In this document: piece by piece, positions 1 through 36,331 of the stretch | How positions within the stretch are numbered: the first letter of the stretch is position 1 | Layout of the letters: every line of letters starts with the position of its first letter | Assembly (NCBI GenBank): GCA_016932695.1 | Contig: JAFGCH010000119.1 | Coordinates: 1 to 36,331 of the forward strand | Length of the DNA: 36,331 bases | Reading direction: 5' to 3' | Source: Acidimicrobiia bacterium | GTDB taxonomy: Bacteria; Actinomycetota; Acidimicrobiia; Spongiisociales; UBA11373 | Made by a program: the position numbers and the translations under genes | The notes under the pieces: generated by a model | What the model was told of the DNA's origin: nothing | What the model saw: the letters and a program-made list of their open reading frames with translations, nothing else | The model's database searches: none

Positions 1-19
1 CGCTGTCGCTGCCGGTCAT
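1..19 (-). CDS. Start of a truncated leftward gene (product unknown)
   Basis: Only the first six codons are inside the window (reading M-T-G-S-D-S). An ATG at 19 on the minus strand is preceded by GGGGAGGG with a 7-nt spacer, a strong ribosome binding site. Divergent from the XRE regulator gene. Nothing can be said about function. Confidence 0.35.
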
Positions 20-71
20 CACAGAACCCTCCCCGCAAGTCGGCAATAGTGAACCATGAGTAGCAGAATAG

Positions 72-82
72 TACTGACAGTA
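72..82. promoter_or_regulatory. Short palindrome upstream of the XRE regulator gene
   Basis: TACTGACAGTA is a perfect 11-base inverted repeat centred on position 77, in an unusually AT-rich stretch (about 40-120) between the divergent gene at 1-19 and the XRE regulator. XRE proteins usually bind short palindromes near their own promoter, so this is a candidate autoregulatory operator. It is short enough to occur by chance. Confidence 0.3.
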
Positions 83-168
83 TAGAAACACGATAGAAGA
101 GAGGCGATCCGTCGCTCCTTACACCATGGGTAGTAGGTTGGCGCCCGCTGACGCAGAAAGGCCGGGCC

Positions 169-738
169 ATGGACATCGAGCACGAGCGCCCCGAGTTCTA
201 CGCAGCTCTGGGCCGCACCATCCAGGTGCTCCGCACCGACCAGGGCCTCGACCGCAAGGACCTGGCCGACCGCGCCGGCATCTCCTACTCGTACCTAGCC
301 GCGATAGAGAACGGCAAGAAGCCGCCCTCCTCCAAGGTGCTCTTCGCCATCGCCTCGGCCCTGGGCCTCCTCAGTCACGAATTGCTCGCCTCAGTAGAGA
401 CCCGGCTCCGGCGCCAGCATCAGCCCGGGGGTACAGCCGAGTTCGGCGCCGCCGTCCCTCGTCGCGCCTGGTTCCATGGCGCACCGCCTGCCTCGCGCCG
501 CGCCGCCGCTCCCACCGCGCTCGGCTACGCCCGGGAGCAGGCCCCGGCCCGGCTTTCCGGCACGAACGCCCCCACCCCGGGCACTACCCCCCGCTCCCCC
601 TCCGGCTTCCTCATAGAACTCGAGCGGCTCAACCCCTTGCTCGATGAGGGGGATCGGGACCTGGTGGTCGAACTGGCGCGTCGCCTGGCGGCCGCCGAGC
701 AGGGTCTGCCCGGCCGCCGGGCCGAGGAGGAGTCATGA
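169..738 (+). CDS. XRE-family helix-turn-helix transcriptional regulator
   Basis: A 189-residue protein with an N-terminal HTH_3/Cro-C1 domain at about residues 8-70: the pattern LRTDQGLDRKDLADRAGIS, then YLAAIENGKKPPS and a final helix rich in LGLL, is typical of the family. A long proline-, alanine- and arginine-rich linker (about 85-150) follows, then a short amphipathic C-terminal helix (about 155-180) that could mediate oligomerisation. No ligand domain is recognised. ATG 169 follows a GAAAGG stretch. The stop overlaps the start of the next gene (ATGA at 735-738), so the two are translationally coupled and the regulator probably controls or senses something linked to the small monooxygenase. 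DNA-binding role is secure; target is inferred. Confidence 0.85.
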   Translation: MDIEHERPEFYAALGRTIQVLRTDQGLDRKDLADRAGISYSYLAAIENGKKPPSSKVLFAIASALGLLSHELLASVETRLRRQHQPGGTAEFGAAVPRRAWFHGAPPASRRAAAPTALGYAREQAPARLSGTNAPTPGTTPRSPSGFLIELERLNPLLDEGDRDLVVELARRLAAAEQGLPGRRAEEES

Positions 739-1031
739 TCATCGTCGCCGGTGTCGTCGCGGTCTCCCCGGAGCGTCACGATGCCATGACCCGGGCCATC
801 GGGGAGCTCATCGGCCCCACCCGCGCCGAGGAAGGCTGCCTGGAGTTCGGGTTCTGGGCCGATCTCGAGGAACGCGGCCGCTTCCACGTGTTCGAGGTGT
901 GGGAGAGCCGGGCTCACTTCGCTTCCCACCTCGCCACCCCTCACCTCCAGGCCTTCCGCGCCGAGCGATCGCTCCTCGAGGCCCGGGTAGACCTCAAGCG
1001 CTACGAGGCGAGCGAGCTACCGCAGGCCTGA
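735..1031 (+). CDS. ABM-family (YgiN-like) putative quinol/antibiotic biosynthesis monooxygenase
   Basis: A 98-residue single-domain protein of the antibiotic biosynthesis monooxygenase (ABM) dimeric alpha/beta-barrel fold. Typical features are the opening strand IIVAGVVAVSPERHDA, the segment EEGCLEFGFWADLEERGRFHVFEVWES, and HFASHLATPHLQAF, where the histidine-containing helix usually lines the active-site pocket. Family members oxidise quinols or polyketide-like aromatics without cofactors, or only bind them; the substrate here is not predictable. The start overlaps the stop of the XRE regulator by four bases, indicating a two-gene operon. Length is normal for the family. Confidence 0.85.
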   Translation: MIIVAGVVAVSPERHDAMTRAIGELIGPTRAEEGCLEFGFWADLEERGRFHVFEVWESRAHFASHLATPHLQAFRAERSLLEARVDLKRYEASELPQA

Positions 1032-1109
1032 GTCAACCCCGCGCTGCGAACCCGACCCGGAGAGCGCCCCGGCAGGCCTGAGGGGCTCCCTTAGACCGGA
1101 AGACGGGGC

Positions 1110-2153
1110 CTAAGCGGCCGCGCCCCGGCGCTTGCGGAACAGCATGAAAGCCCCGCCCAGGCCGACCAGGGCACCCAGCCCGATGGCGGCGTAGGGGATG
1201 ATCACCCCGAAGAGGTTGATCAGCTTCTTGCCGTCCTCGGCGTCGTCCTTGGCGTCGGCGATCGACTGGTCGCTCGCCGTGTAGTTGAGGCTGAAGACCT
1301 CACCGACGGGGACCATGCCCAGCGATATCACCGCCGGGTCCACTTCCAGGGCCAGGATCCGCGCCTCGTCCTTCGCGTAGTCGATGAGCACCCCGGTGGT
1401 GGGCTCCACCCAGTACTCGGTCTCGTATCGGTAGAGGTAGGTGAAGGGCACCGGGTCGGGAAGGGTGGGCAGGATCTGGGCGAACTGCTGCATCATCTCC
1501 GCCGACAGACCCAACTCCGGGGCCAGCCCCGCCACCACGTCCCTGGGGAGCGACTCGGGGAACATAGCCAGCAGGCTGGGATCGACTATGGGCCGCGGGC
1601 CATTCTGCGAGGTGAAGCGGTAGGCGGTCATGCCCTCGTGCTCTTCCACGCCCTGGTACTCCACCTTCACCAGATCCTGGTAGTCGTCGGTCCACCCGTC
1701 GTAGTCCCGCTTCTCGGTACCGATGGGGAAGCCGATGACCAGGCCGCGTCGGGCCTCCTTCACCATCGTGTTGTCGGTGAAGTTGGCGATGTGCTCGGTG
1801 GTCCGGCGATCGATGGTGTACCAGTCCTCACTGCCCTGGATGGCCTCGCCCCCAGGGCCGAACATAGTGGCCACCTCGCGCACTAGAGCCTTGTTCCCGT
1901 CCACCTGCTCCGTAGTGACATGGCGATCGACCACCACCGGCACGTTGCTCAGGAACAGGTTCGCCACATCCATGGTTTCCAGGGCCGCCGGGTTGAGCAT
2001 GGTCACCAGGGTGCCCTCGTAGATCCGGGTGCTGTCGACGTCGTCGGGCCATACCGCCAGCATCGGAACCACCGCGAACTTCATCACCAGGCCCGCGGCT
2101 ACGAACAACAGGCCGAGGAACAGAACCAGCAGGCCGCCGATCTTCCCCTTCAT
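1110..2153 (-). CDS. DUF3068 / PorA-family envelope protein
   Basis: A 347-residue membrane-anchored protein of the DUF3068 family (annotated in actinobacteria as porin PorA family). It has an N-terminal transmembrane segment (about residues 6-28), a large exported domain containing the family-typical YRFTSQN and YETEYWVEPTTGVLIDY segments, and a second transmembrane helix near the C terminus (about 315-338) followed by the basic tail FRKRRG. ATG 2153 is chosen over the GTG one codon upstream because GGAGG then sits 5 nt away. Family members are largely uncharacterised outside Corynebacteriales; a channel role is a database name, not something visible here. It is a single gene, convergent with the XRE/ABM pair. 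Confidence 0.85.
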   Translation of the reverse strand: MKGKIGGLLVLFLGLLFVAAGLVMKFAVVPMLAVWPDDVDSTRIYEGTLVTMLNPAALETMDVANLFLSNVPVVVDRHVTTEQVDGNKALVREVATMFGPGGEAIQGSEDWYTIDRRTTEHIANFTDNTMVKEARRGLVIGFPIGTEKRDYDGWTDDYQDLVKVEYQGVEEHEGMTAYRFTSQNGPRPIVDPSLLAMFPESLPRDVVAGLAPELGLSAEMMQQFAQILPTLPDPVPFTYLYRYETEYWVEPTTGVLIDYAKDEARILALEVDPAVISLGMVPVGEVFSLNYTASDQSIADAKDDAEDGKKLINLFGVIIPYAAIGLGALVGLGGAFMLFRKRRGAAA

Positions 2154-2260
2154 CACTCCCTCCAGTCCACGCCGTGCGGCGCGAGGCTAGGCGTCGGCGA
2201 CGCTGCCTGCCAGGGCGCCGGGGGAGAATCGGGCCGGAGAGGGCTGCCGGCGCGCCTCGG

Positions 2261-3145
2261 CTAGCCGGGGAAGTGGACGACGACGGTGCGCTCCTCGGTG
2301 CCGCGCAGCACCCGAATCTCGAGAGTCTCCCCGTCGAAACGGTCGAGGACGGTGTGCAGATCCTCCACTACCACCAGCGGACGCCCGGCGGCGGCGACCA
2401 GCAGGTCGCCCACCCCGAGCCCCGCTGCCTCCGCGGGGCTGCCTTCTTCGACGAGGCGCACCAGCAATCCCTCCGCATCGGGTAGGCCCACGGCGCGCCG
2501 GAGCCGGCGGGCCACCGGCACTGGTGCTAGGCCCACTCCGAGGCGCCGGCCGCGAGGTGATTGCCCCGCGGCGAGAGCCCGAACCCGGGCCTGGAGAGCC
2601 GCCGTGGCCGGCATGGCGAGGTAGAAGCCTTCGCCCAGGCGGTGGGTGTTGACCGCCACGATTCGCCCCGAGAGATCCAACAACGGGCTACCGGAGGAGC
2701 CGGGAGGCAGAGGCGCCGTGTGCTCCACCGACCCCTCGATGCGCCGACCGCGCGGCCCCGGGAAGGGCCGCCCGGTAGAGCACACGAAACCGAGGGTGGC
2801 TCGCAGCCCCCGTCCCCCGGGGTTGGAGAGCGCCACTACCGGGGAGCCCACCTCCGGCGCAGCCCCGGCGCCCCACTCCGCGACCGGCGCGTCTCCGGTG
2901 GGGGCGGAGAGGACCACGAGATCCCCGTCGACATCGACCCCCACCACTTCGCTCTCCTCCACCCGGCCGTCCCCGAAAGACACCCGCACCCCTTCGGGCC
3001 CGGCGTTGTGGGCGTTGGTGAGCAAGCGGTCTCGCCCGATGACCACCCCCGAGCCCCCGGCCCGATGCCGTCCCACTCCCACCACCGCCGGCCCCACCGC
3101 CTCGGCCACCTGCCGGAGAGCCCTCCCCCAATCCTCGACCGACAC
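2261..3145 (-). CDS. HtrA-like trypsin-fold serine protease with C-terminal PDZ domain
   Basis: A 294-residue protein with a trypsin-like domain (about 15-190) and a PDZ domain (about 200-290). The catalytic triad is visible: His46 in LTNAHN, Asp75 in VDVDGDLVVL, and Ser151 in PGSSGSPLL, so it should be an active S1C endopeptidase. Unlike most HtrA/DegP proteins it has no signal peptide or N-terminal membrane anchor, and GTG 3145 is firmly placed by GGAGG five bases upstream. It is therefore either cytoplasmic or exported by an unknown route. It is divergent from an HxlR-type regulator, and the palindrome between them lies just upstream of this gene's ribosome binding site, so repression by that regulator is likely. 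Confidence 0.88.
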   Translation of the reverse strand: MSVEDWGRALRQVAEAVGPAVVGVGRHRAGGSGVVIGRDRLLTNAHNAGPEGVRVSFGDGRVEESEVVGVDVDGDLVVLSAPTGDAPVAEWGAGAAPEVGSPVVALSNPGGRGLRATLGFVCSTGRPFPGPRGRRIEGSVEHTAPLPPGSSGSPLLDLSGRIVAVNTHRLGEGFYLAMPATAALQARVRALAAGQSPRGRRLGVGLAPVPVARRLRRAVGLPDAEGLLVRLVEEGSPAEAAGLGVGDLLVAAAGRPLVVVEDLHTVLDRFDGETLEIRVLRGTEERTVVVHFPG

Positions 3146-3156
3146 CGATGCCTCCT

Positions 3157-3185
3157 ATAGACTTGCTAGCTGCAAGCTAGTCTAT
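3157..3185. promoter_or_regulatory. Imperfect palindromic operator between the HtrA-like protease and HxlR genes
   Basis: A 29-base inverted repeat centred on 3171: outer arms ATAGACT (3157-3163) and AGTCTAT (3179-3185) are perfect, and inner bases pair with only two mismatches, giving 14-base arms. A second nested palindrome CTTGC-n5-GCAAG lies at 3162-3176. It sits between two divergent start codons (3145 and 3199), directly upstream of the protease ribosome binding site. HxlR proteins act as dimers on such sites next to their own gene, so this is the probable operator for both genes. Confidence 0.7.
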
Positions 3186-3198
3186 CGCAGGGGCCGGC

Positions 3199-3630
3199 AT
3201 GAGCCGCAGCAGCACCACCGAACCTTCCCCCCTGGCCCGGGCTCTGATGCGAGTCGGAGACCGCTGGACGCTGCTGATCGTGGATGCCCTGCTCGCCGGC
3301 CCGGCGCGCTTCGGCGATCTGGCCGAAACGGTGGCCGGCATCGCCCCCAACACCCTCTCGGACCGCCTGCGGCGGCTGGAAGCCGGGGGGCTGCTGGTCT
3401 CTCAGCCCTATTCCCACCGCCCTCCCCGGCGCGAGTACCGGCTCACGGGGCACGGAGCCGAACTAGCCGGCGCCCTCCGCTTGCTCGCCGCTTGGGGAGC
3501 GCACCGCGGGGGCGAAGCCACCGCTCCGGAGCACCGGGCCTGCGGCACTCCCCTCGAAGCCCGCTGGTTCTGCCCCACTTGCGACCGACCGGTCCGGGAG
3601 GACGAAGGCCCTGGGCTGGCTTTCGCCTGA
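3199..3630 (+). CDS. HxlR-family winged-helix regulator with C-terminal zinc-ribbon-like tail
   Basis: A 143-residue protein. Residues about 10-95 are the HxlR winged helix: VGDRWTLLIVDALLAGPARFGDL, PNTLSDRLRRLEAGGLL and REYRLTGHGAEL are hallmark segments. The C-terminal part carries HRACGTPLEARWFCPTC, with His and three Cys spaced like a treble-clef or ribbon metal site, seen in a subset of HxlR proteins. The upstream AGGGG is a weak ribosome binding site. The gene is divergent from an HtrA-like protease across a 29-base palindrome and is probably autoregulated. The inducing signal is unknown; HxlR proteins elsewhere respond to electrophiles, redox state or small molecules, which the Cys cluster would fit but does not prove. 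Confidence 0.88.
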   Translation: MSRSSTTEPSPLARALMRVGDRWTLLIVDALLAGPARFGDLAETVAGIAPNTLSDRLRRLEAGGLLVSQPYSHRPPRREYRLTGHGAELAGALRLLAAWGAHRGGEATAPEHRACGTPLEARWFCPTCDRPVREDEGPGLAFA

Positions 3631-3663
3631 GGATCCCCCGGCCGGCGGGGCGGGGTGCAACGG

Positions 3664-4239
3664 TCAGGTCCCGCCCAGGTCGCCCCCCACCCGGAAGGCC
3701 GGCGCCAGGAAGGCACCGACCCCGAAGTAGGCCTCTTGCCCCGGCGAGCAGAGCAACGGCCTCAGGAGAGTGATGCCGGGCAGGCCCCCCGGGCCCCAGC
3801 ACCGCCTCCTCCGCCTGCGCCTCGAGTACTTCTCCCATCAATTGGGCGCGCACCCCCAACTCGACGGCTTGGTGCAGAAGGCATTCGAGGGTGAGGGGGA
3901 TTCCCCCACCCCGGGGCCATCCCCGCTGGTGCTCCGGATCGCGGTCAACCCGGCGGCGGCGAGCTTGCCCCCGGTAACGCCGGAGGCGATGCCGAGGCAG
4001 TCCACCTGGCGCGCCTGATCCTCTGAAGCCAGGTTCAAGGTGAAGGCCCCCCGCTCCAGGATGCTGGTGTGGGAATACCGGGAGCGGCGGATCGAGACGG
4101 CGACGCAGGGCGGCTGTGAGCAGGCCACCCCCGCCCAGGCGGCCGTCATGGCATTGGGACGCCCGGCGGAGTCGTAGCTGCCGACCACGACCACCGGTGT
4201 CGGGTAGAGCATGGCCCGGGCGCCCAGGGAAAGCTTCAC
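3664..4239 (-). pseudogene. Flavin reductase-like protein, interrupted by two compensating frameshifts
   Basis: The N-terminal part (ATG 4239) reads as a flavin reductase/FMN-binding split-barrel domain: YPTPVVVVGSYD, NAMTAAWAGVACSQPP, and FTLNLASEDQARQVD. The frame is lost near 3895-3899, continues in the neighbouring frame with LTLECLLHQAVELGVRAQL, and returns to the original frame near 3785-3790 with LLRPLLCSPGQEAYFGVGAF and a stop at 3664. One base added to the G5 run at 3895-3899 and one removed from the C6 run at 3785-3790 would restore a continuous protein of 191 residues, the normal family length. Both lesions are in homopolymers, so sequencing error is as likely as real decay. If intact, it would bind FMN and possibly reduce it with NAD(P)H. 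Confidence 0.8.
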
Positions 4240-4303
4240 TCGGCCTCCGTCGGGTGTGGGGCATCACCCTAGACAGACGGCCCTGCCTCGATCCGCCGGG
4301 CGC

Positions 4304-5359
4304 TCAGCCCGACACCCCCTCGTGGAAGCGGCGCATCAGACCCAAGTAGGCCAGCACCGCCTCAGCAGCGGCGATGGGGTCCGCGGCGGCCTCCACCGCG
4401 TCCGGGTCGGAAGCGATGATCTCGGCAACCGTCTCTTGTGGCCGGGCGAACAGCGCTTCCAGACGCCCTGCCCCGTCGACGCGCACCACCCGGCCGCCCC
4501 CGACCACCGCCGCCGCCAATACCTTCGCCCGCTTCGCCCGGTAGCCCCTCTCGTGCTCGACCACCTTTCCCGACAGCGCCACCAGGCCCACCACCGCCCG
4601 TGAGGTCCCCGTCGGCAGCCCGAAGGCAGCCAGCAGCTGCTCCGGCTCCTTGAAGCAGTAGAGGCCGCAGGGCGGGGAGCCGCAGCGCCCATCGGAATGC
4701 GGCACCTCGGAGTAGTCGCGGCCGGTACGCGGCGAGAGGCAGATGGCCTCGTACTCCGGTCGATCCCATGCCCGATAGGCCCCGTAGATCCGGTCGCGCA
4801 GGTCCCACGTGCGGAACCCGAGGACGGGCGTCGGCGACCAGAACTCGGGAAGCGGGTCCGGAGGCGCCTTCGGCCGCCGCGTTCGCCGGGGCTTGGCCTT
4901 GGGAGCCGGCACCGGGGCCGCCGGAGGAGCGGGCGGGGAGGCCCGGCGGCGCGCCGGGGCTTGTCGCACCGCAGGTGCGGGAGGCGGGGGCGGCGGCGCC
5001 ACCCAAGGCCGCCGTGCCGCTCGCGCCACCAGATCCTCCAGAGCGCGATCGAACTCCTCACGTCGGCGCCGCACCTGCTCGGCGACGTCGGCCCGAATGG
5101 CCTGCTCGAGGGCTAGCCGCGCCAGGCGCCGTCGCACCCCCTGCCCCGGCGCTGCACCGCCCTCCACCGCCTCGCCGCCCTCCACCGCGGCCAGCGCCCG
5201 CTGGAGAGCGGCCAGGCGATCCCAATCGGCTCGGGCGGCTACGTCCACTCGATCCTCCGCGAAGAACACGAGTGTAGGTAGTCGAACAGGTGTTTGCCCA
5301 CCCGCAGGCCTAGGAAGCTTTCGCGACTCGGCCCGTTCCGCCGCCGTCCGCCGGACCAC
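4304..5359 (-). CDS. Uncharacterised protein: helical N-domain, proline-rich linker, cysteine-containing GFRTW domain
   Basis: A 351-residue protein of unknown function. Residues about 40-115 are charged and helical (possible coiled coil), 119-172 are a Pro/Ala/Arg-rich low-complexity linker, and 173-285 form a compact domain starting VLGFRTWDLRDRIYGAYRAW, with Cys207, His221, Cys226, Cys231 and Cys235 (in CGLYCF) and ending GKVVEHERGYRAKRAKV. I recall similar GxRxW...CGxY...EHxxGYRA domains in uncharacterised actinobacterial and phage proteins; the Cys/His set suggests a structural metal site. A helical tail follows. GTG 5359 lies four bases after the stop of the acyltransferase gene, so the two are probably co-transcribed. 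No signal peptide, so cytoplasmic. Confidence 0.7.
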   Translation of the reverse strand: MVRRTAAERAESRKLPRPAGGQTPVRLPTLVFFAEDRVDVAARADWDRLAALQRALAAVEGGEAVEGGAAPGQGVRRRLARLALEQAIRADVAEQVRRRREEFDRALEDLVARAARRPWVAPPPPPPAPAVRQAPARRRASPPAPPAAPVPAPKAKPRRTRRPKAPPDPLPEFWSPTPVLGFRTWDLRDRIYGAYRAWDRPEYEAICLSPRTGRDYSEVPHSDGRCGSPPCGLYCFKEPEQLLAAFGLPTGTSRAVVGLVALSGKVVEHERGYRAKRAKVLAAAVVGGGRVVRVDGAGRLEALFARPQETVAEIIASDPDAVEAAADPIAAAEAVLAYLGLMRRFHEGVSG

Positions 5360-5362
5360 GCA

Positions 5363-5962
5363 CTACTCGGGGGCGTTGTCGGCCCGGCTCCCAGGCAGCC
5401 CCTCCTCCTCCCGAAGCCGAACCGCCCCAGCCTTCTCCGGGCGAATCCCTCGGGCGCCGCCGAAGAAGGCGCGAAGGGCATCCATGTCACGGCAGGCGTC
5501 GCCGCTCAGGAGGAGCGCCCTCCCCATGGTGATCTGCCTGGAGGGCCGGTCGAGCGACGCAGGAACGATGGGTACCCCGGCGGCTTGCGCCATGTGATAG
5601 AACCCCGACCTCCAGTACGGCCGTGGAGCACGAGTGCCCTCCGGGGTCATGCCGATCACCAGGGTGTCGGCTGCGGAGAAAGCGGCGGCGATCTGCTCCA
5701 CGACTCCCTCGTGCCGCTCCCGACGAACCGGGATGCCCCCCAGGCGTCGCAGGAAGCCGGCCACCGGCCAGCGAAAGATGGTGTGCTTGCCGAGCCAGCG
5801 CAGGTGAATCCCGAATCCGGCTGCGGCCAGCATCGCCAGGGGGAAGTCCCAGTTGCAGGTGTGGGGCCCGAACACGATCAGGTACTTGGAGAGGTGAGGC
5901 GCCTCGCCCACCAACTGCCAACCGCGCCGCTGCAGCACCCATACGGCAAGGCGTTGGTTCAC
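5363..5962 (-). CDS. PlsC-like lysophospholipid acyltransferase family protein
   Basis: A 199-residue acyltransferase of the 1-acyl-sn-glycerol-3-phosphate acyltransferase superfamily. The catalytic HX4D motif appears as HTCNWD after the strand KYLIVFGP, and the substrate phosphate-binding motif as MTPEGTRAP; RRLGGIPVRR is the usual intervening motif. GTG 5962 is preceded by GGGAGGGGG, which sets the start; reading further upstream gives only low-complexity sequence. The protein is short and lacks obvious transmembrane helices, like the small soluble PlsC relatives. It should transfer an acyl chain to a lysolipid or other alcohol at the membrane face. It is followed closely by the GFRTW-domain gene. 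Confidence 0.87.
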   Translation of the reverse strand: MNQRLAVWVLQRRGWQLVGEAPHLSKYLIVFGPHTCNWDFPLAMLAAAGFGIHLRWLGKHTIFRWPVAGFLRRLGGIPVRRERHEGVVEQIAAAFSAADTLVIGMTPEGTRAPRPYWRSGFYHMAQAAGVPIVPASLDRPSRQITMGRALLLSGDACRDMDALRAFFGGARGIRPEKAGAVRLREEEGLPGSRADNAPE

Positions 5963-6047
5963 CGCTGCCCCCTCCCGTGCGCCGCTATCGCGGGGCCGGG
6001 GCCATTCTGCCCGACGGCGGCCGGCGGTGCCGCCGATCCCGCCTTCC

Positions 6048-7037
6048 TCAGCGAGCCGCGGCCTCCACCAGTTCGAGCAGGCCCGCAGCCAGATCCCGGC
6101 CGGGCTCCCAGCCCAGCACCCGGCGCGCCCGGGTGATGTCGAGGCCGAAGTCGGGTGCCGCACCGCCCGCCTCGGGCACGGAGGTGATTTCCGGAGGGGG
6201 CAATCCTGCGGTCTCTGCGGCGGCCCGACAGAGCTCGGCGACACGGCGAATGGTGACCGGTTCTCCCCCTCCCACGTTCAGGACGGCTCGGCCCGAGCCC
6301 AGAGGCCCCAACGCGGCCCGGCACACCGCCGCCGCCACGTCGGACACATGCACCAGATCCAGCATCTGCCGACCGGCAGCGAACACCGGGATCGGTTCGC
6401 CACGAGCCGCGAGCAGAGCGAAACGATGGGGCATCCGGGTCCACACCAGGCGATGGCCCACCCCCACCCCATAGACCCGGGAGAGACGCAGCGAGGCCGC
6501 CTCGACGCCGCCTTCGAGGTTGCGGCACAGGAACTCCCCCACCCACTTGCTCAGCCCGTATGCAGTTTGGGGCCGCGCCCCCATGGGCTCCCGCCAAGGC
6601 GGCGGGCGCCGCCAGCCGTAGACCGACTGCGCCGACACGAAGACCACGCGCCGTACCGCGGTGCCGGGAACCCTCTCCAGGAGCCGCCGGGTCCCTTCCT
6701 GGTTCACCAGCAGGATCCGCGTGTCGTCCACCCCGCTCCCCGGCCGGACCCCTGCGGCGTGAACCAGAACATCTACCTCATCCAAGGGCCACGGATCCTC
6801 GGGAAGGTTGCCCCGGGCAAACGACAGCCGCTCAGGAGCTCCCAGCGCCTCGACCAGGGCCCGGCCCGCCTCCGGGTCCCGGCCCCCGGCCACCACCCCG
6901 GCTACCCCGGGGGCAGCCAACAAGGCCGCGGTGAGGTTGGCTCCCACATACCCCGTGGCCCCGGTCACCAGCACCCGGCGTCCGGCGCCCTCTGGAGCAC
7001 CGGCTTCTCGATCGGGGGAGGTGTGGTCACGATCCAT
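6048..7037 (-). CDS. NAD(P)-dependent epimerase/dehydratase (extended SDR)
   Basis: A 329-residue extended short-chain dehydrogenase. The N-terminal Rossmann motif is LVTGATGYVG (GxxGxxG), followed by HAAGVRPG and the catalytic YGLSK (YxxxK) with an upstream serine in VFVSAQSVYG. The C-terminal half has the usual substrate-lobe features VHVSDVAAAV and VLNVGGGEPVTIRRVAEL. It acts on a nucleotide-sugar, isoprenoid or steroid-like substrate; the family is too broad to choose. ATG 7037 is preferred; a GTG at 7061 is in frame but neither has a clear ribosome binding site. It is upstream of the PlsC-like gene on the same strand (gap 85 bp) and may share a transcript. Confidence 0.88.
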   Translation of the reverse strand: MDRDHTSPDREAGAPEGAGRRVLVTGATGYVGANLTAALLAAPGVAGVVAGGRDPEAGRALVEALGAPERLSFARGNLPEDPWPLDEVDVLVHAAGVRPGSGVDDTRILLVNQEGTRRLLERVPGTAVRRVVFVSAQSVYGWRRPPPWREPMGARPQTAYGLSKWVGEFLCRNLEGGVEAASLRLSRVYGVGVGHRLVWTRMPHRFALLAARGEPIPVFAAGRQMLDLVHVSDVAAAVCRAALGPLGSGRAVLNVGGGEPVTIRRVAELCRAAAETAGLPPPEITSVPEAGGAAPDFGLDITRARRVLGWEPGRDLAAGLLELVEAAAR

Positions 7038-7097
7038 GGCGTCACACGATACAGAAGCCACCGGTCCGTCCGGCCCGGCGGCGCGAGAGCCGACTAG

Positions 7098-7553
7098 CTA
7101 CGGGATCATGTCGCGAGTGAGAGGCCGGTCGGCAACTGCAGTAGACATGACCACCCCGGTCACGGTGTCGCCGAACCTCCACAGCGGACGCAGGATGCGT
7201 TCGAGATCCTGAACCGAGGGCACGAGCACTCGCAGCAAGTAGGTTTCGGCCCCGGTCACACGGTGCACCTCGCGGATCTCCGGAAGACGGCGGACCGACT
7301 CGATGAACTCCTCGTCGGCTTCCACACCGCCGGCGCTGCTCACCCGCACGAACGCCAGCACCGGCAAGCCCAGGGGTAGGGGGTCGAGGACCGCCCGGTA
7401 GCCGGCGATGACCCCGGCCCCTTCGAGGCGGCGCACCCGGGCGGTCACCGCCGGGGCGCTCAAGCCTACCCGGCGGCCCAACGCCCGGAACCCCATCCTT
7501 CCTTCCTTCTGCAGGTGGTCGAGGATCGCCCAGTCGATGTCGTCGAGGCGCAT
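7098..7553 (-). CDS. Lrp/AsnC-family transcriptional regulator
   Basis: A 151-residue regulator of the feast/famine family, at the standard length. Residues about 3-62 are the AsnC-type HTH (LDDIDWAILDHLQKEGRMGF, then GLSAPAVTARVRRLEGAGVI with the characteristic wing GYRAVLD). Residues about 68-145 are the RAM ligand-binding domain (VHRVTGAETYLLRVLVPSVQDLERIL). ATG 7553 is fixed by GGAGGAGG eight bases upstream; the longer in-frame extension upstream is not coding-like. These proteins form octamers that bind amino acids and control amino-acid metabolism genes. A perfect 18-bp palindrome lies 48 bp upstream and is likely its own operator. Confidence 0.92.
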   Translation of the reverse strand: MRLDDIDWAILDHLQKEGRMGFRALGRRVGLSAPAVTARVRRLEGAGVIAGYRAVLDPLPLGLPVLAFVRVSSAGGVEADEEFIESVRRLPEIREVHRVTGAETYLLRVLVPSVQDLERILRPLWRFGDTVTGVVMSTAVADRPLTRDMIP

Positions 7554-7600
7554 CTGCCCCTCCTCCCTGGCGAACGCGCAGTATGTCAACCCAACCGGTA

Positions 7601-7618
7601 TTGTGAAGGCCTTCACAA
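7601..7618. promoter_or_regulatory. Perfect 18-bp palindrome, likely Lrp/AsnC operator
   Basis: TTGTGAAGGCCTTCACAA is a perfect inverted repeat located 48 bp upstream of the Lrp/AsnC regulator start, in an AT-richer intergenic stretch. Lrp/AsnC proteins typically autoregulate through such dyads. A rightward small gene begins at 7762, so the site might influence both. Confidence 0.7.
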
Positions 7619-7761
7619 AGGCATCTAAGCAAGCAGTAGGCGGATAATGCCTTACGAAGTATAGTCGGAAAGCGCTAACAGCATCACTATTCAGGCTCAT
7701 GAGCGCTTAGCAATCGCGCAACTCCCTGCTTGAATGGTGGCAGATAGACAGGCAGCAGCAA

Positions 7762-7986
7762 ATGACCCTCACCGCACATCTCCCCTCACAGGACGCCCGG
7801 CACCTACCGGAAGACGGCGCCCGCGACGCCTTCGACCAGGCCTTCCAGGCCTTGCTTCGCGCCTGGCACGAGTACGAAGTGCTCAAGGCGCTCGGCGCCC
7901 CGCTCGACACCGTCTCCGCCGCCCACGGCGCTCTGCAACGGGCTCGCAGTGAGGTCGCCCGCAGCCGCCAGATGACTACCTGCTGA
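7762..7986 (+). CDS. Small helical protein of unknown function
   Basis: A 74-residue acidic-to-basic alpha-helical protein with the pattern AFQALLRAWHEYEVLKALGA then VSAAHGALQRARSEVARSR, consistent with a helical hairpin. No signal peptide, membrane segment or recognisable domain. The frame is supported by strong third-position GC and by a perfect intrinsic-terminator-like hairpin 25 bp after the stop; the ribosome binding site is weak (GGCAGCAG). Divergent from the Lrp/AsnC regulator across a 208-bp intergenic region that holds the 18-bp palindrome. Function unknown. Confidence 0.6.
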   Translation: MTLTAHLPSQDARHLPEDGARDAFDQAFQALLRAWHEYEVLKALGAPLDTVSAAHGALQRARSEVARSRQMTTC

Positions 7987-8011
7987 CCCCTCCCTCCCGT
8001 CAGCCTACGCC

Positions 8012-8043
8012 GGTTCGGAGCCCCGCCCCCGGGGCTCCGAACC
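8012..8043 (+). terminator. Hairpin terminator after the small helical protein gene
   Basis: A perfect 13-bp stem GGTTCGGAGCCCC / GGGGCTCCGAACC with a 6-nt loop (8025-8030), followed by TTTCT. This has the shape of a rho-independent terminator with a short U tract, 25 bp downstream of the stop at 7986. Confidence 0.75.
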
Positions 8044-8130
8044 TTTCTCGAGGGACATGCCTCCCGGAACGGCTCGCGCTCCCGGCACCCTGCCCCGTAC
8101 ACTTCCCCAGACGGCGTCGCGGGAGGGAAC

Positions 8131-8844
8131 ATGGAGTTGCAGGGGTTGGAGCTCACCTGGCTGGGGCATGCCGCCCTACGCCTGCGCACCGCCGACGGCA
8201 CCACGATCTACCTCGACCCCTGGCTACAGGGGAATCCCTCCTGCCCCGATTCCTCCGCTCACCCGACCCAGGCCGACGCGGTCTTCCTCACTCACGGCCA
8301 CGGCGATCACTTCGGGGACACGCTGAACCTGGCTTGCCATCTGGGGGCCGAGGTCTTCTGCATCCACGAAATCGCCGTGTACCTGAACGGCAAGGGAGCC
8401 GCCCGGGTCACCGGAGTGAACAAGGGCGGCACGGTGGCCGGCCCGGGCGGGGTGCGGGCCACTATGGTCGATGCCCGCCACTCGGGAGGCCTCGACACCG
8501 ACGCCGGGATCCTGCCCGGCGGCGAGCCGGCGGGCTGGGTACTCGCCTTCCCCGGAGGGCCCACTCTGTACCACGCCGGCGACACCATGCTCTTCGGCGA
8601 CATGGCCTTGATCGGCGAGCTCTGGGCGCCCGAGATCGCCTTCCTCCCCATCGGGGGGCACTACACCATGGACCCGCGTCAGGCGGCGCGGGCCGCCCGC
8701 ATGCTGCAGGTCGCGACGGTCGTGCCCATCCACTTCGGCACGTTCCCCATCCTGGCCGGTACTCCGGAAGAACTGGCGGCAGAACTCGACGGCAGCGGGA
8801 TCGAGGTGGCCGCCCTCACCCCGGGAGTCCCGGTGGGCGGCTGA
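8131..8844 (+). CDS. UPF0173-type metal-dependent hydrolase (MBL fold)
   Basis: A 237-residue metallo-beta-lactamase-fold protein. The metal-binding HxHxDH motif is HGHGDH at 55-60; further ligands are seen in DARHSGG, HAGDT, PIGGHYTMDP and VVPIHFGTFP, the signature set of UlaG-like/UPF0173 hydrolases. The opening LTWLGHAALRLRT is also characteristic. Two metal ions, probably Zn or Mn, are expected; the substrate of this subfamily is not established. ATG 8131 is preceded by GGGAGGG. A TACACT -10-like box at 8098-8103 lies about 27 bp upstream. Convergent with the DUF3795 gene, 12 bp apart. Confidence 0.92.
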   Translation: MELQGLELTWLGHAALRLRTADGTTIYLDPWLQGNPSCPDSSAHPTQADAVFLTHGHGDHFGDTLNLACHLGAEVFCIHEIAVYLNGKGAARVTGVNKGGTVAGPGGVRATMVDARHSGGLDTDAGILPGGEPAGWVLAFPGGPTLYHAGDTMLFGDMALIGELWAPEIAFLPIGGHYTMDPRQAARAARMLQVATVVPIHFGTFPILAGTPEELAAELDGSGIEVAALTPGVPVGG

Positions 8845-8856
8845 GCCGGCCCGATC

Positions 8857-9378
8857 TCACAGATACCCGTCGAGGCGATCGGCTACTTCGGCGCCGCAGG
8901 CCCGGCAACGCTGCGCCCCGCGGAAGAGCGGCTCGCCGCATTCCGGGCAGTGGTAGCGGGCGCACTCGGCCCGTGCCCAGGAGACATCGCCCGCCCCGGC
9001 ACCGGAGCAAGCCGCGTGCTCCCGCCACTGCGGGATGGCCCGCAGCATCACCCGCCGGCCCGTTGCCAAAGGGAAGCCGGTGATGAGAGGACAGGGCCAA
9101 TCGGCGCACTGGTAGCAGGAGTAGAGGCCGCGTCCGCGTACGCAGTCCCGGAGGGGGCAGACCCGGCAGTAGCCGTACAGGGTCTGCGGCGGCTCGGGCT
9201 GCATGCAGCCGAGGCACTCGGTCTCCTCGGGCGGCGACCCGTAGAGCGCTCCGAGCCGGGCCTTGAACTTGGCATCGCCGTTGCGGGTGGCCAGGTACAC
9301 GCCGCAGACCCCGCAGTACAAGCCGCAAGGGGCCAGCAGGCTGCGGTCGGAGAACTCACTCTCGATCCAGCCCCTCAC
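8857..9378 (-). CDS. DUF3795-family cysteine-rich protein
   Basis: A 173-residue protein with the DUF3795 start APCGLYCGVCGVYLA and many Cys residues arranged in several CxxC pairs (ECLGCM, CRVCP, CYQCADWPC), then a C-terminal zinc-ribbon pattern CPECGEPLF...CRACGAE. The family is assumed to bind zinc or iron and has no established function. The C-terminal ribbon looks like an extra domain on the usual DUF3795 core. The GTG start at 9378 has no clear ribosome binding site. It sits between convergent UPF0173 and the downstream end of the ddl gene on the same strand. Confidence 0.85.
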   Translation of the reverse strand: MRGWIESEFSDRSLLAPCGLYCGVCGVYLATRNGDAKFKARLGALYGSPPEETECLGCMQPEPPQTLYGYCRVCPLRDCVRGRGLYSCYQCADWPCPLITGFPLATGRRVMLRAIPQWREHAACSGAGAGDVSWARAECARYHCPECGEPLFRGAQRCRACGAEVADRLDGYL

Positions 9379-9442
9379 ACCGGCTTGTCTAGCAGGCGGC
9401 GACCCGCGCCGCCCGTCGGATGGCGGCCGGCGACCCGCCCGC

Positions 9443-10567
9443 TCACCGCGAAACGGCCGTCCCTCCCAGCTTGGCTGCCACCGACGCCGCCCCGCGCAGG
9501 GCCGTCCCGTCGGCCCCCACCGCCGAGAAGAGCCGTCGCTCCGCCCGGGCTTCGGCGATCATCCCCGCCAGCAGCCCCGCCCAGCCCAGGGGCGGGTCGA
9601 TGAAAAGGTACACGCTCAGGCTGCCGGGGATGGTGTTGACCTCGTTCAGCCACAGCTCGCCCCCCTGCTCCAGGAAGTCGATGCGCGCCACCGAGCGCAG
9701 CGCCGCCAGGCCCGCCACGGCACGCGCCATCTCGCGGATCCGCTCTGCCGTGGCGTCGGGGATCCGGGCGGGAAGCTCTCGCGGGGAAGAGACCAGCCCC
9801 CCGCCCCCGGGGGGGAGGTACTTCTGGGCGTAGGAGTAGATGCCACCACCCCCTTTGCGCTCGGGACGCTCGATGGCCGACAACTCCACCCGCGGGTAGG
9901 TCCGCACCGCCACGTTGAGGTCGCGCCCCTCGACCAGGAAGGGCTCCGCTACTGCGCCGTCTTTCAGGAGCGGGCTCGAGGCGGCCAGGGCCCGCGCCGT
10001 AGCCGCGTCCTCCACCACCTCGATCCCGAGCGAGGAGCCGCCGAAGCGCGGCTTGACCACGTAGGGCGGGCCGAAGGGCAATGCTTCGGTGTCGGGGGTC
10101 ACCGCCACCCGGGGCAGCGTAGGCAGCCCCGCCTGGGCCGCCAGGGCGGTGAAGGCCAGCTTGTCCATGCCCAGGTAGGCCCCTACCAGGCTGGGGCCGG
10201 TGTAGGCCAGGCCGGCCAGATCGAAGGCGGCTTGGATGGTGCCGTCCTCCCCCGGCCCGCCGTGGCAGCAGTTGACCACCACGTCGAGAGGCATCGGCCT
10301 GTTCTTGCGCCGGAAGCCCCCCTCCGGCTGGGCCACCAGGTCCAGCGGGGTGGCGCCCCGGGGCACTCCCTCGGCGAAGGCGACTGCTTCCAAGCGGGCG
10401 TCCACCGCGTAGAACTCCCCGGCCTTCGACCAGTAGAGGGCGGTCACTTCTTTGGCCGCCGCCGAGAGCGACCGGGCCGCCTGGAGCCCGGTGAGGATGC
10501 TGATGTCGTGCTCGGGGGAAGGCCCACCGAACAACACGCCCGGCCTGAGGTCGCTGGGGATGGTCAT
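9443..10567 (-). CDS. ddl: D-alanine--D-alanine ligase
   Basis: A 374-residue ATP-grasp ligase that joins two D-alanines for the peptidoglycan stem peptide. Visible motifs: N-terminal LFGGPSPEHDISILTG, the HGGPGEDG loop, YVVKPRFGGSSLGI for ATP binding, and the metal/ATP site LNEVNTIPG near the C terminus. D-Ala versus D-Lac/D-Ser specificity cannot be decided by eye. ATG 10567 is preferred over an in-frame TTG 30 bp upstream, although no strong ribosome binding site is present. It follows the MurF-like ligase gene by 43 bp on the same strand, and its product dipeptide is what a MurF enzyme uses, so the two make a coherent operon. Confidence 0.92.
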   Translation of the reverse strand: MTIPSDLRPGVLFGGPSPEHDISILTGLQAARSLSAAAKEVTALYWSKAGEFYAVDARLEAVAFAEGVPRGATPLDLVAQPEGGFRRKNRPMPLDVVVNCCHGGPGEDGTIQAAFDLAGLAYTGPSLVGAYLGMDKLAFTALAAQAGLPTLPRVAVTPDTEALPFGPPYVVKPRFGGSSLGIEVVEDAATARALAASSPLLKDGAVAEPFLVEGRDLNVAVRTYPRVELSAIERPERKGGGGIYSYAQKYLPPGGGGLVSSPRELPARIPDATAERIREMARAVAGLAALRSVARIDFLEQGGELWLNEVNTIPGSLSVYLFIDPPLGWAGLLAGMIAEARAERRLFSAVGADGTALRGAASVAAKLGGTAVSR

Positions 10568-10610
10568 GGCCGGGGATGTTACGGCAGGTGGGGCCAATCC
10601 TCCGGCCGGC

Positions 10611-12119
10611 TCACGGATAGTGGTCGGGGAGGTCGTTCTCGTACAGGGCGCCGTCTCCCTCCCCCAGGTTGGCCCCCACCCAGGCCACCGCCTCGGCGCG
10701 GTGAGCCACCGCCTGCAGGCGGGCAGTCCCCCCGCGCCCTCCGCCGAGCAAGGCCCGCCGGTTGGTTCGTCCCACCACGATCAGGTCGGACACCCGCGCC
10801 GCGGCGAAGGCGGCGAAAGACCGGTTCTCCTCGGCCTGGAGCCGGCCCAACTCCACCATCCCGGGGGTCACCACCACGGTGCGCCCCGGCACCGCCGCCA
10901 CCAGGCGCTCCACCGCCGCCCGGGCCCCGGCCGGATTGGAGTTGTAGGTGTCGTCGATGATGAGGACTCCCGAGGGGCTGCGCCCGGCCACCCCGCGGTG
11001 CTGGGGCCGGGGCAGGTCCGCCAGGCGCTCCCCGATGCGAGAGACCGGGATCCCCAGGGTGTACGCCACCCCGGCGGCACAAGCCACGTTCATAGGGAAC
11101 ACGTCGTCCGCCGCCAGCCGCCCCGCCTCCTCTCCTACCACCCGCACCACCAGAGACCCCCCCTCGGCAAGCACGCTCACCTCGGCCTCGCCCGACTCGC
11201 CCGAGCAGCGCACCACCTGCAGACCCGAGCGCCCCTCCACCGCCGCCCGCACGCGGGGGTCGTCCCAATTCACCACGGCGACCCGGGCACCGCCGAGGAT
11301 CTCGCTTTTCGCCCGGGCGATGGCCTCCAGCGACCCAAAGCGCTCCAGGTGGACCGGCCCCACCGCGGTGATCACCGCCACCTCCGGAGGGATCCAGCGG
11401 CACAGGTCGGCGATCTCTCCCGGCCCGTAGGTGCCCATCTCGGCGATCAGGACCTGCACCCCGGGGTCGAGGCCCTCATTGATCGCCCTGGCCAGGCCGA
11501 GGCGGTTGTTGAAGGAAGCCGGGGAGGCGATCACGTGGCGGCTGCCCGCCAGCAAGTGGCGGGTGTACTCCTTGGTGCTCGTCTTGCCGAACGACCCGGT
11601 GATGGCTACCACGGTGGGCGCGGCCGAGCGCAAGCGGCGCGCCGCCCGGTCGACGAACGCCCGGCTCAGCCGTCGTTCCAGCGGGGCCGTCAGCACCAGC
11701 CCGAGGTCCACCGCCTGGGGCACCAGCAGGGAGGCGGCGATCGCCCCGGCGGTGAAAGACCCGGCGGCGAAGCCGGCCACCGCCAGGGCAGCGAAGGGCA
11801 CCGCCGACGCCGCCGCCAGGCGGCGCAGCCGCGGCGTCCAGGCCAGCCGGGCGGTCCGCCCCCGGAGCCCGAGACCGAGCGGCCAGGCGAGCAGGCCGGC
11901 GGCGGCGGGGAAGCAAGCGTACGGCCACCAGGCGACGGCCACCGCCGTCCCGACGGCGGCGGCTCCCAGGACCAGGTTCGCCGCCGTCGCGCCCAGCCAG
12001 CGCCCCGCGAAGCGGCTCACCGACCCTGAGATGTAGTGCTCCCGCTGGGCCACCCGCAACCAGCGGAGGGCGGCGGCGAGGCCGGCGGCCAGCACTATCC
12101 AGGGAGCAGCAGCCGTCAC
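10611..12119 (-). CDS. Membrane-anchored MurF-like Mur ligase
   Basis: A 502-residue Mur ligase. The central ATPase has the P-loop ITGSFGKTSTKEY (172-184), EMGTYGPGEIADLC (MurF-like), and the C-terminal MurF signature IIDDTYNSNPAGARAAVERL. Instead of the usual soluble N-terminal UDP-binding domain it begins with about 165 residues containing about four hydrophobic helices (about 5-20, 45-65, 66-85, 103-143) and the loop QREHYISGSVSRFAGRW. It should ligate D-Ala-D-Ala or a similar dipeptide to a peptidoglycan precursor at the membrane. GTG 12119 is set by a GAGG nine bases upstream and a 4-bp overlap (GTGA) with the preceding hydrolase gene. Whether it replaces classical MurF or acts on a lipid-linked substrate is unknown. 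Confidence 0.85.
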   Translation of the reverse strand: MTAAAPWIVLAAGLAAALRWLRVAQREHYISGSVSRFAGRWLGATAANLVLGAAAVGTAVAVAWWPYACFPAAAGLLAWPLGLGLRGRTARLAWTPRLRRLAAASAVPFAALAVAGFAAGSFTAGAIAASLLVPQAVDLGLVLTAPLERRLSRAFVDRAARRLRSAAPTVVAITGSFGKTSTKEYTRHLLAGSRHVIASPASFNNRLGLARAINEGLDPGVQVLIAEMGTYGPGEIADLCRWIPPEVAVITAVGPVHLERFGSLEAIARAKSEILGGARVAVVNWDDPRVRAAVEGRSGLQVVRCSGESGEAEVSVLAEGGSLVVRVVGEEAGRLAADDVFPMNVACAAGVAYTLGIPVSRIGERLADLPRPQHRGVAGRSPSGVLIIDDTYNSNPAGARAAVERLVAAVPGRTVVVTPGMVELGRLQAEENRSFAAFAAARVSDLIVVGRTNRRALLGGGRGGTARLQAVAHRAEAVAWVGANLGEGDGALYENDLPDHYP

Positions 12120-12862
12120 GGGGCAGCCTCGGGCGGCCCGGCGAGCAGTTCGCCTATGGCCTCGGCCAGCTCCCGGGAGGCTTCGGTGGGGATGTCGTGA
12201 CCCAACCCGGGGAGCACGGTGAGCTTGCCGGAGGGGATCAGGGTCAGGGCCCGGGTGGCCACCGTGGGCGGGACCACCCGGTCGTCTTCTCCCCATACCA
12301 GCCGCACCGGGCAGGCCAGCGCGGTCAACTGAGGCTCGTAGGACTCTGCGACCACCCGCACCAGGGTTTGGCGCATCACTCCCGAGGCGGCGCGGTAGTC
12401 GGCCGACCCGTAGCGCCGTCGCGCTTCCTCCAGCATCCGCTCGGGTACCAGGTGCCACCGGCGCGCCAGGCGAATGGCTCGGAAACGAGGCGACACACGG
12501 GCATGGGCTCCCGGGATACGTACGAGCGGCACCCCCGCCAGCACCAGGCCGCGCACCCGCTCCGGGCGTCGCGCGGCCAAGTGCACCGCCACCCGCCCCC
12601 CAAAGGAGTGCCCCGCCAGCACCAGCGGGGCCGGGAACGACTCCAGCGCCGGTTCCACGAGCGCGGCGTACCCCGCGGCTCCCATCGGAGATAGGGGAGG
12701 TGAGGAAGCACCGAAACCGGGGAGGTCAAGTGCCACGCCACCGGTGATCGAGAGCACGGCGGCCCAGTCGCGCCGGTCCCGCCCCCAGCCGTGCAGAGCG
12801 AGCACCGGCGCCTCAGCGCCGAAGCGCTCGCCGAACAGGCCACCGATCAGTTCCAGGGGCAT
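12116..12862 (-). CDS. Alpha/beta hydrolase
   Basis: A 248-residue alpha/beta-hydrolase fold enzyme. The nucleophile elbow is AGHSFGG, the acid is in VWGEDDRVVP and the histidine in LPGLGHDIP; the oxyanion-region LALHGWGRDRRDW is present. The chosen ATG at 12862 has GGAGG seven bases upstream; the longer upstream frame is arginine-rich and not convincing. The stop overlaps the GTG of the MurF-like ligase, giving an operon hydrolase, ligase, ddl. It could be an esterase, or a lipid or peptide hydrolase in envelope metabolism; the specific reaction cannot be assigned. Confidence 0.88.
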   Translation of the reverse strand: MPLELIGGLFGERFGAEAPVLALHGWGRDRRDWAAVLSITGGVALDLPGFGASSPPLSPMGAAGYAALVEPALESFPAPLVLAGHSFGGRVAVHLAARRPERVRGLVLAGVPLVRIPGAHARVSPRFRAIRLARRWHLVPERMLEEARRRYGSADYRAASGVMRQTLVRVVAESYEPQLTALACPVRLVWGEDDRVVPPTVATRALTLIPSGKLTVLPGLGHDIPTEASRELAEAIGELLAGPPEAAP

Positions 12863-12986
12863 GAGTGCCTCCGAGAGGGGGGCCGATCGGGCCCTCACCG
12901 CGACGCGACGCGTTCTCCGACGAGCGGCATGGTACGCCGCCGCGGCGGCCTTCCCCGGCTGCACCCCGCAGGGCGTGGCCCCACGC

Positions 12987-15002
12987 TCACAACTCGCAGG
13001 ACTTCTCGTCCTCGCCCACGCAGGTGTCGGTACCGGCTCCGCCGTTCACAATGTCGGTGCCAGGGCCGCCGTCCAGTTCGTCGTTGCCCGCCTCGCCGAA
13101 GAGGCGATCGTTGCCGCCCCCACCGTCCAGCTGATCGTGGCCGTCGCCGCCGTAGATCCTGTCGGCTCCGGTGCCGCCCGCTACCTGGTCGTCGCCCCCT
13201 CCGGCGCAGACGGTGTCGTTGCCGCCGAGGGCGTCGATCTGGTCGTCTCCTCCGAAGGCCACGATCACGTCGGCCTTGGACGTGCCGCTGATCTCGTCGG
13301 CGTCACCCGAGCCCAGGATGGTCGCCGCCTTCCCGTTACAGGTGTGCATCGCCGGAGGGGCCCCCAGATCGAGGATGCCCTTGCCCGAGTCGTTGTCCAT
13401 TCCCTTGGGAGGAAGGTCCCGGGTGTGCGCCTTGATGGCCGCCCGCAACTGGGCCGGGGTGTAGTCGGGGAAGGCGGTCAGCAGCAGTGCGGCTGCGCCG
13501 GCCACGTGGGGCGCCGACGACGAGGTGCCGAAGAAGCCGCCCGGGTAACTGAAGCTGTCCGTTCCGTCGTAGCCGGCCACGTCGGGCTTCTTGGCCCCGC
13601 TCAGCGTCGGGCCGCGCGAGGAGAAGGGCTCCACCTGGCTGTTCTGCCAGAAGACCGCCCCCACGCTGAGCACCTTGGTCACGGTGGCGGCGTCGTTCAG
13701 GCTGTGGGTGGCCACCGGCGGATCCACCGGGTCCAGGAGCTGGGTGTTGGTAGGAAAGAAGAACACGTCGAGCTCCGGAGTACCCACCGTGCCCCCCACA
13801 GGGCCCTGGACGGCGATGTGATAGGTCTGCACCTCGCCGGTGGTGTTCTGGAACACCACGTGCTCCTTAGGCGGCTGGGTGCCGTCCTGCGGGTCGGTGG
13901 ACCAATCCACCGGGACCATCCCGCCTCCCTGGTACAGGAAGAGGTCCAGATTGTTGGTGGCTGCCGGCCACTCGTGCCAGCGCAGGTAGATGTCGGCGGT
14001 GGCGCCGTCGACCAGCTGAAAGCTGAACCCTTCATCGTGGGTGAAGAACTCGTGGACGCCGTCGGCGCCCCAGTCGTCGGTGTAGGGCCCGCCCCAGTGG
14101 TTGAGGGCGTAGTTCCCCGCCGAGTTGATCCAGGTGACCCCCTTCTTCTCCGCCTTGTTGGAGTAGCCCTTCAGGGTGCCCGTGCCGTCGCCCGGATAGG
14201 CGGCGACGAAGCCCAGCGAGGCGTTGAAGATGTCGATGCCGTTGGCTCCCATCCAGGTGATCGCCTTGGCGAAGTCGAGGCTGTTGTCGATGCAGACCAG
14301 CCACAGGTCGGCATCGGGGGCCAGGTCGTAGATCACCTCGGCCACCGCCGTGCCGTGCGGGGTCCCCCCGCCGGCCCCGTCCAGGCCGGCATCGCAGTAG
14401 TTCTTGGTCTTGAAGCCCGCCGGGAGGTCGCCGGCGCTCTTCGCCGCGGCGCGCCCCTCGAAACCGGAATCGACCACGGCAACGTCCACCCCCTGCCCGC
14501 GGAATCCGGCGGCATGCCAGTCGTCGGCATTCATGAGGGCCACGCCCTGGCTGGTGTGGGCCGCTTCCGGCAGCACCGGAGCGGGCGATTGCACCCACCA
14601 CACCGCGCGGCTCTCGCTCAAGCGGCGCAGGCTGCCCAGGGGCATCTCGGCGCCCACCATCCCGGGCGCCGTCGCCACCACCAGGCCGCCGGCGGCTCGC
14701 ACCGCGGCCGCCGCGGCGGCATCGTCGCCCGAGGTGAGGATCTCCACCTCGACACGGCCCCCGCGCACGAACAGGCGGCGATCCGTCGCCACCTGCATCG
14801 CCGCGTCCCGGCCCCCGGAGAGGAAGGCGTCCTCCAATGCAGCCAGGCCACCTTCGAGGTGCCCCGGGCCGTCCTTCGGCGCGTCGTACGGCGCGAAGTC
14901 CTGCCCCGTGCCCTCCGACCCAAACGCCGCTACGGGCAGGAGCGCCACCACCAGAAGCACCGCCAACAGGGCCAGGATCCTTCGGCCGTTCATCCGTTTC
15001 AC
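12987..15002 (-). CDS. Secreted subtilase (S8 family) with C-terminal RTX calcium-binding repeats
   Basis: A 671-residue exported serine protease. A signal peptide (about 1-29, hydrophobic ALLAVLLVVALLPVAAFG) is followed by a propeptide-like region, then the S8 catalytic domain: Asp178 in VAVVDSGFEG, His216 in TPHGTAVAEV, oxyanion Asn297 in NSAGN, and Ser494 in FGTSSSAPHVAG. A beta-sandwich-like insertion lies between the Asn and Ser motifs (about 320-425). Residues 555-671 are about eleven RTX nonapeptides (GGxGxDxLx) framed by Cys555, a Cys 44 residues later, and a terminal C-x7-C. GTG 15002 has GGGAGG five bases upstream. It is divergent from the first CapA-RTX gene (108 bp between starts). 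Probably calcium-stabilised and active outside the cell; substrate unknown. Confidence 0.9.
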   Translation of the reverse strand: MKRMNGRRILALLAVLLVVALLPVAAFGSEGTGQDFAPYDAPKDGPGHLEGGLAALEDAFLSGGRDAAMQVATDRRLFVRGGRVEVEILTSGDDAAAAAAVRAAGGLVVATAPGMVGAEMPLGSLRRLSESRAVWWVQSPAPVLPEAAHTSQGVALMNADDWHAAGFRGQGVDVAVVDSGFEGRAAAKSAGDLPAGFKTKNYCDAGLDGAGGGTPHGTAVAEVIYDLAPDADLWLVCIDNSLDFAKAITWMGANGIDIFNASLGFVAAYPGDGTGTLKGYSNKAEKKGVTWINSAGNYALNHWGGPYTDDWGADGVHEFFTHDEGFSFQLVDGATADIYLRWHEWPAATNNLDLFLYQGGGMVPVDWSTDPQDGTQPPKEHVVFQNTTGEVQTYHIAVQGPVGGTVGTPELDVFFFPTNTQLLDPVDPPVATHSLNDAATVTKVLSVGAVFWQNSQVEPFSSRGPTLSGAKKPDVAGYDGTDSFSYPGGFFGTSSSAPHVAGAAALLLTAFPDYTPAQLRAAIKAHTRDLPPKGMDNDSGKGILDLGAPPAMHTCNGKAATILGSGDADEISGTSKADVIVAFGGDDQIDALGGNDTVCAGGGDDQVAGGTGADRIYGGDGHDQLDGGGGNDRLFGEAGNDELDGGPGTDIVNGGAGTDTCVGEDEKSCEL

Positions 15003-15110
15003 ATCGGCCTCCCAGGTCAGTCGGCGCCAGTGTCGCAGGTTCACCGGCCCGAAGGTGCCGAGATCCGGGCAAGAGGCGGGTAGCGTGTGAGCCATCGACG
15101 AAGGAGGCTT

Positions 15111-16712
15111 GTGCGGGCCGCGCGGTATCGGGCGCTATCTCTGCTGCTCCTGCTGCCCGCCGCGCTGGCCCCCGCGGCGGCTGCAGAGGAGCCGCTGCGT
15201 TCCTTCACCATCGCCGCCACCGGGGACATCCTCATCCACGGCATGGTGGCCCAGGCGGCCGCGGCCTATGCCGGGGGCGACGGCTACGACTTCACTCCCA
15301 TGCTGGCCCCCACCGAGCCCTGGATCGCCGAGGCCGATCTCGCCATCTGCCACCTAGAGGGGAACCTCTCGCCGACCAACACCGGCCTCTCCTACTACCC
15401 GCGCTTCATCGGCCCCCGCGAGGTGGCCGAGGCTATTGCCGCCATCGGCTACGACACCTGCTCCCTGGCGGGCAACCACGCCCTCGACGGCGGCCGGCGC
15501 GGACTAGAGGACACCATCACCCTGCTCGAGGAGCAGGGCATCGCCCACGAAGGCACGGCGCGCAGTGAGGAGGAGCGCCTTCCCGGCTTCTACGAGGTGA
15601 AGGGAGTCAAGGTCGCCCACCTCGACTACACCTACGGCACCAACGGGCTGCCTCGCTCCGCCCCCTACGAGGTGAACATCATCGATCGCGACGCCATCCT
15701 CGCCGACGCCCGTTGGGCCCGGGAGCAGGGAGCCGAGTTCGTGATCCTCACCCTGCACTGGGGCATCGAGAAGCATCATCCCCCTACCGGCACCCAGGCC
15801 GCCCTGGCCGAGGAGCTGCTGGGCTCGCCCGACATCGACCTCATCCTGGGCAGCCACGCCCACGTGGTGCAGCCCGTCGATCGGGTGAACGGCAAGGTGG
15901 TCGTCTACGGCATGGGCAACCACCTCTCCAACCAGAACTCCATCTGGGGGCCGGACTACTACTCCACCGAAGACGGCCTGATGGTGCACCTGACGGTGAC
16001 CGAGCAGCCCGACGGCAGCTTCGCCACCACCCGAGTGCAGTACACCCCCACCCTGGTGGAGTTCCGCAGCTATCGGGTGCTTCCCATCGCCTGGGCATTG
16101 GCTGCGGGCGAGGGCGACCCGGCCCTGCTGCAAGCCTCCTGGGAGCGCACCGTGGCCAACGTCACCATGCTGGGCACCGAGGGCCTGGAACTCAGCCCGG
16201 CGGCCTGGGAGCCGCTCTCCTGCCGCGGGCTGGCGGCCACCGTGGTGGGCACCGCCGGCGACGACGTGCTGGTGGGCACCCCCGGCGACGACGTGATCGT
16301 GGGCCGGGGCGGCGACGACGTGATCCTGGGACTCGAGGGCAACGACCTGGTGTGCGGCGGTGACGGCGACGACGCCATCTGGGGCGGGGGCGGCTGGGAT
16401 ACCCTCTGGGGCGGGGAAGGAGCCGACGTCCTCTACGGCGGCACCGGGCGGGACCGCCTGTACGGCGAAGAGGGGAACGACACGCTGTGGGGCGGGCCCG
16501 ACGGCGACGCCCTGTACGGCGGCGACGGCGACGACACCCTGCTGGGCCATGAAGGAGACGACCTGCTGGTCGCCGGCCCTGGGATCGACCACCTGTGGGG
16601 CGGGTTCGGGGCCGACACGCTGATAGGGTTCGACCCGGACGACGCCCTGGTGGGTGACGGCACCGACACCTGCAAGATGGGTGCGCTGGTGGTCCCCTGC
16701 CGGGCCTCCTGA
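15111..16712 (+). CDS. CapA-family (PGA_cap) protein fused to C-terminal RTX repeats, copy 1
   Basis: A 533-residue exported protein: signal peptide (1-25, ALSLLLLLPAALAPAAAA), CapA/PgsA metallophosphatase-like domain (about 30-330) with Asp39 in ATGDILIH, HLEGNLSPTNTG, AGNHALDGG (121-123 GNH), TLHWGIE and GSHAHVVQPV, then a linker and about fifteen RTX nonapeptides from Cys371, ending C-x8-C. CapA proteins are linked to poly-gamma-glutamate capsules, but the superfamily covers diverse metallo-phosphoesterases; no capB/capC genes are nearby. GTG 15111 has AAGGAGG just upstream (spacing only 3) and a TAGCGT -10-like box at 15081-15086; GTG 15087 is an alternative. First of three paralogues. 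Confidence 0.85.
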   Translation: MRAARYRALSLLLLLPAALAPAAAAEEPLRSFTIAATGDILIHGMVAQAAAAYAGGDGYDFTPMLAPTEPWIAEADLAICHLEGNLSPTNTGLSYYPRFIGPREVAEAIAAIGYDTCSLAGNHALDGGRRGLEDTITLLEEQGIAHEGTARSEEERLPGFYEVKGVKVAHLDYTYGTNGLPRSAPYEVNIIDRDAILADARWAREQGAEFVILTLHWGIEKHHPPTGTQAALAEELLGSPDIDLILGSHAHVVQPVDRVNGKVVVYGMGNHLSNQNSIWGPDYYSTEDGLMVHLTVTEQPDGSFATTRVQYTPTLVEFRSYRVLPIAWALAAGEGDPALLQASWERTVANVTMLGTEGLELSPAAWEPLSCRGLAATVVGTAGDDVLVGTPGDDVIVGRGGDDVILGLEGNDLVCGGDGDDAIWGGGGWDTLWGGEGADVLYGGTGRDRLYGEEGNDTLWGGPDGDALYGGDGDDTLLGHEGDDLLVAGPGIDHLWGGFGADTLIGFDPDDALVGDGTDTCKMGALVVPCRAS

Positions 16713-16768
16713 GATCGCAATCACCCTCGGTCCACGAACGAACCAGCGCGCCCCACATGCCCCTCAGA

Positions 16769-16798
16769 ACGGGTGCCCGGCTCCTGCCGGGCACCCGT
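16769..16798. terminator. Bidirectional hairpin between convergent CapA-RTX and small RTX genes
   Basis: A perfect 13-bp stem ACGGGTGCCCGGC / GCCGGGCACCCGT with a TCCT loop, centred between the stops of two convergent genes (16712 and 16819). There is no long T tract on either side, so termination efficiency is uncertain. Confidence 0.65.
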
Positions 16799-16818
16799 CT
16801 CACCCGTCGCCGGGGCGT

Positions 16819-17148
16819 CTACGGCACCAGCTCGCAGCCGAGTGCGTCCTCGGCGTCGCAGAAGTCGCTGCCGCGGCCGCCGTAGGCTAGGTCGTCGCCG
16901 GGCCCGCCGATCAGGCCCCGGTTGCCGAGAGAGTCGTTGCCCCCCTCCCCGAAGAGCCAATCGTTGCCGCCCCCGCCTACGAGGCGATCGCGCCCCGGGC
17001 CACCGCAGAGCTTGTCGTTGCCCCCCATCCCGTTGATGGTGTCGTTCCCGCCACCGGCGGCTATGACATCGTCACCCGCCGTGCCCACGAGGATGTCGCG
17101 GCCGTCGGTCCCCTGGATGGTCGTATGCGCCGCGCCGCAGATCTCCAT
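16819..17148 (-). CDS. Small RTX calcium-binding protein, in frame behind the beta-domain gene
   Basis: A 109-residue protein made almost entirely of RTX nonapeptides (about nine), with Cys4, Cys48 (C-x43-C) and a terminal C-x7-C, the same cysteine frame as the subtilase and CapA-RTX modules. It has no signal peptide. Its ATG at 17148 follows immediately after the TAG stop (17149-17151) of the upstream secreted gene, in the same reading frame, and M-E-I-C aligns with A-M-H-T-C at the linker/RTX junction of the subtilase. Either it is restarted from the GGAG six bases upstream as a separate protein, or the TAG is a nonsense mutation (or read-through point) in an ancestral secreted fusion. Expected role: calcium-dependent folding or surface attachment. 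Confidence 0.8.
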   Translation of the reverse strand: MEICGAAHTTIQGTDGRDILVGTAGDDVIAAGGGNDTINGMGGNDKLCGGPGRDRLVGGGGNDWLFGEGGNDSLGNRGLIGGPGDDLAYGGRGSDFCDAEDALGCELVP

Positions 17149-17580
17149 CTAATTCTCCGGAGGCGGCTCGGTCTTCAGCTGCACCGTCAGGGTCTGGCCG
17201 GACGCCAGAGAGATCTTGTCCTGGAACGTCCAGTACAGCTTCAGCCGGGTCCCGGGGGTGAGGAACTCGCCGTTGGCGCAGTTCAAGTCGGACCCGCCGA
17301 TCCCGGTCGCCGCGTAGTAGTTGCTCCCTGCCGGGATGCCGTTGAACTTGGCCACGCCGCCGGGGCCGGTGCAGGCGTAGCGCGGCCCACCGGCGAACAG
17401 GAAGACCTCGACCCCGGCCAGAGGCTGGTAGACGCCTCCCGCATCCGGGTACATCACCTTCACCTTGATGGTCCCGGTGTCGCCTGCCTGCGCCGCGGTC
17501 GTGCCCAGCGCCAGCACGACCAGCAGCAGAGCCAGGATCACAAAGCGCGCCCGCCTTGCCGTCGACGTCGATGCCGGCAT
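17149..17580 (-). CDS. Secreted beta-sandwich (carboxypeptidase-regulatory/SdrD B-like) domain protein
   Basis: A 143-residue exported protein. Signal peptide about 1-32 (RRARFVILALLLVVLALG, cleavage near AQA-GD), then one prealbumin-like domain with the recurring GxPLAGVxV, a CTGPGGVAKFNGIPAG segment and a second Cys in DLNCANG, suggesting a disulphide. The end is a proline-rich linker TEPPPEN directly before TAG. ATG 17580 is set by GGGAGG six bases upstream. The downstream RTX gene begins at the very next codon in the same frame. Likely an extracellular adhesin-like or structural domain; no enzymatic residues seen. Divergent from CapA-RTX copy 2. Confidence 0.8.
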   Translation of the reverse strand: MPASTSTARRARFVILALLLVVLALGTTAAQAGDTGTIKVKVMYPDAGGVYQPLAGVEVFLFAGGPRYACTGPGGVAKFNGIPAGSNYYAATGIGGSDLNCANGEFLTPGTRLKLYWTFQDKISLASGQTLTVQLKTEPPPEN

Positions 17581-17688
17581 GGCGATCCTCCCTTCTCCGG
17601 ACAGTCCGCCGGGTACCCTCCCCCAACGGCACGATTCCTGGAATCTAGCCAAAGAGCAAGCCGGGTAACCGCCGCACCGGGATGCTCC

Positions 17689-17717
17689 TTGCGGCTACCC
17701 CGGCCGGTTCCTACGGT
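17689..17717 (+). promoter_or_regulatory. Promoter for leaderless CapA-RTX copy 2
   Basis: TTGCGG (17689-17694) and TACGGT (17712-17717) are separated by exactly 17 bp, matching a primary sigma promoter. The GTG start lies 6 nt after the -10 box, where transcription would begin, so the mRNA is probably leaderless; no ribosome binding site precedes the GTG. Confidence 0.6.
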
Positions 17718-17723
17718 TCTCCC

Positions 17724-19322
17724 GTGCGGCGGCAACTCGCCCTCGTCGCGACGGCACTCCTCCCAACGCTGGCCGCCCTGCCGGCCGCGGCGGCCCCGGC
17801 CGCGCGCTCCTTCACCATTGCCGCCACCGGCGACATCATCGTCCACCGGGCCATAGCCGACGCCGCCCGTATCGCCCCCGGACGCAACGTCTACGACTTT
17901 CGGCCGCTACTGCTCCCCATCGAGCCCTGGATCTCCGATGCCGACTTCGCCCTCTGCCACCTCGAAGGCACCCTCTCCCCCACCAACACCGGCCTCCTCT
18001 ACCAGCACGAGGACGAGCACCCCGCCTACTTCAACGGCCCGCACGAAATGGCCACCGCCCTGATGGCCACCGGTTACGACGCCTGCTCCACCGCCGGAAA
18101 CCACGCTCTCGACCGCGGCCTCACCGGCGTCACCGAGACCCTGGAGGTGCTCGACGCCGCCGGCCTAGGCCATGCGGGCACAGGCCGCGATAACGCCGAG
18201 CGAGAGCCCGTCCTCTACCAGGTCAACGGGGTGCGGGTCGCCCACCTGGCCTACACCCAGGGCACCAACGAGCCGCGCCCAACCGAGGCCCCCTGGGCGG
18301 TGAACGTCATCGACCGCGCCGCCATCCTGGCCGACGCCCGCCGGGCCCGCGAGCAGGGGGCCGAGTTCATCATGGTCAGCCTCCACTGGGGGACGGAGTA
18401 CCAGCAGGCCCTCGACACCTCCCAGACGAGCCTCGCTGCCGCTCTCACCGCCTCGCCCGATATCGACCTCATCCTCGGCCACCACACCCACCTGGTACAG
18501 AGCATCGCCCGGGTCAACGGCAAAGTGGTCGCCTACGGCCTGGGCAACCTGTTGTCCAACATCCGCACGGCGAAGGACGGCACCAAGGCCGGCTCCGAGG
18601 ATGGGGTGATCGTTCACTTGCGCGTCGAAGAGACGGAGAACAGCTTCACCGTCACCGAAGTCACCGTGACCCCCACCTGGGTGGACTGGCAGACCAAGCG
18701 GGCACTCCCGGTGGAGCACACCCTGGCCTACGGCGAGGGCGCGGTGCCCACCGCCGCCCTCCAGGCTTCCCGCGCCCACACCCTGAGGCGCGCCGGCACG
18801 CCGACCGCACTCTCGCCGACCCCGTGGCCCTCCCTGGTGTGCGCCGGCCGGGTGGCCTCCCTCGTGGGCACTGCCGGGCCCGACGTGCTGATGGGCACCC
18901 CGGGTGACGACGTCATCGTGGGCCGAGGCGGGGGCGACATCATCCTGGGAGGCGAGGGCGACGACCTTATCTGCGGGGGCAACGGCGCCGACCTCGTCTG
19001 GGGCGGCCCCGGCGCCGATTCGGCCTACGGAGACCACGGAGACGATTTGCTCTCCGGCGGCGACGGGCCGGACACGCTCCACGGCGGGAGCGGTGCCGAC
19101 CGCTTGGGCGGCGGCGAGTCGGCAGACAGCCTGTACGGCGGGGCGGGCGACGACCTCCTCTCGGGCCAGGCCGGGGGCGACGTCCTGGAGGCCGGCCCCG
19201 GCCGGGACCTCCTGCGCGGCGGCACCGGGGCGGACACCTTGGCCGGCCTGCCGGGCGATCGACTGCAGGGAGATGCCGCCGACTCCTGCCGGGTCATCGG
19301 AGTGGTTGCGCCCTGCGAGTGA
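17724..19322 (+). CDS. CapA-family (PGA_cap) protein fused to C-terminal RTX repeats, copy 2
   Basis: A 532-residue exported paralogue of the CapA-RTX gene at 15111. Signal peptide about 1-24 (LALVATALLPTLAALPAAAAPA); CapA domain with ATGDIIVHRA, HLEGTLSPTNTG, AGNHALDRG, LHWGTEYQ and GHHTHLVQSI; then a linker SPTPWPSLVC opening about fifteen RTX repeats with C-x43-C and terminal C-x8-C. GTG 17724 is chosen because the signal peptide begins there and a well-spaced promoter ends 6 nt upstream. The stop overlaps a potential GTG of the next paralogue (GTGA at 19319-19322), so copy 2 and copy 3 are probably one transcript. Metal-dependent hydrolase activity is inferred; substrate unknown. Confidence 0.85.
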   Translation: MRRQLALVATALLPTLAALPAAAAPAARSFTIAATGDIIVHRAIADAARIAPGRNVYDFRPLLLPIEPWISDADFALCHLEGTLSPTNTGLLYQHEDEHPAYFNGPHEMATALMATGYDACSTAGNHALDRGLTGVTETLEVLDAAGLGHAGTGRDNAEREPVLYQVNGVRVAHLAYTQGTNEPRPTEAPWAVNVIDRAAILADARRAREQGAEFIMVSLHWGTEYQQALDTSQTSLAAALTASPDIDLILGHHTHLVQSIARVNGKVVAYGLGNLLSNIRTAKDGTKAGSEDGVIVHLRVEETENSFTVTEVTVTPTWVDWQTKRALPVEHTLAYGEGAVPTAALQASRAHTLRRAGTPTALSPTPWPSLVCAGRVASLVGTAGPDVLMGTPGDDVIVGRGGGDIILGGEGDDLICGGNGADLVWGGPGADSAYGDHGDDLLSGGDGPDTLHGGSGADRLGGGESADSLYGGAGDDLLSGQAGGDVLEAGPGRDLLRGGTGADTLAGLPGDRLQGDAADSCRVIGVVAPCE

Positions 19323-19375
19323 CGAGGCGAAGCGCGCCTTGCCGGCCGCGGCGGCGTATACCCTGGGCCGGGCAG

Positions 19376-20995
19376 ATGAACCGTCACCTTCCCCGGCACC
19401 TCGCCTTGCTGGCCCTGGCGGCCGCCTTACTGCTTTCGCCCGACGGCGCCCGGGCGGACGGCCTGCGCTCCTTCTCGCTGAGCGCCGCCGGGGACATCCT
19501 CCTCCAACGGCCCATCGCCGATGCCGCCGAAGCCGCCCTGCCCGGAGAGGGCACCTACGACTTCACCTCGCTGCTGCGCGCCGTGGAGCCCTGGATCGCC
19601 GACGCCGACTTCGCCGTGTGCCACCTGGAGAGCACCCTCTCGGCCGACAACACCACCCTGCTGTACGACGAAAGCGGCTGGCCCCGCTTCAGCGGGCCCC
19701 ACGAGGTAGGGGCGGCGCTGGCGGCCGTCGGCTACGACGCCTGCTCCCTGTCGAGCAACCACGCCTGGGACCGCGGTTCAGCCGGCATCGCCGAGACCAT
19801 CGAGGTACTCGACCGCTACGGCATCCTGCACACAGGCACCGCCCGGGCCCCCGACGAGCGCCTGCCCGCCCGCTACGAGATCAACGGCGTCAGCGTGGCC
19901 CACATCTCCTACTCCACGGGGACCAACTTCCGGCCTCTCCCCGCCGGCGGGGAATGGGTGATGAACGTGATGGACCCCGCCGCCATCCTCGCCGACGCCC
20001 GCTGGGCCCGCGAACAGGGGGCCGAGTTCACCATCGTCAGCCTGCACTGGGGCACTCCCTACCAGGCGGCTCCCGATGGGCCCCAACTGGCCGTGGCGGA
20101 GGCCCTCACCGCCTCGCCGGACGTCGACCTGATCCTGGGCCACCATGCCCATATGGTCCAGCCGGTGACGTGGCTCCACGGCAAGCCGGTGGTTTACGGC
20201 ATGGGGGATCTGCTGTCGGGTCTCCACGGCGGGCCCTCCCGGGGCCCCGGTGCCGGCGACGGGATCATGGTGAACCTCACCGTGGCCGAGCAGCCCGGGG
20301 GAGGCTTCGCCGTGAGCGACCTGGCCGTCACCCCCACCTGGGTGGACCCCGCCACCAAGCGGGTGCTCCCCATCGACCACGTTCTCGCCGGCCGGACCGA
20401 CGGCACCCTCGCCTCCCTGCTGCGGGCATCGCGCGCTCTCAGCCTGGAGAGGATCGGCATGCTGGGGGGCGACGCGGCCGTCACTCCCACCCCCTGGCCC
20501 TCGCTGGGCTGCGCCGGGCGGACGGCCACCATCGCCGGTACCGCCGGGCCCGAGGTGCTCGTGGGGACCGCCGGTCCCGACGTCATCGTGGGCCGCGGGG
20601 GGGACGACCTCATCTTCGGCCTCGCCGGGGACGACCTCATCTGCGCCGGAGAGGGCAACGACACCGTGTGGGGCGGCCCGGGCCGGGACACCCTCTACGG
20701 GGAGGCCGGCCACGACCTGTTGTCGGGGGGCAGCGGCCCGGACCAGATCTTCGGCGGAGAAGGCTCGGACCGCCTCGGCGGCGGCGAAGGCGACGACCGC
20801 CTCTTCGGAGATGAGGGCGACGACGTCCTTTCGGGCCACGGCGGCGACGATCTCCTGGATGCCGGACGGGGTCGCGACATCCTCTGGGGCGGCACCGGCG
20901 CCGATCTGCTGATCGCCTCGTCGCCCGCGACGGTGCTCCGGGCCGATGCGGGGGATGCCTGCCGCCTCGAGGCCGCCGCCGTCTCCTGTCCCTGA
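19376..20995 (+). CDS. CapA-family (PGA_cap) protein fused to C-terminal RTX repeats, copy 3
   Basis: A 539-residue exported paralogue, closest to copy 2 in linker and repeat layout. Signal peptide about 1-24 (HLALLALAAALLLSPDGARA); CapA domain with AAGDILLQRP (Gln where copies 1 and 2 have His), HLESTLSADNTT (also changed), SSNHAWDRG, LHWGTPYQ and GHHAHMVQPV; then SPTPWPSLGC-like linker and about sixteen RTX repeats with C-x43-C and terminal C-x8-C. The substitutions suggest altered or relaxed activity relative to copies 1 and 2. ATG 19376 fits the signal peptide; an in-frame GTG at 19319 overlapping the previous stop would add 19 residues. A TATACCCT box lies at 19357-19364. Confidence 0.84.
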   Translation: MNRHLPRHLALLALAAALLLSPDGARADGLRSFSLSAAGDILLQRPIADAAEAALPGEGTYDFTSLLRAVEPWIADADFAVCHLESTLSADNTTLLYDESGWPRFSGPHEVGAALAAVGYDACSLSSNHAWDRGSAGIAETIEVLDRYGILHTGTARAPDERLPARYEINGVSVAHISYSTGTNFRPLPAGGEWVMNVMDPAAILADARWAREQGAEFTIVSLHWGTPYQAAPDGPQLAVAEALTASPDVDLILGHHAHMVQPVTWLHGKPVVYGMGDLLSGLHGGPSRGPGAGDGIMVNLTVAEQPGGGFAVSDLAVTPTWVDPATKRVLPIDHVLAGRTDGTLASLLRASRALSLERIGMLGGDAAVTPTPWPSLGCAGRTATIAGTAGPEVLVGTAGPDVIVGRGGDDLIFGLAGDDLICAGEGNDTVWGGPGRDTLYGEAGHDLLSGGSGPDQIFGGEGSDRLGGGEGDDRLFGDEGDDVLSGHGGDDLLDAGRGRDILWGGTGADLLIASSPATVLRADAGDACRLEAAAVSCP

Positions 20996-21136
20996 GGGCA
21001 CCGGCCTGCCCTGCCCTCCCGACCGTTCTTGACGGGCGGTCGCCGGCGCGGCTGGGTAGCCTGGCTGCGCCGCGGGGAGCCCGGGGACCCCGGCCTGGCC
21101 CAGACCGAGTCGGCCCCGGTGGCGGGGAAGGTGCAC

Positions 21137-22903
21137 ATGACCTGGGAGCAGGCGACGATCTTCGCCATCCTCGGGGTGTCACTCGCCCTGTTCGCCTGGG
21201 GCCGCTGGCGCTACGACTTGGTCGGCGTGATGGCCTTGCTGACCGCTACGGTCACCGGGATCATCGAGCCCGGTCAGGCCTTTCAGGGCTTCGCCCATCC
21301 GGCCGTGGTCACGGTGGTGGCCGTCCTGATCATGGGCCGCGGCCTGGAGAGGTCGGGCTTCGCCGAGATGGCCAGTCGACGCTTGCTGACCCTGAAGGAC
21401 CACCGCATCCTGCAGTTGGCGGTGCTCACCGGCCTGGTGCTCTTCTCCTCGGCCTTCATCAACAACGTCGGGGCCTTGGCTCTCTACCTGCCGGTGGCGC
21501 TACGAGTGAGCCGGGCCACCGGCCAGCCGCCCTCGCGGCTGCTCATGCCGTTGGCCTTCGCCTCCCTGTTCGGCGGCCTGCTGACTCTGGTAGGCACCCC
21601 GCCCAACATCATCATCGCCACCATTCGGGAGCGAGCCGGCGGTGAGCCCTTCGGGATGTTCGACTTCTCCCCGGTGGGAGGGGCGGTAGCCCTGCTCGGG
21701 GTGGCTCTCATGATCCTGATCGGGTGGCGGCTCGTCCCGGTGCGCCGCAGCGCCACCGCCCCCGGGGCGCTGTTCACCGTCGCCGACTACTTGAGCGAGC
21801 TGCGGGTAACCCCCGGTTCCGCCGCCGACGGAGCCTCGCTGCGCAAGATCATGGAGGACGCCGACGTAGTCGCGCTCGGCCTGGTTCGCGACGAGCGGCA
21901 GCGCACCGAACTGCCCATGTTCACCGTGCTGCAAGCCGATGACGTCCTGGTGGTCGAAGGGGACGCCGAGGCCATCGACGACCTCATCTCCCGATTCGGC
22001 TTCGCCCTGGGGGGAGCGCCGAAGACGGGGGCGGTGCTGCGCGGCTTGAGCCTGCACGAGGCGGTGGTGCCGCCCGGGGCCTTCGCCGTGGGCCGCAGCG
22101 CCACCTCGCTGCGCCTGCGGGGCCGCCATGCGGTGAACCTCCTCGGCGTGGCCCGGGCCGGCGAGCGCATCTACCAGCGCCTCGCCGAGATCTCCTTCGA
22201 AGTCGGCGACGTCCTGCTGCTCCAGGGCCGGGAGTCGGCCGTCAAGGCGGTCATCGCCGACCTGGGTTGCCTCCCCCTCGCCGAGCGGGAAATCACGCTG
22301 GGCACCAATCGGCGCCTCGCCCTGGGCCTGGGCATCTTCGCCGCGGCCGTCGTCGCCGCCGCCGTCGGGCTCCTCCCCGTCGAACTGGCTTTCGCCCTCG
22401 CCGCCCTGGTGATGGTGCTGACCAGGCTGGTGTCGCTCGAGGGCGCCTACCGGGCCGTCGACCTCCCCATCGTCGTGCTGCTGGGCACCATGCTCCCCGT
22501 GGGAGAGGCCCTGGAGACCACCGGGGCCGCCGACCTCCTCGCCGAACGCCTGGTAGCCATGGGCGGCGTGGCTTCCCCCGGAGTGCTCGTCGCCGCTCTC
22601 ATGGGAGCGGTGATGCTGCTCTCCAACGTGGTCAACAACGCCGCGGCGGCGGCCATCGCCGCTCCCATCGCCATCCGGATGGCTCAAAGCCTGTCGGTGT
22701 CCCCCGACCCCTTCCTCATGGCGGTGGCCATCGGCGCCTCGCTGCCGCTGCTCACTCCCATCGGCCATCAGTCGAACCTGCTGGTCATGGCCCCCGGCGG
22801 CTACCGCTTCGGCGACTACTGGCGCCTAGGCCTGCCCCTGTCGCTGCTGGCGGTGGTCGCCGGCACCGGGGCGATCCTGTGGGCCTGGCCCCCGGGGGGA
22901 TGA
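21137..22903 (+). CDS. SLC13/DASS-type anion transporter with two RCK_C domains
   Basis: A 588-residue membrane protein of the SLC13 (DASS)/ArsB-like ion transporter superfamily. About ten to twelve hydrophobic helices in two halves flank two cytosolic TrkA-C/RCK_C domains (about 225-300 and 310-385; LQADDVLVVEGDAEAIDDL and EVGDVLLLQGRES are their typical ends). Transport motifs include SAFINNVGALALYLPVAL, LVGTPPNIII in the first half and LSNVVNNAAAAAIAAPIAI, TPIGHQSNLLVM in the second. Sulfate, di/tricarboxylate or a similar anion is likely; sodium coupling is possible. ATG 21137 follows GGGGAAGG. Convergent with the DUF202 gene, 6 bp apart. Confidence 0.9.
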   Translation: MTWEQATIFAILGVSLALFAWGRWRYDLVGVMALLTATVTGIIEPGQAFQGFAHPAVVTVVAVLIMGRGLERSGFAEMASRRLLTLKDHRILQLAVLTGLVLFSSAFINNVGALALYLPVALRVSRATGQPPSRLLMPLAFASLFGGLLTLVGTPPNIIIATIRERAGGEPFGMFDFSPVGGAVALLGVALMILIGWRLVPVRRSATAPGALFTVADYLSELRVTPGSAADGASLRKIMEDADVVALGLVRDERQRTELPMFTVLQADDVLVVEGDAEAIDDLISRFGFALGGAPKTGAVLRGLSLHEAVVPPGAFAVGRSATSLRLRGRHAVNLLGVARAGERIYQRLAEISFEVGDVLLLQGRESAVKAVIADLGCLPLAEREITLGTNRRLALGLGIFAAAVVAAAVGLLPVELAFALAALVMVLTRLVSLEGAYRAVDLPIVVLLGTMLPVGEALETTGAADLLAERLVAMGGVASPGVLVAALMGAVMLLSNVVNNAAAAAIAAPIAIRMAQSLSVSPDPFLMAVAIGASLPLLTPIGHQSNLLVMAPGGYRFGDYWRLGLPLSLLAVVAGTGAILWAWPPGG

Positions 22904-22909
22904 GCCGGC

Positions 22910-23269
22910 TCAGGTGAGGACGAAGGCCAGCCCGGCCGCCGCCACCAGCAAGGTCACCACCCCCACCACGATGGGCCCCACCGTGGAGGATTGGTAGCGG
23001 CCCCGATCGAGCTGGGCCGTCACCCTGAGGTAACGGGCGGTGGAGGCCACCGCCGCCACCGCCCCCAGGAAGATCAAGGACAAGCCCAGGGCGTTGGCCA
23101 CGGGGCCTTCGGTATCGACCAGCTCGGCCACCAGGATCCCCAAGCCGATGAAACCCAGGCAGGTCCGCACCCAGGACAAGAACGTGCGCTCGTTCGCCAG
23201 GTGGTCGCGAGCCAGACCACCTTCGCTCGGCCGGATCTCGCCCCGGGTGAGAAAACGGCGGAAGTCCAC
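22910..23269 (-). CDS. DUF202 (YidH-family) membrane protein
   Basis: A 119-residue protein with the DUF202 signature RDHLANERTFLSWVRTCLGF and three predicted transmembrane helices (about 30-50, 60-80, 95-118). Function is not established for the family. GTG 23269 has AAGGTGA a few bases upstream. Convergent with the anion transporter. Confidence 0.9.
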   Translation of the reverse strand: MDFRRFLTRGEIRPSEGGLARDHLANERTFLSWVRTCLGFIGLGILVAELVDTEGPVANALGLSLIFLGAVAAVASTARYLRVTAQLDRGRYQSSTVGPIVVGVVTLLVAAAGLAFVLT

Positions 23270-23332
23270 CCGTTCACCTTACCGCTCCACGTCTTGTCTC
23301 TGATGCCAACCCGGGCCCCCCGAACGCGACTT

Positions 23333-23617
23333 TCACCACAGGCAGTGTTCGCATCGTCCCGGGGCCTCGAGCGCCCGCGGGAGCGTATGCCGGATTGGCT
23401 GCGGGCGGTCGATCGCCGGCACGGCGACGCCCGCCAGCCGGGCACCGAAGCTGATGAGGGCGCGGCCCGCAGCCCTGCGTACGGAACCCACCCACTGGTC
23501 GTGCCCCGTTCCGTCCCGCCCTGTCGCGGCTCGAGACGCCAGGCGCCGGGCGTCCGCCTCCTGCAAGCGGCTTCGGTACGTGTCCCTCGCCAGATCCTCG
23601 ATGAGCAGAGAGTTCAT
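23333..23617 (-). CDS. Small uncharacterised protein
   Basis: A 94-residue basic protein. It begins MNSLLIEDLARDTYRSRLQE, an amphipathic helix of a type often seen at the start of short actinobacterial proteins, followed by an alanine/arginine-rich middle containing ALISFGARLAG, and ends with a Cys pair CEHC. No signal peptide or domain recognised. ATG 23617 has AGGAGG eight bases upstream, good evidence that it is translated. Upstream lies a 301-bp stretch without genes that could be its leader. Function unknown. Confidence 0.6.
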   Translation of the reverse strand: MNSLLIEDLARDTYRSRLQEADARRLASRAATGRDGTGHDQWVGSVRRAAGRALISFGARLAGVAVPAIDRPQPIRHTLPRALEAPGRCEHCLW

Positions 23618-23918
23618 AGCCTCGACCTCCTCGTGCCGTCGTGTTCCACGCCAACGGCGAGCTGATGGGTTTCAGGCGTCAAGAGAACACGGGAACGACA
23701 CAGTCCGCGGATACCGGCCCGGTCTCCCGTACGAAAGGAGGTTGGAGCCGTCTCGCCATCCACGCCGGTGGCGCCTCCGACCGAAGGAGTGGTCCTCCTT
23801 CCTGGCCTCGCCGGCGTTGCTCTGGTGGATTCCGGCCGGGGGCACGACCCGAAGAACGTAGGCAAAGGAAAAGCACTACGGGAAGGGGGTTTTTCGCGCG
23901 CCGCACATCCGGCATCGG
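23618..23918. other. 301-bp gene-free region with small dyads
   Basis: Between the stop of dnaE2 (23919) and the start of the small gene (23617), both on the minus strand. Frames here are short and not coding-like. It contains short inverted repeats: ACCGG-c-CCGGT at 23713-23723, and AAGGAG-n5-CTCCTT at about 23784-23800. I do not match it to a known riboswitch or small RNA family. It may hold the dnaE2 terminator and the promoter or leader of the small gene. Confidence 0.4.
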
Positions 23919-26900
23919 TTACCTCCCCCAGTACGCCCAGTTGCGCGCACGCACGTGGCGCACCTCCTCGGGCCAAGGGTGGAAGCGGCGAACCACCAGG
24001 TTGGTGACCCCGTCGCGGTGCTCTACCACCCCCTCGAGCACCACCCCCACCGAGCGGCGGGCCACCTCGCGATTGGCCTCCCACACCCCAGGGAGCACCA
24101 CCGCGTTCAATAGGCCGGTCTCATCCTCGAGGTTCAAGAAGATCACCCCCTTGGCCGTCATGGGGCGCTGGCGGTGGGTGATCAGGCCGCCCACCGCCAG
24201 CCGCCGCCCGTGCCGGCCGCCCAGCACCTCGGCGACGGTGAGGGCGCCGCGAGCGGTGAGCCACTCGCGGAGGAAGGACACGGGGTGGCGCACCGAGATC
24301 CCGGTGGCCCACAGGTCGGCGCGGGCCTCCTCTGCCACCGTCATGGGCGCCAGGCGGGGCGCTTCGGCCCCCTCGGCCAGAGGAAGGCGGTCCGGGCCCA
24401 TGCCGGCCAGGGCCCCCGCCGCCCACAGGCCCTCGCGTCGCTCCACCCCCAGGCTCGCCAGAGCCCCGGCAGCGGCCAGCCCCTCCAACCCCTCCACCTT
24501 CAAGCCGGTGCGCTGCGCCAGATCGACCACCCCGATGAACGGCCCGCCCACCAGGCGGGCCCCCTCGACACGGGTGATCTCCACATCGCCCAGTTCCCGC
24601 ACGTAGCGCAGCCCCAGGCGCACCGCCGTGGCCAGGCGCACCGGATCGTCGCGCAGGCCCCGCCCCCGGCGCCAGGTGAGCCCGGCCACGGTGACCGAGT
24701 CGTCCTCAGCGGCGGGCCAGGGGACGACGGTGCAGTCGAAGGCCGACTCGTTCACGTCGGGAGGCAGCACCACCACCCCGTGGCGCCGGGCGTCAGCCAC
24801 CAGCGAGTTCGGGGAGTAGAAGCCCATGGGCTGGGCATTGAGCAGGCCGGCCAGGTACTCGGCGGGCCAATGCGCCCGCAGCCAGGCCGACATGTAGACG
24901 ATGTAGGCGAAGGACACCGAGTGGCTCTCGGGGAAGCCGAAGGAAGCAAACCCCTGCAGCTTCTCCCAGATCTCGTCGGCGGCCTTCCCGGTGATCCCCC
25001 GGCCCGCCATGCCGGCGTAGGTCTCGGCCCGCAGCTTGGCCATCTCCTCGTCGGAGCGCTTGTGGGTCATCGCCTGACGCAAGCGGTCGGACTGCCCGGG
25101 GGTGTAGCCGGCGCAGACCCGGGCCAGTTCCATCAGTTGCTCCTGGAAGACCGGCACCCCCAGGGTCTTGGCCAGGATCGGCTCGGCCGCCGGATGGGGG
25201 TAGCGCACCTCCTCCTCGCCGTTGCGCCGGCGTAGGAAGGGGTGCACCGAATGGCCCTGGATGGGGCCGGGGCGGATGAGGGCCACCTCGATGGCCAGGT
25301 CGTAGAAAGTCTTCGGCTTCATGCGGGGCAGGGTGGCCATCTGCGCCCGCGACTCCACCTGGAAGACCCCTACCGTGTCGGCCCGGGTGAGCATCTGGTA
25401 GATAGCCGGCTCCTGGGGGATGGCGGCCAGGTCGAGGCGCACCCCGTGCACCTCCTCGACGGTGTCCACCGCCAGGTGCAGGGCGTTGAGCATCCCCAGG
25501 CCCAGCAGGTCGAACTTGACGATGCCCATGGAGGCGCAGTCGTCCTTGTCCCACTGCAGCACCGAGCGGTCCTCCATGCGCCCCCACTCCAGGGGGACCA
25601 CCTCCCAGAGCGGGCGGTCGGCGATCACCATGCCGCCGGAGTGGATGCCCAGATGCCGGGGGAAGCCGTCGAGGCGGCGGCAGGCGTCGAGGATGAGGCG
25701 GCCGCTGAGGCCGGCCGGCAGGTCCACGAACTCGGGGATGGCCTCGGGCCGGCGGGTGTCGAGGTACTTGGTCAGCCCGTTCACCTGCGCCTGGGTCAAG
25801 CCGAAGGCCTTGCCCACGTCCTGGAGCACGGAACGGGCCCGGTAGGTGATCACGTTGGCCACCATGGCCGCCCGCTCCCGCCCGTAGCGCTGGTAGCAGT
25901 ACTGGATGACCTCCTCGCGCCGCTCCGCCTCGAAGTCCACGTCGATGTCGGGGGGCCTGCCCCGCTCCGCCGAGAGGAACCTCTCGAAGGGCAGGCCGAG
26001 GCGGATGGGATCGACGCGAGTGACCCCCAGGCAGCGGCACACCGCCGAGTCGGCGCCCGACCCCCGGATCTGGCAGTAGATGCCCTGCTCCCGGGCGAAG
26101 CGGACGATGTCCCACACCACCAGGAAGTAGCCGGGGAAGCCCAGGTCGCCGATCACCCCCAGTTCGTGCTCCAGGCGGGCCCGGGCAACCGGGTCGACGG
26201 CCCCCGGCCCCTCGCCCGGGTACACCTCCCGAGCGCCTTCCAAGACCAGGTGGCGCAGGTAGTCCATCTCATCGCGGAAAGCGCCCGGCATGGGGAAATC
26301 GGGGAGGCGGGGAGCCACCAGGCGCAAGTCGAAGGCCAGGGCCTCCCCCAGGTCGGCGGCTCGGGCCACCGCCCCCGGATAGCGGGCCAGGCGACGGGCC
26401 ATCTCCTCGGGCGCCTTCAGATAGCGCTCGTCGGTGGCGGGCCAGAAGCCGTGGCCCTCCTCCAGGGAACGGCGGCCCCCGACGGCGGCGAGCACCTCGG
26501 CCAGGTCGGCCTGGGAGCGGTCGTGGTAGTGCACGTTGTTGGTGGCCACCACGGGCAGGCGCAGGCGGGCGGCCACCTCGGCCAGCAGGTCGTTGCGCGG
26601 GTCGTCCTCCGGCATACCGTGGTGCCATATCTCCACGAAGAGGCGCGCCGGAAACACCTCACGCAAACGGGCGGCGGCCCGCATCGCCCCCTCCAGGTCG
26701 CCCTCCTGGGCCGCTCGGGGCACCGCCCCCTGCCGGCACCCGGTAAGCGCTACCAAGCGCCCGGCGGCCGACGCCTCCGACAGGTCTTCCCAGGAGTAGA
26801 CCGGGCGGTCCTTCTCCCCCCGGAACTGGGCCCGGGTGACCAGGCCGCTCAGGGCGGCGTAGCCCGCCGGGTCGGGAGCGAGCAGCACCAGATGGTCGGT

Positions 26901-27332
26901 GGCACACCGACGAGTCGGCTTGGCCCCGTGCATACGGTGAGTACGGCCGCGGGGTCTCTCTAGTGCCTCCCCCGCGGACGCGGGGGAGGCGCGGCCGGCG
27001 GAGCCGGCCGCGGAGGGGGCAAGACCGCGCCCCGCCTCCGTCGCGCCTTTGCCCTCCCCCCAACCCTCTCCCGGCGAAGCCGGGAGAGGGCGCGAGGCCT
27101 CCCTCCCCTCCCCCTCTAGCGGCATCCCCACCTCCGTCCCGTACACCGTTTTCAACCCCGTCTCCGCGGCGGCCAGGCGGAAGCGCGGCGCGCCGTAGAA
27201 ACCGTGGTGGTCGGTCAGGGCCAAGCCGGTGTATCCCAGTTCCGCCGCCCGCTGCACCAAGTCACCGGGAGACGATGCCCCGTCGAGGAAGGAGAAGTTG
27301 CTGTGGCAGTGCAACTCGGCGTAGCGGGCCAT
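23919..27332 (-). CDS. dnaE2: Error-prone DNA polymerase III alpha subunit DnaE2
   Basis: A 1137-residue C-family DNA polymerase. The N-terminal PHP domain opens HCHSNFSFLDGASSP with LTDHHGFYGAPRF; the polymerase core has RGSGADSAVC (423-432) and the catalytic PDIDVDF (461-467), then WDKDDCASMGIVKFDLLGLG and GFPESHSVSFAYIVYMSAW; a C-terminal OB-fold (GLITHRQRPMTAKGVIFLNL) follows. Sequence and length match DnaE2, the SOS mutasome polymerase working with ImuA/ImuB, not replicative DnaE1. No imuA/imuB in the window. A perfect LexA box lies 19 bp upstream, so DNA-damage induction is expected. Residues 72-124 contain a 52-residue low-complexity insertion encoded by a hairpin-rich repeat; without it the protein is 1085 residues, the usual length. 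Confidence 0.93.
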   Translation of the reverse strand: MARYAELHCHSNFSFLDGASSPGDLVQRAAELGYTGLALTDHHGFYGAPRFRLAAAETGLKTVYGTEVGMPLEGEGREASRPLPASPGEGWGEGKGATEAGRGLAPSAAGSAGRASPASAGEALERPRGRTHRMHGAKPTRRCATDHLVLLAPDPAGYAALSGLVTRAQFRGEKDRPVYSWEDLSEASAAGRLVALTGCRQGAVPRAAQEGDLEGAMRAAARLREVFPARLFVEIWHHGMPEDDPRNDLLAEVAARLRLPVVATNNVHYHDRSQADLAEVLAAVGGRRSLEEGHGFWPATDERYLKAPEEMARRLARYPGAVARAADLGEALAFDLRLVAPRLPDFPMPGAFRDEMDYLRHLVLEGAREVYPGEGPGAVDPVARARLEHELGVIGDLGFPGYFLVVWDIVRFAREQGIYCQIRGSGADSAVCRCLGVTRVDPIRLGLPFERFLSAERGRPPDIDVDFEAERREEVIQYCYQRYGRERAAMVANVITYRARSVLQDVGKAFGLTQAQVNGLTKYLDTRRPEAIPEFVDLPAGLSGRLILDACRRLDGFPRHLGIHSGGMVIADRPLWEVVPLEWGRMEDRSVLQWDKDDCASMGIVKFDLLGLGMLNALHLAVDTVEEVHGVRLDLAAIPQEPAIYQMLTRADTVGVFQVESRAQMATLPRMKPKTFYDLAIEVALIRPGPIQGHSVHPFLRRRNGEEEVRYPHPAAEPILAKTLGVPVFQEQLMELARVCAGYTPGQSDRLRQAMTHKRSDEEMAKLRAETYAGMAGRGITGKAADEIWEKLQGFASFGFPESHSVSFAYIVYMSAWLRAHWPAEYLAGLLNAQPMGFYSPNSLVADARRHGVVVLPPDVNESAFDCTVVPWPAAEDDSVTVAGLTWRRGRGLRDDPVRLATAVRLGLRYVRELGDVEITRVEGARLVGGPFIGVVDLAQRTGLKVEGLEGLAAAGALASLGVERREGLWAAGALAGMGPDRLPLAEGAEAPRLAPMTVAEEARADLWATGISVRHPVSFLREWLTARGALTVAEVLGGRHGRRLAVGGLITHRQRPMTAKGVIFLNLEDETGLLNAVVLPGVWEANREVARRSVGVVLEGVVEHRDGVTNLVVRRFHPWPEEVRHVRARNWAYWGR
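26958..27119. mobile_element. 156-bp hairpin-rich palindromic element inserted in frame within dnaE2
   Basis: Three perfect hairpins: 26966-26989 (10-bp stem, GGAC loop), 26990-27012 (10-bp stem, GGA loop), and 27064-27090 (12-bp stem CCCTCTCCCGGC, GAA loop). The block is bracketed by direct repeats CTCTAG at 26958-26963 and 27114-27119, exactly 156 bp (52 codons) apart, which looks like a target-site duplication. Excising one unit joins the flanking DnaE2 codons in frame at a shared Leu-Glu. There are no terminal inverted repeats or transposase, so it would be non-autonomous. It resembles in concept the Rickettsia palindromic elements that insert within genes, but not necessarily in sequence. 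Confidence 0.65.
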
Positions 27333-27350
27333 GGGGGCCTATCAGCATAA

Positions 27351-27366
27351 TCGAACATGTGTTCGA
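27351..27366. promoter_or_regulatory. LexA (SOS) box upstream of dnaE2
   Basis: TCGAACATGTGTTCGA matches the Gram-positive/actinobacterial SOS box TCGAAC-n4-GTTCGA without mismatch. It lies 19 bp upstream of the dnaE2 ATG (27332) and 49 bp upstream of the divergent MFS start (27415). dnaE2 is a classical LexA target in actinobacteria, so this is the expected repressor site; effect on the MFS gene is uncertain. Confidence 0.92.
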
Positions 27367-27400
27367 TCGCTGCCCCGAGATCAGCCCCCCACGGCCGCAG

Positions 27401-27406
27401 TAGCGT
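27401..27406 (+). promoter_or_regulatory. TAGCGT -10-like box of the MFS gene
   Basis: TAGCGT sits 8 nt before ATG 27415 and there is no ribosome binding site, consistent with a leaderless or near-leaderless transcript. No good -35 is visible, so this is a weak call on its own. Confidence 0.4.
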
Positions 27407-27414
27407 GCGGCGTC

Positions 27415-28773
27415 ATGGTTCACCCGGAGCCGACCTCCACCCCCGCCAAAGGCCTGGCCACCTTCCTGGTGGTCTGGGCCGGGCAGTTGGTGTCGGTCAC
27501 CGGCACCACCCTCACCGGGTTCGGCTTACAGATCTGGATCTACCTGGAGACCGGTTCGGTTACCCGCCTCGCCCTGGTCAGCCTGGCCTACGCCCTCCCC
27601 GCGGTCATCCTCTCCCCCTTCGCCGGGGTGCTGGCCGATCGCATCGACCGCCGCCTGGCCATGCTCGGCGCCGACGTCCTGGCCGGGATCTCCACCCTGG
27701 CCATCGCCGTCCTCTACTTCACCGGGTCGCTGCAGTTGTGGCACATCTACGCCCTGAGCGGCCTCGGGGCGATCGGTAATGCCCTCCAGGTGCCGGCCTG
27801 GATGGCGTCGATCCCGCTGCTCGTGCCTAAAAAGCACCTGGGCCGGGCCAACGGCCTGGTGATGACCGCCGAAGCGGTGTCCATCGTGGTGTCCCCGGCG
27901 GCGGCCGGCGCCCTGCTGGCCACCCTCGGCCTGGGAGCGGTGCTGCTGGCCGATGTCGCCACCTTTGTCGTGGCCGTGGCCACCCTGGCCCTGGTGCGCT
28001 TCCCCCGCCCCGAGCCGACACCCGCCCAGCAAGTTCCCTCGGTCCGGCGCGAGATGGCGGAGGGCCTCCGCTACCTGCGGGAGCGCCACGGGTTGCTCGG
28101 CCTGTTACTCATCTACGCCGGGGTCAACTTCGTCCTGGCCTTCACCAACGTGCTGGTCATCCCCCTGGTGGTCTCCTTTTCCTCCGAGGCCGCCGCCGGC
28201 GGCGTGCTCTCCGCGGCCGGCTTCGGCATGCTGGCGGGGAGCCTGGCGGTCAGCGCCTGGGGAGGCCCCCGGCATCGCCGCATCGCCTGGGTCATGGGAG
28301 GCATCGCCACGGGCGGCCTGGCGGTGGTCGTCGTGGGCCTGCGCCCGTCTCTGCTGCTGATCACCGGCGGCTACGTGGTCCTCTCCCTGTTGCTGCCGGT
28401 GGTCAACACCGCCAGCCAGGTGGTGTGGCAGCTGAAGGTGCCGCCCGCCCTACAGGGCCGGGTCTACTCGCTGCGCCGCATGCTGTCCCAGGTGGCCTCC
28501 CCCCTGGCGATCGTCCTGACGGGGCCCCTGGCCGACCGGGTGTTCGAGCCGCTGCTGGCGGAAGGGGGTGGCCTGGCCCGATCGCTCGGGAAGATCGTCG
28601 GAACCGGGACGGGGAGAGGCATCGCTTTCATGTTCGTGCTGGCCGGCCTGGGCACCTCCCTCATGGCCGCGATCGGCTGGATGCACCCGCGCGTCCGCCG
28701 CATCGAGATCGAGATACCCGACCAGATCCCCGACGCCCCGCCTGCGGTGGGAATCGAGACCGCTGCCTCCTAG
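27415..28773 (+). CDS. MFS transporter (MFS_3 / drug-exporter type)
   Basis: A 452-residue inner-membrane protein with about twelve transmembrane helices. The loop 2-3 motif A is FAGVLADRIDRRLAML, typical of MFS drug/macrolide-efflux (MFS_3/MefA-like) proteins; a second-half loop RGVYSL-like segment appears as LQGRVYSLRRML. Probably a proton-coupled exporter; substrate unknown. ATG 27415 is chosen because the first helix begins soon after it; sequence upstream in frame contains the SOS box and is non-coding. Divergent from dnaE2 and convergent with the dehydratase gene, the stop codons overlapping by three bases (28771-28772 shared). A role in SOS-linked drug resistance is only a context guess. 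Confidence 0.88.
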   Translation: MVHPEPTSTPAKGLATFLVVWAGQLVSVTGTTLTGFGLQIWIYLETGSVTRLALVSLAYALPAVILSPFAGVLADRIDRRLAMLGADVLAGISTLAIAVLYFTGSLQLWHIYALSGLGAIGNALQVPAWMASIPLLVPKKHLGRANGLVMTAEAVSIVVSPAAAGALLATLGLGAVLLADVATFVVAVATLALVRFPRPEPTPAQQVPSVRREMAEGLRYLRERHGLLGLLLIYAGVNFVLAFTNVLVIPLVVSFSSEAAAGGVLSAAGFGMLAGSLAVSAWGGPRHRRIAWVMGGIATGGLAVVVVGLRPSLLLITGGYVVLSLLLPVVNTASQVVWQLKVPPALQGRVYSLRRMLSQVASPLAIVLTGPLADRVFEPLLAEGGGLARSLGKIVGTGTGRGIAFMFVLAGLGTSLMAAIGWMHPRVRRIEIEIPDQIPDAPPAVGIETAAS

Positions 28774-29726
28774 ACCCCGAAGCGCTCCCGCCAGGCGGCC
28801 ACGTCGGCCAGCGTGACGTTGCCTCCGCAGAGGACCAGCACGGTGTGCTCCCCCAGCCGCTCCCGCACCGCCTCGGCTGCGGCCAGAGTGCAGGAGGCGG
28901 CCGGTTCGGTGAGCACCTTGGCTCGCTCCAGCAGCAGCACGAGCGCCGCCACCGCCGCGGCGTCGGGGACCACCACCACGTCTTCCAGCCACTCCCGGGC
29001 CGCCGCCAGGGTCCCGGGCGACACCCAGGGCGCCGCCAGCGTCTTGGCGATGGACGCCGGCTGTATCTCCACCGGGCGGCCGGCGTCGAGCGCCAGGCGC
29101 ATGGCGTGACAGCCCAGGGTCTCCACCCCCCACACCCGAGCCTCCGGCAGCAGCCCCTTCACCGCCGCAGCGACTCCCGCCATGAGACCCCCACCTCCGA
29201 TGCTGACGAAGAGGTCGGTCAGGTCGGGAGCGTCCTCCACCACCTCGAGGCCCAACGTGCCGTTGCCGGCCATCATCCAAGGGTCGTCGAAGGGATGCAG
29301 GGCGGGTCGGCCCGCGCGCTGATAGGCCTCGGCACGGGAGAAGGCCTCGGCGATCGAAGGGACCAGCTCCACTTCGGCCCCGTAGCCCCGGGTGGCCGCC
29401 ACGTAGTGCGGCGGCGTGCCTTCCGGCATCAGGATCAGCACCGGTACCCCCAGTTCCTTGCCGGCATAGCCCAGGCCCTGGGCGAAGTTGCCCCCGCTGA
29501 CTCCCACCACCCCGTGCCGGCGCTGCTCCGGCGACAGGTGGAGCAGTTCGTTGAAGGCCCCGCGGGGCTTGAAGGACCCCGTCTTCTGGAACACTTCCAG
29601 CTTCAAGGAAACCCGGGTGCCTAGCCGCTCCGACAGGCTATGGCTGGTCACCAGGGGGGTACGGTGGACGCGGGGCGCCACCAGCGGGACGGCGGCCCGC
29701 ACCTCGGCTATACCGACGGGCAGCAT
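28770..29726 (-). CDS. PLP-dependent threonine/serine dehydratase-like enzyme
   Basis: A 318-residue fold-type II PLP enzyme. The cofactor lysine is Lys53 in KTGSFKPRGA, the phosphate-binding loop is SIGGGGLMAG, and the asparagine loop reads VSGGNFAQG where threonine dehydratases usually have SSGNH. It lacks the C-terminal ACT domain of biosynthetic IlvA, so it is a short catabolic-type enzyme: threonine/serine ammonia-lyase, hydroxyaspartate ammonia-lyase or a serine racemase-like activity. ATG 29726 is preceded by AGGGTGGGG. Its 3' end overlaps the convergent MFS gene by four bases. Confidence 0.87.
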   Translation of the reverse strand: MLPVGIAEVRAAVPLVAPRVHRTPLVTSHSLSERLGTRVSLKLEVFQKTGSFKPRGAFNELLHLSPEQRRHGVVGVSGGNFAQGLGYAGKELGVPVLILMPEGTPPHYVAATRGYGAEVELVPSIAEAFSRAEAYQRAGRPALHPFDDPWMMAGNGTLGLEVVEDAPDLTDLFVSIGGGGLMAGVAAAVKGLLPEARVWGVETLGCHAMRLALDAGRPVEIQPASIAKTLAAPWVSPGTLAAAREWLEDVVVVPDAAAVAALVLLLERAKVLTEPAASCTLAAAEAVRERLGEHTVLVLCGGNVTLADVAAWRERFGV

Positions 29727-29765
29727 GGCCCCACCCTACCGCCTTGCCCCGCCGGGCCTGGCAAG

Positions 29766-30650
29766 ATGGGGGTGATGCGCCACGCCTTCGTCTGCGGCTA
29801 CTCGCGCTCGGGCACCACCCTGCTCGCCACCATCCTCGACTCCCATCCGGCGATCTCGATGGGGTACGAACTGGTCCCCGCCGGCCTGCCCCCGTTGGAC
29901 GACGCCGCAGCGCACTTGCGGCGGGCGATGGCGGAGGATCCCGCCGACCCGGCCGAGGTACTGCGGCGCGAGCCGGCCACCGCCGACCTCGGGCTGTTCG
30001 TCATCCACGCCGGCTGGGCCCTGGTGGGACCCGCGGAGCTGGCCGGGCTGCTGGAGCACGAGGCGGCCGCCGGCCGGGCCGATGCTGCCGGCGCCCGGCG
30101 GGCGGCCCGTCTGGCCATGGCGGTGGTGGAGCGTAAGCGTGAGAAGGAAAGCGCCACCCTCGCCGGCTTCAAGGTGCAAACCTCCCGCTTCGGCCTGTAC
30201 CGGCGCCTGTTCCCCGACGGCGCCTTTTTCTGCATCGTGCGCGACCCGCGCGATGTGCTGGCCTCCCAGCAGGGCCGCGGCTTCAAGCGTTCGGCGGAAC
30301 GTATCGCCACCCACTGGCGGGACTACTACGAGCGCTTCCGCCGCTTCTCCCTCCTCCATCCGCGCCGCTCCCTAGTGGTGCGCTACGAGGACCTCGTGGC
30401 CGACCCGGAGCCGCAGTACGCCCGCATCTTCGGCCTTCTCCGCCTCGACTATGGGGACGAAGTGCGCCGCTACTGGGACTCCAAGGCCAGCGTGCACCAC
30501 ACCCGGCACAACAACGCCCCGGCGGTGGGGCGGCAGCTGTTCACCAGCAGCCTGGGCCGCTGGCGCGAGGACCTGCAGCCCGCCGACCTCGCCACGGTAG
30601 AGCGGGCGTGCCGCCGTGCCATGGAGCGCTTCGGCTACCCCCCAGCCTGA
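29766..30650 (+). CDS. Sulfotransferase family protein
   Basis: A 294-residue PAPS-dependent sulfotransferase-like protein. The 5'-phosphosulfate loop is FVCGYSRSGTTLLATIL near the N terminus and the 3'-phosphate site is IVRDPRDVLASQQ about 150 residues later, followed by the late RYEDLVADPEPQ that is typical of this family. It would transfer sulfate from PAPS to a carbohydrate, lipid or similar acceptor in the cytoplasm; acceptor unknown. Start uncertain between ATG 29766 and ATG 29775; the frame upstream is antisense to the dehydratase and not convincing. Convergent with the propeller gene. The nearby amino-sugar genes make a glycan acceptor plausible. Confidence 0.86.
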   Translation: MGVMRHAFVCGYSRSGTTLLATILDSHPAISMGYELVPAGLPPLDDAAAHLRRAMAEDPADPAEVLRREPATADLGLFVIHAGWALVGPAELAGLLEHEAAAGRADAAGARRAARLAMAVVERKREKESATLAGFKVQTSRFGLYRRLFPDGAFFCIVRDPRDVLASQQGRGFKRSAERIATHWRDYYERFRRFSLLHPRRSLVVRYEDLVADPEPQYARIFGLLRLDYGDEVRRYWDSKASVHHTRHNNAPAVGRQLFTSSLGRWREDLQPADLATVERACRRAMERFGYPPA

Positions 30651-30672
30651 GCCCCATCCCGGCGACCAGCCG

Positions 30673-31962
30673 CTACCCCGCCATCAGCCTCCCGTAGACA
30701 TCCCAGAAGGTGGTCTGGGAGCTGCGGTTGTCGCCCCAGACTGCCAAGTACTCGTCGGCGTCGTCGTTCCACGCCAGCACCGGGGTCTCCTTGTCCACCA
30801 GCGCCCCGGCATCGCTGACTCGGAAGTCGCTACCCGCCGGAGCACCGGCAGCGGTCAGGCGGCGTCCGTAGATGTCGGTGCGCGAGGGGGTGGCTCCGAT
30901 GTTGCGGTGGTCTTCCCACACCACCAGGAACCGACCGGAGGTGGCACTGAAGGCCACGGCGGGGTCGACGTCGTCCTCCACGGCGCCGGGCCCGCTGTAG
31001 CGCCTCTCCGGGCCCGCCTTAGTAGCCCTGGCGTTGACCCGAGCCCCGTAGACGTCCAAGCCGCGGCTCGCCTCGTCGCGGGCGTCCTCCCACACGATCA
31101 AGTAGCGATTGGCCCCCGGGTCCCAGGCCACGGCGGGGCTGAACGCCTTGGCCCCCGACGCGCTGATGCGCAAGTCGTTCCCCACCGGGCTGCCGTTGGC
31201 CCGCACCCGCCGCCCGTAGGCGTGGAATCCGCTGCGCCAGTCCTCCCACACCACGAAGTACTCCCGGCGCACCGCATTCCATACGACGTCGGGGTTGAGG
31301 GCGTGGCCCCAAGCACTCCCCGGGATTGGGAAGTCCTCCCCAATACGGCCCCCCTTCGCCCGAAGGCGCCTGCCGTACACGGCCGAGGTCCCATCGCGAT
31401 CGTCGGCCCAGACCACCAGGTACTGGTTCTTGGCGGCGTTCCAGGCGACCGCCGGGGCGGATTCGTCGCCCGTCGCCCCCGCTCCGCTGATGCGGAAGTC
31501 GTTCCCTTTGGGGTTGCCGGAGGCGTCGACCCGGCGGCCGTAGATGTCAGACCCCGAGGCCAGCTGGTTCCGGTAGTCCTGCCACACGACCAGGTACTCG
31601 TTGGCGGTGGCGTTCCAGGCCACCGCCGGGTGGTAGTCGTACTTCGTAGCGTCCGGGCCGCAGATGCGAACGTCGCCACCCAGCGGCGACCCGCCGGCAT
31701 CCACCAGCCGGCTGTAGATGTCCTGCCCGCGCGACAAGTCGCGGCTGTCCTCCCACACCACCAGGAACTGGTTGCGGGTGTCGTTCCAGGCCACCGCCGG
31801 GGCGCCCTGGCTCACTCCGTTCGCGGTGTTGGCGTTCACCCGGACATCGGCTGTCAGCGACCGCCCGGCGTCCTCACCAGCCGCGGCCCCGGCGGGGCCG
31901 GCCAGGCCCAGGACGAGCACGAGAACCCAGGCGAGCCGCGCTACCGACCTTCTGTACCGCAT
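30673..31962 (-). CDS. Secreted seven-repeat beta-propeller-like protein
   Basis: A 429-residue exported protein. Signal peptide about 1-28 (VARLAWVLVLVLGLAG, cleavage near GAAAG), then seven repeats of about 50-58 residues with consensus PAVAWN...YLVVWxDxR...DIYGRRVDAxGxPxGxDFRIS. The final repeat lacks its last strand, and the mature N terminus carries the matching strand ADVRVNANTANGVSQGA, so the ring probably closes by the velcro arrangement of seven-bladed propellers. Asp/Asn-rich turns could bind calcium, but no catalytic set is seen. ATG 31962 has GGGGGA upstream. Likely extracellular binding or structural protein. Confidence 0.82.
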   Translation of the reverse strand: MRYRRSVARLAWVLVLVLGLAGPAGAAAGEDAGRSLTADVRVNANTANGVSQGAPAVAWNDTRNQFLVVWEDSRDLSRGQDIYSRLVDAGGSPLGGDVRICGPDATKYDYHPAVAWNATANEYLVVWQDYRNQLASGSDIYGRRVDASGNPKGNDFRISGAGATGDESAPAVAWNAAKNQYLVVWADDRDGTSAVYGRRLRAKGGRIGEDFPIPGSAWGHALNPDVVWNAVRREYFVVWEDWRSGFHAYGRRVRANGSPVGNDLRISASGAKAFSPAVAWDPGANRYLIVWEDARDEASRGLDVYGARVNARATKAGPERRYSGPGAVEDDVDPAVAFSATSGRFLVVWEDHRNIGATPSRTDIYGRRLTAAGAPAGSDFRVSDAGALVDKETPVLAWNDDADEYLAVWGDNRSSQTTFWDVYGRLMAG

Positions 31963-32038
31963 GATGTCCCCCGGGATCGCCGATACCACCACCCTACCCC
32001 CGCCACCGGCCGGAGGCACCCGGCCGCGCCGGACCTCG

Positions 32039-33058
32039 CTACCCGCCGGAGGGGGCTTCCGGTGAGCCCTCCTCACGCCGGGAGTCGGAGGCGGCCACAG
32101 CGAAGGCCAGGCCCTCTCCGGGCAGTTCCCCCGCCAGGTGCAGGCCCCAGCCCATACTGAACTCGGGTGGCTCCCAGGCCAGCCAGCGCATCGCGGCCAG
32201 CGCCCCGCCCAAGTCGGCCGGGTCCGGCGGCCACTCCAGGTCGGCGACTGTCGCTAGGGCCCACCAGGCGGCCCCCCGGCCCGCAGCGGTACCCCGCCTG
32301 CGCCCGTATGCCCCGCCGCTGGCCGCCGCCCAGGTCATGGCGGCCAGCGCCCACACTCCCCCTACCTCGGCGGCGAGGACCGACCGCTGGCCCAGGGCGG
32401 CAACGGCCGCCTCGGCCCTTCCTTCCACCAGCACCGCCTGCACCCTCCCGTTGGACTGCTCCGCCCACGGCCGGGCCAGGTCGAGCAGGGCCTCCACCGT
32501 CTCGTCGTCCTCCACGAAGTCTCCCGGCAGGGGCAGGTGGACCGGGCGAAGCGCCGGGGGCATCGGCCCGGGGAAGTCGGCCTTGTCGGCGTGGAACACT
32601 GCCACCGGGTAGCGGGGCTCCCAGGCCTGCAGCACGGCGGGCAGGTCGAGGACGGCGCGGTCTACGCCGGGCGCGGCCGACAGATCCTCGCCCCGCACCA
32701 CCCGCTCCTGCGCCGCCAACGCCCGGGCGGGCCCCGGCGGGAGGTGAGGGGCCAGCTCCTCCCAGGCATGCGTGCTGGCGGCCACTTCCCACAGCGGCCC
32801 CAGGGCGAACCGCCCCGCTCCCTCCACCACCACCGTCCCGGCGTAGGGGCCGGGCGCCTCGAGGGCCAAGCGGTACTCGGCGTACTCGGCGGCCGGCCAC
32901 AACTGCAGGCCCCGCTCCAGGGCGGCCCGGGCCCGGTCGCGCAGCAGTACCACCCCTTCCCAGTCGCCGGCGGCACACAGGTCGCTCACCAGCCGTACCA
33001 GGCGGTCGAGGTCGCCCCGCCCCACCGCCTCGGCGGTCGCTTCCCGCAGCCCGTTCAA
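32039..33058 (-). CDS. Uncharacterised actinobacterial protein
   Basis: A 339-residue soluble protein without a recognised domain. Recurrent features: YAEYRLALEAPGPYAGTVV, GAGRFALGPLWEVAASTHAW and QERVVRGEDL in the first half; a second half rich in Ala/Trp with GVWALAAMTWAAASGGAYGRRRG. I recall similar segments in hypothetical proteins of Acidimicrobiia, always of unknown role. TTG 33058 is chosen because GGGGGAGG lies six bases upstream; a GTG at 33130 is in frame but has no ribosome binding site and an arginine-rich leader. Divergent from the wecE gene. Confidence 0.7.
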   Translation of the reverse strand: MNGLREATAEAVGRGDLDRLVRLVSDLCAAGDWEGVVLLRDRARAALERGLQLWPAAEYAEYRLALEAPGPYAGTVVVEGAGRFALGPLWEVAASTHAWEELAPHLPPGPARALAAQERVVRGEDLSAAPGVDRAVLDLPAVLQAWEPRYPVAVFHADKADFPGPMPPALRPVHLPLPGDFVEDDETVEALLDLARPWAEQSNGRVQAVLVEGRAEAAVAALGQRSVLAAEVGGVWALAAMTWAAASGGAYGRRRGTAAGRGAAWWALATVADLEWPPDPADLGGALAAMRWLAWEPPEFSMGWGLHLAGELPGEGLAFAVAASDSRREEGSPEAPSGG

Positions 33059-33211
33059 CGCCGGCCTCCCCCGGAGCCGGCGCCCCTCTCCCCGCCGCGT
33101 CGGCCGGCCTCGGGACGGGATCGGCGCCACGGCGCGTCGCAGCGAGACATCACCCGGAGAACAGTAGCCCCGCCACCCTGCACCCCTCCGGACCTGTCAT
33201 GATGGCCGCCG

Positions 33212-34393
33212 ATGACCAAGCCCACCGCCCTCCCTACCCCGGGAGATCCACCGCGTATCCCCTTCAACCGGCCGACGCTGGCCGGCAACGAGTTGGAGTA
33301 CATGCGCCGGGCGGTCGAAGGGGGGCACACCGCGGCGGCCGGCCCCTTCACCCGCCGGGTGGCCTCCCTGCTGAGCGAGGCCCACGAGGCGGCCGACGTG
33401 ATCCTCACCACCTCGTGCACCGACGCCTTGGAGATGTCCGCCCTGCTCCTCGACCGGCGCCCCGGCGACACCGTCGTCGTGCCCTCCTTCACCTTCGTCA
33501 GCACCGCCCTGGCTTTCGCCCGGGAGGGCTTCCGCCTGGTCTTCGCGGACATCGAACCGGTCCACCTGGGTCTCGATGCCGCCCACGTGGCCTCGCTTCT
33601 AGATGAGCACACCCGGGCCGTGGTGGCGGTGCACTACGGGGGGATCGCCGTCGACCTCCCCGGTCTGGCGACAGCCCTCGGCGACCGCCCCATCGACCTG
33701 CTCGAGGACAACGCCCACGGCCTCTTCGCCACTTGCGGCGGCCGTCTGCTGGGCACCTTCGGGCGCCTGGCCACCCTCTCGTTCCACGAAACCAAGAACT
33801 TCACCTGCGGGGAGGGCGGGGCGCTGCTGCTCAACCGCGCCGCCGACGTCGACCGGGCCCACATCCTCCTCCACAAAGGCACCAACCGCCGCGCCTTCAT
33901 GCTGGGCGAGGTCGACAAGTACTCCTGGCAAGATCTCGGCTCCTCCTTCGGCCTCTCCGAGATCAACGCCGCATTCCTCCTGGCCCAACTGGAGGCCCGA
34001 GAGGCCATCCTCACCCGGCGGCGCCAGGTGTTCGAAAGCTACGACCGGCTCCTCCGGCCCGAGGCGGCCGCCCACGGCCTCACCCTGCCCGACGTGCCCG
34101 CCGGCGACCTCCCCGGCTACCACCTGTATTACGTGCTCCTGCCCGACCGTCCGACCCGAGACCGCGTGCTCGCCGCCATGCGCGCCGCCGGGGTCATGGC
34201 CACCTTCCACTACGTGCCCCTCCACAGCGCTCCCGGCGGCCGGCGCTTCGCCGCCCGCCCCACCGACTGCCCGGTGACCGAAGAGGTGAGCGGCCGTCTG
34301 CTCCGCCTCCCCTTCTACAACACCCTGGGCCCGGCAGAGGTGGAGAGGTCGGCGGAGGCTCTTCTGGCAGCCTGCCGCCGCAGCCCAGCCTGA
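33212..34393 (+). CDS. wecE: WecE/RffA-like dTDP-4-amino-4,6-dideoxygalactose transaminase
   Basis: A 393-residue DegT/DnrJ/EryC1/StrS aminotransferase. The opening IPFNRPTLAGNELEYMRRAV, TTSCTDALEMSALLL, PSFTFVSTALAFA, VHYGGIAVDLPGL, and the PLP lysine Lys195 in SFHETKNFTCGEGGALLLN are the WecE pattern; Asp166 in LEDNAHGLF is the pyridine-nitrogen contact. WecE transfers an amino group from glutamate to dTDP-4-keto-6-deoxy-D-glucose, giving dTDP-4-amino-4,6-dideoxy-D-galactose for surface polysaccharide. Substrate by homology only. No ribosome binding site at ATG 33212, so it may be leaderless. Followed by a GT2 and a WecD-like acetyltransferase in the same direction, the next steps of the same route. 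Confidence 0.88.
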   Translation: MTKPTALPTPGDPPRIPFNRPTLAGNELEYMRRAVEGGHTAAAGPFTRRVASLLSEAHEAADVILTTSCTDALEMSALLLDRRPGDTVVVPSFTFVSTALAFAREGFRLVFADIEPVHLGLDAAHVASLLDEHTRAVVAVHYGGIAVDLPGLATALGDRPIDLLEDNAHGLFATCGGRLLGTFGRLATLSFHETKNFTCGEGGALLLNRAADVDRAHILLHKGTNRRAFMLGEVDKYSWQDLGSSFGLSEINAAFLLAQLEAREAILTRRRQVFESYDRLLRPEAAAHGLTLPDVPAGDLPGYHLYYVLLPDRPTRDRVLAAMRAAGVMATFHYVPLHSAPGGRRFAARPTDCPVTEEVSGRLLRLPFYNTLGPAEVERSAEALLAACRRSPA

Positions 34394-34421
34394 ACCGGCG
34401 CCGCTGACGGCCGCGCCCGGG

Positions 34422-34427
34422 TACTCT
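34422..34427 (+). promoter_or_regulatory. TACTCT -10-like box before the GT2 gene
   Basis: TACTCT ends 6 nt before GTG 34434, with no ribosome binding site between. This spacing fits leaderless transcription and matches the arrangement before CapA-RTX copy 2. No convincing -35; weak on its own. Confidence 0.4.
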
Positions 34428-34433
34428 CGCCCC

Positions 34434-35399
34434 GTGGACGACGCCTCCCCTATGCCCGATTCCCCGGCGGCAGCCGACCGCCTCGACTTCTCGGTGGTGG
34501 TCCCGGTCTACAACAGCGAACGCTCCCTGGAGGAGCTGTACGCCCGCCTCGCCGCCACCTTTGAATCCATGGGGAAGACCTACGAGGTCATCTTCGTAGA
34601 TGACGGCAGCCGCGACGGGAGCCTCGAAGTCCTGCGGCGCCTGCGGGAGAGCGCGCCCGGGCTGATTCGGGTGGTGAGCCTCTACCGCAACCAGGGCCAG
34701 CACGTGGCCCTGATGTATGGGTTCCGCTACTGCCGGGGAGAGGTGATCGTCACCATCGATGACGACCTGCAGCACTATCCCGAGGACATCCCCGGGATGA
34801 TGGAGGTCCTGGGTCGGGGCTACGACGCCGTCTTCGGCGCCTACCGCCAGAAGTCTCACGGGCTGCTGCAGAACCTGGGCAGCGCCCTGGTGCGCAAGCT
34901 GAACCATCGCATCTTCCGGCCGCCGCAGGAGCTCCACCTGTCGAGCTACCGCCTGATCCGCCGCGACGTGGTGGATCACTTCAAGACGGCGCGCACCGCC
35001 TTCCCCTACATCTCGGGCTTGATCCTCTCCACCACCCACCGGGTGGCCAACGCCCCGGTGCGCCACCAGCCCCGCCCCTACGGGCGCTCCGGCTACACCC
35101 TCTCCAAGCTGATCCGACTCTCCTTCAACCTGCTGGTCAACTACTCGGCGGTCCCCCTGAAGGCCATCGCTTGGGTGGGGATGGGCGCCTCCCTGATCGC
35201 CTTCGTCGTCGGCGCGGTGTTCACCATCCGCCAGCTCGTCATCGGAGCGGCCCCGGTGGGCTGGACCAGCCTGGCGGTGCTTCTCTCCTTCTTCGCCGGG
35301 ATTCTCTTCGCCATGATGTTCGTGGTGGCCGAGTACCTCTCCCGGCTGCTCACCGAGGTTTCCGACCGGCCCAGCCCGCCCCTACGCGAGGTCCTGTGA
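34434..35399 (+). CDS. GT2 polyprenyl-phosphate glycosyltransferase (ArnC/DPM1-like)
   Basis: A 321-residue membrane-associated glycosyltransferase family 2. The N-terminal GT-A domain has VVPVYNSERSLEEL, FVDDGSRDGSLEVL, and the DxD-like DDDLQHYPEDIP; two C-terminal transmembrane helices (about 243-263 and 275-300) match ArnC/dolichol-phosphate-mannose synthase-type enzymes that load a sugar on undecaprenyl or decaprenyl phosphate. With WecE-like and WecD-like neighbours the sugar is probably 4-acetamido-4,6-dideoxy-galactose, though this is inference. GTG 34434 is preceded by a -10-like box; ATG 34452 is an alternative. Its stop overlaps the ATG of a 16-codon frame (TGATG). Confidence 0.86.
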   Translation: MDDASPMPDSPAAADRLDFSVVVPVYNSERSLEELYARLAATFESMGKTYEVIFVDDGSRDGSLEVLRRLRESAPGLIRVVSLYRNQGQHVALMYGFRYCRGEVIVTIDDDLQHYPEDIPGMMEVLGRGYDAVFGAYRQKSHGLLQNLGSALVRKLNHRIFRPPQELHLSSYRLIRRDVVDHFKTARTAFPYISGLILSTTHRVANAPVRHQPRPYGRSGYTLSKLIRLSFNLLVNYSAVPLKAIAWVGMGASLIAFVVGAVFTIRQLVIGAAPVGWTSLAVLLSFFAGILFAMMFVVAEYLSRLLTEVSDRPSPPLREVL

Positions 35400-35449
35400 T
35401 GAGGGGTCTCTCCATCGTCCGGGCGGCGTATCGGGAGTACCCGTCGTGA
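35399..35449 (+). CDS. Possible 16-codon coupling ORF between GT2 and acetyltransferase genes
   Basis: An ATG at 35399 overlaps the GT2 stop (TGATG) and encodes MRGLSIVRAAYREYPS, ending in a TGA that overlaps the GTG of the acetyltransferase gene (GTGA at 35446-35449). The two overlaps would let ribosomes pass from one large gene to the next by termination-reinitiation. No homology and no ribosome binding site, so it may be chance. Confidence 0.3.
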   Translation: MRGLSIVRAAYREYPS

Positions 35450-36300
35450 CCGGGGAAGCGCCTTTCGTCGAGCATGCCCTGGCAGGCGGCCTCGAGATCT
35501 GCCTTCCCGGGGGTTCCCCGGCTGCCGCGCTAACACCGAACGACTGGGAGACCCGCTTCTTCGGACGGCCCATAGGCGCCTTGCAGGTCATGTGGGATGA
35601 GGCCGTCCGTCTCGACAACGCGGAGTGGGGACGGGCTGTTGCCGCACTCGTCGCCGCCGCCGACGCCGCCGGCCACCGCCTGGTGCAGTGCCATCTCGAC
35701 GTGCGCGGCCTAGGGCTGGCCCCGGCTTTGGAAGACGCCGGCTTCCGCTTGGTGGACACCAGAGTCACCTTCTTCACCCAGATCGACCGGCGCGCCGTGC
35801 CCCGCTTCGAGCCGCAGGCCGCCGGGCTGCGCCTCGCCGGGCCCCCAGACCTGCCCGACTTGCTGGCGTTGACCCGTCGCGGTCTCACCGACAACCCCGG
35901 CTTCTACTCCCGCTACAAGAACCGGGCCTACTTCACCCCAGAGGAGAGCGCACGCTGGTTCGAGGGCTGGGTGCGCAACGACCTGGCCGACCCCGGAAGC
36001 ATGGTGGTCATCTGGGAGGTGGAGGGCCGCGCCGTTGGGTTCCTGGGCTACACGCGCCGGGGGGAGCGGGACGGCCTTCCGATCTACAAGGGCACCCTGG
36101 CGGCAGTGGATCCCGGCTGGCAGGGCAGGCAGGCCCACCTGACCATGACCACCTTCGTCTACGACCGCCTGCCCGCCGACGAGGTGTGGATCGAGAACAC
36201 CACCCAACTCACCAACACCCCCATCTTCCGCAATCACCTGGTCACCGGGAAGCGCCTCGACCGCATCGAACTGACCTACTTCCGGCGACCCCTCGGCTGA
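35446..36300 (+). CDS. GNAT N-acetyltransferase, WecD/RffC-like
   Basis: A 284-residue protein with two GNAT-related halves. N-terminal half has NDWETRFFGRPIGALQV and HLDVRGLGLAPALEDAGF, like the N-terminal region of WecD; C-terminal half has the acetyl-CoA-binding fold with VIWEVEGRAVGFLGYTRRG, LAAVDPGWQGRQAHLTM (motif A position) and a late NTPIFRNHLV. WecD acetylates dTDP-4-amino-4,6-dideoxy-D-galactose, the product of WecE, so the three-gene order wecE, GT2, wecD is chemically consistent. GTG 35446 has GGGAG about ten bases upstream and is coupled to the mini-frame. Symbol withheld because substrate is unproven. Confidence 0.78.
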   Translation: MTGEAPFVEHALAGGLEICLPGGSPAAALTPNDWETRFFGRPIGALQVMWDEAVRLDNAEWGRAVAALVAAADAAGHRLVQCHLDVRGLGLAPALEDAGFRLVDTRVTFFTQIDRRAVPRFEPQAAGLRLAGPPDLPDLLALTRRGLTDNPGFYSRYKNRAYFTPEESARWFEGWVRNDLADPGSMVVIWEVEGRAVGFLGYTRRGERDGLPIYKGTLAAVDPGWQGRQAHLTMTTFVYDRLPADEVWIENTTQLTNTPIFRNHLVTGKRLDRIELTYFRRPLG

Positions 36301-36331
36301 TTCCCCCTCAGTGCCGGCGCGACACCACCAG

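Follow-up and report, generated by a model that had tools for sequence, protein, structure and literature searches.

In the textbook view, MurF is a soluble enzyme of nearly all bacteria, and it finishes UDP-MurNAc-pentapeptide ahead of the membrane steps of the pathway. The window analyzed here, a whole stretch of 36,331 nucleotides from an Acidimicrobiia bacterium (assembly GCA_016932695.1, contig JAFGCH010000119.1), contains a gene for a MurF-like ligase that begins with a membrane domain, and the question it raises is whether this protein, termed mMurF (membrane MurF), does the work of MurF in its host, and on which substrate. No published description of mMurF was found in the literature searched, most subscription journals being outside its scope. 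The positions of the features are collected in Table 1.

Table 1. Positions in the window of mMurF, its domains and motifs, and the two partner genes.
Feature	Position	Strand	Basis or remarks
mMurF (membrane MurF), 502 aa, GTG start	10611..12119	(-)	ORF, Pfam, TIGR01143, alignment, AlphaFold2
mMurF membrane domain, residues 1-166, five predicted spans	11622..12119	(-)	no Pfam match
mMurF motif 1, residues 19-42, predicted cytosolic, RWLRVAQREHY...RW	11994..12065	(-)	
mMurF motif 2, residues 80-101, predicted cytosolic, PLGLGLRGRTARLAWTPRLRRL	11817..11882	(-)	
mMurF ATPase (middle) domain, residues 167-340	11100..11621	(-)	P-loop TGSFGKTSTK, SPASFNN, AEMG, GPVHLERF, AKSEI
mMurF C-terminal domain, residues 341-502	10614..11099	(-)	DDTYNSNP, TPGMVELG, mMurF-only tail LYENDLPDHYP
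alpha/beta-hydrolase, ATG start	12116..12862	(-)	upstream of mMurF, 4-bp overlap
Ddl, type that occurs with mMurF	9443..10567	(-)	start 43 bp past mMurF

The overlap between the GTG start of mMurF and the stop of the alpha/beta-hydrolase gene is formed by the 4 bp GTGA. A chance open reading frame was ruled out by a family of 20 aligned homologues that are 45-77% identical to the window protein. Elsewhere in the window, three CapA-like (PGA_cap) proteins, each with C-terminal RTX calcium-binding repeats, are encoded at 15087-16712, 17682-19322 and 19319-20995 (+), a subtilase with C-terminal RTX repeats at 12987-15095 (-), and a 109-aa protein consisting largely of RTX repeats at 16819-17148 (-).

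The first-pass annotation had described MurF-like ATPase and C-terminal signatures, a missing soluble UDP-sugar domain at the N-terminus and membrane helices in its place, and all three observations were borne out. The motifs GSFGKTSTKEY and DDTYNSNPAG are present, and Pfam placed Mur_ligase_M at residues 173-311 (6e-27) and Mur_ligase_C at residues 383-490 (2e-10). The signature DSR / LFVA-G / DGH of the UDP-binding domain, which stands in the classical MurF of sister families, was not found before the P-loop; that domain is replaced by about 166 residues with five predicted spans, helical in the AlphaFold2 model and free of any domain match in the Pfam search (residues 1-166). The top sequence match in the PDB was Thermotoga MurF (3e-31). 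Against the TIGR01143 murF model, the window protein scored 188.7 bits, below the curated cut-off of 288.6, as did the mMurF proteins of the other genomes checked, versus 11.9 bits for the window protein against the NF052464 MurT model. A Foldseek search against the PDB aligned approximately 340-420 columns, corresponding to the ligase part, with fold matches including MurF 4qf5, 4cvm and 3zl8; the 50 matches listed comprised Mur ligases, their relatives and plastid RNA polymerase chains, with no membrane protein among them.

In the ligase-domain tree, 38 mMurF sequences formed one clade (support 98) beside 20 classical MurF sequences (support 95), with MurE outside. Thirty-six core positions are at least 90% conserved in each of the two groups, and K179, E227, H257, K271, E273, N393, N395 and P396 are conserved in both; among these we take there to be the P-loop Lys, the catalytic Glu, the His and the Lys of the KxE motif. 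As a bare pattern count, LFVA-G occurs in 19 of 20 classical MurF and in 2 of 38 mMurF sequences. The MurF C-terminal signature D-x-Y/F-N-x-NP is present in the window protein as DDTYNSNP, while the KxSR signature is replaced by ENDL. Differences specific to mMurF in the C-terminal domain are TPGMVELG and the tail ENDLPD, where classical MurF has KASR, and beside the SFNN motif mMurF has GLARxxNE and classical MurF GVPLTLL. Since ENDLPD stands in place of KxSR throughout mMurF, part of the active site has probably been remodelled. With classical MurF (TIGR01143, EC 6.3.2.10; PDB 4qf5, 4cvk, 3zl8), mMurF has in common the middle and C-terminal domains, the P-loop, the catalytic Glu/His/Lys and D-x-Y/F-N-x-NP, and, by replacement, apparently the same cellular task, whereas it differs in its tail, has a multi-span membrane domain and no UDP-MurNAc-binding domain, and is encoded outside the dcw cluster, adjoining its own ddl and hydrolase genes. 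As several defining features that were tested are lacking, the window protein is not filed under classical MurF; by its sequence it is set apart, a sister form that would do MurF's job.

The genome of the window (95.5% complete, 161 contigs) encodes six Mur_ligase_M proteins, named from their sequences as MurE, MurD, MurC, MurT, FolC and mMurF, and the MurT gene adjoins gatD. In its dcw cluster, ftsI, murE, mraY and murD are consecutive, with murE directly followed by mraY. No murF was found between murE and mraY in this genome, G292 or G065, and there is no room for it in the latter two, while murF occupies this place in G126 and G246. Nor did searches with PF08245 and TIGR01143 find a second, classical murF in the genome of the window. 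In the first-pass annotation, the absence of any other murF, combined with activity on soluble UDP-MurNAc-tripeptide, was to make the protein just a tethered MurF; the absence, one half of that combination, is what the search of the genome returned. At 95.5% completeness, this absence is judged mainly from the pattern over many genomes.

Among 59 relatives searched with the window protein, 31 had mMurF, 26 had classical MurF, none had both and 2 (92% and 56% complete) had neither. The mMurF proteins of the 31 relatives showed 47-77% identity over nearly the full length or were split or cut copies, and the classical MurF proteins of the 26 showed 31-39% identity to the window protein, mostly in the ligase domains. 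A single-protein search of this kind nearly misses divergent classical MurF (G107, G126); 26 of the genomes were therefore also checked with TIGR01143, the only model by which the copies in G107 and G126 came to light as classical MurF. Genomes without either type were G030 (92% complete), G043 (56%) and G128, and G086 gave a weak match only. Across the class, approximately 62 of 149 genomes have mMurF, with the same separation from classical MurF. An assembly gap as the cause of the missing murF was ruled out, as the pattern extends over dozens of genomes more than 90% complete, including G292 (100%). Given that no other murF is found in the genome and that relatives have one type or the other and never both, the replacement of classical MurF by mMurF in many Acidimicrobiia is well supported by these comparisons, and the window protein is very probably the D-Ala-D-Ala-adding ligase that stands in for MurF.

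The coupling to a hydrolase and the downstream ddl, also proposed in the first reading of the sequence, recur at related loci: in the best 80 named loci listed, an alpha/beta-hydrolase gene lies upstream of mMurF in 80, and the order alpha/beta-hydrolase, mMurF, ddl is found in 71. The three-gene order is also retained in family f41, G292, G065 and the small-genome family f12. Identity to the window Ddl is 52-62% in relatives with mMurF (87% in the sister genome G001) versus 32-38% in relatives with classical MurF, and a close hydrolase (E <1e-40) was detected in every one of the 31 genomes with mMurF; the 26 with classical MurF had none, their best value being 6e-14. The Ddl type and the hydrolase switch likewise in the contrasts G292/G246/G403 and G065/G107/G126, at lower similarity. 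In family f7 (G019, G026, G032, G039, G046, G051, G057), ddl is on another contig and still of the mMurF type, so the pairing of mMurF with its Ddl does not come from linkage alone. Because the Ddl type and the hydrolase switch with mMurF at the switches examined, the hydrolase, mMurF and Ddl are, to judge from these genomes, one replaceable set. G002, which has classical MurF and a classical-type ddl, also contains an extra mMurF-type ddl fragment (53%) at a contig end (C36:9-401), either contamination or a remnant.

A contig scan for mMurF, covering the best 80 matches, returned contigs nearly all named Acidimicrobiia or Actinomycetota, and those with mMurF in the Acidimicrobiia include Acidimicrobiaceae, Candidatus Microthrix and the marine MED-G groups. 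Beyond the class, mMurF is present in family f41 and in G292 (f70); G246 and G403, which are related to G292, carry the classical type. Genus g46 is mixed, with mMurF in G065 and the classical type in G107 and G126. Among the members of family f1 that were sampled, mMurF is confined to g1, the genus of the window. Similar proteins may exist in Clostridia as well. Spread by plasmids or viruses was considered and rejected, as the plasmid matches listed were to ligase domains only, with classical murF where annotated, and no mMurF was found in the viral contigs searched. At least four changes between the two MurF types are needed to explain the MraY tree. Since g1 lies within the classical family f1 in this tree (support 99 and 95) but has an mMurF that falls with those of f4 and f5 in the ligase-domain tree (support 82), acquisition of the hydrolase/mMurF/Ddl set by transfer is the most likely reading of the two trees, with differential loss as the alternative.

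An AlphaFold2 model of mMurF built from 20 homologues (pLDDT 90.6, pTM 0.85) has helices at residues 5-26, 46-61, 66-78, 96-118 and 122-166, with the Mur-ligase fold starting from residue 169. Residues 17-45, 79-101 and 141-166 contain 5, 6 and 7 Lys/Arg, respectively, the first two values being sums of neighbouring stretches, and the short outer segments contain none. This positive-inside charge distribution predicts an N-out topology with five spans and the ligase part in the cytosol. The alignment of 38 mMurF sequences (two classes and G292) has six invariant residues, Q25, E27, Y29, W41, T95 and R97, all of them in predicted cytosolic segments; V23, L92 and P146 are almost invariant. The loop QREHYISGS, previously noted as conserved-looking, is conserved in part: QREHY is invariant in the Acidimicrobiia set and ISGS varies. 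Positions conserved at 90% or more make up a share of 0.19 in cytosolic motif 1 and 0.13 in motif 2, compared with 0.21 and 0.22 for the catalytic domains, while no position of helices 2-3 reaches 90% in the 38 rows.

The mMurF of G065 (L138:2068-3483) and of family f41 (L149-L157) lacks helices 2-3 and retains both QxExY and TxR; judging from these sequences, the protein can do without two of its five helices. That six residues are invariant though the number of helices varies argues for the membrane domain being a working site, more than a tether, and the conserved polar residues on the predicted cytosolic face suggest the binding of a ligand or a protein. G096 (family f23), which has a complete mMurF, additionally encodes a 345-aa paralogue (L140:1911-2945, (-)) in which the C-terminal end (tail GDMPDYYP) and a membrane domain resembling that of mMurF (RVAQGERC) are kept but an ATPase domain is not recognisable.

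Concerning the mechanism, the conserved catalytic residues imply that the mMurF core would activate the stem tripeptide with ATP and join the dipeptide as MurF does, with D-Ala-D-Ala supplied by the Ddl of the set. The membrane domain would stand in for the UDP-binding domain, and its QxExY...W and LxxTxR motifs would most likely hold the pyrophosphate or the sugar of a MurNAc-tripeptide carried on undecaprenyl (lipid I or II), which would place the addition of D-Ala-D-Ala at the membrane and later than the MraY step. The membrane domain, together with the dedicated Ddl and hydrolase, suggests this location for the step. A precedent is MurT of the MurT/GatD lipid II isoglutaminyl synthase, which, like mMurF, is a Mur ligase without the N-terminal UDP domain (PMC6113224, PMC6085368, PMC3266927) and acts on lipid I and II, not on the UDP precursor (PMC6085368, PMC3266927). 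When MurF or MurE binds its UDP substrate, the pyrophosphate sits where the N-terminal and middle domains meet, and for lipid II this boundary may mark the exit of the substrate from the membrane, where a UDP domain is unneeded and would probably clash (PMC6113224). The two proteins differ in that MurT amidates with GatD, whereas mMurF, which resembles MurF more closely, has a membrane domain and no GatD and neighbours a hydrolase gene and ddl with no adjacent gatD, the MurT/GatD pair of the same genome being separate. Based on the MurT precedent and on the membrane domain occupying the place of the UDP domain in the chain, lipid I- or lipid II-tripeptide may be the substrate of mMurF; by this analogy, we regard a lipid-linked acceptor as evenly balanced.

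The motifs could instead bind the UDP pyrophosphate or a partner protein. A membrane-held MurF would then still use soluble UDP-MurNAc-tripeptide, with its membrane domain docked to MraY or MurG, and we consider this reading a serious possibility, if a somewhat doubtful one. It preserves the standard order of the pathway, and it suits a protein that is the sole candidate for adding D-Ala-D-Ala and was swapped with classical MurF repeatedly on the MraY tree while MraY stayed visibly unchanged. No MraY signature separating mMurF genomes from classical genomes was found among 24 of 29 MraY sequences read, so the acceptance of a tripeptide precursor by MraY finds no support there. MurT, moreover, could replace MurE on the UDP precursor in vitro (data not shown there; PMC3266927), which makes a soluble substrate possible for mMurF too. 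However, the UDP-binding signature is absent from mMurF, another surface would be needed to bind UDP, and MurT, the closest functional analogue without a UDP domain, prefers lipid-linked substrates. Just a tethered MurF also fits less well with motifs nearly as conserved as the catalytic domains while the number of helices varies, with the remodelled C-terminal motifs, and with the exchange of Ddl and hydrolase together with mMurF.

Beyond the choice of acceptor, the set could make a different end of the stem peptide, the Ddl forming a product other than D-Ala-D-Ala, mMurF adding it by way of an altered dipeptide side and the hydrolase removing the usual ending like VanX/VanY. The joint change of Ddl type and mMurF, the remodelling from KASR to ENDL and the intact hydrolase triad would agree with this. 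Ser85, Asp193 and His221 of the hydrolase are conserved in 98-99 of 99 homologues, so the enzyme is probably active; a role in precursor editing or recycling is our guess. Yet the window Ddl has conserved Glu25, Ser185 and Tyr256, which, from knowledge of DdlB, we take to be the residues of D-Ala-D-Ala ligases, and Tyr256 is kept in 85 of 85 cassette Ddl proteins. Neither a D-lactate dehydrogenase nor a serine racemase was observed as part of the conserved unit, and a survey of 216 Acidimicrobiales and 214 Actinomarinales assemblies found no van genes (PMC8698665), which leaves a different ending improbable. Van-type clusters (vanHAX plus murF; PMC8698665) resemble the present set in combining a ddl-type ligase with murF, whereas no VanH or VanX was seen here, the Ddl looks like a D-Ala-D-Ala type, and the mMurF set replaces housekeeping genes that Van sets supplement. 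Finally, an accessory Mur-like ligase for another polymer, as some Mur-family ligases are, with the true MurF missed or an unrelated protein, would suit the score under the MurF cut-off but is very improbable in view of the mutual exclusion with classical MurF, its occurrence alongside the single close Ddl of every genome searched, the sister position to MurF in the tree, and the presence of MurC, D, E and mraY with murF missing from the dcw cluster.

Taken as a whole, the preferred account, a membrane MurF with its own Ddl and hydrolase that replaces MurF and adds D-Ala-D-Ala to a lipid-linked tripeptide, stands in our estimation at about an even chance. Its extension, in which the last stem-peptide step lies behind MraY in many Acidimicrobiia and some other Actinomycetota, with MraY making lipid I-tripeptide, mMurF adding D-Ala-D-Ala with a dedicated Ddl and hydrolase, and the set exchanged several times, falls just short of that. 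If this account is true, the order of the peptidoglycan precursor pathway may not be fixed, and MurF, Ddl and the hydrolase would have been exchanged jointly several times; mMurF would be expected to escape inhibitors directed against the UDP site of classical MurF.

What the first reader, a model, noticed from the sequence alone, without database searches (positions are those of the whole stretch)
12987..20995. Five linked RTX proteins share one cysteine-framed C-terminal module on three different N-terminal domains
A subtilase, three CapA-family proteins and a small beta-domain partner all carry the same RTX block: first Cys, exactly 43 residues, second Cys, a run of nonapeptides, then a terminal C-x7-C (subtilase, small protein) or C-x8-C (all three CapA). 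The spacing is identical in all five, though the nonapeptides vary. RTX repeats bind calcium; paired cysteines in exported proteins usually form disulphides. The module behaves like an interchangeable attachment or folding cassette. RTX proteins with terminal cysteines occur in other actinobacteria, so the novelty is the clustering and fusion to CapA. No type I secretion ABC/HlyD genes are present; each large protein has a Sec-type signal peptide instead.
Basis: partly seen in the sequence, partly recalled or inferred. Interest (0 to 1): 0.85.

Follow-up and report, generated by a model that had tools for sequence, protein, structure and literature searches.

The report
Cysteine-framed calcium-repeat module on secreted enzymes

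Summary
The cysteine framing is real: all five RTX blocks have C-x43-C, then C-x7-C (subtilase, small ORF) or C-x8-C (three CapA). Two points were missed. The small partner is not one protein: an in-frame TAG (17149-17151) separates its beta domain from its RTX ORF, while three homologues are continuous. And the module is not peculiar to the cluster: 27 ORFs found in this genome carry it (C-x43-C in 22), with many partner domains, and 56 of 149 sampled phylum genomes match it. The CapA fusion is old (12 of 14 family genomes; the only module found in two); the subtilase is absent from the one same-genus genome. New here: the first two cysteines behave as a pair. Of 178 informative modules 174 have both, 3 neither, 1 one; a second class has both elsewhere, Cys2 exactly 18 residues (one beta-roll turn) earlier. 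The terminal pair is less strict. With no HlyD match and a VKOR gene, I read it as a Sec-exported, calcium-folded, disulphide-stapled domain aiding folding and surface retention of enzymes. Pairing, calcium binding and retention are untested.

The parts
12987..14993 (-). Subtilase (PF00082) with C-terminal RTX module; likely start at the internal ATG (MNGRR...) ahead of a hydrophobic leader (start judged by eye)
   Evidence: ORF 12987-15095; Pfam E 4.3e-25; no match in the same-genus genome at E 1e-8
12990..13340 (-). RTX module of the subtilase, Cys1 to last codon: C-x43-C, repeats, C-x7-C
15087..16712 (+). CapA1-RTX: CapA domain (PF09587, calcineurin-like fold in the model) and RTX module
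   Evidence: syntenic orthologue in G209
16221..16709 (+). RTX module of CapA1: C-x43-C, repeats, C-x8-C
16819..17148 (-). 109-aa RTX-only ORF without signal-peptide-like start: C-x43-C, repeats, C-x7-C
17149..17151 (-). In-frame TAG between the beta-domain ORF and the RTX ORF
   Evidence: three homologues continuous
17149..17580 (-). Beta-domain ORF with signal-peptide-like start (143 aa); 38% identical over 104 aa to the N-terminal part of an intact RTX protein elsewhere in the genome
   Evidence: no Pfam match at E 1
17682..19322 (+). CapA2-RTX
   Evidence: orthologue in G209
18840..19319 (+). RTX module of CapA2: C-x43-C, repeats, C-x8-C
19319..20995 (+). CapA3-RTX; ORF overlaps the CapA2 stop by 4 nt, likely start at an internal ATG at 19376 (by eye)
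   Evidence: orthologue in G209, cut by its contig end
20510..20992 (+). RTX module of CapA3: C-x43-C, repeats, C-x8-C
23919..27332 (-). dnaE-type polymerase gene (label recalled from the sequence, no family search), recurrent neighbour of the CapA gene; not part of the system
   Evidence: within about 3 kb of CapA in the window and in 7 of the 13 other family genomes

Best explanation
The block is a portable RTX beta-roll domain for Sec-exported proteins, not a type I secretion tail. After export it binds calcium and folds. A disulphide between Cys1 and Cys2 staples the N-terminal end of the roll; where a terminal pair exists, Cys3 and Cys4 close the other end. The folded roll protects the attached catalytic domain and keeps it at or near the cell surface. 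In this family the core user is a CapA-type calcineurin-fold metalloenzyme, probably an extracellular phosphoesterase or hydrolase rather than a poly-glutamate capsule enzyme. The window holds three CapA-RTX paralogues (CapA2-CapA3 probably co-transcribed) with a subtilase-RTX that the one same-genus genome lacks, and a small beta-domain-RTX gene interrupted by a stop. Shown: architecture, spacing, conservation, co-occurrence and joint shift of Cys1/Cys2, predicted fold of the CapA domain, no HlyD and no CapC match. Inferred: the disulphides, calcium binding, surface retention, the enzymatic reaction.
For: Cys1/Cys2: of 178 informative modules (181 less 3 cut by contig ends) 152 have the first arrangement, 22 the second, 3 neither, 1 one only. 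In the second class Cys1 moves from -18 to -13 and Cys2 from +26 to +8 relative to the conserved GT. The modelled roll has a strand every 9 residues; that 18 residues make one turn is established RTX knowledge (recalled). Terminal pair near the array end: 55 of 76 family modules, spacing 7 in 31 and 8 in 16. Portability: 67 module ORFs with trypsin, M23, subtilase, deacetylase, SpoIID, YkuD, VanW, SLT and other domains, before or after the module. Export: no HlyD match, VKOR present. Fold: MslH Z 30.6 over 298 residues, 5'-nucleotidases about 17. Seven of eight functional MslH residues (PMC10406935, passages) align by hand to residues invariant in the window CapA proteins. CapC: no match. Replacement: CapA relatives of sister family f6 carry SLH (PF00395) in the two scanned, where family f1 carries RTX.
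Against: No coordinates, so no cysteine distance; the strand register of the model alone does not put Cys1 beside Cys2 unless the cap folds back. The phylum rows came from the top of a ranking made with a profile that has both cysteines, so cysteine-free modules are under-sampled. The joint shift could be one ancient event inherited widely. The terminal cysteines are not strictly paired: 15 of 181 modules show a single one and 46 none near the array end; the G057 CapA has none and one G016 CapA has C-x4-C. G008 and G207 have the CapA without RTX. Only two of the five structure models were good (mean pLDDT 83, 82, 70, 68, 58). Retention rests on analogy with SLH. CapB was not searched for.
Confidence: 0.45

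Rival explanations
1. Ordinary RTX tails: calcium-binding repeats common in Actinomycetota, with the cysteine spacing kept only by common descent of the module, no special pairing or function.
For: Module matched in 56 of 149 phylum genomes; RTX genes already predicted in six actinobacterial genomes without type I secretion homologues (PMC3034196, passages).
Against: Cys1 and Cys2 both present or both absent in 177 of 178, and both moved in the second class, while most other cap positions vary.
Confidence: 0.28
2. The cysteines form intermolecular bonds, so the modules cross-link different exported enzymes into a calcium-dependent surface lattice or complex; clustering would reflect joint assembly.
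For: 18 or more module matches in 7 of 14 family genomes; weak profile match to the RTX part of S-layer protein RsaA (E 0.002-0.003).
Against: In G031 and G208 (76% complete) the CapA module is the only one found at E 1e-6. The window's subtilase is not conserved in the genus.
Confidence: 0.12
3. The five genes are a functional unit in which the subtilase processes the CapA-RTX proteins.
For: Adjacency; subtilase and CapA1 are divergent with overlapping ORF starts.
Against: In the same-genus genome G209 CapA1 is followed on that side by the abhydrolase-like gene with no subtilase between, and no subtilase match is found at E 1e-8.
Confidence: 0.06
4. The RTX DNA is a recombination cassette that homogenises and shuffles ends between genes.
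For: In G209 CapA1 and CapA3 share at least 126 identical nt starting 15 nt before Cys1, up to the contig ends, in otherwise much more divergent genes.
Against: Within G000 no two different RTX genes share an exact match of 26 nt or more once overlapping ORFs of the same DNA are set aside; elsewhere only 26-30 nt (4 pairs in G209, 2 in G057). Identity at contig ends of a metagenome assembly may be an artefact.
Confidence: 0.09

Closest known systems
RTX (repeats-in-toxin) domains, Pfam PF00353
   Same: Glycine/aspartate nonapeptides, predicted strand every 9 residues, profile matches to solved RTX domains
   Different: Framed by cysteines, on proteins with signal-peptide-like starts, no HlyD match in the genome; the reviewed RTX lipases of subfamily I.3 and RTX S-layer proteins are described as lacking cysteines (PMC3034196, passages)
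CapA / PGA_cap family (PF09587), nearest solved structure lasso-peptide epimerase MslH
   Same: PF09587 far over cut-off in all three; model matches MslH at Z 30.6 over 298 residues; catalytic and metal residues mostly kept
   Different: C-terminal RTX, signal-peptide-like start, no CapC match in the genome; MslH's His261 position is a glycine; reaction unknown
SLH-bearing exported enzymes
   Same: CapA relatives of sister family f6 bear SLH domains (two of two scanned), a surface-binding domain on the same enzyme
   Different: RTX instead of SLH, C-terminal instead of N-terminal; wall binding by this RTX is untested

Membership tests
RTX domain (PF00353) | Nonapeptide repeats scoring over the curated cut-off | tested here: met
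   All five window modules over cut-off
RTX domain (PF00353) | Parallel beta-roll fold | tested here: inconclusive
   Predicted strands every 9 residues, mostly with block pLDDT near 90, in CapA1; RTX lipases and CyaA RTX among Foldseek matches at E 2e-4 to 3e-3; no coordinates examined
RTX domain (PF00353) | Calcium binding | not testable with these tools
   Inferred from the repeats
Type I secreted RTX exoproteins | Type I secretion genes (HlyD-type adaptor) in the genome | tested here: not met
   TIGR01843: 0 matches in the genome, 95.5% complete; control rings in 13 of 14, over cut-off in 1; ABC and TolC not searched
Type I secreted RTX exoproteins | No cleavable N-terminal signal peptide | tested here: inconclusive
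   Signal-peptide-like starts seen by eye in the sequences; no predictor run
CapA / PGA_cap (PF09587) | Domain over cut-off with calcineurin-like fold | tested here: met
   E 3e-58 to 6e-63; model to MslH Z 30.6
Poly-gamma-glutamate capsule system | CapC partner (PF14102) | tested here: not met
   0 matches in the genome; control rings in 1 of 14, Bacillus subtilis
Poly-gamma-glutamate capsule system | CapB ligase partner | not tested
   No search run
Disulphide-stapled module (as proposed here) | Cys1 and Cys2 co-conserved and co-shifted | tested here: met
   Of 178: 174 both, 3 neither, 1 single; sampling favours cysteine-bearing modules
Disulphide-stapled module (as proposed here) | Cys3 and Cys4 co-conserved | tested here: inconclusive
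   Of 181: 120 a pair, 15 a single, 46 none near the array end
Disulphide-stapled module (as proposed here) | Cysteines within bonding distance | not testable with these tools
   Model given without coordinates

The most novel reading that the evidence does not exclude
Actinomycetota have turned the RTX beta-roll from a type I secretion tail into a Sec-compatible extracellular domain by adding an N-terminal disulphide clamp. The clamp exists in two registers that differ at Cys2 by exactly one turn of the roll, and the module is used as a general surface appendage that stands where sister lineages have SLH on the same enzyme.
Probability: 0.35. Interest if true: 0.65.

Novelty: new variant of a known kind. 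Interest (0 to 1): 0.5.

Why it matters
RTX repeats are known mainly as calcium-triggered parts of type I secreted proteins of Gram-negative bacteria. A cysteine-framed form spread over a phylum, here in a genome without an HlyD match, would help explain how RTX proteins fold and stay put after Sec export, and the two cysteine registers make the staple directly testable by mutagenesis. The C-x43-C mark also groups a large set of exported enzymes, including a conserved CapA-RTX.

Tried and rejected
TAG recoding: the small gene is split by TAG, and four CapA matches in family f6 were listed with one TAG inside. Reading them showed that this TAG is the ordinary stop at the end of CapA, and other window genes end in TAG, so recoding was dropped.

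A conserved five-gene unit: rejected. The same-genus genome has no subtilase match. The beta protein has matches in 3 of 59 order genomes (that draw did not include the same-genus genome, whose L142 carries an intact homologue). Whether the subtilase was gained here or lost there is open: 6 of 14 family genomes, this one included, have a subtilase relative, about 39-46% identical in the others.

Poly-glutamate capsule: not favoured, no CapC match. Genome-wide module recombination: little support, one long tract in the sister genome only. Cysteine distances: not possible, no coordinate file. Rfam scan of the window: nothing over gathering score. Plasmid collection: 36 records with CapA relatives; in the 15 rows listed the match ends at query residue 349 at the latest, i.e. 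before the RTX repeats. Open-access literature searches met no description of such a module (listings only); most subscription papers are not covered.

Rows dropped before counts: two ORFs without an anchor (L151, L165; both show cysteines on both sides by eye), 3 ORFs under 40 bits, and duplicates of the same core. The assignment of L017, L024 and L232 to the first arrangement, and of L107, L206 and L234 as cut, was made by eye from the printed rows.

Mistakes corrected: protein 4, two queries and the comparison were in a wrong frame; redone. The labels in the tree count G045, G206 and two cut G209 rows as without RTX because of a crude motif count; searches show the module there, and in the family only G008 and G207 lack it. 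The terminal-pair counts take the first close pair anywhere after Cys2 and can pick cysteines of a following domain; I use for totals. The script ended with an error on its last locus after printing the rest.
Full report
What is in the window. The window is one contig of a 2.44 Mb, 95.5% complete genome in 161 contigs, 71% GC. Four of six CapA relatives found in named genome contigs come from records titled Actinomycetota bacterium, two from Streptomyces without RTX. The small 'partner' is two ORFs: the beta-domain ORF ends in TAG and the RTX ORF starts with ATG at the following codon. Homologues L019, L142 and L152 are continuous, so the window copy is an interrupted gene, a sequencing error, or a gene recently split; the RTX half alone has no signal-peptide-like start.

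The module is genome-wide. A profile of 24 N-terminal caps from this genome has both cysteines invariant, but the 24 were chosen partly by having them. In the window and the stretches taken 79 ORFs of 13 genomes match; Cys1-Cys2 spacing is 43 in 65, 42 in 3, 45 in 3, 44 in 2, 39 and 40 in one each, not assigned in 4. In the window's own genome 22 of 27 have 43. Partner domains in the 67 ORFs of G000, G209 and G057 include CapA 7, trypsin 6, M23 4, carboxypeptidase-regulatory-like 4, deacetylase 2, SpoIID 2, Excalibur 2, and single YkuD, VanW, SLT and subtilase (25 of 28 families shown). In G000 the module lies at the C-terminus or has up to 617 residues after it. The window patch is the one with most module ORFs in G000 (five in 8 kb); C46 has three in about 3 kb, C2 and C15 two each.

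The CapA fusion is old, the cluster is not conserved. All 14 family genomes have this CapA and 12 have the module on it; G008 and G207, sister rows in the tree, do not. In G031 and G208 (76% complete) the only module found at E 1e-6 is the one on CapA. Thirteen of 15 complete CapA modules end in C-x8-C. The 18 family rows form one supported group (100/96), with CapA1, CapA2 and CapA3 of the window each pairing with its counterpart in the same-genus genome. A dnaE-like gene lies near CapA in the window and in 7 of the 13 other family genomes; it was not in the stretches taken from the other six, some of them cut short by contig ends. In G209 the aligned CapA1 segment and the aligned abhydrolase-murF-ddl segment (labels recalled) are 212 nt apart where the window has 2.3 kb with the subtilase, and no subtilase relative is found at E 1e-8. 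In the order sample of 59 genomes the module is matched at E 1e-8 in all 9 family genomes and 9 of 50 others: one match in six of these, 2 and 3 in two, 32 in G040; some short matches may be plain RTX repeats.

Sister families put other things on the same enzyme. None of the 20 CapA relatives fetched from families f3, f4, f6, f7 and f8 has RTX after the domain. Of the seven scanned, the two f6 proteins have SLH domains before CapA (E 4e-11 and 6e-8), the five of f4, f7 and f8 have no further Pfam match. This is why I favour surface retention, but it is an analogy.

The cysteine pair. I aligned 181 modules (76 from the family, 105 from a phylum sample) on the conserved GT. In the family cysteines pile up at -18 (66) and +26 (74). 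In the phylum sample they pile up at -18 (64) and +26 (77), and separately at -13 (19) and +8 (22). Setting aside 3 rows cut by contig ends, 152 have the first arrangement (three of them outside my position bins because of an insertion or deletion), 22 the second (19, plus 3 whose upstream cysteine is at -17 or -22), 3 neither, 1 a lone upstream cysteine. No row joins the second Cys1 to the first Cys2 except L017, which has a deletion. The second class is in 11 genomes of three families, 7 of which also have the first in my sample. The Cys2 shift is 18 residues; the CapA1 model has a strand every 9 residues, so 18 is one turn of the roll. This is the pattern expected of a bonded pair. Limits: the phylum rows are the best-scoring ones of a longer, capped list, the profile rewards cysteines, and the two classes may be only two inherited states. 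The terminal cysteines are looser: 120 of 181 modules have a pair near the array end, 15 a single cysteine, 46 none, some of these cut; in the phylum sample the commonest spacing is 11 (23 modules), in the family 7 (31) and 8 (16).

Function of CapA. The best model (mean pLDDT 83, pTM 0.70; the five models range from 58 to 83; nine sequences in the alignment) matches lasso-peptide epimerase MslH at Z 30.6 over 298 residues, then 5'-nucleotidases at about 17. The MslH paper (passages only) names Glu44, Asn87, His259, His261 as calcium ligands and His88/Asp91, His295/Asp11 as catalytic dyads. By hand count on the alignment, whose second part is weak (9 bits), and the N-terminal GD motif for Asp11, seven of the eight correspond to residues invariant in the three window proteins and in nine sequences; the His261 position is a glycine. 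So the enzymes look active; the reaction is unknown. No CapC match. Two further cysteines of the CapA domain are invariant in the nine sequences.

Export. No HlyD match; [quoted passage not shown] The 2010 RTX review (passages) reports RTX genes in six Actinobacteria without significant type I homologues, and RTX lipases and S-layer proteins without cysteines.

Verdict. The larger finding is a cysteine-framed RTX module found across the phylum, with an old CapA fusion and a co-shifting cysteine pair. I call it a new variant of a known kind, interest 0.5.

Noticed in passing
L107 and L108, first 127 nt (G209): CapA1 and CapA3 of the same-genus genome share at least 126 identical nt from 15 nt before Cys1 to the contig ends; possible gene conversion or assembly artefact.
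   Followed up: partly
L109:6026-7222 (G057) and L115:5146-6537 (G016): An RTX-module protein that looks like an L,D-transpeptidase lies near the CapA-RTX gene in both genomes; a YkuD match is counted once among the 67 ORFs, which include the G057 but not the G016 protein.
   Followed up: partly
L033:1-800: Upstream of CapA2 in the same-genus genome lies a protein that looks like an HNH/DUF222 endonuclease (label recalled, no search) where the window has the small beta/RTX genes.
   Followed up: no
window:15087-20995: Two cysteines inside the CapA domain are invariant in nine sequences and are visible in printed proteins of other families of the order; probably another disulphide.
   Followed up: no
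L043, L044, L045, L047 and L049: CapA relatives of family f8 carry a long N-terminal stretch of 259-312 residues with a repeat-like motif; the two scanned have no Pfam match there.
   Followed up: partly
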